From assembly GCA_014379905.1 (NCBI GenBank), contig JACMKX010000144.1:87049-151048 (forward strand): DNA of 64,000 bases. The letters run 5' to 3'. This stretch comes from Ferruginibacter sp. Its GTDB lineage: Bacteria; Bacteroidota; Bacteroidia; Chitinophagales; Chitinophagaceae. Position numbers and translations under genes: made by a program. Shown here one piece after another: positions 1-64,000 of the stretch (position 1 is the first letter of the stretch; the number at the start of each line of letters is the position of its first letter). The notes below the pieces were generated by a model. It saw only the letters and a program-made list of their open reading frames with translations, was not told the origin of the DNA and made no database searches.

Positions 1-224
1 TTTTTTTGTGCTGTAGTAGTTTTTAATTCCGGATCAAACATACCACGTGCTGCCAATTGCTGTGCCTTTGCATTGTCTATAGCAATCTCTGCCTGCCTTA
101 CCACCGGATGGTACAACCGTACAATGTTTAAAAAAACTTCTGCAGATAAAAGCGGTTGTTCTGTTTCCTGTGCGTTTGCAGTTACAATACAAAAAAAAGC
201 AATTGCGATCATTAAAATTTTCAT
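1..224 (-). CDS. TolC family outer membrane efflux protein, N-terminal part (truncated by window edge)
   Basis: Reverse-strand translation from ATG at 224: MKILMIAIAFFCIVTANAQETEQPLLSAEVFLNIVRLYHPVVRQAEIAIDNAKAQQLAARGMFDPELKTTTAQK; signal peptide plus TolC-like helix; directly precedes HlyD and ABC genes in gene order. Confidence 0.75.
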   Translation of the reverse strand, partial: MKILMIAIAFFCIVTANAQETEQPLLSAEVFLNIVRLYHPVVRQAEIAIDNAKAQQLAARGMFDPELKTTTAQK

Positions 225-231
225 TGATAAT

Positions 232-1563
232 TTATTTCGTTGTTCCCGTATTTTTATCGGTACTGTTTGTGTAATAATCCGGTGGAAAGCCGTTTACATT
301 TCGCCATAACTCATACCATATAGGTACTTCTTTCAATAAGGCCATACCAACGGCCCCCGTACCTATACTCAACCGCCGGGGCCAGGGCAATTCAGTCGCA
401 TCTTCTTTAACCAACACCCTGAATTTACCATTGGCAGATACGGCTGTTTCCACCGCAACTACCCGGCCACCAAATGTGCCAAAAGAACCTTTGGGCCATC
501 CGCTGAAAACAATGGCAGGGAAACCGTCAAACATAAAACGCACTTTTTGCCCTTTTTGAATCAATGGCAAATCTACTGGTCTCACAAAAATTTCTACAGC
601 GTAGTCTACTTTATCCGGCACTATTTGCACAATCATTTCACCTTCTTTTACCACTTCCCCAATACCAGCCTTCATTGCCTTATTTATCTGCCCGCTCTGC
701 GGTGCGGTAATAGTGTACAAACCATTTCTAATACTGTAATTGCTTACCTGGTTTTGCAGTTTTGCCACCTCGCCTGCCCCTGTAGTTATTTCCGATAAAG
801 ATTGAAAGCGTTCACCTCTGGCTTTAGAAATTTTTTCGTTGTATTCCTGTTGAATTGCATTTATTTCAATCTTAGTGTTGTTGATATCCTGCCTTGTATT
901 GGTAAGTTTATTTTGTGCGGATATCTTTTTAGCCATGGCATTTTGATAATACTGATTGCGCTGCTCCAACTGGGTAAGCGATACCAAACCACTATCGTAC
1001 ATGGCCCGCTGGCGTTGAAACTGTTTATTGGCTATACTAAAGTCATTTTCCGCAGCCGTTAAATCATTTTCCTGCGAGTTAATGATCAGGTCTAACTGCT
1101 GCAGCTTATTTTTTAATTGATCCATTTTTAAAACAACCGCTTCGGCCATAGCATTAATTTGCGAAACAGTAGCGTCTGCTTTATTCTGATAATAATCCAT
1201 TGTTTGCTGCTTGGCAGTTAGTTGTTCCCTGGTTCGGTTAATCAAATCCGGATCCAGGTATTCGTCCTTTATTTCCGCCAATTGCAAAATGGTATCGCCT
1301 GCTTTTACATAATCTCCTTCGTTTACATGCCACCGGATTACTTTACCCGGTATGATCGTGTTAATTTGTTGGGGTCGCTGCTCCTGCTTTAAGGTGGTGA
1401 TGTTTCCCTTGCTCCTTATATTTTGAGTCCAGGGAAGAAAAAGTACTAACACAAGTAAAATAATCAATCCATAAAACCATTGTTTTATCCTGCTTTTTTT
1501 ATTGTACCGATAGATGGATTTAAAAGACTGCCAGCTATGGGGGTTGGTATAAATATTTTCCAT
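232..1563 (-). CDS. HlyD family membrane fusion / secretion periplasmic adaptor
   Basis: 443 aa ORF; N-terminal TM, lipoyl-like half motifs (GKVIRWHVNEGDYVKAGDTILQLAEI ... APQSGQINKAMKAGIGEVVKEGEMIVQIVP), long coiled coil. Confidence 0.88.
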   Translation of the reverse strand: MENIYTNPHSWQSFKSIYRYNKKSRIKQWFYGLIILLVLVLFLPWTQNIRSKGNITTLKQEQRPQQINTIIPGKVIRWHVNEGDYVKAGDTILQLAEIKDEYLDPDLINRTREQLTAKQQTMDYYQNKADATVSQINAMAEAVVLKMDQLKNKLQQLDLIINSQENDLTAAENDFSIANKQFQRQRAMYDSGLVSLTQLEQRNQYYQNAMAKKISAQNKLTNTRQDINNTKIEINAIQQEYNEKISKARGERFQSLSEITTGAGEVAKLQNQVSNYSIRNGLYTITAPQSGQINKAMKAGIGEVVKEGEMIVQIVPDKVDYAVEIFVRPVDLPLIQKGQKVRFMFDGFPAIVFSGWPKGSFGTFGGRVVAVETAVSANGKFRVLVKEDATELPWPRRLSIGTGAVGMALLKEVPIWYELWRNVNGFPPDYYTNSTDKNTGTTK

Positions 1564-1573
1564 TTTTTTATTG

Positions 1574-3211
1574 TTAAGGCATTTGAATTAACTGGTTGCA
1601 ATTGCTGGCAAATGTTTCATCATTGCTGGCAACTATTATGGTGGTGGAAGGCAATTGTGTTAGTAAATATTGCTGAATAGCCTTGGTATCCTCACCGCTC
1701 ATTCCAAGCCACGGCTCTTCCAGCAATAATAATTGGGGATGGCCAGCCAATGCCCTTACAAGCAATATTTTTTGTACCACCCTTTCTGGTAACCTTTTTC
1801 CTGCTGTATCCAATACTGTATTTAAGCCTTGTTTTTGGTTATATAAATAATCATTTAAACCTACCAATTGAAATAATTGTGATACCTGCGTTGCTGAAAT
1901 ATCTTTATTGCCCATGGTAATGTTTTCCCAAATAGTGCCATTAAAAATATCCTGTTGGTGAAGCATGATACCGGTTTTTGCCCGCAAGGTTTCTTTGGCA
2001 TAATTTCCTATAGGCAGATTATTTATTAATATAGCCCCCTGGTACTGATCGTAAGCACCCGTAAGCAACTTTAGAACAGTTGATTTTCCGCTGGATTCTT
2101 TTCCGGTGATACAAACTTTTGAACCTGCTTTTATTGTTGCATTCATACCATTTACTACTATTTTGCTGTCATTATATCCAAAATAAACATCTTGCATTTT
2201 TATAGCAATTCCTTCACCTGATGCTGTTAATGGCAATAACCCATTCTCTTCTATAGGCTTTTCGGTAATTTTTGCAATTTTTTGAATAGATGTCATTACA
2301 TCATACACACTATCCAAATTGCCAATTAATTTTTCTACAGAATTAATAATGCTGATGATAACAATTTCTGCAGCAATGAACTGCCCAATATTAAGTTGCT
2401 GATTTACCAATAAAATAGAACCCACTATTAACATAGCTGCCGTTATAAGCACTTTAAAGCCTACCAAAATTTTATATTGAAATTGTAAGATGCTAAAATG
2501 CTCATTTCTTGCCTTTAAATATTGGTTGGTATTTTCATCTGCTTTATCCAGATTAAGAGAAGACCCTTTGGAAAATTTGAAAGTTTTAACTAGTCTTGCC
2601 ATTTCCTGTAGCCAGGCTGCCACCCTATATTTATACATGCTTTCCTGAAGGCTGGTTGAAAATCCTTTATTGCCTGTATAATACAAAATGAGCCACAATA
2701 CCAAAAGGAGTAATAACCCAAATAAAATAAAAGCAGGGTGATAAAATGATAACAATAGCAGCCCAAACAATATTTGTATGGTGGCTGTTGGAATATCCAG
2801 CAATAATTTAGCGAGACTTTTTTGCAGGGTGGGTACTTCAAAAAAACGATTCATCAACTCTGGCAGATAGTAACCATCCGCTGCTTTCAAATCAATTTTA
2901 GGTACACGGTCAGCCAGAGTGAAGCTGTAACGCACAAATATTTTTTGCTGCACTTTTTCAATAAGGCGCATTTGGCCTATTTGAAGCATGCCCGTAAAAA
3001 GTACACCCACTACTACCAATGCAATGAGTACTACCAGGGATGCAGACATAGCACCGCCCAGTACAAACCCAACAATTGCCTGTACGCCAATTGGCAGGGA
3101 AAGTTGAATTAATCCATTTAAAATAGCATGAAAATAAATACCGCCAATTTCCTCCTTCTCCAGCTTTACAAGGCGGAGAATTCTGGATATTGGATTTACA
3201 ATATCAGACAT
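1574..3211 (-). CDS. ABC transporter, fused membrane and ATPase domains, with degenerate nucleotide-binding motifs
   Basis: 545 aa; multi-TM N-terminus; Walker A GKESSGKST; signature region reads LPERV, Walker B LLLLEEP. Confidence 0.85.
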   Translation of the reverse strand: MSDIVNPISRILRLVKLEKEEIGGIYFHAILNGLIQLSLPIGVQAIVGFVLGGAMSASLVVLIALVVVGVLFTGMLQIGQMRLIEKVQQKIFVRYSFTLADRVPKIDLKAADGYYLPELMNRFFEVPTLQKSLAKLLLDIPTATIQILFGLLLLSFYHPAFILFGLLLLLVLWLILYYTGNKGFSTSLQESMYKYRVAAWLQEMARLVKTFKFSKGSSLNLDKADENTNQYLKARNEHFSILQFQYKILVGFKVLITAAMLIVGSILLVNQQLNIGQFIAAEIVIISIINSVEKLIGNLDSVYDVMTSIQKIAKITEKPIEENGLLPLTASGEGIAIKMQDVYFGYNDSKIVVNGMNATIKAGSKVCITGKESSGKSTVLKLLTGAYDQYQGAILINNLPIGNYAKETLRAKTGIMLHQQDIFNGTIWENITMGNKDISATQVSQLFQLVGLNDYLYNQKQGLNTVLDTAGKRLPERVVQKILLVRALAGHPQLLLLEEPWLGMSGEDTKAIQQYLLTQLPSTTIIVASNDETFASNCNQLIQMP

Positions 3212-3288
3212 AATGATACATATTAGTTGTAAAAAATAATAGAATTTGAAGAATACAGGGTTAGGCTGGTTAAGCTGCCAATAACGGG

Positions 3289-3588
3289 CTACGCCTGGTT
3301 AGGAGGAGGCGTTTGCATATCGAGAAAAGGCGAAGGCAATTCATCGGTATGATTGGCTAAAATAAATTTTATATCTGTTGCATGGGTTACAATCTCAACA
3401 TCAAAATAATGGGAATAATTTTTTTTCTCTTTTATTTCTTCTATGGAAGAATTTGCTGTTTCCCCGTTTTTTTCTTCATCGGGATTAAAAACCGATACCA
3501 CTTCAGAATTGTTGCAAACGACTTTTACTGCAGGCACTATCTGCACCATGGTAAAAATAAGCAATAATAAAAAAGCGGTTCGTTTCAT
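3289..3588 (-). CDS. Small hypothetical secreted protein
   Basis: ORF with internal start MKRTAFLLLLIFTMVQIVPAVKV (signal-like); no recognised domain. Confidence 0.5.
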   Translation of the reverse strand: MKRTAFLLLLIFTMVQIVPAVKVVCNNSEVVSVFNPDEEKNGETANSSIEEIKEKKNYSHYFDVEIVTHATDIKFILANHTDELPSPFLDMQTPPPNQA

Positions 3589-3680
3589 TTGTATGCAAAA
3601 ATATATAACAATTCTATACAAAAATGTATTTTCACATTATACATAAAAAAATAATACTAGCAATGCCAAGGCCTAAGCGC

Positions 3681-3929
3681 TTACAAAACATCATTGGACT
3701 TTTGAGGCAGGCGACTGTATTCCCCTTTCACACAATAATACCCAAAAATAAACAACCCGATCGCAATAGGCGTAAATATGCTGATGATGATAACCCAGGG
3801 CACGGGCTGGTTAATGTCTTTTTTACTGGCAGCATCAATATTCATCCAGGCACCTGTTACTAAAAGGATGATTACTACAGGGGCCAGCAACATCCATATA
3901 TAACCCAGTATTTTCTTAAGTGAATTCAT
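3681..3929 (-). CDS. Small two-TM hypothetical membrane protein (DUF6814-like, tentative)
   Basis: 82 aa MNSLKKILGYIWMLLAPVVIILLVTGAWMN...; immediately downstream of MFS gene on same strand. Confidence 0.65.
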   Translation of the reverse strand: MNSLKKILGYIWMLLAPVVIILLVTGAWMNIDAASKKDINQPVPWVIIISIFTPIAIGLFIFGYYCVKGEYSRLPQKSNDVL

Positions 3930-3996
3930 CTTAATTAATTTAAACTTATTTCTCTGAATTTTCTCTTTGTCTCCTTCTCTCTGCGTTTAACAAATA

Positions 3997-5574
3997 TCAA
4001 TCATTCACATCCTCATCCACTTTATTATTTAAATAAATAGCCCCAATAATAAAACACAGCGCCGCCACACCTATCGGGTACCAAAGCCCAACCAACGGAT
4101 CGGTTGTAAAAGTTGTTGCAAGTAATGTTGCAATAAACGGTACCAGCCCACCAAATACACCATTGCCGATGTGATAAGGAAGACTCATTGACGTATAACG
4201 GATTTTCGTTGGAAATAATTCTACTAAAAAAGCTGCTACTGGTCCGTATACCATGGTTACAAAAATGATCATGATCCAGATGAGAAAGATGAATTTCCAT
4301 TTGAGAGCAGGCGTAAGAGAAATATTTGAATAAGAGGATTTCTCTTCCGGTTCATAATATCTTCTTGGAGATCCTGCTAGTCCCTTATTATCCTCAATAT
4401 GTGTTCGGGATGTAATAATTTTATCTTCCACAAAGTTTATATTATTTTCAAGGGCCCACCTGATCTTATAATGCTGATTTATCGTCATAAGATTTTCAGA
4501 AAAAATCGTATCACTTTTCATAATTTTATCAGCATCGTTTATTACCGCCATATTGGGATTAGTTCTAACCCATTCCTTAGCATCCGCCTCTTTCAACAGG
4601 GTATTAAATATCGGCCGATAAAAAATAACTCCCAGCAACATCCCCGTCAGCATGATCCACTTTCTTCCAATTCGATCACTCAACGCACCAAATACCAAAA
4701 AGAAAGGTGTTGCCAATCCTATCGCCCATAACATAATCTCCCTGTTCTGTATAAATTCCAGCTTAACTGTATTCTCTAAAAATGATTGCGCATAAAACTG
4801 CCCGGTGTACCAGATAACGCCCTGCCCCATCACCGCACCAAACAAAGCAAGCAGCACCATTTTAAAATTATTTTTCTTCCCAAAGCTTTCTTTTAAAGGA
4901 TTGGCAGATGTTTTTCCTTCAGCTTTTAGTTTGGAAAACAAAGGCGATTCATGCATCTTCAATCTTATATAAATAGAAACGCCCACCAGTAAAATAGATA
5001 ACCAGAAAGGATAACGCCAGCCACCCCACTCACTGTTGAAAGCCTCTTCCGTCATGCCGCCTTTTACCAAAAGAATTACACCAAGCGCTACAAATAAACC
5101 CAGCGTTGCAGTTGTTTGTATCCAGCTGGTATAGTAGCCACGTTTGCTGGCCGGTGCATGTTCGGCCACATAAGTTGCTGCGCCGCCATATTCTCCGCCC
5201 AATGCAAGGCCCTGCAATAATCTCAATAATAACACCAGCAAAGGCGCAGCAATGCCAATGGTTTTATACCCCGGTACTATGCCAATTAAAAAAGTAGAGC
5301 CACCCATTAAAACAAGTGTTAAAAGGAAAGTTGATTTACGGCCGATCATATCTCCCAGCCTTCCAAATACCAGTGCTCCAAAAGGTCTTACCAAAAATCC
5401 TGCGGCAAAAATGGCCAGGGTACTTAGTAATGCTGTACTGCTGTTTCCCTCGGGGAAAAACTGGATAGAAATGGTTTTGGCCAGCATCCCAAAAATGTAA
5501 AAATCGTACCACTCAATCATGGTACCGAGTGAAGAAGAAAAAATTACTTTGGCAATCGATCGCTTCTCGTTCAT
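3997..5574 (-). CDS. MFS transporter, metabolite:H+ symporter type (ProP/ShiA-like)
   Basis: MNEKRSIAKVIFSSSLGTMIEWYDFYIFGML...; GRLGDMIGRKSTF loop; ORF track start at 5688 is likely too far upstream. Confidence 0.88.
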   Translation of the reverse strand: MNEKRSIAKVIFSSSLGTMIEWYDFYIFGMLAKTISIQFFPEGNSSTALLSTLAIFAAGFLVRPFGALVFGRLGDMIGRKSTFLLTLVLMGGSTFLIGIVPGYKTIGIAAPLLVLLLRLLQGLALGGEYGGAATYVAEHAPASKRGYYTSWIQTTATLGLFVALGVILLVKGGMTEEAFNSEWGGWRYPFWLSILLVGVSIYIRLKMHESPLFSKLKAEGKTSANPLKESFGKKNNFKMVLLALFGAVMGQGVIWYTGQFYAQSFLENTVKLEFIQNREIMLWAIGLATPFFLVFGALSDRIGRKWIMLTGMLLGVIFYRPIFNTLLKEADAKEWVRTNPNMAVINDADKIMKSDTIFSENLMTINQHYKIRWALENNINFVEDKIITSRTHIEDNKGLAGSPRRYYEPEEKSSYSNISLTPALKWKFIFLIWIMIIFVTMVYGPVAAFLVELFPTKIRYTSMSLPYHIGNGVFGGLVPFIATLLATTFTTDPLVGLWYPIGVAALCFIIGAIYLNNKVDEDVND

Positions 5575-5863
5575 GCAATTAAGATAAACATTAATGAGAA
5601 AAATGGCGGAAGAATTAACGGCAACGTTGCCGGAAAGCTGTTGGATATGAATTTTTATTTTGGAATTGGTAATTAGTAGATTGCTCAAATTGAAAAATTC
5701 TACTAACTCAACCTAATAATAATGTAGCAAATAGAATACTGGTCTATAGACCATGGACTATCGACTATGGACTTCCTCATAGCACAATAATAACTTATCA
5801 TACTTCTCAGCACATAAAATGCCCCCTTTTCTTTAAATTGTAGCCCCATCAAAAAATTTTGTA

Positions 5864-7801
5864 ATGGCATATCCCTATCAGGTAACAAATCTGGAACAAT
5901 ACCACAGCGATTATAAAAAAAGCATAGAAGACCCCGAAGCATTCTGGGGCAATGTGGCGGAGAATTTTGTTTGGCGCAAAAAATGGGACCGGGTGCTGGA
6001 CTGGAATTTTACCGAACCAAAAATAGAGTGGTTCAGGGGAGGAAAATTAAATATCACCGAAAATTGTATTGACCGGCATTTGGAAACAATGGCCGATAAA
6101 CCTGCCATCATCTGGGAACCCAATAATCCTGAAGAAAGAGTAAGAGTAGTTACCTATGCAAGATTGCACAAAAGGGTTTGCCAGTTTGCACAGGTATTGA
6201 AAAACAATGGTGTAAAAAAAGGCGACCGGGTTTGTATTTATATGGGCATGGTTCCGGAACTGGCTTATGCAGTATTGGGCTGCGCCCGCATTGGCGCCAT
6301 TCATAGCGTGATCTTCGGCGGTTTTAGTGCGCAAAGCATTGCAGACAGGTTGGAAGATGCGCAGGCTGCCTTTATAGTTACCTGCGATGGCGCTTTTCGC
6401 GGCAACAAAGATATTCCTCTCAAAAGTATTATTGATGATGCGTTGATTGGGAATAAGGTCGTACAAAAAGTAATTGTATTCACCCGCACAAGAACGCCGG
6501 TATCCATGCTCAAAGGAAGAGATGTATGGTGGGAAGACGAAATGGAATTTGCAGAAACACAGGTGGAAAAAGATGGCGTGGTTTCTTTTCCGGCAGAAGA
6601 AACGGATGCAGAAGATGCCTTATTTATTTTATACACTTCCGGTTCTACCGGCAAACCCAAAGGCGTGGTACATACTACGGGTGGTTATATGGTTTGGACC
6701 AATTACACTTTCGTAAATACCTTTCAATACCAGCCCGGTGATGTTCATTTTTGTACAGCAGATATTGGCTGGATAACAGGCCACAGTTATATCGTTTACG
6801 GCCCCTTAAGTGCAGGCGGCACTTCTTTAATGTTTGAAGGCATTCCTACCTGGCCGGATGCCGGAAGGTTTTGGGATATTGTTGATAAACACAAAGTAAA
6901 TATTTTATATACCGCCCCTACGGCCATTCGCAGCCTGATGGGTTTTGGAACAGCACCCTTGCAGGGCAAAGATTTAAGCTCGTTAAAAATATTGGGCACA
7001 GTGGGTGAACCCATCAATGAAGAAGCCTGGCATTGGTACAATGAAAATGTAGGCAAAAAGAAATGCCCCATCGTAGATACCTGGTGGCAAACAGAAACAG
7101 GCGGTGTATTGATATCAAACCTTGCAGGTATTACAGATGCAAAACCTGGCTGGGCCACTTTACCTATGCCCGGTGTACAACCGTTACTGGTAGACGAACA
7201 TGGAAAGGAAGTAACCCAAAAAGATGAGAACGGTTTTTACAAAGGCAATCTCTGCATTAAAGCCCCCTGGCCTGGAATTTTAAGAACTACCTATGGCGAT
7301 CATGAACGATGCCGCACCAACTATTTTGCCACTTATGAAAATCTATACTTTACCGGCGATGGTGCTATAAAAGATGAAAATGGTTTTTACCGTATCACCG
7401 GGAGGGTGGATGATGTGTTGAATGTTAGCGGCCATCGGATTGGGACTGCAGAAGTAGAGAATGCCATCAACATGCACGCCGGTGTTATTGAAAGCGCTGT
7501 GGTTGGTTACCCCCATGATATAAAAGGCCAGGGTATTTATGCCTATGTGATATTTGATAAAAAACACACAGATGATGATTTAACAAAAAAGGATATTCTG
7601 CAAACGGTGACCCGCATCATTGGTCCTATTGCCAAACCGGATAAAATACAATTTGTAAAAGGGTTGCCCAAAACAAGAAGCGGAAAAATAATGCGGCGCA
7701 TTTTAAGAAAGATCGCTGAAGGCGAAACGCAAAATTTAGGGGATACCTCTACCTTACTTGATCCGGATGTAGTAGATGAAATAAAAGAAGGAAAAATTTA
7801 A
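5864..7801 (+). CDS. acs: Acetyl-CoA synthetase
   Basis: 645 aa; AMP-binding motif YTSGSTGKPKGVVH, TWWQTETGG, C-terminal KTRSGKIMRRILRK. Confidence 0.96.
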   Translation: MAYPYQVTNLEQYHSDYKKSIEDPEAFWGNVAENFVWRKKWDRVLDWNFTEPKIEWFRGGKLNITENCIDRHLETMADKPAIIWEPNNPEERVRVVTYARLHKRVCQFAQVLKNNGVKKGDRVCIYMGMVPELAYAVLGCARIGAIHSVIFGGFSAQSIADRLEDAQAAFIVTCDGAFRGNKDIPLKSIIDDALIGNKVVQKVIVFTRTRTPVSMLKGRDVWWEDEMEFAETQVEKDGVVSFPAEETDAEDALFILYTSGSTGKPKGVVHTTGGYMVWTNYTFVNTFQYQPGDVHFCTADIGWITGHSYIVYGPLSAGGTSLMFEGIPTWPDAGRFWDIVDKHKVNILYTAPTAIRSLMGFGTAPLQGKDLSSLKILGTVGEPINEEAWHWYNENVGKKKCPIVDTWWQTETGGVLISNLAGITDAKPGWATLPMPGVQPLLVDEHGKEVTQKDENGFYKGNLCIKAPWPGILRTTYGDHERCRTNYFATYENLYFTGDGAIKDENGFYRITGRVDDVLNVSGHRIGTAEVENAINMHAGVIESAVVGYPHDIKGQGIYAYVIFDKKHTDDDLTKKDILQTVTRIIGPIAKPDKIQFVKGLPKTRSGKIMRRILRKIAEGETQNLGDTSTLLDPDVVDEIKEGKI

Positions 7802-7805
7802 AACA

Positions 7806-7835
7806 AACTGCCATCTTCCGATGGCAGTTGTTTTA
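7806..7835 (+). terminator. Intrinsic terminator-like hairpin after acs
   Basis: AACTGCCATC-TTCC-GATGGCAGTT followed by gtttta, 5 nt after acs stop. Confidence 0.75.
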
Positions 7836-8219
7836 TGCACTACAGTTACACAAAACGGGTTTTATAGGACATTAAAGCATTTTTAAAATAAAAAAGGGGC
7901 AGAATAGACATTCACCCCATTTTAAAATCCAATATCCTATGAAAAACCGAGGTGAACTTACGAAGTATCTTTCAGGTGTTTTTGCTATATAGACGAATTC
8001 CTTAAAAAAGTAGATGAATGTAACGGGCCGATAGAATAAAAAAGGAGCAAAACTATTCGAGCCAATACAGCTGATTAATTAATCGATAAACTCCCATCAA
8101 CGTATAAATTATAATACATATAAAAACAATAAATGTTTAAGCCGGTCGAAAAAGTAGCCTAACACATAATATTAGTAGACTATTGGGATTTGCCTATATT
8201 AAAGTAATTTTATAGAACG

Positions 8220-8960
8220 ATGGTAACCCTAACTTATATTATCGCCGACGACGACGAGTTGTACAGGGCGGTGTTGATGCAGCAATTAGAAATGATCCCC
8301 GGCCTGCAATGTTTGGCGGCCTGTTCCGGTGCTATTGAAGCAAGTGGAAAGGTAAGGGAACTAAACCCGGACTTACTAATACTGGACGTTGAAATGCCCG
8401 GGCTTTCCGGCATCGAGTTTGTAAAAACGCTTACAACTTTACCCCTCGTAATTTTTATAAGCTCACACTCCACTTATGCAGTAGATGCATTTGACCTTGA
8501 TGCGGTTGATTACCTGGTAAAACCTGCCTCTAATATGCGCCTCTTAAAAGCAATTGAAAAAACCAGGACCATGATAGAACTGAAAAGAACTGTTACCCTC
8601 AACGAAGGATTTAAAAATAACAACGAACATTCTTTCTTTATAAGAGAAAAAAATGCTTTTGTCAGGATCAATTATGAGGAAGTTTTATATATCCAGTCAT
8701 TGGGTGACTTTGTAAATATATTTTTAGACCACGGTGAAAAAAAAATTGTGCTGGTAAGCATGAAAAATATTGAACAGCAATTGTCTGCAGCTGTTTTTTT
8801 ACGCATTTCGAGAACCCATATTGTAAATAAAGATAAAATTACAGCTTTGGGGACCGGCATGATTGCCCTGGGTAAACTTCAGCTGCCTATCGGAAAAACC
8901 TACACTGATACTGTAATGAAAGCTGTAATAGGTAATACGGCAGTTAAAAGATTTATTTAA
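8220..8960 (+). CDS. LytTR family response regulator
   Basis: Receiver LLILDVEMPGLSGIEF; C-terminal LytTR domain (FFIREKNAFVRINYEEVLYIQSLGDFVNI). Confidence 0.93.
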   Translation: MVTLTYIIADDDELYRAVLMQQLEMIPGLQCLAACSGAIEASGKVRELNPDLLILDVEMPGLSGIEFVKTLTTLPLVIFISSHSTYAVDAFDLDAVDYLVKPASNMRLLKAIEKTRTMIELKRTVTLNEGFKNNNEHSFFIREKNAFVRINYEEVLYIQSLGDFVNIFLDHGEKKIVLVSMKNIEQQLSAAVFLRISRTHIVNKDKITALGTGMIALGKLQLPIGKTYTDTVMKAVIGNTAVKRFI

Positions 8961-10832
8961 ATGAGAAAATTCTTTACCCTTTTATTATTGGTAAATGCCT
9001 TACAAAGTTTCGCTCAAACCAACATGGCACTCGACAGTCTTTTAATTGAAGCAGATAAAAACCAGCACGATAGCATTAAAATAAAAGTATACAACGAAAT
9101 TGGTTTTATTTATACTGATAACAATGCTTCAAAAGCAGTAGATTACTTTAGTAAGGTAAATGAACTGGGAAAGAAATTGAAAAATGGCCTTATTGTCGCC
9201 AACAGCCACTATGACCTTGGTTTTGCTTATTTATTACAGGCAAATTATGATAAGTCGTTGCAAAATTATATTGCTTCAGCAAAAATTTATGAAGCACTCA
9301 AAGATAACAAGCGGCTTTCTAATGCGTATATGTCTATAGGCAATGTATATTTTCAGAATAATGATATCAATAAAGCGGGACATTATTATACGCTGGCGGA
9401 GGCAATTGTACTGAAACTGAATGACAGTATGCGCCTGGCTAATGTGTATAATTCCTGGGGCAATGCCCATGATAAAGCCAAAAACTATGATTCTGCCCTC
9501 ATCTACCTGAACAAAGCATATAATGTTTATATCAACAAGGGCGACCTGTACAGCATGATCAATATTCTCAGCAATCTTGGTCTCACTTACAAACACTTAA
9601 ACAGGACTGCGGAAGCGCTGGCAAATTTTGAGGATATTAAAAAAAGGATTTATGGGCAGGACATGCCCAAGGACCTGTTGTCAATGATCTATAATAATCT
9701 TGCCGCCACCTATTCGCAGGCGAAGCAATACCCTAAAGCATCTGCAGCATTTGATACAAGTCTTTTGTATGCAAGAGAAGCAAACGCATCTTACATAGTA
9801 ATGGAAAACTACAGCAATCTTTCTGATATGTATGGCGCTATGCAAAACCATGAACAGGAAGCAGCTTACCTGAGAAAATATTATCACCTTAAAGACAGCT
9901 TATTTTCTGCTGATAACAAAAATCAGCTCACACAGCTGGATGCAGATTATCAGCTGGAAAAGAAAAATTCGGAACTGGTAAAAACAGAAGCAGAAGTAGT
10001 TAAAAGAAAAAGCCAGCGAAATGTCTTACTGATCATTGCCCTTGCAGGTTTTGCAATATTAGCCGGACTCGGGTATTTTTACAGCCGCATCAGGAAAAAG
10101 AACAGTATGCTGAATGAACAAAATGAAACCATCCATAAACAAAATACCGAGTTGCAAACATTGAACAGTGTTAAAGACAGGTTATTCAGTATTATCAGTC
10201 ATGACCTGCGAAATCCATTGATCACCTTACAATCCTACCTTACTTTAACTAACAATGATGCACTCTCTGCAGACAAAAAAGAGCAATACAGGTTGCAAAC
10301 CAGCAATGCAGTAAATCAAACAAGTAACATGCTGGATAATTTATTGGCCTGGGCCAATATGCAGATAAAAAATACCAAAGCTTCCATTACACCTGTTGAT
10401 TTGGACGAACTGGTATCCGATACCAAAAGCGGGGCACAGGCACAGGCTTCACAAAAACAGGTGATCATACATGAAGACCTGGCCACAACCACGATCCCGG
10501 GCGATTATAATATTTTATCAATAGCTTTAAGAAATATCTTAACGAATGCTATTAAATTCAGTGATAAAGAAGGTAATATCTGGATCAATGCAGAAAGATC
10601 GGATAGTGAAGTTGTTCTTTCTGTAAAAGATGAAGGCGTTGGTATGAATGAACAGCAGGTGGAAGAATTGCGCACGCACCAGCAATCCAGTTCTGCCGGC
10701 ACCGCCGGTGAAAAAGGCACAGGACTTGGCCTATACCTTGTACAGGAATTATTGAATAAAATAAATGCGAGGCTGGAAATAAAAAGTGAAAAAGGCCAGG
10801 GTAGCACATTTAGTATTATAATACCAACCTGA
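8961..10832 (+). CDS. TPR-repeat sensor histidine kinase
   Basis: Signal peptide, TPR array, one TM, H-box FSIISHDLRNPL, N-box NILTNAIKFS, G-boxes GEKGTGLGLYLVQ. Confidence 0.93.
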   Translation: MRKFFTLLLLVNALQSFAQTNMALDSLLIEADKNQHDSIKIKVYNEIGFIYTDNNASKAVDYFSKVNELGKKLKNGLIVANSHYDLGFAYLLQANYDKSLQNYIASAKIYEALKDNKRLSNAYMSIGNVYFQNNDINKAGHYYTLAEAIVLKLNDSMRLANVYNSWGNAHDKAKNYDSALIYLNKAYNVYINKGDLYSMINILSNLGLTYKHLNRTAEALANFEDIKKRIYGQDMPKDLLSMIYNNLAATYSQAKQYPKASAAFDTSLLYAREANASYIVMENYSNLSDMYGAMQNHEQEAAYLRKYYHLKDSLFSADNKNQLTQLDADYQLEKKNSELVKTEAEVVKRKSQRNVLLIIALAGFAILAGLGYFYSRIRKKNSMLNEQNETIHKQNTELQTLNSVKDRLFSIISHDLRNPLITLQSYLTLTNNDALSADKKEQYRLQTSNAVNQTSNMLDNLLAWANMQIKNTKASITPVDLDELVSDTKSGAQAQASQKQVIIHEDLATTTIPGDYNILSIALRNILTNAIKFSDKEGNIWINAERSDSEVVLSVKDEGVGMNEQQVEELRTHQQSSSAGTAGEKGTGLGLYLVQELLNKINARLEIKSEKGQGSTFSIIIPT

Positions 10833-10840
10833 CCTTTCTA

Positions 10841-11548
10841 CTAATCTGCAATAGCATATTCTGAAACCAGTGTTCTTTTAAATTCCAGTACTTCGGGAGA
10901 AATTTTAAAACCTCTGCCGCCGTAGGCCTTCGAATAAGTATTAATAGATTCCCCGCTGGAGTTACCGTTAAAATCATAGTTGTTATTATCAGACGCATTC
11001 GTCATAAAAATGAGTTTGCCCAGTTTGACATTGGCCCTGCTGCATAATTTATTGGCAGATTTTAATGCATCGTCATAAGCCAACAGATCAGCTTCCCTGA
11101 ATAAACTATCTGCTTTTGAATGCCCGAATTGTATGTTGGATATACTGCTGATCTTTGTTTCCAATACTTTGCCGGTAAGCTGTGTGAATTTATCAATATC
11201 ATTCAATACAAAATCAATCGACTGCCTTGCCTGGAAACCCACAAAAACATCTGTTCTTCCATTATAACTATATTCCTTGTTGGCAGAAATGCTACTCGTC
11301 TTTATATCATTTTCATTTTTTACAAACTGGTTCAGTATTCCTACTACGGAATCAACGGTTTCCTGCGTTTTTCTTACCGCATCTACCATTTTGGGTTCAG
11401 TGAAGGAAACACTGAGAGTTAAAATAACGAGATCTGGTTTTACCCTTATTTTTCCTTCGCCGGTTACCCTTATTTTTTCGGTTTTTTCATTATTGGATGA
11501 TCGGCACGACACGAATGATACAAATGCAAAAAACAGCAGGTATTTCAT
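10841..11548 (-). CDS. SIMPL domain (DUF541) protein, periplasmic/lipoprotein
   Basis: MKYLLFFAFVSFVSCRSS...IRVTGEGKIRVKPDLVILTLSV; SIMPL-type N-terminus. Confidence 0.82.
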   Translation of the reverse strand: MKYLLFFAFVSFVSCRSSNNEKTEKIRVTGEGKIRVKPDLVILTLSVSFTEPKMVDAVRKTQETVDSVVGILNQFVKNENDIKTSSISANKEYSYNGRTDVFVGFQARQSIDFVLNDIDKFTQLTGKVLETKISSISNIQFGHSKADSLFREADLLAYDDALKSANKLCSRANVKLGKLIFMTNASDNNNYDFNGNSSGESINTYSKAYGGRGFKISPEVLEFKRTLVSEYAIAD

Positions 11549-11705
11549 AAAATGGTTTTAATGGTTATTGTAATAATATAGATTTTTCATGTCTTTATCA
11601 AATCCTGAGATGATCGGGCCAGATTTTTCCACACATTTCATTTCTCCTGATGCGTATATTCTTTTTTCATCGTAATATATTTAGTATTAAAACAAATATT
11701 CCGAT

Positions 11706-11745
11706 AAAAAAAGCTGCCATCCCGGTTGGATGACAGCTTATATGA
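11706..11745 (-). terminator. Intrinsic terminator-like hairpin after M16 peptidase
   Basis: On minus strand AGCTGTCATCC-aaccg-GGATGGCAGCT followed by T-run; one stem mismatch. Confidence 0.7.
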
Positions 11746-11761
11746 TTTTATTAACTGAATA

Positions 11762-14695
11762 TTAGTACCCGAAAATTTCCTGCAAACTCAATTTTTTAAC
11801 TTCCCCCAGTTTTTGCAGGTCTTCCATTTTCAATTTATTTTCAGAAGCCACTATAGCATAAGTGTAAGACTTTCCGGAAAGATTATTGGCGTGGAATGTT
11901 TTAATATCGTTGTAAGTTACTTTATCTACAGCACCGTATTTCTGAATACGTATATCCTCTTTCAATCCTTTTTGTTCTGCATCCAGGTAGTTGAAAATAA
12001 TGGCATCCTGCACAATTCTTTGTGTTTCGATGTCTTTTTTCAAACTTGTTTTTGCAAACTCAAAGTTGGATTGTATTTCAGGAACAGTTGTCAGCAACTC
12101 ATTCATAGCCACAACCGCTTCACCAAATTTGTCTGCCTGGCTTCCTACATAGGCCATGGTGTAAAAAGGATCTTCTTTTTTCTCAGGTGTTATATAAAAA
12201 GCAAAGGTAGAATAAGCCAGTGCTTTTGATTCACGAATGGTTTGAAATACTACTGCACCCATACCCCCGCCAAAATAATTATTGAAAACATCTGCTACAG
12301 TTGTTTCGCTGGCATTGTACAAACCATTGTTTCTTATCCAGCGGGTTTCTGCCTGTACCATGTTATAATCAGCAAACAAAACTTTATTGGCCATTTGATT
12401 TTCTGGTTTGAACACAGCTTTAACCGGAGCCGCAGTGAAAGTAGCCGGCACTTTGTGCTGGGTTTTCAGTGAAGCAGTTAAGGCAGGTAAGGCCTGTGGA
12501 CCATAATACAATACCTGGTGTGAGTAGTTGTTTAAGCTGTGCAGTTTATTCACCAGTTCTTCGGAAGTGATGCTATTAAGATCTGCCTCACTCAAAGTAT
12601 AATTATAAGGATTGTTTGAACCATACCTTGCATAAGCAGTTAAGCCACTCATGATAGCCCCTTTATTTGCCTTGGCATCTGTTCTTGATTTTGCAATACG
12701 TGCTTTCAAAGAAGTTAATGCCTGTTCATTGGGTTTACAGTTGGCCAGCAGGTCTTCAAATAAAGCCACTGCTTTTGTAAAGTTTTCCTGTAATCCTTCA
12801 ATCATTACGGTTGTATACTCAGGACCCGCATTGATGTTGAAACTACAGGCAATTTTGTAAAACTCTTTGGTAATATCTTCTGTCGATTTTTTATCAGTTC
12901 CCAGGAAGGAAAGGTATTGCGCAGCAATAGCCAGTTTTTTATCATTCCAGGTTCCCAGGTCGTAACGGTAACGCAGGCGGAAAATACTGTTGTCTTTATT
13001 TTGAACAGAAAGCACTCTAGCTCCTCCAATGCTACTTTTTTGAATGTCTTTATTATAATCGATCCACACAGGTTTAACCGGTGAAGCTGGCATATCATTC
13101 ACCATTTTTACAAAAGCAGATTGCTGGCCACTATTTGTTTCTACCGGTGTAATGGCAGGTTTATCAACTTTTACAATGCTTTTATCTTCGCCTTTTCTTT
13201 TAAAGATAACCACATAGTTTTCCTGCAGGTATTTGTTGGCAAATGCAACTATATCGGCTTTGGCAATTTTAGACAACTGGTCCACATAGGCTACCTGGTC
13301 TTTCCAATCCTGTTCATTGGTAAAGGCATCCATCAAATTACTCGCTCTTGAACCATAAGTTTCAGATGCAAGGATAGTATTTTTTTTCAGGTTGTTGATG
13401 ATAGAAGCGATGAGGTCATTATCAAAATTTCCTTTTTTCAGGTTTTCAATTTCACCCAGCATCAGTGTTCTTACATCATCCAATGACTGGCCCTGCGTTG
13501 CGTTACCACTCATATACAGGATACCGTAATCGATCAGGGTAAATGCAGAAGCGCCTGCTCTTAAGAGTTTTTGTTTTTTAACCAGGTTCAGGTCCATCAA
13601 TCCAGCTTTTCCATTGGTCAGAATTTGTCCCACCAGGTCAGCCAATAATACATCTTTTGATTTGTTGCCCGGTAAGCGGTAACCAATGGTCACACTTTCC
13701 GCATCAGGTCCTAATACCTCAGCAACAATCGGTGCAGTAATAGGCGCTTCCGGTTGGAAAGTATATTTTGCCACCGCTTTATTTTGCATGTAGGAGAATG
13801 CCTTGTCTACTTTACCAATCAAAACATCAGGATTAAAATCTCCGCTCATTACCACTGCCATATTGTTGGGTACATAATAATTATTAAAGTATTTCCTGAT
13901 CTCTAACAAAGAAGGATTTTTTAAATGCTCGATGGTACCGATGGTTGTTTGCAAACCATAGTTGTGATTTTTAAACAATTCGGCAAATAATTTTTCATTT
14001 ACTTTTCTTCCATCAGCATCAAGGCCACGGTTTTTTTCTTCGTACACTGCTTCCAGTTCTGTATGAAATATCCTTAACTGCGGGTTGCGGAAACGCTCTG
14101 CCTGAACTGCCAGGTATTTATCAATAGAAGATGCCGGAACATCATCTGTATAAACCGTTTGCTCAAAAGACGTAAAGGCATTGGTACCCTGGCCACCCAT
14201 GGCAGACAGCATTTTATCATACTCATTCGCAATGGCATATTTACTGGCTGCGCCACTCACCGAATCTATTTCATGATAGATGGCTTTGCGCTGTGCAGCA
14301 TCGGTAGTTTTATTATACTTTTCATACAGGCCATCAATTTTATCCAGCTCCGGTTTTTCTTTCAACCAGTCCAGGGAACCGTATTTATCTGTTCCCTTAA
14401 ATAACATATGCTCCAGGTAATGCGCTAAACCTGTATTGGTGGAAGGATCTGTTTTACTACCCGCTTTTACTGCCACATAACATTGAATGCGCGGATCTTT
14501 ATTGGTAGGACTTAAGATAACCGTCAGTCCGTTTTTTAGCGTATAAAACCTTGCTTTGGAAGGATCGTTGGTAACATACTTATAAGTATATCCTCCCGCT
14601 GATGCTTCTTTCCATTCGAACTTTGGAGCCTGAGCCATTGCGCCTGCCGAAACAAAACTCAATGCCATTACCCCCGTCTTTCCTAATAATTGCAT
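11762..14695 (-). CDS. M16 family zinc metallopeptidase (insulinase-like)
   Basis: 977 aa; inverted zinc motif HYLEH in LAHYLEHMLFKGTDKYG, downstream EEKNRG; signal peptide. Confidence 0.93.
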   Translation of the reverse strand: MQLLGKTGVMALSFVSAGAMAQAPKFEWKEASAGGYTYKYVTNDPSKARFYTLKNGLTVILSPTNKDPRIQCYVAVKAGSKTDPSTNTGLAHYLEHMLFKGTDKYGSLDWLKEKPELDKIDGLYEKYNKTTDAAQRKAIYHEIDSVSGAASKYAIANEYDKMLSAMGGQGTNAFTSFEQTVYTDDVPASSIDKYLAVQAERFRNPQLRIFHTELEAVYEEKNRGLDADGRKVNEKLFAELFKNHNYGLQTTIGTIEHLKNPSLLEIRKYFNNYYVPNNMAVVMSGDFNPDVLIGKVDKAFSYMQNKAVAKYTFQPEAPITAPIVAEVLGPDAESVTIGYRLPGNKSKDVLLADLVGQILTNGKAGLMDLNLVKKQKLLRAGASAFTLIDYGILYMSGNATQGQSLDDVRTLMLGEIENLKKGNFDNDLIASIINNLKKNTILASETYGSRASNLMDAFTNEQDWKDQVAYVDQLSKIAKADIVAFANKYLQENYVVIFKRKGEDKSIVKVDKPAITPVETNSGQQSAFVKMVNDMPASPVKPVWIDYNKDIQKSSIGGARVLSVQNKDNSIFRLRYRYDLGTWNDKKLAIAAQYLSFLGTDKKSTEDITKEFYKIACSFNINAGPEYTTVMIEGLQENFTKAVALFEDLLANCKPNEQALTSLKARIAKSRTDAKANKGAIMSGLTAYARYGSNNPYNYTLSEADLNSITSEELVNKLHSLNNYSHQVLYYGPQALPALTASLKTQHKVPATFTAAPVKAVFKPENQMANKVLFADYNMVQAETRWIRNNGLYNASETTVADVFNNYFGGGMGAVVFQTIRESKALAYSTFAFYITPEKKEDPFYTMAYVGSQADKFGEAVVAMNELLTTVPEIQSNFEFAKTSLKKDIETQRIVQDAIIFNYLDAEQKGLKEDIRIQKYGAVDKVTYNDIKTFHANNLSGKSYTYAIVASENKLKMEDLQKLGEVKKLSLQEIFGY

Positions 14696-14805
14696 AATGA
14701 TTAATTTTTATATAATTGTGGATGGTAAAATTAAATATTAAAGCAATGCAATACCTACCGTTTATACATTGATTAAAGGTATTTTTGAAATCAATTTTTG
14801 CTGAG

Positions 14806-15744
14806 ATGAGATTATTTTTAAAAAGACTCTTTAAAACCCTACTGGTGGCTTTCATATTATTAAATGTGATTGTTATCTGCCATGCTTATAAATTCACGCA
14901 TTTTTACAATGCCGGCGAAGTAACCCTAAAAAATAAAGAAGATAAAAGCGCCTGGGATAAAACAAAAGAAATCCTTTTTGGCTTTAATTTTATAAAAAGT
15001 GTAAATAGCCAACCTGACTCGGCCTTAAAAACCACCTATTTTACTACCAAATCCGGCTTAAAACTGGAAGCATGGGAATTCCCTGCCGATAGTGGCATTG
15101 GGACCGTTGCACTTTTTCACGGTCATGGCGGCAAAAAATCCTCTTTATTGCAGGAAGCAGGGGTATTCAATAAATTAGGCTACCATACCATTTTATTGGA
15201 TTTTCGGGCTCATGGCGGAAGCGAAGGTAATACCTGTACCATTGGTTATAAAGAAGCTGAAGACGTGAAACTGGTGTACGACTATATTGCCGGCAAAGGA
15301 GAAAAAAATATCATTCTATATGGCGCATCGTTGGGTGCTGCTACTATTACAAAAGCCATTAATGATTATACGCTTACTCCCTCCAAAGTGATATTAGATA
15401 TGCCCTTCGGATCTTTGTCCAATGCAGTAAGCAGTCGCTTGAAACTTATGGGCCTGCCTGCACAGCCCCTGGGAACAATGCTTACTTTTTGGGGCGGACT
15501 GGAAAATGGTTTCTGGGCTTTTAGTAACAAGCCTTCTGAATATGTAAAAAAAATTAAATGCCCGGTATTGCTTCAGAGAGGCGGGCTGGATCCTCGGGTT
15601 ACACAACGGGAAACAGCTCTTATTTACAGCAATATTCATACGGTTAAAAAAATGGTGATTTACGACCATACAGCGCATGAATCTTTGTGCAAAAAAGAAA
15701 CTGCGAAATGGACCGCCGAAATAACTTCATTCTTACAACAATGA
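14806..15744 (+). CDS. Alpha/beta hydrolase, membrane-anchored
   Basis: FHGHGGKKSSL oxyanion region, nucleophile elbow YGASLGAAT, late His in YDHTAHESLC; ATG at 14806 preferred over upstream TTG. Confidence 0.85.
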   Translation: MRLFLKRLFKTLLVAFILLNVIVICHAYKFTHFYNAGEVTLKNKEDKSAWDKTKEILFGFNFIKSVNSQPDSALKTTYFTTKSGLKLEAWEFPADSGIGTVALFHGHGGKKSSLLQEAGVFNKLGYHTILLDFRAHGGSEGNTCTIGYKEAEDVKLVYDYIAGKGEKNIILYGASLGAATITKAINDYTLTPSKVILDMPFGSLSNAVSSRLKLMGLPAQPLGTMLTFWGGLENGFWAFSNKPSEYVKKIKCPVLLQRGGLDPRVTQRETALIYSNIHTVKKMVIYDHTAHESLCKKETAKWTAEITSFLQQ

Positions 15745-16967
15745 ATCCCGCTGAAATTTCTATATCAGATTATGCATATGATCTGCCGGAAGATCGTATA
15801 GCACTGCATCCCCTGGAACAGAGGGATGCATCTAAACTTTTGATCTACAAAGACGGCAATATTTCCCAGGATATTTTCTCCGAAATGTCTGTTTATTTAC
15901 CTCCTTCAACTTTACTGGTGACCAATAATACAAAAGTGATCAATGCCAGGATCCTTTTTAAAAAACCAACAGGCGCAACGATAGAAATTTTTTGCCTGGA
16001 ACCGCAGGGTAATATCAACGAATACAGCACGGTGATGAGTGCAACCACTCAAAGCACCTGGAAATGCCTGGTGGGTGGTGCGGCCAAATGGAAAAATGAA
16101 TTACTGGAAAAAAACATAACGATCAATAAGGAGCCTGTTGTTTTAAAAGCGGAAATGTTGGAAAAACTAACAGGCGCTTATTCTATAAAATTTTCCTGGA
16201 CCCCGGCCCGGTATTCCTTTGCTGCCATTATTGAAGCAGCAGGAGATACGCCTTTGCCTCCCTATATAAAACGTAGTGTAGACGCGGAAGATGTGACCCG
16301 TTATCAAACCATATTTGCAGTGCAGGAAGGATCGGTAGCTGCTCCAACAGCGGGTTTGCATTTTACCAGTGAGCTGTTTGAAAAATTATACCAGAAAAAT
16401 ATTGAAAGAGCAAATGTAACGCTGCATGTTGGTGCAGGCACTTTTAAGCCGGTAAAAGCACCTACCATGCAGGAGCATGAAATGCATGCAGAATATATTG
16501 ATGTGGATATAAAAACTATTGACCAGCTAAACGCAAAAGCTGGCAATATAGCGGCTGTTGGTACTACCAGTTGCAGAACAATTGAATCGTTGTATTGGCT
16601 GGGCGTAAAAACATTGCTGGACCCTGCAATAAAAAATATTTCCATCCGGCAATGGGATGTATATGAAGAACCCTTACTATCATCCCACATAAAAGCTACA
16701 GCTGCTTTGGAGGCGTTAATAGCATGGATGCAAAAGAACAACCAGCAAACTCTTTTTACTCAAACACAACTGATGATTGCACCGGGTTATCGCTTTAGAA
16801 TGACAGATATGCTTATCACCAATTTTCACCAGCCGCAGTCCACTTTATTACTATTGGTAGCTGCTGCAATTGGCAACAACTGGAAAAAAATGTACGACCA
16901 CGCTTTGAAAAATGATTTTCGTTTTCTAAGCTACGGAGATGGCAACCTCATTTTTATTGATCCATAA
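15741..16967 (+). CDS. queA: S-adenosylmethionine:tRNA ribosyltransferase-isomerase
   Basis: MNPAEISISDYAYDLPEDRIALHPLEQRDASKLL; PTAGLHFT, HVGAGTFKPV, GTTSCRTIES, ITNFHQPQSTLLLL; ATGA overlap with previous stop. Confidence 0.93.
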   Translation: MNPAEISISDYAYDLPEDRIALHPLEQRDASKLLIYKDGNISQDIFSEMSVYLPPSTLLVTNNTKVINARILFKKPTGATIEIFCLEPQGNINEYSTVMSATTQSTWKCLVGGAAKWKNELLEKNITINKEPVVLKAEMLEKLTGAYSIKFSWTPARYSFAAIIEAAGDTPLPPYIKRSVDAEDVTRYQTIFAVQEGSVAAPTAGLHFTSELFEKLYQKNIERANVTLHVGAGTFKPVKAPTMQEHEMHAEYIDVDIKTIDQLNAKAGNIAAVGTTSCRTIESLYWLGVKTLLDPAIKNISIRQWDVYEEPLLSSHIKATAALEALIAWMQKNNQQTLFTQTQLMIAPGYRFRMTDMLITNFHQPQSTLLLLVAAAIGNNWKKMYDHALKNDFRFLSYGDGNLIFIDP

Positions 16968-16972
16968 AATAA

Positions 16973-17003
16973 TAATGAGCCTTTGAGAGGCTCATTATCA
17001 ATT
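16973..17003 (+). terminator. Hairpin terminator-like after queA
   Basis: ATAATGAGCC-tttgaga-GGCTCATTAT, few nt after queA stop. Confidence 0.65.
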
Positions 17004-17027
17004 ATCCTTAAAAAAGTTATCAATTAT

Positions 17028-17603
17028 CTAGGGCTGTATTGTTACCAATGTACCCACTGGTATGTAGTCGAACAGGTCTTTCATTTCAGAATATTTTACA
17101 GAAACACAGCCATCAGTCCAGTTGTAAAAGTTATCTACGGTCCATTCTTCTTCAGGACGTGTAGCGTGTATAGCAATACCATCCCCAATTTTAGCTGTTT
17201 TCGGAATTAGGCCCTTTGCTTTTCTTTCATTAAAACGCCGGTAACTTTCCTGGTTAGGATAATCAAGCAGTAACTCCGGACCCCATTTTTTATGAATTTT
17301 TTTGAGTACAATTTTAAAACTGCCTGTAGGTGTCCTTTTATCCCCCTCCCTCATTTTATCACTCAGGTCTTTGCTGCCAAAAACAATGGGATAAGTAGCA
17401 TACCAACCCTCATCATCATACACTTTCAATTCATAGTCGCTTTTGTCTACGATTATGTAATATGGGTTATTGGCTTTAATTTTTGCAGGAATGCTTGTGC
17501 CCCGCCTGGCATCATTTGGTGAAGCAGGTTTTGGGCCCACGAAAGCCATAATAGCAGGAAGAGAAAAAAAAGCAAAGGTTAGAGGAAGAACCTGGTATTT
17601 CAT
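17028..17603 (-). CDS. L,D-transpeptidase (YkuD) family protein
   Basis: IVDKSDYELKVYDDEGWYATYPIVFGS, AIHATRPEEEW...WTDGCVSVKYSEM catalytic Cys motif. Confidence 0.88.
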   Translation of the reverse strand: MKYQVLPLTFAFFSLPAIMAFVGPKPASPNDARRGTSIPAKIKANNPYYIIVDKSDYELKVYDDEGWYATYPIVFGSKDLSDKMREGDKRTPTGSFKIVLKKIHKKWGPELLLDYPNQESYRRFNERKAKGLIPKTAKIGDGIAIHATRPEEEWTVDNFYNWTDGCVSVKYSEMKDLFDYIPVGTLVTIQP

Positions 17604-17686
17604 TTTTAAATAGGTTTGCTTATGGACAACGGCTTCAGCACTTCGTTTATTTCCTAAATGTGAATAATTAACAAAAAACAGTATTT

Positions 17687-18721
17687 CTACTTATGTGTAA
17701 ATCCGATTAAAGTTATGAAAGGTGCCGTTTTTTTACCGAGTATTTTTATTAACAAATTCCTAAAATGGTTGAAGCGGCTTTTAATGCCCCCATCAAAACT
17801 ATTATAAAAGCCATTTTTTATTTCCAGTTCAAACTGGTATTTTTTGTATAGCTGTTGATAATCAGTAATGGGCAATATTCTTTCGCTCCAGCTGCCGGTT
17901 TCCGGGTGGCAAGTATTGGTACCAGTAACAACTTTTGAGGGGAAAGAATGATTTGTTAAATAATAATGAACGGAGGTTATAATGTCGGCCTTATGAAGTC
18001 CCCGGGTTTTTATTGCCAGATTTTCTAGTTCGGGCAAGCTTATTTCCGGGAAACTCTTTTGTATAATGGCTTTACGGATATCAAGGTAAGCTGCATGTTT
18101 TTCCTCGCCAGCCAAAGCAAAATCTTCAGGATCACCGCCAATCAGTTCATCTTTTACCTGCAGTTTTTTTAATTGCTGTACTTTAAAATAATTATCCGGG
18201 TTAGAGGCCGTTGTAAAAACAGTGATCATTTGGGGGTTCATTTTTTTCATACCTGCAAAAAACTGGTTGAGGTCATAAATATGTTCAATTACATCTGTTC
18301 CGGCAATAATATCAACGGTTGTTGATGGTAGTTCATTATTTACTTCGGCTAATTCGCCGGTAATAAATGCGTCTATCTTTATATCAAGTTGCTTTGCAAC
18401 TATGGCGGATGCTTTTACAAAATTGGCATTGGCATCGCAAAGAAAAACTTTATTGAAACCACAGTGTTTGGCAAACAATCCCAGCAAGCCATTGCCGGAG
18501 CCAAAATCCAATAAATTTAAAGTATCAGCAGGTTTGCCGGCTTTTTCCAATATGTTATCTAAAACATGTGCATATATGGCCAGGTAATAATATTTGTGTG
18601 TAAGCAAATGATGAAGGTATCTTTTAGGGTAAGCGCTGCAATGTAATTTAGCTACTTCAATCTTGCTTAATAAGGATGCAAAGGAAGCTATCTTTTTTTT
18701 GCAGGAACTATTCATCGTCAT
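17687..18721 (-). CDS. Class I SAM-dependent methyltransferase
   Basis: LNLLDFGSGNGLLGLFAKHCGFNKVFLCDAN; TDVIEH motif; start chosen at MTMNSSCKKK. Confidence 0.78.
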   Translation of the reverse strand: MTMNSSCKKKIASFASLLSKIEVAKLHCSAYPKRYLHHLLTHKYYYLAIYAHVLDNILEKAGKPADTLNLLDFGSGNGLLGLFAKHCGFNKVFLCDANANFVKASAIVAKQLDIKIDAFITGELAEVNNELPSTTVDIIAGTDVIEHIYDLNQFFAGMKKMNPQMITVFTTASNPDNYFKVQQLKKLQVKDELIGGDPEDFALAGEEKHAAYLDIRKAIIQKSFPEISLPELENLAIKTRGLHKADIITSVHYYLTNHSFPSKVVTGTNTCHPETGSWSERILPITDYQQLYKKYQFELEIKNGFYNSFDGGIKSRFNHFRNLLIKILGKKTAPFITLIGFTHK

Positions 18722-19029
18722 ACTGCAATGTATAAAAAAACCTTCGCCTGCACGGAAAACCGTTTTGCAAACGAAGGTATGAGCGAGAAAGATTGTACCG
18801 GGCACTTTAAAAGTGGAATACACGGAGAGATGATAATTAAGATTAGAGACTAAAGATCCGTATCGCACTTGTTAAATGATGTTTTTAATCACCGGTATTT
18901 GGACTTTGATTAATTATAGCTTACCGCGAAATTTAAGCTTCGGTAACTAGTCTTCGATCAACTAATCTTTGATCCGTGCCGGCTACCTTTCATTCTCCAT
19001 ACTAATCCCTAATCAACTAATCTTTGATC

Positions 19030-19929
19030 TTACCAGTTACTCAACCGGAAGCCCAATGTAAAAGGACGCATATCAAGATCATGCTCGTACATTGATTTTG
19101 GGCTGTAAGAACCGTATAACCGCACAGGACCCAGGCCGAGTTCTGCTACATAAGATAATTTGAAACGTTCAAGGTCATATTCCCCTTTATTGCGTTCTTT
19201 TCCGTTGGCATCACTTTTTTGTTTATTGCGCTGGCTATATAAATAACCTGCACTTACCCCAGCACTCAAACTTATTCCTTTTTTATTATTGGAAGGGTTA
19301 CTTGTAAAATTCAGCATCAATGGCACAGTTAAATAATCTGCTGCGAGTTTGTTTTTACTGAATGCAATTGAATCTTCATAAATGAAAGGATTTGCGGATA
19401 AGGCTCCGCCATAAGGTCTCAATCCACTTTCCTTATAGGTAAGCGAAGTTTTATACCTATAGTTATTTAGCTCCAGGCCAACCCCATATTTAAGATTCAC
19501 AAAACCTTTTTTTTCCAGTGCCAGTTTTTGCATTACGAACCAAATGTTTACATTGATACTTTTACCGGTGCGTAGTTTAAAATCACCTTTGCCAAACTCA
19601 GGGGTGCCGGGCCTGTTAACTAAATAGCCCTGGAAGCCGTTATTAACACCGGCGAGATAATCCGTTTTATCAACATAGTTGGCGAAACCAAGATCCAGCA
19701 CAAACCAGTTGGTAACCACCCTGGAGTTCTTTTTCGGTTGCCGTCTTCCCATTTTTACTTCCACATCTTTTTCATTTCCATCTCCTGACTTTCCCCCTTT
19801 CTTAATAATAAGAATATTTCCGATGCGGATGGTATCTCTTTTTTCTGATTTAACCACACTACTGTCTTCCTGTGCAAAGCCGAACTGGCAAATAAATGCG
19901 GCGGCCATTAAAAGGGTAAACTTTTTCAT
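19030..19929 (-). CDS. Outer membrane beta-barrel protein
   Basis: Signal peptide MKKFTLLMAAAFICQFGFAQ; alternating hydrophobic strands; terminal aromatic-type end GFRLSNW. Confidence 0.72.
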   Translation of the reverse strand: MKKFTLLMAAAFICQFGFAQEDSSVVKSEKRDTIRIGNILIIKKGGKSGDGNEKDVEVKMGRRQPKKNSRVVTNWFVLDLGFANYVDKTDYLAGVNNGFQGYLVNRPGTPEFGKGDFKLRTGKSINVNIWFVMQKLALEKKGFVNLKYGVGLELNNYRYKTSLTYKESGLRPYGGALSANPFIYEDSIAFSKNKLAADYLTVPLMLNFTSNPSNNKKGISLSAGVSAGYLYSQRNKQKSDANGKERNKGEYDLERFKLSYVAELGLGPVRLYGSYSPKSMYEHDLDMRPFTLGFRLSNW

Positions 19930-19954
19930 TTGTATACTTTTTTATGTGCTTAGA

Positions 19955-21130
19955 TTATTTTACTGCAAATTCAAAACCGGCTATGCGGAGGCTCCTGCCC
20001 GGTTTAATGTTTGTTCTGCGTTCTACATTTCTTTTTAATTTTTTAAGAAAGATCGCTGCTTTGGAACGGGATACGTTTTCCTCTTCCATCATCAGTACCT
20101 GGTCCTGGTTATTTTCTTCAAAACCGAGAGCGGCTGTACGGGCGTACTGGTTGTTATTGGCACTCAAGTTAGCATCAACCACTGGTTTTGAATTCGTATT
20201 TATATTAGTGGGCAGTTCAATATTGCTTTTACTTTTTGGGTTTTCAATGGCTGCAATTTCATTGTTGTTTTGCAAAACATTTTCTGTATTCCTTTGCGGC
20301 AATTCTTTTGGCTCTACCGGAATCGTCTTTTTGTCCTGGCTTTGATTACCTGCCGTCATTGTTCTTTCAGGAGACGGGCTGTTGGTTTTTTCTTTTGTTA
20401 TTGGCGCTACAATCTCCTTATCTTTTTCATCATCTTTTACAGCAACCAAATTATTTTTCAGCGGAGCATCTTCTTTATTTAACGGTGTTGCTTTGTCTTG
20501 TACATCTTGCACAACGGACTGGTCGATGTTTGTATTTACAGGATCTGCAGCTGCTGTATTATTTTGATCATTAATACCTGTTACTGTATCTGTTTTATTT
20601 CCGGGGTTATTACGGGCTACTCCCGTTCCGGTTGTTTTATTATTATTCAGCAAATTAACCCCCGCATAAAATCCTGCACCCAGCAACATGGCTGCCACTG
20701 CCAGGCGGACAAATCTTCCGGTTATGATGCTTGTTCTTTCTCTCCTGTATAAACTTTCTTTATCGGGGTGCTCAATAATTTCTGCAGCATCCAGTTTTGT
20801 TTTTTGCAGCGTAGCCCACTCCCTGCTTAACATTTTATCTGCTTTCAAACTATTTTGCAAAGCAAGCGATTCGCCGGCCGGCAATTCCCCATCCAAGCGC
20901 ATTAATAGTTTTTCCTGTGTTGCTTCATCCAGTATAGGTTTCAGTAAACTGCTTTTATCGAAAAGTACATTTTCCAAAGGCAATACTGTTTGTTGCAATA
21001 TTTCCAGCTCCGGCTTCAGGTAAGGATAATCCGTCAAAAACGCTTCTACACGCATCCGCCCGTCAGCAGACAATTCATTGTCTACGTACATCAGCAGGTA
21101 CTGTTCGTAATTATTGAGGTTTATATACAT
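19955..21130 (-). CDS. Anti-sigma-factor-like membrane protein with low-complexity linker
   Basis: N-terminal NNYEQYLLMYVDNELSADGRMRVEAFLTDYP typical of anti-sigma factors; one TM (VRLAVAAMLLGAGFYAGVNLL); downstream of ECF sigma. Confidence 0.7.
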   Translation of the reverse strand: MYINLNNYEQYLLMYVDNELSADGRMRVEAFLTDYPYLKPELEILQQTVLPLENVLFDKSSLLKPILDEATQEKLLMRLDGELPAGESLALQNSLKADKMLSREWATLQKTKLDAAEIIEHPDKESLYRRERTSIITGRFVRLAVAAMLLGAGFYAGVNLLNNNKTTGTGVARNNPGNKTDTVTGINDQNNTAAADPVNTNIDQSVVQDVQDKATPLNKEDAPLKNNLVAVKDDEKDKEIVAPITKEKTNSPSPERTMTAGNQSQDKKTIPVEPKELPQRNTENVLQNNNEIAAIENPKSKSNIELPTNINTNSKPVVDANLSANNNQYARTAALGFEENNQDQVLMMEEENVSRSKAAIFLKKLKRNVERRTNIKPGRSLRIAGFEFAVK

Positions 21131-21265
21131 TTATTTCAAGAATTTTTTTGTAACACGAATTAATCGAATTACACGAATTTTATTTGATCATCTTTTAGCC
21201 TTCTCTATTATATAATTATCTCCTGACTCATAATGGTCTACGGACTATCGACTATTAGCTATAAA

Positions 21266-21751
21266 CTATATAACATTCTCCACCCTCACAATATACGCCT
21301 TCAATTGCAGCCTTGCCCGGTGCAGGTAAACCTTTACCTGGCTTTCGTTGAGGCCGGTGATCTCTCCTATTTCTGCATAATTGTATCCTTCATAATCTTT
21401 CAACATTACCAGGCTTCTTTGCAGTTCGCTTAGTTTGCTTAGCGCTTCATCCAAAATGCGTTTGGCATTGTGATTAATTGTGCCTGAACCCAGCGCAGTA
21501 TCGCCAAACTCATCTTTTAAACTGATGCGTTTTTGTTTGCGAATATGGTCAATCATCTGGTTATAAGCGATCGTAAACAGGTAGCTTTTACTTTTTTCAT
21601 TTTGTACCTGGTCCCGGTTGATCCATAATTTTTCAAAAGCACCTTGTACCACATCTTTCGAGTCTTCCTCATTGCGCAGGTTCTTGAGGATAAAACGATA
21701 TACGTTATCCGCATGAATCTTTACGCAGTCATTATAATCTCTCTCAGTCAT
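21266..21751 (-). CDS. ECF-type RNA polymerase sigma-70 factor
   Basis: 161 aa; region 2 YRFILKNLRNEEDSKDVVQGAFEKLW; region 4 YAEIGEITGLNESQVKVYLHRARLQLK. Confidence 0.93.
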   Translation of the reverse strand: MTERDYNDCVKIHADNVYRFILKNLRNEEDSKDVVQGAFEKLWINRDQVQNEKSKSYLFTIAYNQMIDHIRKQKRISLKDEFGDTALGSGTINHNAKRILDEALSKLSELQRSLVMLKDYEGYNYAEIGEITGLNESQVKVYLHRARLQLKAYIVRVENVI

Positions 21752-21846
21752 ACAGGTTGTTAAGAATCAGCAAATGTAAAACTAACTGGTTGCTTTTCGT
21801 ATTATACGACGCAGCATGTCAAAAAGTTACAGGTAAATAAAAAGAA

Positions 21847-22053
21847 TTACGCTTTAAAGCGGAGAATGCCGTCAGTAATATAATAAAGAGGTGGAGTTGT
21901 CTTTTTTTTGTCGTCTTCCTTCTTGATATTACAGCATTTAATGCCGGGCTTTTTTTCTAATGGCCTGCGATCAGGCTGATCGGCAGCTATTATTACGCCC
22001 GCTGAAGCGATGATAAGCGTATAAAAAAGTAATATTTCCTTTTTGAGCGGCAT
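21847..22053 (-). CDS. Small hypothetical protein
   Basis: 68 aa, N-terminal hydrophobic segment; same orientation as sigma factor. Confidence 0.4.
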   Translation of the reverse strand: MPLKKEILLFYTLIIASAGVIIAADQPDRRPLEKKPGIKCCNIKKEDDKKKTTPPLYYITDGILRFKA

Positions 22054-22195
22054 AAGTGTTTTGGTAGAAGAAACGGAAATTACATTAAAATGTTACAGAT
22101 ATCTGCGCTAAATTGTTAAAAAATTACTTACGAAGCAGGATAAAGTAGAAATCCATTGGGTTTTGCGTAAAATCAACCTTTAAAATCACATTTAC

Positions 22196-22203
22196 TAAAT
22201 TTG
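22196..22203 (+). promoter_or_regulatory. Bacteroidota-type -7 box upstream of kbl
   Basis: TAAATTTG matches TAnnTTTG, 29 nt before kbl ATG; no clear -33 box. Confidence 0.4.
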
Positions 22204-22231
22204 CTGAAAATTGAAATCTTAATTATACAGC

Positions 22232-23419
22232 ATGAACTCAAATTTTTCTGAAAGAATAGGTACCGAACTGGAAGAAATAAGGTCAGCCGGTTTATTTAAA
22301 AATGAACGCATCATCAGCAGTGAGCAGGGTGCTGAAATAATAGTAAACGGTACTACGGTGCTAAACTTCTGCGCCAATAATTACCTGGGCCTTTCTTCCC
22401 ACCCAAAAGTGTTGGAAGCCGCTAAAAAATATATTGATCACAGGGGTTATGGGCTTAGCAGTGTACGATTTATTTGCGGTACTCAGGATATACATAAGGA
22501 ACTCGAAAAAAAGCTGGCCGAATTTTTAGGAACAGAGGATACTATTTTATATGCCGCCGCTTTTGATGCCAATGGTGGTGTGTTTGAACCATTGTTTAAC
22601 GAACAGGATGCCATTATCAGCGATGCCCTAAACCATGCAAGTATAATAGATGGCGTAAGATTGTGCAAAGCACAGCGCTACCGCTATGAGCATAATAATA
22701 TGAACGACCTGGAAGTAAAGCTGAAAGAAAGCGCTCACTTGCGCAACCGTATCATTGTTACTGATGGATCTTTTAGTATGGATGGCACCATTGCACAATT
22801 AGATAAGATCTGCGACCTGGCAGATAAATACGACGCTATTGTAATGATAGACGAATGCCACAGCAGCGGTTTTTTAGGTAAAAGCGGCCGCGGTACACAT
22901 GAGTATAGAAACGTAATGGGTCGCATCGATATAATAACCGGCACATTGGGTAAGGCATTAGGCGGTGCAAGTGGTGGTTTTACATCGGGCAAAACAGCCA
23001 TCATTGAAATGCTTCGCCAGCGCAGCCGTCCTTATTTATTCAGCAATACAGTTGCACCAAGCATTGTTGGCGCCTCCATCGCGGTATTGGATATGTTGAG
23101 TAATACAACAGAATTAAGAGATAAACTGGAAAGCAATACAAAATATTTCCGCAGTAAAATGACGGAAGCAGGTTTTGACATCAAACCCGGCGATCACCCT
23201 ATTGTGCCTATTATGCTTTATGAGGCAGTACTGGCGCAGGATTTTGCAGCTAAATTATTGAACGAAGGTATTTATGTGATCGGTTTCTTTTTTCCCGTGG
23301 TAGCCAAAGGCCAGGCCCGTATAAGAGTGCAGCTGAGTGCAGCACATGAGCAACGTCACCTCGATAAAGCGATTGAAGCCTTTACAAAAGTGGGGAGGGA
23401 ACTAGGCGTAATAAAATAA
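22232..23419 (+). CDS. kbl: Glycine C-acetyltransferase (2-amino-3-ketobutyrate CoA ligase)
   Basis: 395 aa; NFCANNYLGLSSHP, DECHSSGFLGKSGRGTHEY, PLP lysine in TGTLGKALGGASGG. Confidence 0.93.
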   Translation: MNSNFSERIGTELEEIRSAGLFKNERIISSEQGAEIIVNGTTVLNFCANNYLGLSSHPKVLEAAKKYIDHRGYGLSSVRFICGTQDIHKELEKKLAEFLGTEDTILYAAAFDANGGVFEPLFNEQDAIISDALNHASIIDGVRLCKAQRYRYEHNNMNDLEVKLKESAHLRNRIIVTDGSFSMDGTIAQLDKICDLADKYDAIVMIDECHSSGFLGKSGRGTHEYRNVMGRIDIITGTLGKALGGASGGFTSGKTAIIEMLRQRSRPYLFSNTVAPSIVGASIAVLDMLSNTTELRDKLESNTKYFRSKMTEAGFDIKPGDHPIVPIMLYEAVLAQDFAAKLLNEGIYVIGFFFPVVAKGQARIRVQLSAAHEQRHLDKAIEAFTKVGRELGVIK

Positions 23420-23421
23420 TT

Positions 23422-23484
23422 ATTTCACCGCAAACACGCTAAGTCGCAAAGGAATATACTGCGTCTTCGTTTTTGCGGTGAAAT
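23422..23484. repeat. Inverted repeat downstream of kbl
   Basis: ATTTCACCGCAAA (23422-23434) and TTTGCGGTGAAAT (23472-23484), perfect 13-bp arms, 37-nt loop. Confidence 0.75.
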
Positions 23485-23501
23485 CAAAATAATATAAATA
23501 C

Positions 23502-23852
23502 ATGAGTAACATATCTTTTCAAACCATTAACTGGGATACCATTGAAAATACCGAACATAAAGGGGAAACCGGTACCGCATCCTGGAAAACCCTTTCCTTT
23601 GACGGGTTAAGATTTAGGATGGTAGAATATAGCCCCGGCTACCTGGCCAATCACTGGTGCCAGAAAGGGCATATTGTTCATTGTCTTTCCGGCTCATTTA
23701 CTACGGAACTGGAAACAGGTGAAAAATTCACACTGGCAACAGGCATGAGTTATATTGTTTCGGATGAACTCAGTTCTCACAGGTCTGTTACCAGTGAAGG
23801 CGTGAAATTATTGATTGTGGACGGTGATTTTCTTGAACTAACCGGTAAATAG
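23502..23852 (+). CDS. DHCW-motif-type cupin fold protein
   Basis: 116 aa, MSNISFQTINWDTIENTEHKGETGTASWKTLSFDGLRFRMVEYSPGYLANHWCQKGHIVHCLSG. Confidence 0.8.
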   Translation: MSNISFQTINWDTIENTEHKGETGTASWKTLSFDGLRFRMVEYSPGYLANHWCQKGHIVHCLSGSFTTELETGEKFTLATGMSYIVSDELSSHRSVTSEGVKLLIVDGDFLELTGK

Positions 23853-23860
23853 CACATTTA

Positions 23861-24121
23861 TTATACATTGGTAGCAATTGCTTCCTGCAAATTAGGCTCC
23901 TGTTCCACTATCCATGCGGGTAATTCTCCCTGTTCCAGGATCTTCCAGTTGGTAGTTTCATCTTTCTCCATAAAAAACATGATACGGTTACCACGGGCAT
24001 CAATGGTGTCTACGCTAAATCGTCCCTGCGGGGTAGCATTTGATTTTCTGAAATTAAATTCTTTAAGGTATCCGTCCACCTTGTATAATTTGGTAAACTG
24101 AACATTCTTCACTGTGTACAT
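23861..24121 (-). CDS. Hypothetical protein
   Basis: 86 aa, coherent composition, no recognised domain. Confidence 0.5.
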   Translation of the reverse strand: MYTVKNVQFTKLYKVDGYLKEFNFRKSNATPQGRFSVDTIDARGNRIMFFMEKDETTNWKILEQGELPAWIVEQEPNLQEAIATNV

Positions 24122-24301
24122 AACGGGTGTTTTTGTTTACTATGCAAAAACAATACTACATTTTTAGAATGTGGAAATATGACTGTCTTCCTAAACAGTT
24201 TTTTGTGAAGCATATATAGTATTTTTAATTTGTTTTGCTTATAATCTTTAACTATAAGGGTTCCCGTTATTCCCGAACGGTTTTTTCCTAAAAAAATGAT
24301 C

Positions 24302-24631
24302 ATGTCAAATAATGAAATTTTCCGCCAGATTGCTCTATCGTTTGCCGATACGGCAGAAGTGCCGCATTTTGAAAAGCAGGCCTTCAGGAGCAAAAAGAAA
24401 ATTTTTGCCACCCTTATTGAAGCTACTGGTATAGGCGTGGCGCTGCTCACTCCTGCAGAGCAATATGTTTTTTGTAAGATGGATGAAAAAAATATCTACC
24501 CGGTTCCAAATAAATGGGGCCTGAAAGGGGCCACTTATCTTAATTTAAAAAACATCCGGAAAGCAGTGTTGCAGGAAATACTACAAACAGCGTATGCTAT
24601 TTCTCTTCAGCCGGCTGTATCAAAAAAATGA
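24302..24631 (+). CDS. MmcQ/YjbR-like protein
   Basis: RQIALSFADTAEVPHFEKQAFRSKKKIFATL...PNKWGLKGATYLNL typical of family. Confidence 0.78.
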   Translation: MSNNEIFRQIALSFADTAEVPHFEKQAFRSKKKIFATLIEATGIGVALLTPAEQYVFCKMDEKNIYPVPNKWGLKGATYLNLKNIRKAVLQEILQTAYAISLQPAVSKK

Positions 24632-24734
24632 TCATCCAACTTGCTGCTCTTAATAAATGAAATATACCATTGGATAATTTAATACCCTGAACAAAAGCGG
24701 AAAGCGTAATTATGTTTCACAAAAAAATTGCGAC

Positions 24735-25853
24735 ATGAAAAAATTCTTCTTACCCCTCCTCCTGCTAAGCTCCGTGCTTTTTTTCAGCGAAGCATTTTCA
24801 CAAAACACAGGCATAGGTACCATCACACCACAGTTTAAATTGTCGGTACATGATGCTACACATGGATACATTAAATTTTCTAACAACACTACTACCGAAG
24901 GAAATACCAATGGTTCTTTTATCGGGGCATTTACTAATGATCTTTACATATGGAACAAACAACCCAACGGAAACCAGTTTTTTTATACCGACGGTACCAG
25001 GAGATTAACACTTGATTCGCTCGGCAGGTTTGGTATTGGAAAGTGGCCCGAAGAAACTTTTGATGTAAAAGGTGATATGCGCCTGGAATCAAGCAACAAT
25101 ACTACCGGCTCGATTTTGCGCATGTATGGAGGTGCTACCGGTACCAGTGTAATTTCTTTTTACAAAGATATCAATACACCCACACTGGGGGCAAGCATAG
25201 GGTACAGTCCTGCTGCTGATTATGCCTATATATCAAATGGCACCGCGGCCTATTTCACTCCGGCCGGTATGGGTATCAGCACCAGCACCCCACTTGCCAA
25301 AGTGCAAATAGTAAATGGACAGGATGCCGGCCTGAGTGCTTCCAGCAATGGATTTTTAATGCTTGGCAGTGGCAATGCGGGTAACGTGGTAATGGATAAC
25401 AATGAAATTTTGGCCCGTAATAATAATGCTGCCTCCGATCTTTTTGTACAACACAGCGGAGGTAACCTTATCTTATGCGGCAATGAAGCAGGTGCGGTGG
25501 GTATTGGTGTTGCTTCCGGCGCCAATATTCCTACCGGATATTTATTTGCAGTAGATGGCAAAATGATCAGTGAAGAACTAAAAGTACAACTAAGCGGCAA
25601 CTGGCCCGATTACGTTTTTAAAGACGATTATAAATTAAAAAGTTTTGATCAGCTCCGGGCCTTCATTAAAGAAAAAAATCACCTGCCAAATATTCCTCCA
25701 GCTGCCGAAGTAGAAAAAAACGGTATTGAAGTAGGTGATATGCAAAAACGTATGGTAGAAAAAATTGAAGAACTCACCCTGTATATATTGGAGTTGGAGA
25801 ACAGGTTAAAGAAACTGGAAGAAAACAATCACAAAAACACCATAGAAAAATAA
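24735..25853 (+). CDS. Secreted surface/tail-fibre-like protein
   Basis: Signal peptide; NTGIGTITPQFKLSVHD repeats; C-terminal WPDYVFKDDYKLKSFDQLRAFIKEKNHLPNIPPAAEVEKNGIEVGDM plus coiled coil, a module common in Bacteroidota. Confidence 0.75.
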   Translation: MKKFFLPLLLLSSVLFFSEAFSQNTGIGTITPQFKLSVHDATHGYIKFSNNTTTEGNTNGSFIGAFTNDLYIWNKQPNGNQFFYTDGTRRLTLDSLGRFGIGKWPEETFDVKGDMRLESSNNTTGSILRMYGGATGTSVISFYKDINTPTLGASIGYSPAADYAYISNGTAAYFTPAGMGISTSTPLAKVQIVNGQDAGLSASSNGFLMLGSGNAGNVVMDNNEILARNNNAASDLFVQHSGGNLILCGNEAGAVGIGVASGANIPTGYLFAVDGKMISEELKVQLSGNWPDYVFKDDYKLKSFDQLRAFIKEKNHLPNIPPAAEVEKNGIEVGDMQKRMVEKIEELTLYILELENRLKKLEENNHKNTIEK

Positions 25854-25857
25854 TAGT

Positions 25858-27039
25858 ATGAAACAGCTTATTTTTTTATGCATCGCAATATTTATCACAG
25901 GCATTGTAGCAGTGGCCCAGGTGCAGGATAACATTCCACACCGCTACCCAAAATGTGATACCGATAAATTGTCTGACACAGGATATTACATGCCCCGGGC
26001 TGATGAATTCCTGACAAGAACCTTGGCCCAAAAAAACCTGGAGAACCCGCTGAATGATTTTAGTGCTCCTTACTATATAAGGGTTTTTATAAGAATTGCC
26101 CGGGAAGACAATGGCACGTTGCCAGGCTGTACAATGGAAACAGCCCTCCAGAACTTTAATGAAATGAATGACCAGTACAATGGCCATAACATCTGCTTTC
26201 AACTGGTAGGAATGGATTTTGTAAATGACAGCTACCTGAATAATTTCAACAGCTCAGCCAATATTGATGAAGTGTACCCGGATTATATAAGAGACAATAA
26301 TTTAGATGTAGATGGTGCTATTACTATTTTTATTCATTACAATTATTTGTTTAATTCCGGCAGCAGTGGCAATGCATATGGCATTCCTAATAACTTTTTA
26401 AGTGTGGCCCGATGGGCGGTAAACGGCTCTGGCGTTCATTCTATTTTTGGCCACGAGATGGGCCACTGCCTTGGGCTTTACCACACATTTCAGCGACATG
26501 ACGGAGTCCAGGAAACGGTGACGCGTAATTCCGGAAATAGTTGCTACAACTGTACTTCAGAAGGTGACCTTTGTTGTGATACCCCGGCTGACTATACTGA
26601 TTCGCAGGATAATACCAGCGGTACAACCTGTAATTACAATGGCAGCACAACCAACACCTGCGACGGTTTACAATACAACCCATCTACTATAAATATTATG
26701 AGTTACCAGCCATGGTCCTGTATTTCTTTCACTTCTACAGCCTTAACCGCTAACCAGCGAACTAGGATGCATGCCAGCATTAATTTTCCGCTCGGGCCAA
26801 TTTTTTCCAGGGTGGCAGAAAATAATGTAGTGCAAACAAATACTACTACCAGTTCCAATGCGGTGAGAGTTTACAGTGCTAAAGACAATTACAGTACGCT
26901 GGCGGGCTCAACCATATCGCATACATCCAGTTCAAAAGCATATTATGCAGCCGGTGATGTAATTACTTTTTCGCCGGGTGTAACATTTGCACCGGGAAGT
27001 GCGGGCCTTGTGCAGGCAAGCATTTCCGGGTGTAATTAA
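25858..27039 (+). CDS. Secreted zinc metalloprotease, M43 (pappalysin/cytophagalysin)-like
   Basis: Extended zinc motif HEMGHCLGLYH; Met-turn-like NIMSYQPWSC; signal peptide. Confidence 0.87.
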   Translation: MKQLIFLCIAIFITGIVAVAQVQDNIPHRYPKCDTDKLSDTGYYMPRADEFLTRTLAQKNLENPLNDFSAPYYIRVFIRIAREDNGTLPGCTMETALQNFNEMNDQYNGHNICFQLVGMDFVNDSYLNNFNSSANIDEVYPDYIRDNNLDVDGAITIFIHYNYLFNSGSSGNAYGIPNNFLSVARWAVNGSGVHSIFGHEMGHCLGLYHTFQRHDGVQETVTRNSGNSCYNCTSEGDLCCDTPADYTDSQDNTSGTTCNYNGSTTNTCDGLQYNPSTINIMSYQPWSCISFTSTALTANQRTRMHASINFPLGPIFSRVAENNVVQTNTTTSSNAVRVYSAKDNYSTLAGSTISHTSSSKAYYAAGDVITFSPGVTFAPGSAGLVQASISGCN

Positions 27040-27043
27040 AATA

Positions 27044-27193
27044 ATGTTACGTATGAAATCTCTCTTCATGAAACTGTTTGCTGTTTTTTTATCAACTTTT
27101 ATGGTCAACCGCTCTTCGGGTTATCCCAGCCCTTCCTTTACAGCCAGCATTGGCACATGCGCTACTACTGGCCTGGGAGGCACTTGCCGGTAA
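27044..27193 (+). CDS. Possible small secreted peptide (49 aa)
   Basis: MLRMKSLFMKLFAVFLSTFMVNRSSGYPSPSFTASIGTCATTGLGGTCR, starts 5 nt after protease stop; signal-like N-terminus. Confidence 0.3.
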   Translation: MLRMKSLFMKLFAVFLSTFMVNRSSGYPSPSFTASIGTCATTGLGGTCR

Positions 27194-27257
27194 CAGGTAA
27201 GATAGCTCCGCTACAGTATGTTGGAATAATTTTTAGATGAAAATTTTTAAGAAGGGT

Positions 27258-27767
27258 CTACGACACATTCTTTTCCTGCAGCTTTGTAATAATATTCTTC
27301 AGCTGGTGAATATGGCGTTGTGTGTGGATCATATAGAAAGAGATCCATTCCAGGCGGGTAAACCTACCCATACCGGGCACTTCAAAATCCACGCACTCCT
27401 GCTGCAGGTCAAGGGTATTAGTGGCATCAGTAAGCTCGTCAAATTTTTCAGACAGGGATTGTTGTAAAACATTTTTATCATGTGCCTGCTCCCTTGGCTC
27501 AATAAATTCCGGAGATTTTAATTTTGTATTAAAGTCCAGGAATATTTTTTTTACCTGCGCTACTTTTTCATCGGCAGGCCGGTCGGTTGGCTGAACATTG
27601 CCTTTAAGCAAGCCGGGGTTTACTGCTTTATCTATATGCTCCAGCAATTGACCTGCGGTCCAGCTATCTTCAAATGGAACGGTATCAACCTGCTTTTCAT
27701 CAATAGTTTTGATCAGATCAGTTAATTCCCGTTTTGTTGATTGTAATCCTTCTGCCAGTGCCTGCAT
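27258..27767 (-). CDS. DinB family protein
   Basis: 169 aa; WTAGQLLEHIDKAVNPG ... HTQRHIHQLKNI. Confidence 0.82.
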   Translation of the reverse strand: MQALAEGLQSTKRELTDLIKTIDEKQVDTVPFEDSWTAGQLLEHIDKAVNPGLLKGNVQPTDRPADEKVAQVKKIFLDFNTKLKSPEFIEPREQAHDKNVLQQSLSEKFDELTDATNTLDLQQECVDFEVPGMGRFTRLEWISFYMIHTQRHIHQLKNIITKLQEKNVS

Positions 27768-27925
27768 GGGTAAATTTTAAATACAAATATAGGAATGCTT
27801 TTCTGGCAGCGCAATGTTTAATGCGACAAATTGAAGGCCGCTTGCGACAGGACATTCATCCAGCTTCATTTTAATATTCCCTTATATTAAATTATATTTC
27901 AGATCAATTTACCAAAACGCATCTC

Positions 27926-29092
27926 ATGAAGCAAAGAATATCATCTATCGATATTGTAAGGGGTTTGGTCATGATCATTATGGCATTGGATCATACAAGA
28001 GACCTGCTGCATGTTTCTTCTTTAACAGCAAGTCCAACCAACCTTGCAACTACCACCCCTGCTTTGTTTTTTACCCGTTGGGTTACGCATTTGTGTGCAC
28101 CAACTTTTGTATTTCTATCCGGTGTATCTGTTTACCTGTTTATGAAACGTGCTACTTCAATTAAGGAAATGCAATCTTTTCTCCGGAAGAGAGGTTTGTG
28201 GCTCATTGTGGCAGAGCTCATCTTTATAAATTTTGCCATTTGGTTTGATATACAATTCAGGTTGGTAATATTAATGGTCATTTCGGCCATTGGTATCGGG
28301 ATGATCATTTTATCTTTTTTATTGAAAGCATCGCCCCGGCAAACAGGTATTGTTGCTATTGCTGTTATTTTTCTGCACAACCTGTTGGAGTTTGTTTCCC
28401 TACCTGCCAACCCAATAGCGGCCGTGTTTTCTAATCTCCTCTTTATACCCGGCTTCATTGTAAATTCACCCCATTTCCAGGTGCTGGTATCTTATCCTTT
28501 TATTCCCTGGGTGGCAGTTATGTTGCTTGGGTTTTCTATGGGTAAAATTTTTGAAATGAATGTTGCGCAACGAAATAAAAAATTACTCAATATCGGATTA
28601 TTGAGCATTGTACTTTTTAGTCTTCTGCGTTTTACAAATGTACATGGAGATCCCACGCCATGGCAAACTCAGTCCACGGGGTTGTACAGCTTCCTTTCTT
28701 TTTTGAATGTGACCAAGTCTCCGCCCTCCCTGCAATTCATTTTATTATTTTTGGGTCTTACTTTACTTTGCCTGCGTCTGGCCGACAGTGTTCCGGGCAA
28801 AATAAAAGAAATATTGTTAGTATATGGAAAGGTGCCGCTGTTCTATTACCTGGTTCACTTTTATGTCATCCGCCTGGCAACATTTATAATGGTATATGCC
28901 CAGGGCTTTACATGGAAAGATCTGTCATTTGCCCCTTTCCAGTACGGCAGGCCTGCAACAGGCTCTGGCATTGAGTTGCCGGGAGTATTCGTGGCGTGGG
29001 TTTTTATTGTTGTACTGATGTACCCATTATGTAAGTGGTACGGCAATTACAAAGCCCGCCACCCGGAAAAACAATGGTTAAGATATCTATAA
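27926..29092 (+). CDS. DUF1624-type / heparan-alpha-glucosaminide N-acetyltransferase-like membrane protein
   Basis: RISSIDIVRGLVMIIMALDHTRDLLH, multi-TM. Confidence 0.88.
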   Translation: MKQRISSIDIVRGLVMIIMALDHTRDLLHVSSLTASPTNLATTTPALFFTRWVTHLCAPTFVFLSGVSVYLFMKRATSIKEMQSFLRKRGLWLIVAELIFINFAIWFDIQFRLVILMVISAIGIGMIILSFLLKASPRQTGIVAIAVIFLHNLLEFVSLPANPIAAVFSNLLFIPGFIVNSPHFQVLVSYPFIPWVAVMLLGFSMGKIFEMNVAQRNKKLLNIGLLSIVLFSLLRFTNVHGDPTPWQTQSTGLYSFLSFLNVTKSPPSLQFILLFLGLTLLCLRLADSVPGKIKEILLVYGKVPLFYYLVHFYVIRLATFIMVYAQGFTWKDLSFAPFQYGRPATGSGIELPGVFVAWVFIVVLMYPLCKWYGNYKARHPEKQWLRYL

Positions 29093-29147
29093 AATAAAAT
29101 GGCAGCCACAACCGGCAGTCATTTTACCAGTGGTTGTTTATCTCCAG

Positions 29148-29934
29148 CTAATAACATAAGAATTTTTTATTTTCTGAAGAGAAACAGGTTTTAATAAGAT
29201 TGAACAACATAGGGTCATAGGTTTTTAATTCTGCCCTGTTGTTAACCTGGTTGTGTACACCATTGGTGGGGATGGCTTCAATATTACAGTTAAACCAACA
29301 TTGCACTCCTTCTGCCCAATACTCCCGTATATCAGAACGTGCATAGGTATTGGCCCATAAATTATTTTTTAAGCTATTGTTGCAGGCGGCCTGTAATTGT
29401 GAATCAAAAACCGTATTGGTAAACCGGATGCCTAGTTCATGAATAGCATGCGCAAATTCATGGCACAGCAATTCTTCTCCTTTATAACGGTCAATGCTTT
29501 GAATACACAATAAATTTTCCTAGCAGTTGGTAGTTAAAGGGCGGGCGAGTGTAGCGCCGTATGCCCGTGCCCTGTTGTCCCGGTCAGTTCCCGGAAAAGC
29601 AGTATACAAGTCACTGTATCGGGCATTTGTGTGGACCGCTCATTTTTACCGATAATACCTACCCTAATATAATTTTCTATCATTTTTGCCCTGGCTGCCG
29701 GAATTGTTTTTACCATTTCCTCCACTATGGCTTTTGCATTCAGTAATGCCTGGTCGGCAACATTTTCAGCACTGATAATGGGAATACCTCCCGCATCTGA
29801 ATATTTTTATAAAAGCCATCAAGACCAAGTGAGGCTGGTGGAGCCGTTATTTCGTTGCTGGCAGGTTTGGCGTTTGATTTGCTGCAGGAGAATAACGTTA
29901 TTGTTAGCAACGCGGAGAAAAGAAACTGTTTCAT
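29148..29934 (-). pseudogene. Degraded secreted metallopeptidase-like gene (HEFAHAIH)
   Basis: Signal/lipoprotein N-terminus in one frame (MKQFLFSALLTITLFSCSKS), middle in a second frame, C-terminus in a third, plus in-frame TAG at 29520-29522. Confidence 0.8.
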
Positions 29935-30062
29935 GATGATTAATTTTATGGTGGTAAAATTGCACATCTCTGCACACAATTCAAATACTCAATCTTATGT
30001 AGGCTGTTGTAGTTTGAAAAGTAAAAGAACCTACAACTACTCCGGCTTTTCTCTTATATCTT

Positions 30063-30281
30063 TTAATCAAGCAATTCTGCCCGAAAGCCTATTTTTTCCA
30101 AATGTACTTTCACATCCTCGGTATTTAGCATTTCCACCGATTCTATTCGCAGAATATTATCACAGTCGTGCAGGTCAAAATTGATCTTGCATTGTGGCAG
30201 TATTTCCAATAAACTTTCAACCACATCATTGGCTATGGATGCCTGGGTAATATTGGTTTTAAATACTTCGATGGTTTTCAT
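30063..30281 (-). CDS. Small hypothetical protein
   Basis: MKTIEVFKTNITQASIANDVVESLLEILPQCKINFDLHDCDNILRIES; overall fold looks HMA-like but no CxxC. Confidence 0.6.
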   Translation of the reverse strand: MKTIEVFKTNITQASIANDVVESLLEILPQCKINFDLHDCDNILRIESVEMLNTEDVKVHLEKIGFRAELLD

Positions 30282-30298
30282 TATTTCTCCTGTTGTTC

Positions 30299-30820
30299 TC
30301 AATATTCAACATTGCTATTTATATCGTAACTCGTTCCTAAATTAGCTACGGCCCTGCGTAATAATCCAAGTTGGCCCAGCAGGTAGCTGGTTCTGTCGAT
30401 GCCCATCCCAACCATGTTTAATTTATTTTCCTCCATAAAATCCACCTTCATACCAAAATCTTCTCCTTCGTTTAATACTTCATCGGTAACAGAAAGTAAT
30501 TTGTCGTACAATTTTTTAGAGATGTTGTGCCAGCTTCTTTTAAACTCTTCCACTGTTGGGTATATTGCATTGGCATCATAAGCTTTGCCTTCTTTAAATA
30601 ATGTATCGTTAGGATCTTTTTCTTCAATACCCAATACATTGGCCAGCCAGTAGCGGCAGTTTACCAGGTTTCCCAACGTCCAGATGATGTTGTTGGTTCT
30701 GCCTTCAATTCTCTTGGTAGCATCGGCATCATTAATGTCTTTGGTCATATTGTCAAACATTTGCGTGTGCCACCTGTAGGCTGGTATAACGATTTTCAGA
30801 GCGGGAGATGTTGCTTTCAT
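30299..30820 (-). CDS. DinB superfamily protein
   Basis: 173 aa helical; NIIWTLGNLVNCRYWLANVLG. Confidence 0.68.
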   Translation of the reverse strand: MKATSPALKIVIPAYRWHTQMFDNMTKDINDADATKRIEGRTNNIIWTLGNLVNCRYWLANVLGIEEKDPNDTLFKEGKAYDANAIYPTVEEFKRSWHNISKKLYDKLLSVTDEVLNEGEDFGMKVDFMEENKLNMVGMGIDRTSYLLGQLGLLRRAVANLGTSYDINSNVEY

Positions 30821-30830
30821 ATATTATTTT

Positions 30831-31634
30831 TTATCTTTTTAAAAATGCTATTGGAGTTACTTTATAATTTAATGCCTGGGTGGTGCCGGCGGTAACATCA
30901 ATGGTACAACCGGTAATTTTTGAAGCCATATCAGACACCAGGAAAACGGCTGTTTGAGCAATCTCTTCCATTAATGGCAATTGTTTTAGCATGGTATCGT
31001 TCGTCATCTTTTCCAACAAACCCTTCATTATTTCCGGGTTTTCTTTTAAAGCTGCCTGAAATACTTCAGAATCGGGGGAGCCTGCAGAACGGATATTTAC
31101 AACCCTTACTCCCCAGGGGCCTATTTCACTGGCTAAGTCTTTTACCAAACTTTCCAGTGCACTACAGGCCGGGCCAAAGCCGCCCACGTTTGCATAGCCA
31201 ATGCCCCCCGGTGTGGCAGTTAAAGTAAGTATAACACCATTTCCTTTTTCCATCATTACTTTGGCTGCTGCCGTGGCGGTGATAAAATTTGTTGTCAGAC
31301 CATTTCCAATAGGACTCATAAAATCATCAACAGAAAGTTCTGTTAGCAGGGAACCTTGCACATCTTTCCAGCCGATGGCATTAAATGAAATATCTATGCT
31401 GCTATTGATTGATTGCAGGTGTGCTTCCACCTGGTCTTTGTGGAGTGCGTCTACTTGTGCGGCATATGCTTTGCCCCCGGCATCATTGATTTGGGTGGCC
31501 AGTTTCTCAATCTTATTTACATTAACACCGGTAATATAAACAGCAGCGCCTGCCCGGGCAAAGGCTTTGGCAATAGCTGAGCCCAAAGAACCACCAGCGC
31601 CATATATAACAGCATTTTTATTTTTTAGGATCAT
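30831..31634 (-). CDS. Short-chain dehydrogenase/reductase (SDR)
   Basis: NAVIYGAGGSLGSAIAKAFARAGAAVYITG; SDR-like length and topology. Confidence 0.9.
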   Translation of the reverse strand: MILKNKNAVIYGAGGSLGSAIAKAFARAGAAVYITGVNVNKIEKLATQINDAGGKAYAAQVDALHKDQVEAHLQSINSSIDISFNAIGWKDVQGSLLTELSVDDFMSPIGNGLTTNFITATAAAKVMMEKGNGVILTLTATPGGIGYANVGGFGPACSALESLVKDLASEIGPWGVRVVNIRSAGSPDSEVFQAALKENPEIMKGLLEKMTNDTMLKQLPLMEEIAQTAVFLVSDMASKITGCTIDVTAGTTQALNYKVTPIAFLKR

Positions 31635-31744
31635 ACAATTATTAATAAATGATAATTATCAAATTTACTGCCTCCTCATTTGGTAAATTTTGCCCTATGG
31701 CAAAAAATAAGCGCCTTCATTATTTCTTTGCCGGTGTGGAAAGC

Positions 31745-32323
31745 CTACCGTTCCGAAACGGTTTTCCTTATCCTGCTTAGAGATGAATTGGTAATACCCA
31801 GGTAAGTGGCTATGTGCATAAGTGGTGCCTGTTTTAAAATCTGTGGCTTTTGGCTAATAAGATTCATATACCTGTCCATGGCAGAATGGGTGAAAATAGT
31901 TACAGAGCGTTGTTTAAAATGAAAGAGTTGATTAGCCATCCATGCACGACCCCATTCATTGAACCCGGGAAGGGTATGATACAATTGTTGAAAGCTGCCA
32001 AAGTCAATTTTCCAGCAAACACAATCTGTAACAGCCTGTATCACTTCCTGGCTGGGCGTTCGCTGAAACAGGGATGACACTTCTATAACAATTTCATCGT
32101 CGGAAAAAAAGTTAGTCGTAATATCATTGCCATCGTAGTCGTATACATAGGAGCGGATCAATCCTGTTTCAATAATGGCATATTCATTGGCTACCTGGCC
32201 TTGCTTTAAAAGGATGTCTCCCTTTTTATAAATTATTTTTTGATGAAATGATGCCAGTTGCTGCAGGTCTGTCATTGAAAGTAGTGGATGTGTATATATT
32301 TTTTGTATAAAAGATGGTTCCAT
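31745..32323 (-). CDS. Crp/Fnr family transcriptional regulator
   Basis: cNMP-binding N-terminus (KKGDILLKQGQVANEYAIIETGLIRSY), C-terminal HTH IATYLGITNSSLSRIRK. Confidence 0.9.
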   Translation of the reverse strand: MEPSFIQKIYTHPLLSMTDLQQLASFHQKIIYKKGDILLKQGQVANEYAIIETGLIRSYVYDYDGNDITTNFFSDDEIVIEVSSLFQRTPSQEVIQAVTDCVCWKIDFGSFQQLYHTLPGFNEWGRAWMANQLFHFKQRSVTIFTHSAMDRYMNLISQKPQILKQAPLMHIATYLGITNSSLSRIRKTVSER

Positions 32324-32328
32324 ATTGA

Positions 32329-32712
32329 TCAGGTTGAAAATTTACCCGGGTACATTAAAGTTAGCAAAGCAAAAACGAGCAGGAAATTAAATTCAGCACC
32401 ATTTCTGCCGCCACCTACTACAAACCAACCTTCTTTTCCATGAATCATTAATATTCCGGCAATTAAAATGACGAGGGTAATAATTGCAGCCGGCTTAATA
32501 AATTTATTGGCCAGCAGGCAAATGGCTGCCGCAATATGCGATAATTTAGTAGCCCATGCCGGGGGCAAACCGAGTGCGTCAAATCCCTCTGCCCGCAGGT
32601 ACTCGTTGCCAAACCCGTTTACCGGCCCGGATGTGATAGAGGGAATAGCATGCATCGGCAATATAATGGCAGCCGCTAAACGCAATAAAAAAAGATGGTT
32701 GAAGATGGACAT
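32329..32712 (-). CDS. DoxX-like membrane protein
   Basis: 127 aa, four hydrophobic segments, LLRLAAAIILPMHAIPSI. Confidence 0.7.
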   Translation of the reverse strand: MSIFNHLFLLRLAAAIILPMHAIPSITSGPVNGFGNEYLRAEGFDALGLPPAWATKLSHIAAAICLLANKFIKPAAIITLVILIAGILMIHGKEGWFVVGGGRNGAEFNFLLVFALLTLMYPGKFST

Positions 32713-32795
32713 GGCAACCGGCTTTGTTGTTAAATATGAAAACCCCTATAAAGAATGATATGTAAAGATAAACGCTGCTTTAGTAAATTTATATT

Positions 32796-33311
32796 ATGAA
32801 AAAAATAGTGCTCTTGTGTTTATTGGCATTCGCTACAGGTTTATGTTACGCACAGTTTCCGCAAAATTTTATAGGTGAATGGAAAGGAAAACTGCAATGG
32901 ATTGTTACCGGTAAACCGTTGCAGGAATTTGCTATGCGGCTTAGAATAGCAGCATCTGATAGCTTAAACCGGTATATATGGCATATTAGTTATGGAGACA
33001 GCAATAAAGATACCAGGCCATATATGCTGAGCCTTGTAGATAGAGAGAAAAATCATTGGGTTATTGAAGAAGGAAATGGAATTAATCTTGACAATTATGT
33101 GGCCGGTAATTGCCTGCAGGGTTCTTTCACAGTAATGAACAATACCATCGTAAATAATTATTGCATAGAAGATGGAAAGATGCGGGTGGAGTTTTTTACT
33201 ATAAAACTGGCGGATAAAAAAACCAGCGGAAACGGCACAAAAGATTCCCCACTGGTAGATAATTATAGAATGGCCGGTTATCAGCATGGGTTGTTGGAAA
33301 AAGTAAGGTAA
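32796..33311 (+). CDS. Hypothetical secreted protein
   Basis: Signal peptide MKKIVLLCLLAFATGLCYAQ; lipocalin-like length. Confidence 0.65.
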   Translation: MKKIVLLCLLAFATGLCYAQFPQNFIGEWKGKLQWIVTGKPLQEFAMRLRIAASDSLNRYIWHISYGDSNKDTRPYMLSLVDREKNHWVIEEGNGINLDNYVAGNCLQGSFTVMNNTIVNNYCIEDGKMRVEFFTIKLADKKTSGNGTKDSPLVDNYRMAGYQHGLLEKVR

Positions 33312-33414
33312 TTTCGCTGCCATACAAAGGATAGAATAGCTTCTGTTGATTCGCCAGGCGGCGAATGCCAATTAAAATGCGCTATACAGTTAGCTGGTTT
33401 CAAAAAAATAAAAT

Positions 33415-34791
33415 ATGTCGCAATCATCTGAAACATTTTTAGCCAAGAGCACCGTAAAAGCTGCTGACCTGCAACACAGGCGTACCATCAACTTCAATAT
33501 GGGCCGCTATCATGCCGTGGTGCCTAAAGGCAAAGAACAGTTTAGTAATGTACACCTGGCACGTGAGCGGGCAAAAAACATTAAATGGCGTGCTATAGAA
33601 ACACTTGATCAGCAGCTGGAAACTTTTGAACTAAACCTGGGTAAAAAAGGCGGCAAAGTAATTTGGGCAGAAACAGCTGCACAGGCCATTGAAGAAATTG
33701 TAAAGATCTGCAGAGAAAAAAACTGCAAAACCCTCGTGAAGAGCAAGAGCATGGCTACAGAGGAAATACACCTGAACAAAGCCATGGAAGAAAATGGTAT
33801 TGAAAGCATTGAAACCGACCTGGGGGAATATATACAACAATTAGATGGCGAAGCACCTTATCATATTGTAACACCTGCCATGCATAAGAGCAAGGAAGAT
33901 GTAGCTAAATTGTTTGCAGACAAACTGGGAACTGATCCCAAACTAACGCCGGAAGAATTAACCCTGGTGGCAAGAAATATTTTAAGAGAAAAATATGTAC
34001 AGGCTGAAGTAGGTGTTACAGGTGCCAACTTTATCATCAGCGATGTTGGTGGCGTGGCGGTAACAGAAAATGAGGGCAATGCACGCCTTTCCTGTGCTTT
34101 TCCTAAAACACATATAGTAGTGGTGGGAATTGAAAAGGTAATTCCATCGATTACTGACCTCGCTTTGTTTTGGCCCTTGCTCAGCACTTTTGGTACGGGG
34201 CAAAAAATAACTTCTTACAACAGCATTATTACAGGGCCGAGGCAGCCGGGCGAATCGGACGGCCCCGATGAAATGTATGTGATACTTATGGACAATGGTC
34301 GTACTAATATTTTAGACAACCCGGTACAAAGAGAAAGCCTGTATTGTATTCGCTGTGGCGCCTGCCTAAATGCATGCCCTATTTATAAAAATATAGGCGG
34401 CCATGCTTATGGCACCACTTATAGCGGACCCATTGGTAGTGTAATTTCACCACACCTGGAGGGTATGAATGAATACAAGCATTTAAGTTTTGCTTCGTCA
34501 CTGTGTGGCAATTGTACCGAAGTATGTGCTGTAAAAATCAATCTTCACGAATTGTTGCTGGAGAATAGGAAAGAATCTGTAGAAGAAGGTCATACCAGTT
34601 TTGCTGAGCGGGCTGCCTGGAAAATGTGGCGGCTTGCCAGCCTTAACCGCCGCATGATGAATATGGGCAATGGCGGTTTGAAAAATAAAGTAGTAAATGG
34701 TTTGTTTAAAGACTGGAAGAAGAATAGGGCTGATTTAAATTTTAGCCAGCAAACTTTTAATGAAATGTGGAGAGGCCGTTTAAAAAAATGA
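33415..34791 (+). CDS. lutB: LutB-like iron-sulfur lactate utilization protein
   Basis: 458 aa; LUD domain plus CIRCGACLNACPIY and CGNCTEVCAVKI ferredoxin motifs. Confidence 0.9.
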   Translation: MSQSSETFLAKSTVKAADLQHRRTINFNMGRYHAVVPKGKEQFSNVHLARERAKNIKWRAIETLDQQLETFELNLGKKGGKVIWAETAAQAIEEIVKICREKNCKTLVKSKSMATEEIHLNKAMEENGIESIETDLGEYIQQLDGEAPYHIVTPAMHKSKEDVAKLFADKLGTDPKLTPEELTLVARNILREKYVQAEVGVTGANFIISDVGGVAVTENEGNARLSCAFPKTHIVVVGIEKVIPSITDLALFWPLLSTFGTGQKITSYNSIITGPRQPGESDGPDEMYVILMDNGRTNILDNPVQRESLYCIRCGACLNACPIYKNIGGHAYGTTYSGPIGSVISPHLEGMNEYKHLSFASSLCGNCTEVCAVKINLHELLLENRKESVEEGHTSFAERAAWKMWRLASLNRRMMNMGNGGLKNKVVNGLFKDWKKNRADLNFSQQTFNEMWRGRLKK

Positions 34792-34825
34792 TTTTCTTAT
34801 CAACAAGCGAAGACAAAAATCTACC

Positions 34826-36109
34826 ATGCTTATTTTTTCGAAAACTTCTACCTCAAGGCTTCAATACATTTGCAAATTTATTTTCGGAGAACAGCTCGGC
34901 ATATGCTTTGGATTAACCATAGATTCTGAAGAATTTAAAAAGCATGAAGGGCCAAAGATCAATTACAGCGATATTGAAATAGAAGGAGACGCTTTCCGCC
35001 TCAAAAATCACGACTTACTATTTGAGAAAAATATTAAATCCCAGGCAACTGATTGCTTTGAAACGAATGGATACAAAGCATTTTTTAAAACTATTGACAG
35101 CAATTTTGACTTTGATATATTAGCCGCATCTTTTTATTTAATGAGCCGATACGAAGAATACCTGCCGCACGAAAAAGATATGTATGGACGGTATGCTCAT
35201 GAAAACGCCATCGCTTATAAAGAAGATTTTTTAAGCAAGCCTGTCATTAATACATGGATCACTGATTTTGCAATTGCCCTGAAGCAAAAATTCCCTTCCC
35301 TGGCAATTAAAACACCCGTTTTCAAATTTACCCCCAGCTATGATATTGACATTGCCTGGAGTTATAAAAACAAAGGCCTGTTGCGCAATGTTGGCGGTTT
35401 TTTTAAAAGTCCTTCACTAAACAGGTTAAGGGTTTTAACGGGAATGAAAAAAGACCCATACGATTGCTATGACTTTTTAAATGAGCTGCATACCAAATGC
35501 AGGCTGGAGCCTGTCTATTTTTTTTTAGTGGCTACCAGCCGTAGTGAATACGATAAGAATATTTCTCCTTACGACCATTCAATGTGGCAGCTGATAAAAC
35601 AACATGCAAAAAAATACAGGATAGGTCTGCATCCCTCCTGGAAAAGCAGTGAAAAACACAGCTTACTGGCAAAAGAAAAAAAGATCCTGGAAACAGCGGG
35701 AAATGTTCCGGTTACCAGGTCGAGGCAACACTATATTAATTTAACAATACCCGAAACTTATGAACGCCTTATTGATACAGGTATTGCAGACGACTACAGC
35801 ATGGGTTATGGCAGCATCAACGGGTTCAGGGCATCTGTTGCGGCTACCTTTTCCTGGTACAATTTAAAAACTGAAAAGGCAACAGGTTTACGGGTGCACC
35901 CTTTTTGTTTTATGGATGCCAATAGTTTTTATGAGCAAAAACAAGATAGCAGCGATTCGTTCAATGAATTAATAAGGTATTATAGTGAATGTAAAGAAAT
36001 GAAAGCTGAGCTGATCACTATTTTTCACAATAACTTTTTAGGCACCGACCCTATTTTTGCAGGCTGGAGGGCACTATATGTCAACTTTATATCTCAGCTT
36101 CAGCAATAA
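34826..36109 (+). CDS. Polysaccharide deacetylase-like family protein
   Basis: FKFTPSYDIDIAW, YRIGLHPSWKSSEK, VTRSRQHYI motifs resembling divergent NodB-like proteins. Confidence 0.72.
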   Translation: MLIFSKTSTSRLQYICKFIFGEQLGICFGLTIDSEEFKKHEGPKINYSDIEIEGDAFRLKNHDLLFEKNIKSQATDCFETNGYKAFFKTIDSNFDFDILAASFYLMSRYEEYLPHEKDMYGRYAHENAIAYKEDFLSKPVINTWITDFAIALKQKFPSLAIKTPVFKFTPSYDIDIAWSYKNKGLLRNVGGFFKSPSLNRLRVLTGMKKDPYDCYDFLNELHTKCRLEPVYFFLVATSRSEYDKNISPYDHSMWQLIKQHAKKYRIGLHPSWKSSEKHSLLAKEKKILETAGNVPVTRSRQHYINLTIPETYERLIDTGIADDYSMGYGSINGFRASVAATFSWYNLKTEKATGLRVHPFCFMDANSFYEQKQDSSDSFNELIRYYSECKEMKAELITIFHNNFLGTDPIFAGWRALYVNFISQLQQ

Positions 36110-37031
36110 TTTTTTCCCTGCTTCTTTTAATACTGAGGTTTACCAGGTAAACGCCAACAAGCGTTACAATGGATCCCCATAAAATATTTATGGTGAGCTT
36201 TTCATTTATCACCAATGCTCCCAAAACCATTGCTACCATTGGGTTTACATAAGCATACAGAGATGCCACCGCTGGTTGTAACTTCTTCATGGAATAAATA
36301 AAAGCGATGAATGCGATAATGGAACCAAATATGACCAGGTACAATATCACCATCCATACTTTAAAGGAGATATCAGTTAGCGCAACTGTAGGTTGCGCAC
36401 TTTCTGCCCATACAAGTAAAATAGCAGAACTGATGAGCATTTGCCAGCCGGTGCCATAATATGGATTCATTTTTGCCTTATTTCTCGCCAGGAAAATAGT
36501 GCCTACACTCCAGCTGAGCATGGCAAACATGGATAATGCTAAGCCGATAAACATAGACATATCTATACCAGCGAAAGCATTTTCATAAAATACAATTAAC
36601 ACACCGGTAAAGCCAAGAAAGAGGCCGATATAGGTAAGCCGGGTGAGTTTTTGACTCCTGAAAAATAAACGTTCAATAATTACCACACTTAACGGATACA
36701 AAGCGCCTATCAAAGCACTTAGCCCGGATGGAATCCATTTTAAACTCCAGGTGCTAAGGCCATTTGCAAATACAAACATGAGGATAGCCATGACCGTTAA
36801 CCATTGAAATTGTTTGGCTGTAGGCAAAGGAAATTTTTTATAAACAAGAAAGAATCCAACAAAAGCCACTCCTGCTATGAACTGGCGGATATAGGCCATT
36901 TGTAACGCGGGAATTTCATGCACCCCCATTTTACTCACCACCCATGTGGTACCCCACACAATACAGGTAACAATAAGGGCCAGGTAGCCTTTTCCTTTCC
37001 CCTCCGTATTTCCCTTGTTTTTTATAAACAT
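36087..37031 (-). CDS. EamA/DMT family transporter
   Basis: ten hydrophobic segments; IVTCIVWGTTWVVSKMGVHEIPALQMAYIRQFIAG. Confidence 0.9.
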   Translation of the reverse strand: MFIKNKGNTEGKGKGYLALIVTCIVWGTTWVVSKMGVHEIPALQMAYIRQFIAGVAFVGFFLVYKKFPLPTAKQFQWLTVMAILMFVFANGLSTWSLKWIPSGLSALIGALYPLSVVIIERLFFRSQKLTRLTYIGLFLGFTGVLIVFYENAFAGIDMSMFIGLALSMFAMLSWSVGTIFLARNKAKMNPYYGTGWQMLISSAILLVWAESAQPTVALTDISFKVWMVILYLVIFGSIIAFIAFIYSMKKLQPAVASLYAYVNPMVAMVLGALVINEKLTINILWGSIVTLVGVYLVNLSIKRSREKIIAEAEI

Positions 37032-37114
37032 TAAAAAATGTTGTTTAATCGATTAACCATTCTTCCTGATCTTCCCCTTTCTCTTTCTTTAGTAGCCTAC
37101 AGGTGAGGGAGGGT

Positions 37115-38641
37115 TTAATGTTTAAAATGTCTCATACCGGTGATCACCATAGCAAGATTATTGTTTTTACAATATTCAATAGAATCGTTGTCTCTTATAG
37201 AACCACCCGGTTGTATAAAAGAGGTGATGCCGGCTGCGTGGGCGATCTTCACACAATCATCAAAGGGGAAAAAAGCATCACTTGCCAGAACTGCGCCATT
37301 CAAATCAAAATTAAATTGTTTCGATTTTTCAATTGCATGGCGCAGGGCATCGATGCGGCTGGTTTGACCACAACCTTTTCCAATTAATTGTTTATTCTTA
37401 ACCAATGCAATGGCATTGCTTTTTAAATGCTTGCAAATGATGTTGGAAAAGGCCAGGTTTTCTTTTTCTTCAGCAGTTGTTTCTCTTCCGCCCGTTTCTT
37501 TCCATTCGGCATAATTGCCTTCATCATTTTGTTGCAATAAAATCCCGTTGAGCAAAGATTTGTATTGCATACCTGGTAAGTCTGCAAGTTTTAATTGCAA
37601 TAAAATCCTGTTCTTTTTTGATTGCAATATTTTTAATGCTTCTTCATCAAATGCAGGCGCTATCAATACTTCAAAGAAAATTTCGCTTATGGCAGTTGCC
37701 GTAGCAACGTCGATGGTTGTATTGGAGACCAACACACCACCAAAGGCACTTTCGGGATCGCCGGCCAAAGCTGCGTCCCAGCTTTCTTTTACGGTAGTTC
37801 CTGAAGCCACACCGCATACATTGGTATGCTTGATGATAGCAAAAACAGCCCCGCCTCCGCCCACGGGGGGAGTTGGAAATTCCCTTATTATTTGAACCGC
37901 TGCGTCGGTATCAACGAGGTTATTATAGGAGAGTTCTTTGCCGTGTAGTTGATTGAAAACTTCATCCAGGTTACCAAAAAAGGTTGCAGCCTGGTGAGGG
38001 TTTTCCCCATAACGCAATGCTTTCTTTTCTTTATTGAAAGGTGTTTCTATACTTATATTATTAAAGTAAGAGGAGATGGCTGTATCATAAGCAGTACAAA
38101 CATCAAATGCTTTTATAGCAAAAGTTCTGCGTTGGTCCAGGGTGGTTTCACCTGCCTGTGTTTCTAAAATATCAACCAATAAGGGGTAGTCATTTTTTGC
38201 TGCAACAACTACTACATCGCGGTGATTCTTTGCAGCGGCCCTTATCATACTTGGTCCGCCAATATCAATTTTTTCAATAATTAAGCTTTCATCACTGGTG
38301 GTTTTTACTGTTTCTTCAAATGGATACAGGTCAACAATTACCAGGTCCATTTCAGGAATATTGTATTGTTTCATTTCCGCCAGGTGCGTATCATCATTTC
38401 GTTTGCCTAAAATTCCGCCGAACACGGAAGGATGCAGGGTTTTTACCCTTCCTCCTAAAATAGAAGGATAACTGGTAAGTGATTCAACAGGGATACATGT
38501 AACACCTAGTTTTTCAATAAAATCCTGTGTGCCGCCGGTGCTGTAAATGGTTACATGGTTCTTTTGAAGTTGGTCAACGATTTTTTCCAGTCCGTTCTTG
38601 TAAAAAACAGAAATTAGTGCAGCTTTAATTTTTTTTTGCAT
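37115..38641 (-). CDS. purH: Bifunctional AICAR formyltransferase/IMP cyclohydrolase
   Basis: ALISVFYKNGLEKIVDQL...IYSTGGT; KTLHPSVFGGIL; LRYGENPHQAA; ASDAFFPFDDCV. Confidence 0.96.
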   Translation of the reverse strand: MQKKIKAALISVFYKNGLEKIVDQLQKNHVTIYSTGGTQDFIEKLGVTCIPVESLTSYPSILGGRVKTLHPSVFGGILGKRNDDTHLAEMKQYNIPEMDLVIVDLYPFEETVKTTSDESLIIEKIDIGGPSMIRAAAKNHRDVVVVAAKNDYPLLVDILETQAGETTLDQRRTFAIKAFDVCTAYDTAISSYFNNISIETPFNKEKKALRYGENPHQAATFFGNLDEVFNQLHGKELSYNNLVDTDAAVQIIREFPTPPVGGGGAVFAIIKHTNVCGVASGTTVKESWDAALAGDPESAFGGVLVSNTTIDVATATAISEIFFEVLIAPAFDEEALKILQSKKNRILLQLKLADLPGMQYKSLLNGILLQQNDEGNYAEWKETGGRETTAEEKENLAFSNIICKHLKSNAIALVKNKQLIGKGCGQTSRIDALRHAIEKSKQFNFDLNGAVLASDAFFPFDDCVKIAHAAGITSFIQPGGSIRDNDSIEYCKNNNLAMVITGMRHFKH

Positions 38642-38767
38642 GAGAGGGGGAGCAATGTTTACAGTCTAAAGACTATAGTGCATAGCAGTTTATTCAGTTT
38701 GAAATATTATTAACCTATCGGTACCCGTATAGATTTCCTCTTTTATCGACCCGGCTATCCATTGTAA

Positions 38768-40876
38768 CTATGGACCATCGACCTCTAAAATAAAAGCTCC
38801 TTTTTCCGATACCGAATGGCAACGCAAATTTAACGCTTCGAAGGCTGTTTTCCACTTTTGTATTTTCCACAAACTATTAGAAGCGTCAAATACAATACAG
38901 GCAGGCTTTACAGCTTTTAATACGGTTTCTATATCCACAGTTGCATTGTGACTAAACAGCAGTACATCAATTGCAAAGGCTGTTTCCTGTGGCTCCAAAA
39001 CTGTTGAACTGTCAATAAACAACAACTTTTTATCATAAAATTGGTAATAGCCATCCAGTTGCTTTAAAGATGCCAGGCTTTTTACTGATTTGCTTGCCTG
39101 CAATGCAATGCGGGCTGGTTTAAGGTAAAAGTTTTGTTGCTGCCCTTTCTGCATCATAGCACTGTCGCCGGTAAAAACAAACTGATCTTTTTCAATAAAG
39201 TCAATGGCCTTATGCTTACTCACATTATAGATGATCACTTTCTTTTGTTGTTGTAATTCTATAAAGCCTGATACATGTAGCCCTGCAAATCCCAACAGGC
39301 AAATAAGTCCTGAACGAAGCATGTATTTATTTTTATTCATCCACCATGCCATCATACAAAACAGCACTCCATACAAAAGCCAGGTGGTAAAAATATTGGC
39401 ATAAATATTATCCCAGACGGAAAAAGAAAACTGGTCAAAGAAAATGATTACCCGGTTCATTAAATTTACCGAGGCACTGAGTGCAATACCCAGCCAGGTA
39501 GCCAGTGTTTCAAATGCTGTGACAATGATCAGTAAAATTTCTCCAAACAGTATGATGGTAGATAAAGGAACGGTAACGAGGTTGGTGAACAAAAATAAAT
39601 TAGGGAACTGGTGAAAATAATAGATACACAATGGAAATGCCCCTGCCTGCGCAGCCAGCGTTACACTTATCATGCTCCATATTTGCCGTCCCGGCCAGTT
39701 TTTTATATACCATTTTCTAAAAATAAATTGTTGCAATGCTACTATACCTATAACAGCGCAGTAGCTAAGTTGAAATCCTACGTCCCATAAAAAATAAGGG
39801 TTGTAACAAAGTAAAATAAATGCTGAAGTGGCTAAAGAATTATAAACGGAACATTGTTTGAAATAATATTTACCGGTAACAATAACCGTGAACATTACTG
39901 CACTCCTCAATACAGATGCCGAGGCACCTGTGAGCAGTGCAAATATCCAAAGGAAAGCAATGAGTAACAGGGCTTTTGCGTGGCGTGATCTTTTAAAATA
40001 AGGTACCCGGTTAAATAACCAAAGCAGCACTGCATATATTAACCCCAAATGCAAACCCGATATGGCAATTATGTGCACTACGCCTGTATTGCTGTAAGCC
40101 TGCACCAGATCTTTATCCAGGTCTTCCTTATACCCAATGAGCAAAGCCTCGGCGATACCCAGTTCACTATTTTTATTGGAGATATATTTTTTAAGAACAG
40201 CCAAAACGTGATCTCTTGTTCTGAATAAATAATGCTGGAAATAGTTAACACTAAATCTATTGGTTGCTATCCAATCTGATTTTTTTAAAAATGCCTGGTG
40301 ATACAATAACTGGAAAGATGCATATCTTTCATAATCGAAAGCACCGGGGTTACCGGAATTTTTTATAGGCTGTAACTTTTTATTAATCACAATAACATCT
40401 CCGTAATGAAGATCTGACGGCATACTATCCTTTGCGAAGTATAAAAGTAAATTACCTGCGGTAGCGTGTTTTTCTTTACCATTAATCACGGAGGTTACAA
40501 CAACAGTTGCTTTTACAGAATGCGGCTTAATTGTTAAAGGCTCATTGATGGTAACCAGCAACAGGGAGCTGTCGGTTAAATAATGGCCGTACCAGTTGGG
40601 ATGATGCTTTGCATCTTTTTGCCAGGTGAGTAACATACCAACAGCGGCAATCACGAAATGGAAAATTATGCCCCGGTATTTTTTAAAACTGAATATGGTA
40701 GCTGGGGGAAGAAAGTGGATCAATAGGAAAGCGGCGGTAAAACAACACTGGCAGATCAAAATATACTCCAGCGAAAAATCACTATACCAGCCTATGAGAA
40801 TTCCTGCAATGAATGGAAGCAGGATTCGGATAACCGGCGCCTTTTTCCAAAGAGGTATATGATAGGCGGAGTGCAT
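38768..40876 (-). CDS. comEC: ComEC/Rec2 family competence protein
   Basis: 702 aa; VHIIAISGLHLGLIYAVL, TGASASVLRSAVM; DUF4131-like N-terminus. Confidence 0.9.
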   Translation of the reverse strand: MHSAYHIPLWKKAPVIRILLPFIAGILIGWYSDFSLEYILICQCCFTAAFLLIHFLPPATIFSFKKYRGIIFHFVIAAVGMLLTWQKDAKHHPNWYGHYLTDSSLLLVTINEPLTIKPHSVKATVVVTSVINGKEKHATAGNLLLYFAKDSMPSDLHYGDVIVINKKLQPIKNSGNPGAFDYERYASFQLLYHQAFLKKSDWIATNRFSVNYFQHYLFRTRDHVLAVLKKYISNKNSELGIAEALLIGYKEDLDKDLVQAYSNTGVVHIIAISGLHLGLIYAVLLWLFNRVPYFKRSRHAKALLLIAFLWIFALLTGASASVLRSAVMFTVIVTGKYYFKQCSVYNSLATSAFILLCYNPYFLWDVGFQLSYCAVIGIVALQQFIFRKWYIKNWPGRQIWSMISVTLAAQAGAFPLCIYYFHQFPNLFLFTNLVTVPLSTIILFGEILLIIVTAFETLATWLGIALSASVNLMNRVIIFFDQFSFSVWDNIYANIFTTWLLYGVLFCMMAWWMNKNKYMLRSGLICLLGFAGLHVSGFIELQQQKKVIIYNVSKHKAIDFIEKDQFVFTGDSAMMQKGQQQNFYLKPARIALQASKSVKSLASLKQLDGYYQFYDKKLLFIDSSTVLEPQETAFAIDVLLFSHNATVDIETVLKAVKPACIVFDASNSLWKIQKWKTAFEALNLRCHSVSEKGAFILEVDGP

Positions 40877-40989
40877 ACCCTAATGTAAAGCAGGCAGAAG
40901 GAATATAAAAGGAGGTTTATGTTGGTAATGGCAAGAAATTGTCCCTGGAAGATTACCAATCATTAAAATTGCGTACGCGATGATCGTAT

Positions 40990-41574
40990 TTACAAATCCA
41001 GCTGCTTAAAAAAAACTTCTTTTGACAATTCCCTTACTTCACCGGGCTTTAAATTGCTTAACTGTAAATTACTGATAGAAAGTCGTATCAACCTTTGACA
41101 TCTGTGTCTTGCAGCCAGTACCATTTTACGCACCTGGCGGAATTTTCCTTCCCGTAATGTAATTAACAACCAGGTATGCGGATATTTGTTGCGAGGATCG
41201 GCTGCGGAAGTGTACAAAGTTTCCGCAGCCTCAATCCGCTCTATGGAAACAGGTTTAGCAACATATGTTTCGCCATCTTTTATTTTTATTGGTATGCCTC
41301 CCTGCAGTAATTGAAATGTTTCTTCTGTCATTTCATTTTGTACCATCACCAGGTACCTGCGGAGGTGTGGTTTTTGCGCAAGGAATAATAAGCGGGTAAT
41401 GCTTTTATCGGTTGTGAGAATGAGTAATCCTTCGGATTCATTATCCAGCCGGCCAACGGCATGGGTGCCTTCGGGAAAATCAAAATCAAGATCGCCCAGT
41501 AAACCAACATTGTGCGGACTCACGAATTGCGAGACCATGTTGCGGGGTTTGTTGATGATGAAGTAACGATGCAT
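40990..41574 (-). CDS. rRNA pseudouridine synthase, RsuA/RluE-type
   Basis: FIINKPRNMVSQ, HAVGRLDNESEGLLILT, EGKFRQVRKM. Confidence 0.92.
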   Translation of the reverse strand: MHRYFIINKPRNMVSQFVSPHNVGLLGDLDFDFPEGTHAVGRLDNESEGLLILTTDKSITRLLFLAQKPHLRRYLVMVQNEMTEETFQLLQGGIPIKIKDGETYVAKPVSIERIEAAETLYTSAADPRNKYPHTWLLITLREGKFRQVRKMVLAARHRCQRLIRLSISNLQLSNLKPGEVRELSKEVFFKQLDL

Positions 41575-41589
41575 GGAGATAATTAAAGT

Positions 41590-41639
41590 CGTTTCAGGAA
41601 ACCTATAAGGTTTTAAAACCTTATAGGTTTCCTGAAACG
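41590..41639. repeat. Perfect 50-bp palindrome, left of RAYT-like gene
   Basis: CGTTTCAGGAAACCTATAAGGTTTT|AAAACCTTATAGGTTTCCTGAAACG, arms exactly reverse complementary. Confidence 0.97.
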
Positions 41640-41691
41640 GGTTTTTTCACATGGTTTAACACAGTTAATATAAGAGATTTATAAAAAATTT

Positions 41692-42318
41692 ATGCCAAAT
41701 CAACACGTACCCTTACTCCCCAATAACTATTACCACCTGTATAACAGGGCGAATGGAGATGACAAACTCTTTCGGTCCGACGAAAATTACTGGTATTTTC
41801 TCCGTAGGATAAAAAAATATATTTTACCTGTAGCTCATTTGTGGACCTACTCCTTAATGCCAAACCATTTCCATTTGTTTGTAAAAATAAAAGAAGACAG
41901 TGTGATTGAAAATTATTATAAAATAAAAAAATTAAAAGAGTTTGATACACGGATTCAACTAATATCCGATTTTATTATGGAGCAATTTAGTAATTGTTTA
42001 AATGGATATGCCAAAGCATTTAATAAGATGTACGATAGAAAAGGTGCATTGTTTATGGATTATTTGAAACGATCAATTGCTTCAGATGATAACGACATTA
42101 CTAGTTTTATTTTTTACAGTCATAAAAATGCAGTGCACCATGACTTAACCGACAAAATCGGACAATGGAAATATGACAGTTACCAGGCGCTTATCTCTAC
42201 TGGTAAAACAGATCTGGCCCGTGCGGAAGTTATCGAATGGTTTGGCTCTACCCAACAATTTATTAAATTTCACAATCAGCCTGTAGATTTGAAAAATAGG
42301 AACAAATATTTTGATTAA
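41692..42318 (+). mobile_element. IS200/REP-associated Y1 transposase-like protein (RAYT-like)
   Basis: 208 aa; NNYYHLYNRANGDDKLFRSDENYWYFLRRIKKY, HUH motif in SLMPNHFHLFVKI, KMYDRKGALFMDYLKR; flanked by related palindromes. Confidence 0.88.
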
Positions 42319-42334
42319 TTGCGTTATAGACCTT

Positions 42335-42377
42335 GTTATAGACCTATAAGGTTTTAAAAACCTTATAGGTCTATAAC
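42335..42377. repeat. Perfect 43-bp palindrome, right of RAYT-like gene
   Basis: GTTATAGACCTATAAGGTTTT-A-AAAACCTTATAGGTCTATAAC, 21-bp arms, 1-nt centre. Confidence 0.97.
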
Positions 42378-42383
42378 AGCACC

Positions 42384-45224
42384 TTACTTACTCAAATGCA
42401 TACTTCTCTCTTTATACAACTGCCGGAAGTATGGATCTTTCAGATCTTTTATAAAACGAATGGCTTCACCTGTACTCTTCATTTCGGGACCTAACTCTTT
42501 ATTTACGCCGGGAAATTTATTAAAAGAAAAAACCGGTTCCTTTATTGCAAAGCCCTCCATCTTTTTTTCGTAGGTAAAATCTGTTACCTTGGCTGCGCCC
42601 AACATTACTTTGGTAGCAATATTTAAATAAGGGATCTGGTATGCTTTTGCGATAAAAGGTGTTGTACGGCTTGCTCTCGGGTTGGCTTCTATCACAAACA
42701 CATTTCCATCCTTAATAGCAAACTGGATATTGATAAGCCCGCGGATATGGAGCGCCCTCGCTATCTTTTCTGCATATTCTTCCATGGTATGCACTATTAA
42801 CGGGCTAAGGTTAAACTGCGGCAGTACCGCATTGCTATCACCACTATGGATACCTGCAGGTTCAATGTGTTCCATTACACCCATCACATGAAAAGTTTCT
42901 CCGTCAAAAATGGCATCTATTTCTGCTTCCTGGCAGCGATCCAAAAAATGGTCGATCAAAATCTTATTCCCCGGCAAATGTTTAATAAGGCTTAATATTC
43001 CATTTTCCAGCTCATCATCATTCAACACAATTCTCATACGTTGTCCGCCAATTACATAACTGGGACGAATGAGTACCGGGTAACCTACCTCCTTTGCAGC
43101 TTCAATAGCCTCATCGGTGTTATAAGCGGTGGCATATTTTGGATAAGGAATGCCCAGTTCTTTTAAACGGTCGCTAAAACGGCCACGGTCTTCAGCAATA
43201 TCCATGTTATCGAAACTGGTGCCGATTATTTTTACGCCTTTCTCATGTAATTTTTTTGCGAGTTTCAAAGCGGTTTGCCCGCCCAGCTGAACAATTACAC
43301 CTTCCGGCTTTTCATGTTCAATGATCTCCCAGATATGTTCCCAAAAAACGGGTTCAAAATATAACTTATCCGCAATATCAAAATCGGTACTCACTGTTTC
43401 AGGATTACAGTTCACCATTATGGCTTCATAACCTAATTCCTTTACTGCCAGCAATCCGTGTACGCAGCAATAGTCAAACTCAATGCCCTGGCCTATCCTG
43501 TTGGGACCACTGCCCAATACAATTATTTTCCTTTTATCAGAAACAATAGATTCATTACTCAACAACTTATTGCCTTCCGGTTTATTTTCAAAAGTTGAAT
43601 AGAAGTAAGGGGTTTTTGCTTCAAACTCGGCGCTGCAGGTATCTACCATTTTAAATACCCTTGTTAAACCCATTGCTTTCCTGCGCTCATAAATATCGTC
43701 CGCGTTTTCTTCCCTCATAATGCGAACGATTTGCTCATCACTAAAGCCGAGCAATTTTGCTTCCGTTAAAAGATCATCCGGCAATGTTTTTAAATCGTAT
43801 TGAGCAATTTGTTTTTCGCAATCACATATTTTTTGGATCTGGTAAATGAACCAGCGGTCTATTAGTGTGCTTTCGCAAATGCGTTTTACACTGGCGCCGG
43901 CCATCAGCGCATCTTTTATCCGGAATATGCGATCCCATTTCGGGATCTTAATGTATTCAATCAGCTCATCTGCATGCATCAAACTCTTGCCATAATAACC
44001 CAGGCCAACGGCTTCATTTTCCAGGCTCTGACAAGCTTTTTGCACTGCTTCGGCAAAACTTCTGCCAATGCCCATTACTTCGCCCACGCTCTTCATTTGA
44101 AAACCGAGCGTGTCATCAGCCCCTTTGAATTTATCAAAATTCCAGCGCGGAATCTTTACGATCACATAATCAAGCGCCGGTTCAAAATAAGCTGAAGTAG
44201 ATTGCGTGATCTGGTTCTTTAATTCATCGAGATTATAACCAATAGCGAGTTTAGCAGCAATTTTTGCAATAGGATAACCGGTTGCTTTACTGGCCAGGGC
44301 AGAAGAGCGGCTCACTCTTGGATTTATTTCTACTACAATTATTTCTTCTGTTTGCGGGTTCATGGCAAACTGAACATTACAACCACCGGCAAAATTACCC
44401 AGGTTGCGCATCATATCTATAGCCGTGTTGCGCATCAGTTGAAAAGCCGTATCACTCAATGTCATAGCTGGTGCCACGGTAATGCTGTCGCCGGTATGAA
44501 CCCCCATTGGATCAAAATTTTCTACCGTACAAATGATCACTACATTATCATTATTATCTCTCAGCAGCTCCAGCTCATATTCTTTCCATCCCAGTACTGC
44601 CTGTTCTACCAACACTTCGTGTATTGGGCTGGCAGTAAGCGCCCTGTTGAGGGCTTCATCTAACTGGTCTTTTTTAAATACAATTCCCCCACCGGTGCCT
44701 CCCAATGTAAAGGAAGGGCGGAGTACCAACGGAAACCCTATATCCTGTGCAAATTCTTTTCCTTCTAAAAATGAATTGGCAATTTTTGCCGGGCAAACCG
44801 GTATACCCATTTCAATCATCCACAGGCGGAATTTTTCCCTGTCTTCCGCTTTATCGATCGCTTTAATATCTACACCTATAAGGTTTACATTGTATTTTTC
44901 CCAAATACCCAGCTCATCCGCTTCCTTACAAAGATTAAGCGCTGTTTGCCCGCCCATGGTAGGCAGCACAGCATCAATATCATTTTCTTCCAATATCTGC
45001 TCAATACTTTCTACGGTAAGTGGTAAAAGATAAACCCTGTCGGCCATCATGGGGTCAGTCATAATGGTGGCAGGATTACTATTTATTAAAATAACTTTTA
45101 TTCCTTCTTCCCGGATGCTACGGGCCGCCTGGGTACCACTGTAATCAAATTCGCAGGCCTGGCCGATAACAATAGGGCCTGAACCAATAATTAGCACTGA
45201 TTTGATAGAATCATTTTTAGGCAT
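42384..45224 (-). CDS. carB: Carbamoyl-phosphate synthase large subunit
   Basis: 946 aa; VLIIGSGPIVIGQACEFDYSGTQA, two ATP-grasp halves, VLGSGPNRIGQGIEFDYCCVH. Confidence 0.96.
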   Translation of the reverse strand: MPKNDSIKSVLIIGSGPIVIGQACEFDYSGTQAARSIREEGIKVILINSNPATIMTDPMMADRVYLLPLTVESIEQILEENDIDAVLPTMGGQTALNLCKEADELGIWEKYNVNLIGVDIKAIDKAEDREKFRLWMIEMGIPVCPAKIANSFLEGKEFAQDIGFPLVLRPSFTLGGTGGGIVFKKDQLDEALNRALTASPIHEVLVEQAVLGWKEYELELLRDNNDNVVIICTVENFDPMGVHTGDSITVAPAMTLSDTAFQLMRNTAIDMMRNLGNFAGGCNVQFAMNPQTEEIIVVEINPRVSRSSALASKATGYPIAKIAAKLAIGYNLDELKNQITQSTSAYFEPALDYVIVKIPRWNFDKFKGADDTLGFQMKSVGEVMGIGRSFAEAVQKACQSLENEAVGLGYYGKSLMHADELIEYIKIPKWDRIFRIKDALMAGASVKRICESTLIDRWFIYQIQKICDCEKQIAQYDLKTLPDDLLTEAKLLGFSDEQIVRIMREENADDIYERRKAMGLTRVFKMVDTCSAEFEAKTPYFYSTFENKPEGNKLLSNESIVSDKRKIIVLGSGPNRIGQGIEFDYCCVHGLLAVKELGYEAIMVNCNPETVSTDFDIADKLYFEPVFWEHIWEIIEHEKPEGVIVQLGGQTALKLAKKLHEKGVKIIGTSFDNMDIAEDRGRFSDRLKELGIPYPKYATAYNTDEAIEAAKEVGYPVLIRPSYVIGGQRMRIVLNDDELENGILSLIKHLPGNKILIDHFLDRCQEAEIDAIFDGETFHVMGVMEHIEPAGIHSGDSNAVLPQFNLSPLIVHTMEEYAEKIARALHIRGLINIQFAIKDGNVFVIEANPRASRTTPFIAKAYQIPYLNIATKVMLGAAKVTDFTYEKKMEGFAIKEPVFSFNKFPGVNKELGPEMKSTGEAIRFIKDLKDPYFRQLYKERSMHLSK

Positions 45225-45272
45225 GGTGGAAAAGTACCTTTTTTATGCGGCGTGCAAAAGTAATTGTAAAAA

Positions 45273-45301
45273 AAATGCGGTGCAAAAAAAGCACCGCATT
45301 T
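45273..45301 (-). terminator. Terminator-like hairpin after MORN protein gene
   Basis: AAATGCGGTGC-aaaaaaa-GCACCGCATTT with T-run on minus strand. Confidence 0.78.
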
Positions 45302-45322
45302 CTCTTTATTTTTTATGCAAGA

Positions 45323-46024
45323 TTATAAAAGAACAACATTAACCTCGTAGTCCGCCTGTTCATTGAAAGTGATATCTACTATCTCTCCGCTGGAATATAT
45401 GAACCTTGCCCTGAAAGGAAAAATCATTTGCTGTAACCTTATAACGGCCGTTTTTGAAATATTGGAAGCGGTTTTTGATATATACTGACCGGTGACTACC
45501 TGTACGTCGGTGATGGTGGGAATTACACCGTTTGCATTATAATTACTCACACTCGACATCTGCGAACTGTTTATATTGATCGAACCTGCTCTTTCGCCTT
45601 TTCTTATCAGCATCACGTCTACTTTATTAACCTTGCCGGAGCGATCGTTTATAGTAAAAGGCTTTTCGTATGCCCCAATAAATTTATTTTTTTTCCAGAA
45701 TCCGGTAAGTACTGAATCAGCGCCCGATATCTTCGTGTACCTCATTTCGCCTTTTCCATCCATTGAGCCTTTTCTAAACGTTCCGCTGTAAGTACTTTTA
45801 TCGGCCCAGGTGTACGTGCCTGAACCTTCCGGAAACCCGTTCTTAAACTGCCCTTCATAAGAATCTAATCCTACTGCCTTGCCTTTACCACTCGCTTTGC
45901 CATCAACACAGTCGCCTGTGTAACTGCCCTTCAATGCATCAACAGATACTGTGCAGTTTTCCTGCGCATACGCAGTATTGATAATAATAAAAGAAACGGT
46001 CACAATGTTTACTAAACGATTCAT
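45323..46024 (-). CDS. MORN repeat secreted protein
   Basis: GSYTGDCVDGKASGKGKA..YEGQFKNGFPEGSGTYTWADKSTYSGTFRKGSMDGKGEMRYT repeats. Confidence 0.82.
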   Translation of the reverse strand: MNRLVNIVTVSFIIINTAYAQENCTVSVDALKGSYTGDCVDGKASGKGKAVGLDSYEGQFKNGFPEGSGTYTWADKSTYSGTFRKGSMDGKGEMRYTKISGADSVLTGFWKKNKFIGAYEKPFTINDRSGKVNKVDVMLIRKGERAGSININSSQMSSVSNYNANGVIPTITDVQVVTGQYISKTASNISKTAVIRLQQMIFPFRARFIYSSGEIVDITFNEQADYEVNVVLL

Positions 46025-46034
46025 AAGCTTATAA

Positions 46035-46065
46035 TTTGAAGCAAGTTTTAATACTTTTAACTTTG
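46035..46065 (+). promoter_or_regulatory. Bacteroidota-type promoter upstream of M23 peptidase
   Basis: TTTG (46035-46038) - 19 nt - TAACTTTG (46058-46065), matches TTTG/TAnnTTTG. Confidence 0.6.
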
Positions 46066-46110
46066 GTAAATAAAAGTAGAGATTAAATTTTAAAAAAGAA
46101 GGGTGTACTG

Positions 46111-47814
46111 ATGAAAAAAAAGCTGCTTGTATTATTTTTTTTTATATCATTTGTTTCGGCCACGGCGCAATATTTTGACAAAGCTCCCTATGATAAACAA
46201 TATTATACATGGCCTGTAGGTGCTACCAAAGCTATTGTTGCCAACTTTGGGGAGCTAAGGCCAAATCACTATCACATGGGCCTCGATTGCAGAACCGACC
46301 AGGCAGAAAACAAGCCGGTGCTCGCTGCTGCAAATGGATATATTGCCAAAGTAAAAGTAGAACCCTGGGGTTTTGGGCGGGTATTGTATATCAATCATCC
46401 CAACGGAAACACAACGCTGTATGCTCACATGAATGATTTTTACCCTGCCCTGGAAGCATATGTAAAAGAACAGCAGTACAAATTGAAAAGCTGGGCAGTA
46501 TTTTTGGATCTTCCTGCAAATCTTTTTCCTGTAAAACAGGGTGAACAGGTGGGGTGGAGTGGTAATACAGGGGGTTCGCAGGGCCCACATGTTCATTTTG
46601 AGATAAGGGATACCGAAACAGATAAAGTGCTCAATCCTTTGTTGATGGGTTTCCCTATATCAGATGATATTGCACCGGCTATACTGCGCCTGGCCGTGTA
46701 CGACCGCTGCCTCAGCACTTATGAACAAACCCCAAAAATTTACCTGCTCAGGAAAGTTAATAATATATATGTTCCGGTAAGCGGCCAGGTAAAAGTGAAT
46801 ACCGAAAAAGTGAGTTTTGCCATTACTGCCTATGACAGGTATACCGGCTCTACCAATCAAAATGGAATTTACGAAGCAGTAGTATATGATAATAACAAAG
46901 CCATTTCAGGTTTTAGAATGGACAGTATCAGTTATGCCGAAACCCGTTACCTGAATGCGCATATTGATTATCGTTATAAAGCTGCAGGTGGATCTTACCT
47001 TCAACATTTATCCCGGCTGCCCGGCAATGATGGCGGCATTTATAAAACAGATGCCAGTAATGGTGTGGTTGATTTTGAAACAGAAAAAGAACATGCTATC
47101 CGTATCACTGTTTCCGACCCAAATGGCAATACCTCCACCCTGGAGTTTAATATTACCAGCATAGGAAATTCTAAGCCAGCGCCCAACAGCGCCGCAACAG
47201 GGCTGCCGGTTTTTCACCCGGGCTTTATCAATGTATTTGAAAACAACGAAGTGCAGTTCTACTTGAATGAAAAAGCATTGTACGATTCTTTTCATTTTAA
47301 ATACAATAAAACATTTGATGCAGCCGGAAGAAGTATTTACCAGTTGCACAACAGCACCGTTCCGATACAAAATTATTTTACGCTAAAAATAAGATCCAAC
47401 ATTTTTATTACAGATACCGGCAGGGCGGTGATCTTTCGTTCTTATGGCGGCAAAACGGATTATGTTAAAGCGGTGTATGACAATGGCTGGTATAAGGCCA
47501 GCTTCAGGGAGTTTGGCAACTACCAGCTGCTGCAGGATAACACAGCACCCACCATAAGCCCCTTAGGTTTTTACAGCGGCATAAAAGCTGCCAAGCTTAC
47601 CCGCATTGCTTTTGCGGTAACAGACAATACTGAAGAAATAAAAAAATTCACTGCCCTGCTGGATGGAAAATGGCTTCGCTTTACCAATGATAAAGGCAGA
47701 AATTTTATTTACAGGTTTGATGAACTTTGTGGGCCGGGTGAACATGAACTTGTAGTAACGGCAGAAGACCAGGTAGGCAACGTAACCACCAAAACATACA
47801 ATTTTACAAGATAG
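46111..47814 (+). CDS. M23 family metallopeptidase
   Basis: ANFGELRPNHYHMGLDCRT, GPHVHFEIRDT LytM zinc motifs; signal peptide. Confidence 0.9.
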   Translation: MKKKLLVLFFFISFVSATAQYFDKAPYDKQYYTWPVGATKAIVANFGELRPNHYHMGLDCRTDQAENKPVLAAANGYIAKVKVEPWGFGRVLYINHPNGNTTLYAHMNDFYPALEAYVKEQQYKLKSWAVFLDLPANLFPVKQGEQVGWSGNTGGSQGPHVHFEIRDTETDKVLNPLLMGFPISDDIAPAILRLAVYDRCLSTYEQTPKIYLLRKVNNIYVPVSGQVKVNTEKVSFAITAYDRYTGSTNQNGIYEAVVYDNNKAISGFRMDSISYAETRYLNAHIDYRYKAAGGSYLQHLSRLPGNDGGIYKTDASNGVVDFETEKEHAIRITVSDPNGNTSTLEFNITSIGNSKPAPNSAATGLPVFHPGFINVFENNEVQFYLNEKALYDSFHFKYNKTFDAAGRSIYQLHNSTVPIQNYFTLKIRSNIFITDTGRAVIFRSYGGKTDYVKAVYDNGWYKASFREFGNYQLLQDNTAPTISPLGFYSGIKAAKLTRIAFAVTDNTEEIKKFTALLDGKWLRFTNDKGRNFIYRFDELCGPGEHELVVTAEDQVGNVTTKTYNFTR

Positions 47815-47818
47815 TATC

Positions 47819-48301
47819 ATGACAATTTTAACCGAAGAACAAAAAGCACCGGCATTTAAAGCCAAAGATCAAAACGGCAACAACGTTTCGCTGGCAGATT
47901 TTAAAGGCAAAAAATTAGTCCTCTTTTTTTACCCCGAAGATGACAGCCCTACCTGCACCATACAGGCCTGCAATATAAGAGACAATTATGCGCTTTTAAA
48001 AAAAAACCATATCAACATCATAGGCATTAGCCCGGATGATGAAAAAAAACACAAAAAATTTGAAGCAAAATTCAATCTTCCTTTTACTATGTTAACGGAT
48101 GTGGATCATTCAATAATCGACAAATTTGGGGTGTGGGGCGAAAAGCAGTTGTATGGAAGAAAGTACTTGGGCCTGCACCGTACTACCTTTTTAATAAATG
48201 AAAAAGGGATGATCAAAAAAGTATTCCTTCGCCCAAAAAACAAGGCACATGCAGAAGAGATCCTTAAAGCCTGGGAACTAATTGATGCCGGTGGAAAATA
48301 A
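47819..48301 (+). CDS. bcp: Thioredoxin-dependent peroxiredoxin (BCP type)
   Basis: LVLFFYPEDDSPTCTIQACNIRDNYALLK; Bcp length; conserved GISPDDEKKHKKFEAKFNLPF. Confidence 0.88.
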   Translation: MTILTEEQKAPAFKAKDQNGNNVSLADFKGKKLVLFFYPEDDSPTCTIQACNIRDNYALLKKNHINIIGISPDDEKKHKKFEAKFNLPFTMLTDVDHSIIDKFGVWGEKQLYGRKYLGLHRTTFLINEKGMIKKVFLRPKNKAHAEEILKAWELIDAGGK

Positions 48302-48602
48302 CAACGGCGATACCAGGTATAAGATCAGGCAAAATTCATGGCTGGCAAAAATGGCTGCCTGGAAGTTAAAAACCCGTTCTGTAGCGTTTGTTTTAGGCAG
48401 CACCATTCATTTACACAATGTTTCTCCCGCCGAATTTTTAGAAAATAAATCCTGGCTGCGCCACGAACTGTGTCATATAAGGCAGTTTGAGCAACATGGC
48501 TTTTTTATTTTTATTGCTAAATATATTTGGGAAAGCATCCGGCATGGCTATTACAATAATAAATATGAAGCCGAAGCCCGCAGAGCCGAAAATGAGGAAT
48601 AA
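48285..48602 (+). CDS. Small DUF4157-like protein with HELCH motif
   Basis: WLRHELCHIRQFEQHGFFIFIAKYIWE; overlaps previous gene end by 17 nt. Confidence 0.72.
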   Translation: MPVENNNGDTRYKIRQNSWLAKMAAWKLKTRSVAFVLGSTIHLHNVSPAEFLENKSWLRHELCHIRQFEQHGFFIFIAKYIWESIRHGYYNNKYEAEARRAENEE

Positions 48603-48627
48603 GAAACGGTACTTTTCTCTCTATGAA

Positions 48628-49395
48628 CTATGAACCATCAGCTATGGAACCATTATCAAATATCCATTCAACTTCCCCGAAATTAAAGGTGCGATCCATG
48701 CTATCGCTGGTTAACAGCTGGCCATATGAATTTACGGATCTAACGGTGGTTGAAAACACAGCATTGTCTTTTTTAAGCTTTACTGATTCTTCTTTTTTGT
48801 ACAACAGGCTATTATAGCGCTCCATGATCTCCGGGAAAGAGGCCTCGGTAGCTGTATTAATTATTTCGAGCATATATTCATGAAGTTCGCTCGCCAGCCG
48901 CTGGGGTTCAAACTGTTCTTTGCCCGAGACTTCTTTTAGTGATACTGCTTTATTAAGGTCGCCGGAAAACATCGTTTGGTTAACATTTATTCCTATACCT
49001 ATAACGGCCCAGTTCCAGTTTTCGCCAGTGTATTTATTTTCAATGAGAATCCCCCCTGTCTTTCTGTCACGCCAGTAAAGGTCATTAGGCCATTTAATAT
49101 AAAACTTTTCACCCGTTATTTTCTCTAAAAAATCGTGGGAAGTGGCGGCTACCAGTGCACTTAAAAAAAAGGGATTGCTTATAAAAGCGGGTGCAGGCTT
49201 ACATATTATGCTCAGCAGGATATTATCACCAGGCTGGCTTTCCCACTGTTTTCCACGCTGCCCCTTGCCTGCCGTTTGCTCCCTTGCAAACCAGGCCATA
49301 CCATGAGAGGCCAATCCTTCATGCAGCTTTGCCATGGCATAGTTGTTGGTGCTATCCACACTGTCCAGAATATTAAACAAACTCAGCTTTTCCAT
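48628..49395 (-). CDS. birA: Biotin--[acetyl-CoA-carboxylase] ligase
   Basis: REQTAGKGQRGKQWESQPGDNILLSI, KWPNDLYWRDRKTGGILIE. Confidence 0.9.
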   Translation of the reverse strand: MEKLSLFNILDSVDSTNNYAMAKLHEGLASHGMAWFAREQTAGKGQRGKQWESQPGDNILLSIICKPAPAFISNPFFLSALVAATSHDFLEKITGEKFYIKWPNDLYWRDRKTGGILIENKYTGENWNWAVIGIGINVNQTMFSGDLNKAVSLKEVSGKEQFEPQRLASELHEYMLEIINTATEASFPEIMERYNSLLYKKEESVKLKKDNAVFSTTVRSVNSYGQLLTSDSMDRTFNFGEVEWIFDNGSIADGS

Positions 49396-49511
49396 ATAAA
49401 TAAGCAAGGTAAAAAAGAAGTAGTATTTTTGATAACTTGCAAGCTAAACAGTTTTTAGCTGTTGCATGTAGTACAAACTATCTATTTTATTCAAATAAAT
49501 TATAATAAATA

Positions 49512-49922
49512 TTGAACAACCTGGAAGCATTAAAGAGCCGCAAAAAAAACAGCCTGACCAGGCTAACCAGAAGCAGCAAAATTTTTAAAGCCGTTATTCA
49601 TGCTATTCATGAAAAAAAAGGTGAAAACGTGGTGAGCCTTGATCTGCGTAAAATACCAGAAGCTGTATCAGATTTTTTTATCATTTGCGAAGCAAATAAC
49701 TCCACCCAGTTAAAAGCCATAGCCGATTTTATAGAATACGATGTAAAAGAAAAAACCGGCGAAACCGTTTATAAGCATGAAGGTAAACAGGGATTGCAAT
49801 GGATCCTTATAGATTACGTTAATATAGTAGTACATGTTATGTTAACCGAAACCCGCAAATTTTATCAGCTGGAAGAAATGTGGAGCGATGCTCCTGCACT
49901 GGACCATTCCGATGCTGAATAA
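49512..49922 (+). CDS. rsfS: Ribosome silencing factor RsfS
   Basis: VSLDLRKIPEAVSDFFIICEANNSTQLKAIADFIE...EGKQGLQWILIDYVNIVVHVM; TTG start in ORF track. Confidence 0.9.
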   Translation: MNNLEALKSRKKNSLTRLTRSSKIFKAVIHAIHEKKGENVVSLDLRKIPEAVSDFFIICEANNSTQLKAIADFIEYDVKEKTGETVYKHEGKQGLQWILIDYVNIVVHVMLTETRKFYQLEEMWSDAPALDHSDAE

Positions 49923-49946
49923 TAATACCCTGAAACATTAAAAGTA

Positions 49947-52028
49947 ATGTCAAAACAACATATGGATCAACCAATTAAAAAAAAGACGCCCGACAATATC
50001 CCCCCTACGGGCGACGAACCGGAAAAAAAGAAGAACAGGTTTAACATCTATTGGATATATGGAATAATATTTTTATCCATCATAGCTTATAATCTCTATC
50101 GTGGCGCAAGCAGTGCCGGTATTGAAACAGACCAGCAAAAGTTTTACGAAATGGTAAAACAGGGTGATGTAGATATGATAAAAACCATCCGTAATCAAAA
50201 ACTGGTAAGGATTTTTTTAAAGAAAGATAGCTTGCAAAAAAAAGCTGCTTATTATAAAGTTATCTTAAACAGTAAGGAACAGGAAAAAAATTACGACGCC
50301 GTATTGAAAGGGAATTCTCCCCAGTTATATTTCAATATAATTGACGATAAAACATTTGCGTCACAGATGGCAGATTTTTATAAACAATACCCGGCCATTC
50401 CACAGGTAATTGATAAGCCCGATAACGAAGGAGAGTTTTTTGGCCAGATACTAACCACCTTATTGCCTTTTATTTTAATAGCATTGCTATTTATAATGAT
50501 GATGCGTAAAGTAGGCGGCGGCGGAAGTGGAGGCGGACCCGGCGGAATTTTCAATATCGGCAAATCAAAAGCAACCTTGTTTGAAAAAGGAACAAGGGTT
50601 AACATTAACTTCAGTGATGTAGCCGGTCTGGATGAAGCAAAAGTGGAAGTTATGGAGATCGTTGATTTTCTGAAAAATCCAAAAAAGTATACAGCACTTG
50701 GTGGTAAAATTCCAAAAGGTGCATTGCTCGTTGGCCCCCCGGGTACGGGTAAAACCTTGCTGGCAAAAGCCGTAGCAGGTGAAGCACAGGTGCCGTTCTT
50801 TAGCCTTAGCGGCAGTGATTTTGTGGAAATGTTTGTAGGGGTTGGTGCCAGCCGCGTAAGAGATTTGTTTAAGCAGGCAAGAGAAAAAGCGCCTTGTATT
50901 ATATTTATTGATGAGATAGATGCAATAGGCAGGGCCAGGGGCAAAAATGTAATGATGAGCAACGATGAAAGAGAAAATACGCTGAACCAGCTTCTTGTAG
51001 AGATGGATGGTTTTGGTACCGACCTTGGCATCATCATTCTCGCAGCTACCAACAGGCCCGATGTATTGGATACAGCTTTGTTGCGCCCGGGTCGTTTCGA
51101 CAGGCAGATCTCTATCGACCGTCCTGATTTGGTTGGCCGGGAGGCAATATTTAAAGTACATCTTGGACCCATTAAAATTTCACAAACACTCGACATTCAT
51201 AAACTGGCAGAACAAACACCTGGTTTTGCCGGGGCCGATATAGCCAACGTTTGTAACGAAGCCGCTTTAATAGCTGCCCGTAAAAACAAGGAAGCGGTTG
51301 ACATGAGTGATTTCCAGGATGCTATTGACAGGGTTATTGGCGGATTGGAAAAAAAGAACAAGATCATTTCCCCCGAAGAGAAAGAGATTATTGCTTACCA
51401 CGAAGCCGGTCATGCTATTTGTGGCTGGTACCTCGAACATGCTTACCCGTTGCTTAAAGTAACCGTAGTACCAAGAGGTTCTGCAGCATTGGGTTATGCA
51501 CAATACACACCCAAGGAACAGTACCTGTACAATACCGACCAGTTGATGGACCAGATCTGTATGACACTGGGTGGCCGTGCAAGTGAAGACATTTTCTTCG
51601 GAAAAATAAGTACCGGTGCAAGCAATGATCTGCAGCAGATCACCAGGATCGCTTACAGTATGGTAACAACCTATGGTATGAATGACAAAGTGGGTAACGT
51701 AAGTTTCTACGATCCCAACCAGGAAAATATGTTTACCAAACCATTCAGTGAAGAAACAGGAAAGATCATTGACGAGGAAGTAAGAAAACTGATAGACGTA
51801 GCTTATGTAAAAACCAAAGCATTGCTCACAGAAAAAAGAGGTGATGTGGAATTACTGGCAAAAGAATTATTGGTAAAAGAAGTATTGTTTAAAAGCGATG
51901 TGGAAACACTTATTGGAAAGCGTCCTTTTGAAGAAAAGAAAATACTGGATGTAGATCCTGCTGAAGTGGTAGCGCCTGAAGTGAAGAATGAATTGCCAGA
52001 GGAACTGAAAAATCCACCGGCGATTTAA
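49947..52028 (+). CDS. ftsH: ATP-dependent zinc metalloprotease FtsH
   Basis: [21 protein letters not shown] region, zinc motif HEAGH. Confidence 0.97.
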
Positions 52029-52090
52029 GGGTTCAACAGTTCAAAGTTTGAATTCGTGAATTCGTGTTTAAAATTCGTATTATAAAAAAT

Positions 52091-52720
52091 ATGATTTCGC
52101 AAGCAAAAGAAAATATACTAAAAAAAATAAGGAAGGCACTGAGTAATCCGGTGCCTTTGCCTTTTCCTGAAAGTGAAGGGTCTCAATCTGTTTACAAGCC
52201 GTCAACAGAAGATGATGCCATTGTATTTGCAGAAGAGTTTACCAAACTGCAGGGTAAGTTTGCCTTCTGTGCCAATGAGGCCGACCTTATACAGCAGCTG
52301 GCGCAATTATTTAAAGAACAGGGTTGGACAAAAATTTATTGTAAAGAACCTGCGTTCATAAACCTGTTAAACATTTTATCCATACAACCATACCCCACAT
52401 TACCTGATTGTGATGTATCCATTACCGGCTGCGAATACCTGGTGGCCCGAACCGGCAGCATGGTACTTAGTTCGGCGCAAAAAAGCGGTCGTACTACCAG
52501 TGTTTATGCTCCCATTCATATTTGCATAGCTTACAACAGCCAGTTATTGTTCGACATAGAAGATGCGTTGCAGTTCCTGAAAGAAAAATATGCAGACAAT
52601 CTTCCTTCTTTTATAACCTTTGCTACGGGGCCCAGCCGCACGGCTGATATTGAAAAAACGTTGGTAACGGGTGTTCATGGGCCAAAGGAAGTATATTGTT
52701 TTTTAGTAGAAATGGCCTGA
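52091..52720 (+). CDS. LUD domain protein (LutC/YkgG-like)
   Basis: MISQAKENILKKIRKALSNP; CEYLVARTGSMVLSS; TGPSRTADIEKTLVTGVHGPKEVY. Confidence 0.88.
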   Translation: MISQAKENILKKIRKALSNPVPLPFPESEGSQSVYKPSTEDDAIVFAEEFTKLQGKFAFCANEADLIQQLAQLFKEQGWTKIYCKEPAFINLLNILSIQPYPTLPDCDVSITGCEYLVARTGSMVLSSAQKSGRTTSVYAPIHICIAYNSQLLFDIEDALQFLKEKYADNLPSFITFATGPSRTADIEKTLVTGVHGPKEVYCFLVEMA

Positions 52721-52735
52721 TAAAAAGGAGTATAT

Positions 52736-52972
52736 TTGATTATGGAGACATCGAAAACGTACCGGATTGTGTCGCGAAAAGAAGCAGAGGGTACTTACAC
52801 TGCTGTGGTTCCGTCTTTGCCTGGCTGTATTACATGGGGAACCTATATTGAACATACATTAGAAATGGCAAAAGAAGCTATCCAAGGGTATATTGCTGTT
52901 TTAAAAGAAGAAGGTGAGTCAATTCCTGACGATAATCAAACATTAGAATATTCTATGCAGCTAATAGCATAA
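52736..52972 (+). CDS. HicB-like antitoxin (short, N-terminal domain only)
   Basis: YRIVSRKEAEGTYTAVVPSLPGCITWGTYIEHTLEMAKEAIQGYIAVLKEEGESIP typical HicB partial RNase H fold. Confidence 0.87.
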   Translation: MIMETSKTYRIVSRKEAEGTYTAVVPSLPGCITWGTYIEHTLEMAKEAIQGYIAVLKEEGESIPDDNQTLEYSMQLIA

Positions 52973-52994
52973 TTAAGCTATAGATTTCAACATT

Positions 52995-53014
52995 TTGTCG
53001 TAGATCTACGACAA
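52995..53014. repeat. Perfect 20-bp palindrome between hicB and hicA
   Basis: TTGTCGTAGA|TCTACGACAA. Confidence 0.95.
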
Positions 53015-53064
53015 CTCTTTCTAAGTCCAGATTAAATTATTTTTTTTGAGCCTACCTTTACTCA

Positions 53065-53268
53065 ATGAATCAAAGTCTTCAACATTTAATTAAATTATTG
53101 GAAGCCAGAGGTCTTTTGTTGAAGAGAATTACCTGCATTCATCATATCTTTTTTCACCCGGTAGAACGCAAACCAATCGTTGTGCCTGTACATGGCAAAA
53201 AGGATATTACAAACGGTACATTTTTAAGTATTATAAAACAGGCTGGCATATCTAAAGAAGAAATATAA
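53065..53268 (+). CDS. HicA-like mRNA interferase toxin
   Basis: LIKLLEARGLLLKRITCIHHIFFHPVERKPIVVPVHGKKDITNGTFLSIIKQAGI. Confidence 0.82.
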   Translation: MNQSLQHLIKLLEARGLLLKRITCIHHIFFHPVERKPIVVPVHGKKDITNGTFLSIIKQAGISKEEI

Positions 53269-53270
53269 TT

Positions 53271-53708
53271 ATGAACACATCAACCTACCAGCTATTTGTT
53301 TACGGCTCCCTCAGAAGCGGCTTTCGAAACCCCGTATACAGTTACCTTACCAAGTACTTTCATTTACTGGGCGAAGCTGTAGTAAAAGGAAAATTTTATG
53401 ATTCAGGCACCAATCCTGTTGCCATACCAGCCAACGATGATGATAGTTACATCAATGGTGAACTCTACGTGGTAAATAATCCTGATGAATTTAGTTGGGC
53501 CATTGAACAACTCGACGATTATGAAGGAATTAATGTAGAGGCCGGCGAAAAGCCACTGTACCGCAGGGAAACAACAGAAGCCTTCCAGGATGGTAAAGCT
53601 AGTTTGACCTGGATATATTGGTTCAATGGTGATGTGGAAGGTATGACGCCCATTCATTTTGGCGATATTTTAAAATACCTGCAGCAAAAAAATAAACCCA
53701 ACACATAG
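53271..53708 (+). CDS. Gamma-glutamylcyclotransferase (AIG2-like) family protein
   Basis: YQLFVYGSLRSGFRNPVY; EQLDDYEGI. Confidence 0.88.
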   Translation: MNTSTYQLFVYGSLRSGFRNPVYSYLTKYFHLLGEAVVKGKFYDSGTNPVAIPANDDDSYINGELYVVNNPDEFSWAIEQLDDYEGINVEAGEKPLYRRETTEAFQDGKASLTWIYWFNGDVEGMTPIHFGDILKYLQQKNKPNT

Positions 53709-53711
53709 TTA

Positions 53712-54470
53712 ATGGAGGCCGGCGAAAAAAAAATATATTTTCTTTCCGATTTTCACCTGGGTGCCCCGGATGCAACCACCAGCCTTGCACGGGAGAAAAG
53801 GGTTTGCCGTTTTTTAGACAGCATTAAAATAGATGCAGCGCAGATCTTCATTGTTGGCGACCTTTTCGATTTTTGGTTCGAATACAGGCAGGTAGTACCC
53901 AAAGGCTATGTGCGCATTCTGGGTAAACTGGCCGATCTCACTGATAGCGGTATCCCTGTCCATTTTTTTGTAGGCAACCACGATATGTGGATGAAAGATT
54001 ATTTTCAAAAAGAACTCAATATCCCTGTTTACTTCGAACCCAAAGAATTTGTTTTCAACAATAAAAAATTCCTCATAGGTCATGGTGATGGACTTGGCCC
54101 CGGAGATCACGGCTACAAGGCCATGAAAAAAGTATTTCGCCATCCTTTGAGTAAATGGATGTTTGGTATTTTACCGCCCTATGTCGGCATTGGTATGGCC
54201 AATTATTTCAGCCGGAAGAGCAGGGCTAAAACAGGGCTCACCGATGAAGTTTTTATGGGGGAAGAAAAGGAATGGCTGATCATTTACAGCAAAGAAATAT
54301 TGCAACAACAGCATTACGATTACTTTATCTTTGGCCACAGGCATTTGCCCATTGATGTTATGCTGAACAACAATAGCCGCTATATCAACCTGGGAGAGTG
54401 GATTAAATACGATAGCTACGCCGTATTTGACGGCGAAAATGTAGCACTCAAATATTATAAAGAATTATAG
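53712..54470 (+). CDS. lpxH: UDP-2,3-diacylglucosamine diphosphatase
   Basis: FLSDFHLGAPD, VGDLFDFWFEY, VGNHDMWM, GHGDGLGPGDHGYK, GHRH metallophosphoesterase motifs. Confidence 0.85.
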   Translation: MEAGEKKIYFLSDFHLGAPDATTSLAREKRVCRFLDSIKIDAAQIFIVGDLFDFWFEYRQVVPKGYVRILGKLADLTDSGIPVHFFVGNHDMWMKDYFQKELNIPVYFEPKEFVFNNKKFLIGHGDGLGPGDHGYKAMKKVFRHPLSKWMFGILPPYVGIGMANYFSRKSRAKTGLTDEVFMGEEKEWLIIYSKEILQQQHYDYFIFGHRHLPIDVMLNNNSRYINLGEWIKYDSYAVFDGENVALKYYKEL

Positions 54471-54473
54471 GCA

Positions 54474-55325
54474 TTGAAGCAATTTATTTTCAATATAATT
54501 ATCTGTCTTTCTGCCTTACAAAGCTGTGCAGGCGCCAAACCTGTGGCAGCTAATCCGGCTGCACCCGCTTCTCTATCCAACGATAGTTTTAAACTGGAGA
54601 AGATCATCCCCGGAAATTTTACTATAATGGATGTGGATATATTGAATAATGTATACCTCGTTACTACGGGCAACCAGCTAAAAAAATACAACCCTGCCGG
54701 CGATTCAATGGCCGTTTTTAATGATGTAAAAAAATATGGCAATCCCACCCTGATGGATGTTAGCAACCCATTGAAAGTTTTATTGTATTATAAAAACTAT
54801 GCTACGGTTGTAATGCTGGATCGCCTCCTAAGCCAGCGCAACAGTATCAATTTTCGGGAGAAAAATATTTTCAGCGTTAAAGCCATTGCTACCAGTTATG
54901 ACAACAATATCTGGGTGTTTGACGAACAGGATTATAAACTTAAAAAGATTGATGAAGAAGGTAAGCTCCTGCAGGAGAGTACCGACTGGAGGGTACTAAT
55001 GGATGCTGTTCCCTCTCCAACAACCATCATCGATAATAACAATTTTGTTTACCTGTACGATGACGCCAAAGGCTTTTACATTTTTGATTATTATGGTACC
55101 TACAAAAACAACCTTCCTTTTTTAGGCTGGAAAAATATTGCTGTGGCTGCAGGAAAAATAACCGGGTTGCAGAAAAATCAGCTTCATAGCTATATAATAG
55201 AATCGTTGAATGACAAGACTTATACCATTCCTTCTTTTTTTAAAAATTACCTCTCCATTAAAGCTATTAACGGCAAAGTGTATGTGTTGAAAGAAGATGC
55301 CCTGGAGATATACTCCGTTTTATAG
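54474..55325 (+). CDS. Hypothetical secreted/lipoprotein, beta-propeller-like
   Basis: Signal-type start (TTG codon) KQFIFNIIICLSALQSCAGA; repeated D-x-x-NNVYLV/NNFVYLY patterns. Confidence 0.65.
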   Translation: MKQFIFNIIICLSALQSCAGAKPVAANPAAPASLSNDSFKLEKIIPGNFTIMDVDILNNVYLVTTGNQLKKYNPAGDSMAVFNDVKKYGNPTLMDVSNPLKVLLYYKNYATVVMLDRLLSQRNSINFREKNIFSVKAIATSYDNNIWVFDEQDYKLKKIDEEGKLLQESTDWRVLMDAVPSPTTIIDNNNFVYLYDDAKGFYIFDYYGTYKNNLPFLGWKNIAVAAGKITGLQKNQLHSYIIESLNDKTYTIPSFFKNYLSIKAINGKVYVLKEDALEIYSVL

Positions 55326-55340
55326 TGTTATTTTTACCCT

Positions 55341-56465
55341 ATGGAATTTTTAGACAAGATCATCCTGGACAATAGTGTACGAAACCTGCTCCTGGTGGCA
55401 GCTGTTATTGCAATAGTATTGCTGTTTAAAAAAATATTATCAAGGTACATAGCGTATGGTTTCTATTTTATCATACAAACGATATGGAAAGGGGTTGAAC
55501 GCAAACAATTTGTGGAATTGGTATTTAAACCCATGAGCTGGTTGCTGAGTATCACCGTAGCCCTTATTGCCTTACATCGCCTCAACTATCCTGCCGCCTG
55601 GGATTTTAAAATACTTAAATTCCCTTTCCAGGTAATACTTCAAAAGACCGGCGTGGCGGTGTGGGTCATGAGCTTTATTAAACTCATGCTGAGTATTGTA
55701 AATTTTATTTCGTTGCTCATGGCAAAAAGAGCCAGCCTTACTGCCGATAAAACAGACGACCAGCTGGTATCATTTTTCAGGGATTTTATTAAAGTGATTA
55801 TTTGGATACTGGGAATATTACTTTTATTAAAAGCCGTATTTAACCAAAGTGTAGGCTACCTGCTTACCAGTTTAAGTATTGTGGGTGCAGCGCTCGCATT
55901 GTCGGCAAAAGAAAGTCTCGAAAACCTCATCGCTTCTTTCATCATCTTTTTCGACAAGCCATTTTTTGTGGGCGACACTTTAAAAGTAAACAGTGTAACC
56001 GGCACGGTAGAACGCATTGGCTTGCGCAGTACCCACATTCGAACTGTTGATAAAACCTTGGTAACGGTTCCCAACAAACAGATGGTAGACAGCGTGGTAG
56101 ATAACTGGAGTATGCGCAGCGCCCGCCGGGCCGAAATAAAGCTGGAACTGAGTGACAAAACCGGTGGAGAAAAAGTGGCTGCATTTATTGAAAGCATAAA
56201 AAAAATGCTGGAAGAAAAAATGCAGCAGGGCATTAATTCCTATGATGTTTTTTTAACTGACTTTAATAAAAACGGCGTAACTATCACCATTGAATATTTT
56301 ACTGCACCCAATAAGATGGCAGAATTTAACCAACTAAAACAAGTGGTAAACTTTGCCCTGATGGACCTGGTAAATACCGGAGATATTGCAATGGCTGCCA
56401 CCAACAGTAATCTTACCATCATCAGCAATGAGAATGAGGCACCAAATAGTAATTCAATTATTTAA
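55341..56465 (+). CDS. Mechanosensitive ion channel, MscS family
   Basis: GAALALSAKESLENLIASFIIFFDKPFFVGDTLKVNSVTGTVERIGLRSTHIRT. Confidence 0.93.
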   Translation: MEFLDKIILDNSVRNLLLVAAVIAIVLLFKKILSRYIAYGFYFIIQTIWKGVERKQFVELVFKPMSWLLSITVALIALHRLNYPAAWDFKILKFPFQVILQKTGVAVWVMSFIKLMLSIVNFISLLMAKRASLTADKTDDQLVSFFRDFIKVIIWILGILLLLKAVFNQSVGYLLTSLSIVGAALALSAKESLENLIASFIIFFDKPFFVGDTLKVNSVTGTVERIGLRSTHIRTVDKTLVTVPNKQMVDSVVDNWSMRSARRAEIKLELSDKTGGEKVAAFIESIKKMLEEKMQQGINSYDVFLTDFNKNGVTITIEYFTAPNKMAEFNQLKQVVNFALMDLVNTGDIAMAATNSNLTIISNENEAPNSNSII

Positions 56466-56474
56466 GATATCACA

Positions 56475-56825
56475 TTAAAAAGTTACGCTTGTTTCCTTGT
56501 CTTCACAAACAGTAATATTCACAGTTATCGTCTCCGTTTCAATAGCCTGGTTAGAATTATTAATGCTGGCTATCTCAATCGGGTAAGTACCCGGGAAAAG
56601 ACGTACTGTATCAGATGCCTTGCCTATAGCAACGATTTTATCCCTGGCTGAACCACCCGGGTAGCTAACAAGAATTCCATGTTTTACATTGGAAACGCCA
56701 AAATTTACTTTTAATACTCCGTAATTGCCTGCTTCGCAATTGGAAGAATCATCATCGTTTTTGCTACATGCTGCCAATAAAATTATGGCTGTACCAAACA
56801 GGAGTACATTCAGTGTTTTTTTCAT
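56475..56825 (-). CDS. Hypothetical lipoprotein
   Basis: Lipobox-like MKKTLNVLLFGTAIILLAACSKNDDD. Confidence 0.68.
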   Translation of the reverse strand: MKKTLNVLLFGTAIILLAACSKNDDDSSNCEAGNYGVLKVNFGVSNVKHGILVSYPGGSARDKIVAIGKASDTVRLFPGTYPIEIASINNSNQAIETETITVNITVCEDKETSVTF

Positions 56826-56932
56826 AAAAGATAATTTAGGTACAAACCTATCATTTTATAAAAACATTCAGAGCGACTGATAGATAAACGACCGATTTAA
56901 TAGACCGGCGAATAATTAGGCAGATTTGAAAA

Positions 56933-57448
56933 TTACTTTAAGAGCTCTACCAACTCTTTATCCCACTGGCCGGTTTTACCATATTCCACTACACGGCCCA
57001 ATTCCTTACCATCTTTCATAACAATAATGGTAGGCACATTGGTGATTTTAAAAGCATCGGCAATACCGCCAATGGTTTTTTTGGCCCTGTCTACTGCAAA
57101 AAAACTAATGCCTGCATCAGGGAAATTACTTTGTTCCTGCAGCTTAAAAAATTTAGGGAGCACAAAATGAGAATCTTCGCACCACGTGCCACCAAACACC
57201 ACCAGCTTAATACCGGCAGCGGCAGCATTGGTCATGGCTGTTTTAAATTCTGCTGAAGGATTGTAAATACCCTGGCTGGTTTTGTACCACTTAAAAGTAG
57301 AATCGTTGATGAGCGCATACTTGGTAATAATGCCATTCAGTATATAGGCATTGGGCAGCTGTGGATCGGGAAAGGAAATATAAGGGCTTTGGGCAGCCGC
57401 AGATCCTGCTGCTGAAAATAATAATAAGCCAAGAAAAATTGATCTCAT
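56933..57448 (-). CDS. Thioredoxin-fold secreted protein
   Basis: LVVFGGTWCEDSHFVLPKFFKL; NVPTIIVMKDGKELGRVVEYGKTG; start at MRSIFLGLL. Confidence 0.82.
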   Translation of the reverse strand: MRSIFLGLLLFSAAGSAAAQSPYISFPDPQLPNAYILNGIITKYALINDSTFKWYKTSQGIYNPSAEFKTAMTNAAAAGIKLVVFGGTWCEDSHFVLPKFFKLQEQSNFPDAGISFFAVDRAKKTIGGIADAFKITNVPTIIVMKDGKELGRVVEYGKTGQWDKELVELLK

Positions 57449-57488
57449 GTGTGGTAAAATATGTAAATGAATAATGATTGATACAGCT

Positions 57489-57555
57489 GCTGTCATGCTG
57501 AGGCACGAAGCATCAAATGTTTTGAAGGTGAGATGCTTTGCCTCAGCATGACAGC
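57489..57555. repeat. Long inverted repeat between thioredoxin-like and MerR genes
   Basis: GCTGTCATGCTGAGGCACGAAGCATC (57489-57514) vs GATGCTTTGCCTCAGCATGACAGC (57532-57555); 24 paired positions with a 2-nt bulge. Confidence 0.88.
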
Positions 57556-57569
57556 ATCGGATTTGCAGG

Positions 57570-58238
57570 CTACAAATTTGCCTTCAGATCCAATAAAAAT
57601 GCTTTTGTTTTTTTTAGCGTTTCTATCATGGCAAAGGCTTCTTCTGTTCTTTTGTTTTTCTTTAAAAAATCCTTTGCACCGGCGATACTGTATTTTTTTT
57701 CTCTCAGTAAAAGATAGATCAGCTGCAGGCTTTTAATATCTTCGGGACGAAACAACCGGTCTCCCTTGCCATTTTTTTTGGGTTTTAAAATATCAAATTC
57801 ATTCTCCCAAAAACGAATGAGCGAAATATTTACTTTAAACATGGCGCTCACTTCGCCAATACCATAATATCTTTTTTGAAAAAGCTGTTCATCTTCCGGC
57901 ACTTCCACCAGGTCAACCATTACGTCCATATCCGCCAGCTTCATGCGGCCCCGGGTAGATTTTCTTTCGGTGTTTTTTTTAGTCGTCCCGATTTTTACTT
58001 CCGGTTCAGCCGCAATAAATTCCACCTCTCTTATTGTTTCATCAACAACAATTTCAATATCCAAAGCTGGTTCAGCTGTTGTAGTTTCTTCAATTACAGC
58101 CTGCTCTTCCGGCATTGCTTCCCCGGCTTTTGCAACTTCTTCAACCTTTGAAACTTTTTTAGGCACAACAGCTTTCGCCGGAACCTTCTCATCCGGCTCT
58201 GCGTTAAAAAAATCGAATCCTAATTGTTGTTGAGCCAT
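57570..58238 (-). CDS. MerR family transcriptional regulator
   Basis: KRYYGIGEVSAMFKVNISLIRFWENEFDILKPKKNGKGDRLFRPEDIKSLQLIYLLL; long acidic N-terminal extension. Confidence 0.9.
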   Translation of the reverse strand: MAQQQLGFDFFNAEPDEKVPAKAVVPKKVSKVEEVAKAGEAMPEEQAVIEETTTAEPALDIEIVVDETIREVEFIAAEPEVKIGTTKKNTERKSTRGRMKLADMDVMVDLVEVPEDEQLFQKRYYGIGEVSAMFKVNISLIRFWENEFDILKPKKNGKGDRLFRPEDIKSLQLIYLLLREKKYSIAGAKDFLKKNKRTEEAFAMIETLKKTKAFLLDLKANL

Positions 58239-58323
58239 ATCATTATAAAGTTATAAAAAACTGCCCTAACTCCGCGTTTCTCTGCATGCCTTATCTCCTT
58301 ATCCTCCACGTTTAAAATTGTGC

Positions 58324-59298
58324 TTAATCAAAACTCTTTGCACTTCCCGTTGCTGCAATCTTCAATAAACGGTCATAATCTTCCGGTGAAAGGTCGCTGC
58401 TAAAAAAGTAAACCGGGTTTACCTGGTTGTTATTGATCTTTACTTCGTAATGGCAATGTGGCCCGGTGCTTTTACCCGTACTCCCCACCCAGCCTATCAC
58501 TTCTCCTCTTTTCACTTTTTGGCCGGGCCTTACTTTTATGCGAACCATATGCCCATATAATGTCATGTACCCGTAACCGTGGTTAATCTCTACGTGGTTG
58601 CCATAGCCTCCATCCGAATATCCCGATACGGCTATCGTACCATCACCCGTGGCATAAATAGGCGTGCCCTGCGGTGCAGTAAAGTCGAGGCCCCTATGCA
58701 TTTTTGGTGTTCCATATACCGGGTCAATTCGCATACCATAACCACTCGCAATACGGCTAAGATCTTTATTGCTTACCGGCTGTATGGCTGGTATGCTGGC
58801 CAGTTTGGCTTCCTGGTTGTTAATTAATTTTTCTATAGAAATATAACTGTCAAACTGGTATTTTACCCTGGCAGCCAGGTTATTGAGTTGCGTGGCAACA
58901 TCTTTTCCTATGGCATCTTCGCCAATAGCACTTACTTTATCCAGTTCCTTTTTTTGTTCAATGGCTTTTGCCCGGGCACTGTCAGGCAATGGATTGGCTT
59001 CAAAAATAGATCGGTATACTTCATTGTCTCTTTTTTCCAGCGAAGCCATTTGCTCCTGCATGGTCTTTACTTTTTTGTTGAGTTGGCGGTAATTTTCTGT
59101 CAGTACTTCATACTTTCCCTTGTTTTCAAGATCAGTAGGTTTAGGAAAAAAACGATCATATAAGTAAATAACGATAGCAGAACCTACGGCTAGTCCGCTG
59201 AGGAACCCAAATAAGCGAAGCAGCTTTACCCGGAGCGGGGTAATGAGCTTCTCATAACGCAGTGTATGCGTATTGTAGTAATATTTAATTTTTTTCAT
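58324..59298 (-). CDS. M23 family metallopeptidase, membrane anchored
   Basis: MHRGLDFTAPQGTPIYATGDGTIAVSGY...GPHCHYEVKINN; N-terminal TM and coiled coil. Confidence 0.93.
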   Translation of the reverse strand: MKKIKYYYNTHTLRYEKLITPLRVKLLRLFGFLSGLAVGSAIVIYLYDRFFPKPTDLENKGKYEVLTENYRQLNKKVKTMQEQMASLEKRDNEVYRSIFEANPLPDSARAKAIEQKKELDKVSAIGEDAIGKDVATQLNNLAARVKYQFDSYISIEKLINNQEAKLASIPAIQPVSNKDLSRIASGYGMRIDPVYGTPKMHRGLDFTAPQGTPIYATGDGTIAVSGYSDGGYGNHVEINHGYGYMTLYGHMVRIKVRPGQKVKRGEVIGWVGSTGKSTGPHCHYEVKINNNQVNPVYFFSSDLSPEDYDRLLKIAATGSAKSFD

Positions 59299-59455
59299 GC
59301 CTGAGCAGGAAGGCTGTCAATTTTGATTTTTAGAAATTGAATGCAGTCAGCATAAGAACAGAACGATTTTTTTAAAGGAATATTCTCTTAGCAAATTAAG
59401 CTCCAAAGATTATAAACAACACAGCCCGGCGCTATTTCCCAATGCCTTCATTCAT

Positions 59456-59463
59456 TACCTTTG
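59456..59463 (+). promoter_or_regulatory. Bacteroidota-type -7 box upstream of alaS
   Basis: TACCTTTG matches TAnnTTTG, 72 nt before preferred alaS ATG. Confidence 0.45.
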
Positions 59464-59535
59464 CACACTAATTGCAATATCTACAAATATAAACTGATAA
59501 TTAACAATAATCAACCCATCCAAATAATAGAGAAT

Positions 59536-62205
59536 ATGAGTTCTGCTAGCGAAATAAGGCAACAATATTTAGATTTTTTTAAATCAAAAGGCCATGTAAT
59601 TGTACCATCGGCACCCATCGTAGTAAAAAATGATCCTACGCTTTTGTTTACCAATGCGGGTATGAACCAGTTTAAGGATTATTTCCTGGGCAATAAAACG
59701 GCACCCTATCCCCGCATTGCAGATACACAAAAATGCCTGCGGGTAAGCGGCAAACACAACGACCTGGAAGAGGTAGGCGTGGATACCTATCACCATACCA
59801 TGTTTGAAATGTTGGGCAACTGGAGCTTTGGCGACTACTTTAAAAACGAAGCCATAGCGTGGAGTTGGGAATTACTTACAGATGTTTATAAAATTGATAA
59901 AGACAGGCTGTATGCTACCGTATTTGAGGGCGACCAAAAAGAAAATCTACCTGCGTCCTCTATTGCCTTGGCAAAATGGCAACAATATTTACCCAAAGAA
60001 CAAATAGTGTATGGCAATAAAAAAGATAATTTTTGGGAAATGGGCGATACCGGCCCCTGCGGACCATGCACAGAAATTCATGTTGATTGCAGAACAGCAG
60101 AAGAACGTGCTGCAGTGCCGGGCAATTTGTTGGTAAACAAAGATCATCCACAGGTAATAGAAATATGGAACAATGTATTTATACAATTCAACCGAAAAAA
60201 AGATGGTAGCCTTGAACCACTTGCTTCCACACATGTGGATACAGGTATGGGTTTTGAACGCCTGGTACGTGTGCTGCAGGGAAAGCAGAGTAATTACGAT
60301 ACCGACATCTTTAGCAATACAATAAAGGAAGTAGAAAAAATAACAGGCAAGGTTTACCATCCTTTATTAACCCCGGCTGATTCTGTTAAGGCTGCCGGCG
60401 CTTCTCCCATTGGGGGAGGTTGGGAGGGGGCAGTTGCATTTCGTGTACTCGCCGATCACATCCGTGCCATTAGTTTTACCATTGCCGACGGGCAACTGCC
60501 TTCCAATACCGGCGCCGGTTATGTTATCCGCCGTATTTTAAGAAGGGCCGTTCGATATTATTATTCTTACCTCGATTATAAACAACCCTTATTGCATCAG
60601 CTACTGCCCGTAATTGCTGCGCAGTTTGAAACAGTATTTCCCGAGTTGCACAAGCAACAGGATTTTGTTGCCAAAGTTATTAAGGAAGAAGAAGAAGCTT
60701 TTTTAAGAACCCTTGAAAAAGGTTTAAAAAGAATGGATACCATTATTGCAGCGCAAAGCGGTGGTACTATCAGCGGAACCGATGCATTTGAATTGCTGGA
60801 TACTTTTGGTTTTCCAATTGACCTGACAAGACTCATTGCAGGTGAAAATAATTTAATGGTAGACGAAGCAGGTTTTGAAACCGAAATGCAGCAACAAAAA
60901 AACCGCAGCCGTGCTGCCACTTCCATGGAAACGGACGACTGGCAAATTGTAAGCGAAGGCAACAGCAGAGGCTTTGTTGGGTATGATTCGCTGGAAGCAA
61001 AAACAACTATACTCCGCTACAGGAAGGTAAAGGGTAAAGGAAAAGAATTGTTCCAGATCGTATTAAACGAAACGCCTTTTTATGCCGAAAGTGGCGGGCA
61101 GGTGGGGGATACAGGTTATTTGTCATTGGTCAATGGGTCAATAGAAATTATAGATACGAAAAAAGAAAATGACTTAATCATTCATTTTACAGAAAATATT
61201 CCTGCGGATCTTAGCGGGGACGTAATTGCAAAAGTAGATTCCATAAGAAGAAAACACATAGCTGTTCACCACAGCGTAACGCATTTAATGCATTCCGCCC
61301 TGCGCCAGGTGCTGGGAACGCATGTGGCCCAAAAAGGAAGCCTGGTTAATGAAGAACATCTGCGTTTCGATTTTTCTCATTTTGCAAAGGTGACCGATGA
61401 AGAACTGGTGCAGGTAGAAAAAATAGTAAACGAAAAGATCAGGGAAAATATTCCCGTGGTTATAAAAAGCATGAGTAAGGATGAAGCCATTGCTTTAGGT
61501 GCCACCGCTTTATTCGGCGAAAAATACGGCGACGTGGTTCGGGTAGTAATGATGGACCCTGCCTATTCCATTGAACTATGTGGCGGTACACATGCAGGCA
61601 GCACCGGCGAACTGGGTGTTTTTAAAATAAGGGCAGAAAGTGCGGTAGCTGCTGGGGTGCGCAGGATAGAAGCCGTGAGCGGCGTTGCTGCTTTGGATTT
61701 AATAGAAGAAAATTTTTCGGCTTTGCATGGCCTCAAAACATTATTAAAAAATCCTGCAAATATTCAGCAGGCCATTGAAAGCCTGTTGGCAGAAAATACA
61801 GCGTTGGGCAAAAGAATTGAATCTCTCGAAGCCAGGCAGCTGGTAGGTATCCGCAATGAGCTGATGCAGAAAGATGAGATTATCAACAACGTAAGTTTTA
61901 TTGGCGAGATCATTGAAGTGCCCAATGCAGATGCTTTGAAAAAATTATGTTTCGATTTTAAAAATCATGTACACGATCACCTCATTATACTTTGCGCCAA
62001 TATTGGCGGCAAGGCAAATGTGGCGGTGAGTGTAAGCGAAACCGTGGCTGCTGCAAAAAACCTGGATGCGGGTAAGATCATTAAAGAAATTGTAAGCCCG
62101 CTCATTAAAGGTGGTGGCGGCGGACAAAAAACACTGGCCACTGCCGGTGGACAGGATGCAGGCAATTTTAAGGAGCTGATTGAAAAGGTAAAAGGGCTTA
62201 TTTAG
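59536..62205 (+). CDS. alaS: Alanyl-tRNA synthetase
   Basis: MSSASEIRQQYLDFFKSKGHVIVPSAP; VHHSVTHLMHSALRQVLG; LCGGTHAGSTGELG; start moved to ATG 59536. Confidence 0.96.
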   Translation: MSSASEIRQQYLDFFKSKGHVIVPSAPIVVKNDPTLLFTNAGMNQFKDYFLGNKTAPYPRIADTQKCLRVSGKHNDLEEVGVDTYHHTMFEMLGNWSFGDYFKNEAIAWSWELLTDVYKIDKDRLYATVFEGDQKENLPASSIALAKWQQYLPKEQIVYGNKKDNFWEMGDTGPCGPCTEIHVDCRTAEERAAVPGNLLVNKDHPQVIEIWNNVFIQFNRKKDGSLEPLASTHVDTGMGFERLVRVLQGKQSNYDTDIFSNTIKEVEKITGKVYHPLLTPADSVKAAGASPIGGGWEGAVAFRVLADHIRAISFTIADGQLPSNTGAGYVIRRILRRAVRYYYSYLDYKQPLLHQLLPVIAAQFETVFPELHKQQDFVAKVIKEEEEAFLRTLEKGLKRMDTIIAAQSGGTISGTDAFELLDTFGFPIDLTRLIAGENNLMVDEAGFETEMQQQKNRSRAATSMETDDWQIVSEGNSRGFVGYDSLEAKTTILRYRKVKGKGKELFQIVLNETPFYAESGGQVGDTGYLSLVNGSIEIIDTKKENDLIIHFTENIPADLSGDVIAKVDSIRRKHIAVHHSVTHLMHSALRQVLGTHVAQKGSLVNEEHLRFDFSHFAKVTDEELVQVEKIVNEKIRENIPVVIKSMSKDEAIALGATALFGEKYGDVVRVVMMDPAYSIELCGGTHAGSTGELGVFKIRAESAVAAGVRRIEAVSGVAALDLIEENFSALHGLKTLLKNPANIQQAIESLLAENTALGKRIESLEARQLVGIRNELMQKDEIINNVSFIGEIIEVPNADALKKLCFDFKNHVHDHLIILCANIGGKANVAVSVSETVAAAKNLDAGKIIKEIVSPLIKGGGGGQKTLATAGGQDAGNFKELIEKVKGLI

Positions 62206-62236
62206 CCAGGAGAAATAGATTTGAGCTAAAAAAATA

Positions 62237-62384
62237 GGAATAGGTGATACAACGATGTATTAATGCAGCAGTAATATATCATTTATCCCTTCGGAATAAC
62301 CTGTTTAAAGAATTGAATAATTGTATTTTAGCAACTCCGTAGGAGTTACCTCAAAATTTTAAGCAAGGGGGCTCCCTCCGGAGC
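62237..62384. repeat. 148-bp direct repeat, copy 1
   Basis: Aligns ungapped to 62449-62596 with about 9 mismatches; contains AACTCCGTAGGAGTT and GCTCCctccGGAGC dyads. Confidence 0.93.
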
Positions 62385-62448
62385 CTGGTTAATATTACGG
62401 TTTCGTGTATAAACAGTAAGCTCCTCCGGAGCGCAAGGTTACTGTATG

Positions 62449-62596
62449 GGAATATGTGATACAACGATATATTAATACAGCAGTAATGTATCATTTATCC
62501 CTTCGGGATAACCTGTTTAAAGAATTGAATAATTCTATTTTAGCAACTCCGTAGGAGTTACCTCAAAATTTTAGGCAAAGGGGCTCACTCCGGAGC
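62449..62596. repeat. 148-bp direct repeat, copy 2
   Basis: Aligns ungapped to 62237-62384; contains TTATCCCttcGGGATAA and AACTCCGTAGGAGTT dyads. Confidence 0.93.
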
Positions 62597-62882
62597 AACA
62601 GGTTACTGTATAAGTTTTGAGATTAATATTATCAGCAGATATTTATGATAAAGTAGCTGTCAACTTATTCAAGACACAAAAAGCAGGTTATGTGCCGGTT
62701 TTTTCATTATTTTTTTAACCCAAGATAAAACGGGGAAAGATACACAGAGCACACAGGTATCTGTGTTCCCTGTGAATTATCCCGATCTCTCCGTGCTCAA
62801 AAAACTCACCGCCTGTTTCATTTTCGCAACCAAATGTTTGAATGGTACAATCCCCGCAATAACAATTTTTGTAGTTTTATCT

Positions 62883-63782
62883 ATGCCAAAAACAGAAACA
62901 TTAGAAGATTTCTATAAAAATAAACTACTTGGACTGCCTGATGGTCTGCAACAGGAGTTGGGTCAGTTTAACGTCTTCAACCTCGAAGACTGTTACGGCG
63001 AGGGCAAGTCACCCGTACAATACAGCCGCAGGGATTTTTATAAGATCTCCCTCGTAAGAGGCAAGGGCATTTATCATTATGCAGATAAAAGCCTGGAGGT
63101 TTCCGGCTCTACCCTCATGTTTTTTAACCCGGTTGTTCCTTATAAAATAGAAACCATGTCGGGCGATGCCACCGGTAGCTTCTGCATTTTCAGGGATGCT
63201 TTTTTTACACAACATATCAGGGGTTCTTTAAAAGACCTGCCAATGTTTGCACCCGGCGGACTACCCTTTTACCAACTCGATAAAAAACAGGACAAACACG
63301 TAGCCGCCATTTTTAAAAAAATGCGGGAAGAGCTGGGCTCCGATTATAAATTTAAGTTCGACCTTATCCGCAATTATATTATGGAACTGGTGCATTATGC
63401 ATTAAAAATGCGCCCCGCCGAAAATGTGTATGAGCATACCGATGCAAACGCCCGCATCACTGCCGTGTTTACCGAATTACTGGAACGACAGTTTCCCATT
63501 GAATCACCCGCCCAGCAATACAACCTGCGCAGCGCTAAGGATTTTGCAAAGCAGCTGAATGTGCATGTAAATCATTTAAACAGGGCCATTCGCACTACTA
63601 CCGGCAAAACCACCACCGCCCATATTTCCGAACGCCTGGCCAGCGAAGCAAAAGCATTGCTTAAACATACAGACTGGAATATTTCGGAGATCAGTTACAG
63701 TCTTGGGTTTGAGGAGCCTGCGCACTTCAATCATTTTTTTAAAAAACTTACGAGTACTACGCCTTCGGCGTTTCGAAGCTGA
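62883..63782 (+). CDS. AraC family transcriptional regulator
   Basis: C-terminal HTH AKQLNVHVNHLNRAIRTTTGKTTTAHISERLASEAKALLKHTDWNISEISYSLGFEEPAHFNHFFKKLTSTTPSAFR; start moved to MPKTETLEDFYK. Confidence 0.92.
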   Translation: MPKTETLEDFYKNKLLGLPDGLQQELGQFNVFNLEDCYGEGKSPVQYSRRDFYKISLVRGKGIYHYADKSLEVSGSTLMFFNPVVPYKIETMSGDATGSFCIFRDAFFTQHIRGSLKDLPMFAPGGLPFYQLDKKQDKHVAAIFKKMREELGSDYKFKFDLIRNYIMELVHYALKMRPAENVYEHTDANARITAVFTELLERQFPIESPAQQYNLRSAKDFAKQLNVHVNHLNRAIRTTTGKTTTAHISERLASEAKALLKHTDWNISEISYSLGFEEPAHFNHFFKKLTSTTPSAFRS

Positions 63783-64000
63783 TTCGAGAAGTGGGAAGTG
63801 GCGAGTGGCGAGGGGGAAGTCGGGAGCGCCCTGGCAGTAATTATTAAATTCCTTCCTATTTATTGGTGTGCATTCCACCAGCTACTCACCATTAGCTACT
63901 TACTGCATGTTTGAATTATACAATTATCCGTTTGAATCCTTCTAACAACCACTCTCCGGCTCAAGCTAGCTTTGTAACATCAAAAAACAAAAAAATTACA

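Follow-up and report, generated by a model that had tools for sequence, protein, structure and literature searches.

The closest described relatives of the locus studied here are the RAYT transposases of Bacteroidota assigned by Quentin 2018 to subclass 2.6, corresponding to Bertels group 5, for which unusual flanking structures were already described (PMC6006769). The original prediction of a Bacteroidota counterpart to the RAYT/REP pairs is partly supported, the association itself having been noted before; what looks new is how the arms of the palindromes vary. Members of subclass 2.6 share with the present locus their occurrence in Bacteroidota, a distance of ∼82 aa between the HUH motif and the tyrosine, a Y-x-H-x-N motif, the lack of a GTAG foot, and "atypical" structures beside the gene that recur at other sites of the genome (PMC6006769). 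In the main text of that work these structures are termed weaker and left undefined, whereas here they are perfect palindromes with covarying arms; the families described below clearly define a unit in a branch so far left with "atypical secondary structures". The E. coli TnpA_REP system has in common with the locus the fold, the catalytic residues, a gene flanked by its own REPs and dispersed intergenic copies. E. coli REPs, however, carry a GTAG foot and a required stem bulge (PMC8266576), neither of which is found in the present family, and the latter also differs in holding two inverted mini-hairpins within 33 bp. In REPINs (Bertels and Rainey 2011, PMC3116915), similarly, two inverted REP-like halves form one long hairpin that is mobile with a RAYT; in the family studied here the halves directly abut and the whole measures 33 bp. 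TIRtrons, or TIRYTs (Di Nocera 2013, PMC3733652), are RAYT-like genes flanked by long palindromic repeats which, likewise to those found here, are unrelated to GTAG REPs and have a few solo copies; the portion of that report considered describes neither the present family nor arm covariation. Quasipalindrome correction, or template-switch mutation, generates perfect hairpin arms, or restores them, in a single step and has been described for RNA genes and test loci (PMC8794818, PMC7202029). For REP/RAYT repeats, no description of it was found in the papers searched. A literature search with the core sequence returned only unrelated matches among the matches listed, and the main texts searched contained neither the unit definition nor the near-wobble-free arm covariation nor the recurring rewritten arms. 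The palindrome families bear on how REP elements spread and stay palindromic.

The locus is part of the window, the whole 64-kb stretch of DNA that was analysed. A RAYT-like Y1/HUH transposase gene (41692-42318, plus strand, 208 aa) is placed between two perfect palindromes, the only ones in the window with arms of at least 12 bp (all features other than the gene and its codons are given without strand). The left palindrome (41590-41639, 50 bp) consists of two 25-bp arms and a 0-nt loop. Within it the repeat unit AA-ACCTATAAGGTTTT-AAAACCTTATAGGT-TT occupies 32 bp (41599-41630), its centre base being absent, and outside the unit each arm has a further 9 bp that are specific to this locus (CGTTTCAGG/CCTGAAACG). 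The right palindrome (42334-42378, 45 bp) has 22-bp arms around a 1-nt centre (A); it holds the 33-bp unit AG-ACCTATAAGGTTTT-A-AAAACCTTATAGGT-CT (42340-42372), flanked by 6 locus-specific bp per arm (TGTTAT/ATAACA). Both thus share the core ACCTATAAGGTTTT(A)AAAACCTTATAGGT, while the outer arms, CGTTTCAGG on the left and TGTTAT on the right, are different and yet each fully complementary. This anatomy had been laid out in the original prediction, with exact coordinates for the left palindrome and for the ORF between the two; the right palindrome, perfect as claimed, had been given as 43 bp at 42335-42377 and is in fact the longer one described above. When folded as single-stranded DNA, the two palindromes gave z scores of -11.2 and -11.7 relative to shuffled sequences. 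With background pairing measured at 0.33, the probability that another 9, 8 or 6 flanking positions pair outside the unit is approximately 5e-5, 1.5e-4 and 1.4e-3, respectively. The sequence GTTATAGACCT forms a direct repeat (42323-42345; copies at 42323-42333 and 42335-42345) at the point where the right palindrome's left arm starts, and this is possibly the scar of a template slippage.

The identity of the protein was examined by profile, sequence and structure searches. A Pfam search with the 208-aa protein gave no match, and its similarity to the NCBIfam model REP_Tyr_transpos (NF047646; E 6e-7, 29.5 bits) was below the cut-off of 80; the same model matched 40 of the 40 aligned homologs tested, with a best E of 1.3e-22. 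In a PDB sequence search with the family profile the sole match was 4er8 (E 8.9e-7), the E. coli TnpA_REP. The AlphaFold2 model of the protein (pLDDT 94.7) led Foldseek to the same entry (E 1.7e-6), followed by IS200/IS608 transposases. The HUH motif (H59-F60-H61, codons at 41866-41874, plus strand) and the presumed catalytic tyrosine Y142 of the Y-x-H-x-N motif (codon at 42115-42117, plus strand) are both intact: across 62 aligned homologs, H59, H61 and Y142 never vary. These results support the original assignment of the gene to the RAYT-type HUH enzymes with a single tyrosine. The distance from H61 to Y142 is 81 residues. Judged by its motifs, the fit of the protein to subclass 2.6 / group 5 appears close but not exact, because the WQ motif and NH[LIV]H of that subclass are not found in it: where subclass 2.6 has WQ, NH[LIV]H and YIH[QN]NP (PMC6006769), the window protein has F121 in place of the W, NHFH and YSHKNA. 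Of these, F121 is shared by 95% and NHFH by 85% of the 62 aligned homologs, and the family consensus at the tyrosine is YIHxNP. The gene is present in a single copy, the other two RAYT-like genes of the genome being only 32-33% identical to it; there is one full gene per repeat type, unlike multicopy IS, and the pattern of many near-identical copies seen for IS200/IS605 was not observed. One such RAYT-like gene (L030, G000 C33:29967-33590) lies between hairpins of its own, imperfect and of another type (CTTCTGAGTGGGTCACCG... and TTCTGCTGGGTGGGGCACC...).

The palindrome is not confined to the locus, as a search of its genome had been expected to reveal: six exact copies of the core were found in the window genome, along with degenerate ones, and none of the reversed-pattern control. 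A scan of species genomes with the core pattern yielded at least 80 loci, and among the matches listed all were titled Bacteroidota or related FCB lineages; 47 of the listed genomes carry between 1 and 78 exact copies each, again with no hit for the reversed control. The edges of the unit, as derived from 95 copies, are sharp. The pair adjoining the core is A-T in 60, G-C in 32 and T-A in 1, with 2 mispaired; the second pair out is A-T in 91, and the third position pairs at chance level. The unit is accordingly 32-35 bp long, usually 33, and reads AR-ACCTATAAGGTTTT-N-AAAACCTTATAGGT-YT, the central spacer usually being one free base (ACCTATAAGG is a unit of the window type, and ACCTGACAGG an example from another palindrome family). 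Each arm could itself fold into a small hairpin (ACCT-nnn-AGGT), the second arm being an inverted copy of the first. No GTAG (GTRG) was found at the 5' foot of the hairpin, where the unit edge is AR...YT. Only 3 of 94 copies are inside ORFs, which cover 82% of the DNA; the copies are intergenic, at a median of 33 bp from gene 3' ends.

The relation between palindromes and transposases was tested in several ways. The closest relatives of the RAYT (51-56% identical) have the same core on both sides wherever both flanks are readable, and more distant ones have palindromes of the same plan and another sequence. Among 148 close relatives, 8 genomes have a RAYT of 47% identity or more; the exact core is present in 5 of these, as compared to 4 of the other 140. 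On the RAYT tree, a quick reconstruction in which many forks are weakly supported, 26 changes of palindrome type are needed, as few as 27 types allow, versus 28-30 after shuffling; for the ATA type alone 3 suffice, where shuffled data need 9 or more. As reconstructed, palindrome type follows the transposase tree, and the families display a co-divergence of transposase and palindrome. The two RAYTs of Cnuella takakiae are flanked by different palindrome types within one genome. Copy number was anticipated to track the presence of the gene, and this held in part: of the 47 genomes that bear the palindrome, 35 contain a relative of the gene (E<=1e-10), and the other 12, which count against the REPtron reading given below, have none detectable. 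One of the latter is the Chitinophagaceae MAG-391 genome (G169), with 24 exact core copies; the gene could have been lost, could fall in a gap of the MAG, or the copies could have been spread by another RAYT. Taken together, these data support the view of the palindromes as a dispersed, transposase-matched repeat. In the Saprospiraceae genome G194, a cognate palindrome copy was also noted within a RAYT gene itself (L240:1624-1648, G194 C137:20560-20584).

Arm variation was followed across and within genomes. With a search pattern in which only ACCT and AGGT were fixed and both triplets were free, the ACCT-NNN-AGGT families comprised 15 complementary triplet pairs; in the 44 genome-triplet combinations listed, triplets were complementary at 125 of 132 positions, compared to a shuffled maximum of 71, and a few single mispairs were present, including several that are G-T on one strand. 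Some of the agreement could stem from both halves sharing one recent ancestor, and for this reason the within-genome data weigh more. In G194, 46 exact core copies (the core being constant by choice of the search pattern) have varying outer arms, with double changes in 22 of 35 pairs and a covariation of 0.326, versus 0.118 in shuffled data and at most 0.11 when partners were slid. The 16 copies with both outer blocks intact contain 14 different box triplets, in which 47 of 48 pairs are Watson-Crick and none is G-T. The core in Mucilaginibacter arboris, together with a variable box, is enclosed by a conserved outer block (AATCACTA/TAGTGATT). The box reads AAG, ACTG, ATTG, ACAG, ATAG, CCTG or ACTGG and matches between the arms in both sequence and length in most of 28 copies; the arms of a hybrid copy (L244) are unmatched. 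Two further RAYTs (L238 and L241) have paired palindromes whose core is common to both and whose outer arms differ, each being fully complementary. The expectation that pairing is kept while the sequence changes, and that outer arms covary in other copies, was thus borne out, and the window pair is one example of a wider pattern, as locus-specific outer arms recur in several families. Pairing extends 5-11 bp beyond the core, 2 bp of unit included, in 4 of the 6 copies of the window genome; among 85 copies from elsewhere (M. arboris also excluded), 3 reach 5 bp and 79 pair over 3 bp or less beyond the core. A loop-free centre combined with long locus-specific arms is confined to a few copies, mostly of the window genome; the unusually long loop-free hairpins of the original prediction need this correction, the normal unit being the 33-bp form with a 1-nt centre. 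The possibility that outer arms are usually locus-specific was rejected in view of these sharp 33-bp edges. In one copy of the window genome (L003) the left arm includes the stop codon of an ORF which, from a reading of its sequence, is presumably pheS, and in another (L002) the right arm includes a gene's start codon; both are mirrored across the core, which suggests that host flank served as the template.

One explanation for these observations, which we consider reasonably probable, is that the locus is a Bacteroidota-type REPtron whose arms stay matched by occasional arm-to-arm copying. Such a REPtron would comprise a domesticated Y1/HUH transposase, present in a single copy, and on either side of it a copy of the REP-like palindrome that belongs to it, with solo copies of the palindrome scattered through intergenic DNA. 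By analogy to E. coli TnpA_REP, the window protein would most likely recognise the palindromes, binding and cutting the arm hairpins in single-stranded DNA and in this manner spreading the unit. During DNA replication or processing the hairpin may fold and one arm may at times template the other, by template switching or quasipalindrome correction, and it is due to this that the arms would stay complementary while changing; copying past the unit edge would mirror the host flank and generate long locus-specific outer arms. That wobble or single-mismatch intermediates are nearly lacking, and that length changes are matched, is expected if arm is copied from arm. The rarity of long locus-specific arms outside the window genome counts against copying, and no copying event was seen directly. 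Boxes that vary within a genome and are nearly always complementary are natural tests of arm copying, and the families could show whether host replication error or the transposase maintains the hairpins.

A different scenario, rather unlikely in our judgement, is that the hairpin is selected, for example as a transposase binding site, an RNA stability element or a bidirectional terminator, and that its arms change by compensatory point mutation. The intergenic position of the palindromes near gene 3' ends, the strong folding of the two palindromes at the locus and the few single mispairs, several of them G-T on one strand, are in line with it; the wobble and single-mismatch intermediates, however, are almost missing from the G194 boxes, only two isolated mismatches were found in 27 arms, and the length changes of the M. 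arboris box, matched on both arms, are hard to obtain stepwise. T-runs were no more frequent next to the unit (9.2%) than in control windows (10.1%), and the terminator idea was rejected. DNA-templated arm copying fits the arm variation better than either stepwise compensation or terminator selection. Another option is that the 33-bp unit inserts into the centre of pre-existing palindromes, such as terminators or other repeats, the outer arms being the split target halves. This would directly yield locus-specific complementary outer arms, and an outer block surrounding box and core, as in M. arboris, speaks for it; nevertheless, we hold it to be unlikely, since the short pairing in most copies indicates that palindromic targets are not the rule, two outer arms of the window genome contain a gene's stop or start codon, and variable triplets, whether between conserved blocks in G194 or in the NNN families, are not readily explained. 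It is more doubtful still that the transposase makes the palindrome, the 3' end of a single-stranded half-unit snapping back and self-extending during RAYT-driven insertion, and just as improbable that each new copy is born perfect in this way, with a variable box and possibly a mirrored target flank. A single snap-back step would give arms that are perfect from the start, centres without a loop and flanks that are mirrored, and such snap-back, if true, would represent a self-templated mode of spread for REP elements. Yet neither half-unit intermediates nor fresh insertions were observed, the predominant copies have sharp 33-bp edges and lack a mirrored flank, and the known chemistry of TnpA_REP is cleavage and strand transfer (PMC8266576).

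The genomic setting points to the arrival of the RAYT unit in the window lineage. Its flanking genes, which from a reading of their sequences we take to be carB and a pseudouridine synthase gene, are adjacent in three relatives without a RAYT, with gaps of 32-92 bp, which suggests that the unit was added. As the nearest relatives are ∼80% identical in carB, the ancestral flanks are not alignable, and the intergenic DNA is too diverged to reveal the target or the origin of the arms. No clean pair of filled and empty sites was found between the Saprospiraceae sister MAGs G158 and G185, which share one clear orthologous palindrome copy and have many copies within longer repeats. Many of these palindromes (L339, L348, L351 and L353 in G158; L336, L338 and L344 in G185) are in the middle of a repeat of ∼170 bp, 91-98% alike between the two genomes, a larger composite element. 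Elsewhere in the window, a terminator-like hairpin (AAATGCGGTGC-7 nt-GCACCGCATTT, 45273-45301) is situated between the presumed carB (minus strand, beginning at 45224) and the next ORF, and an unrelated perfect hairpin, TAGCAAACAGGTCGACCACCT-TACGTG-AGGTGGTCGACCTGTTTGCTA, was seen at a gene end in the window genome (L002:2417-2464, G000 C33). Finally, four exact ACCTTATAGG-type palindromes form a tandem array with a spacing of exactly 294 bp (L354, G236 C15:174900-176700), which resembles an amplified BIME.
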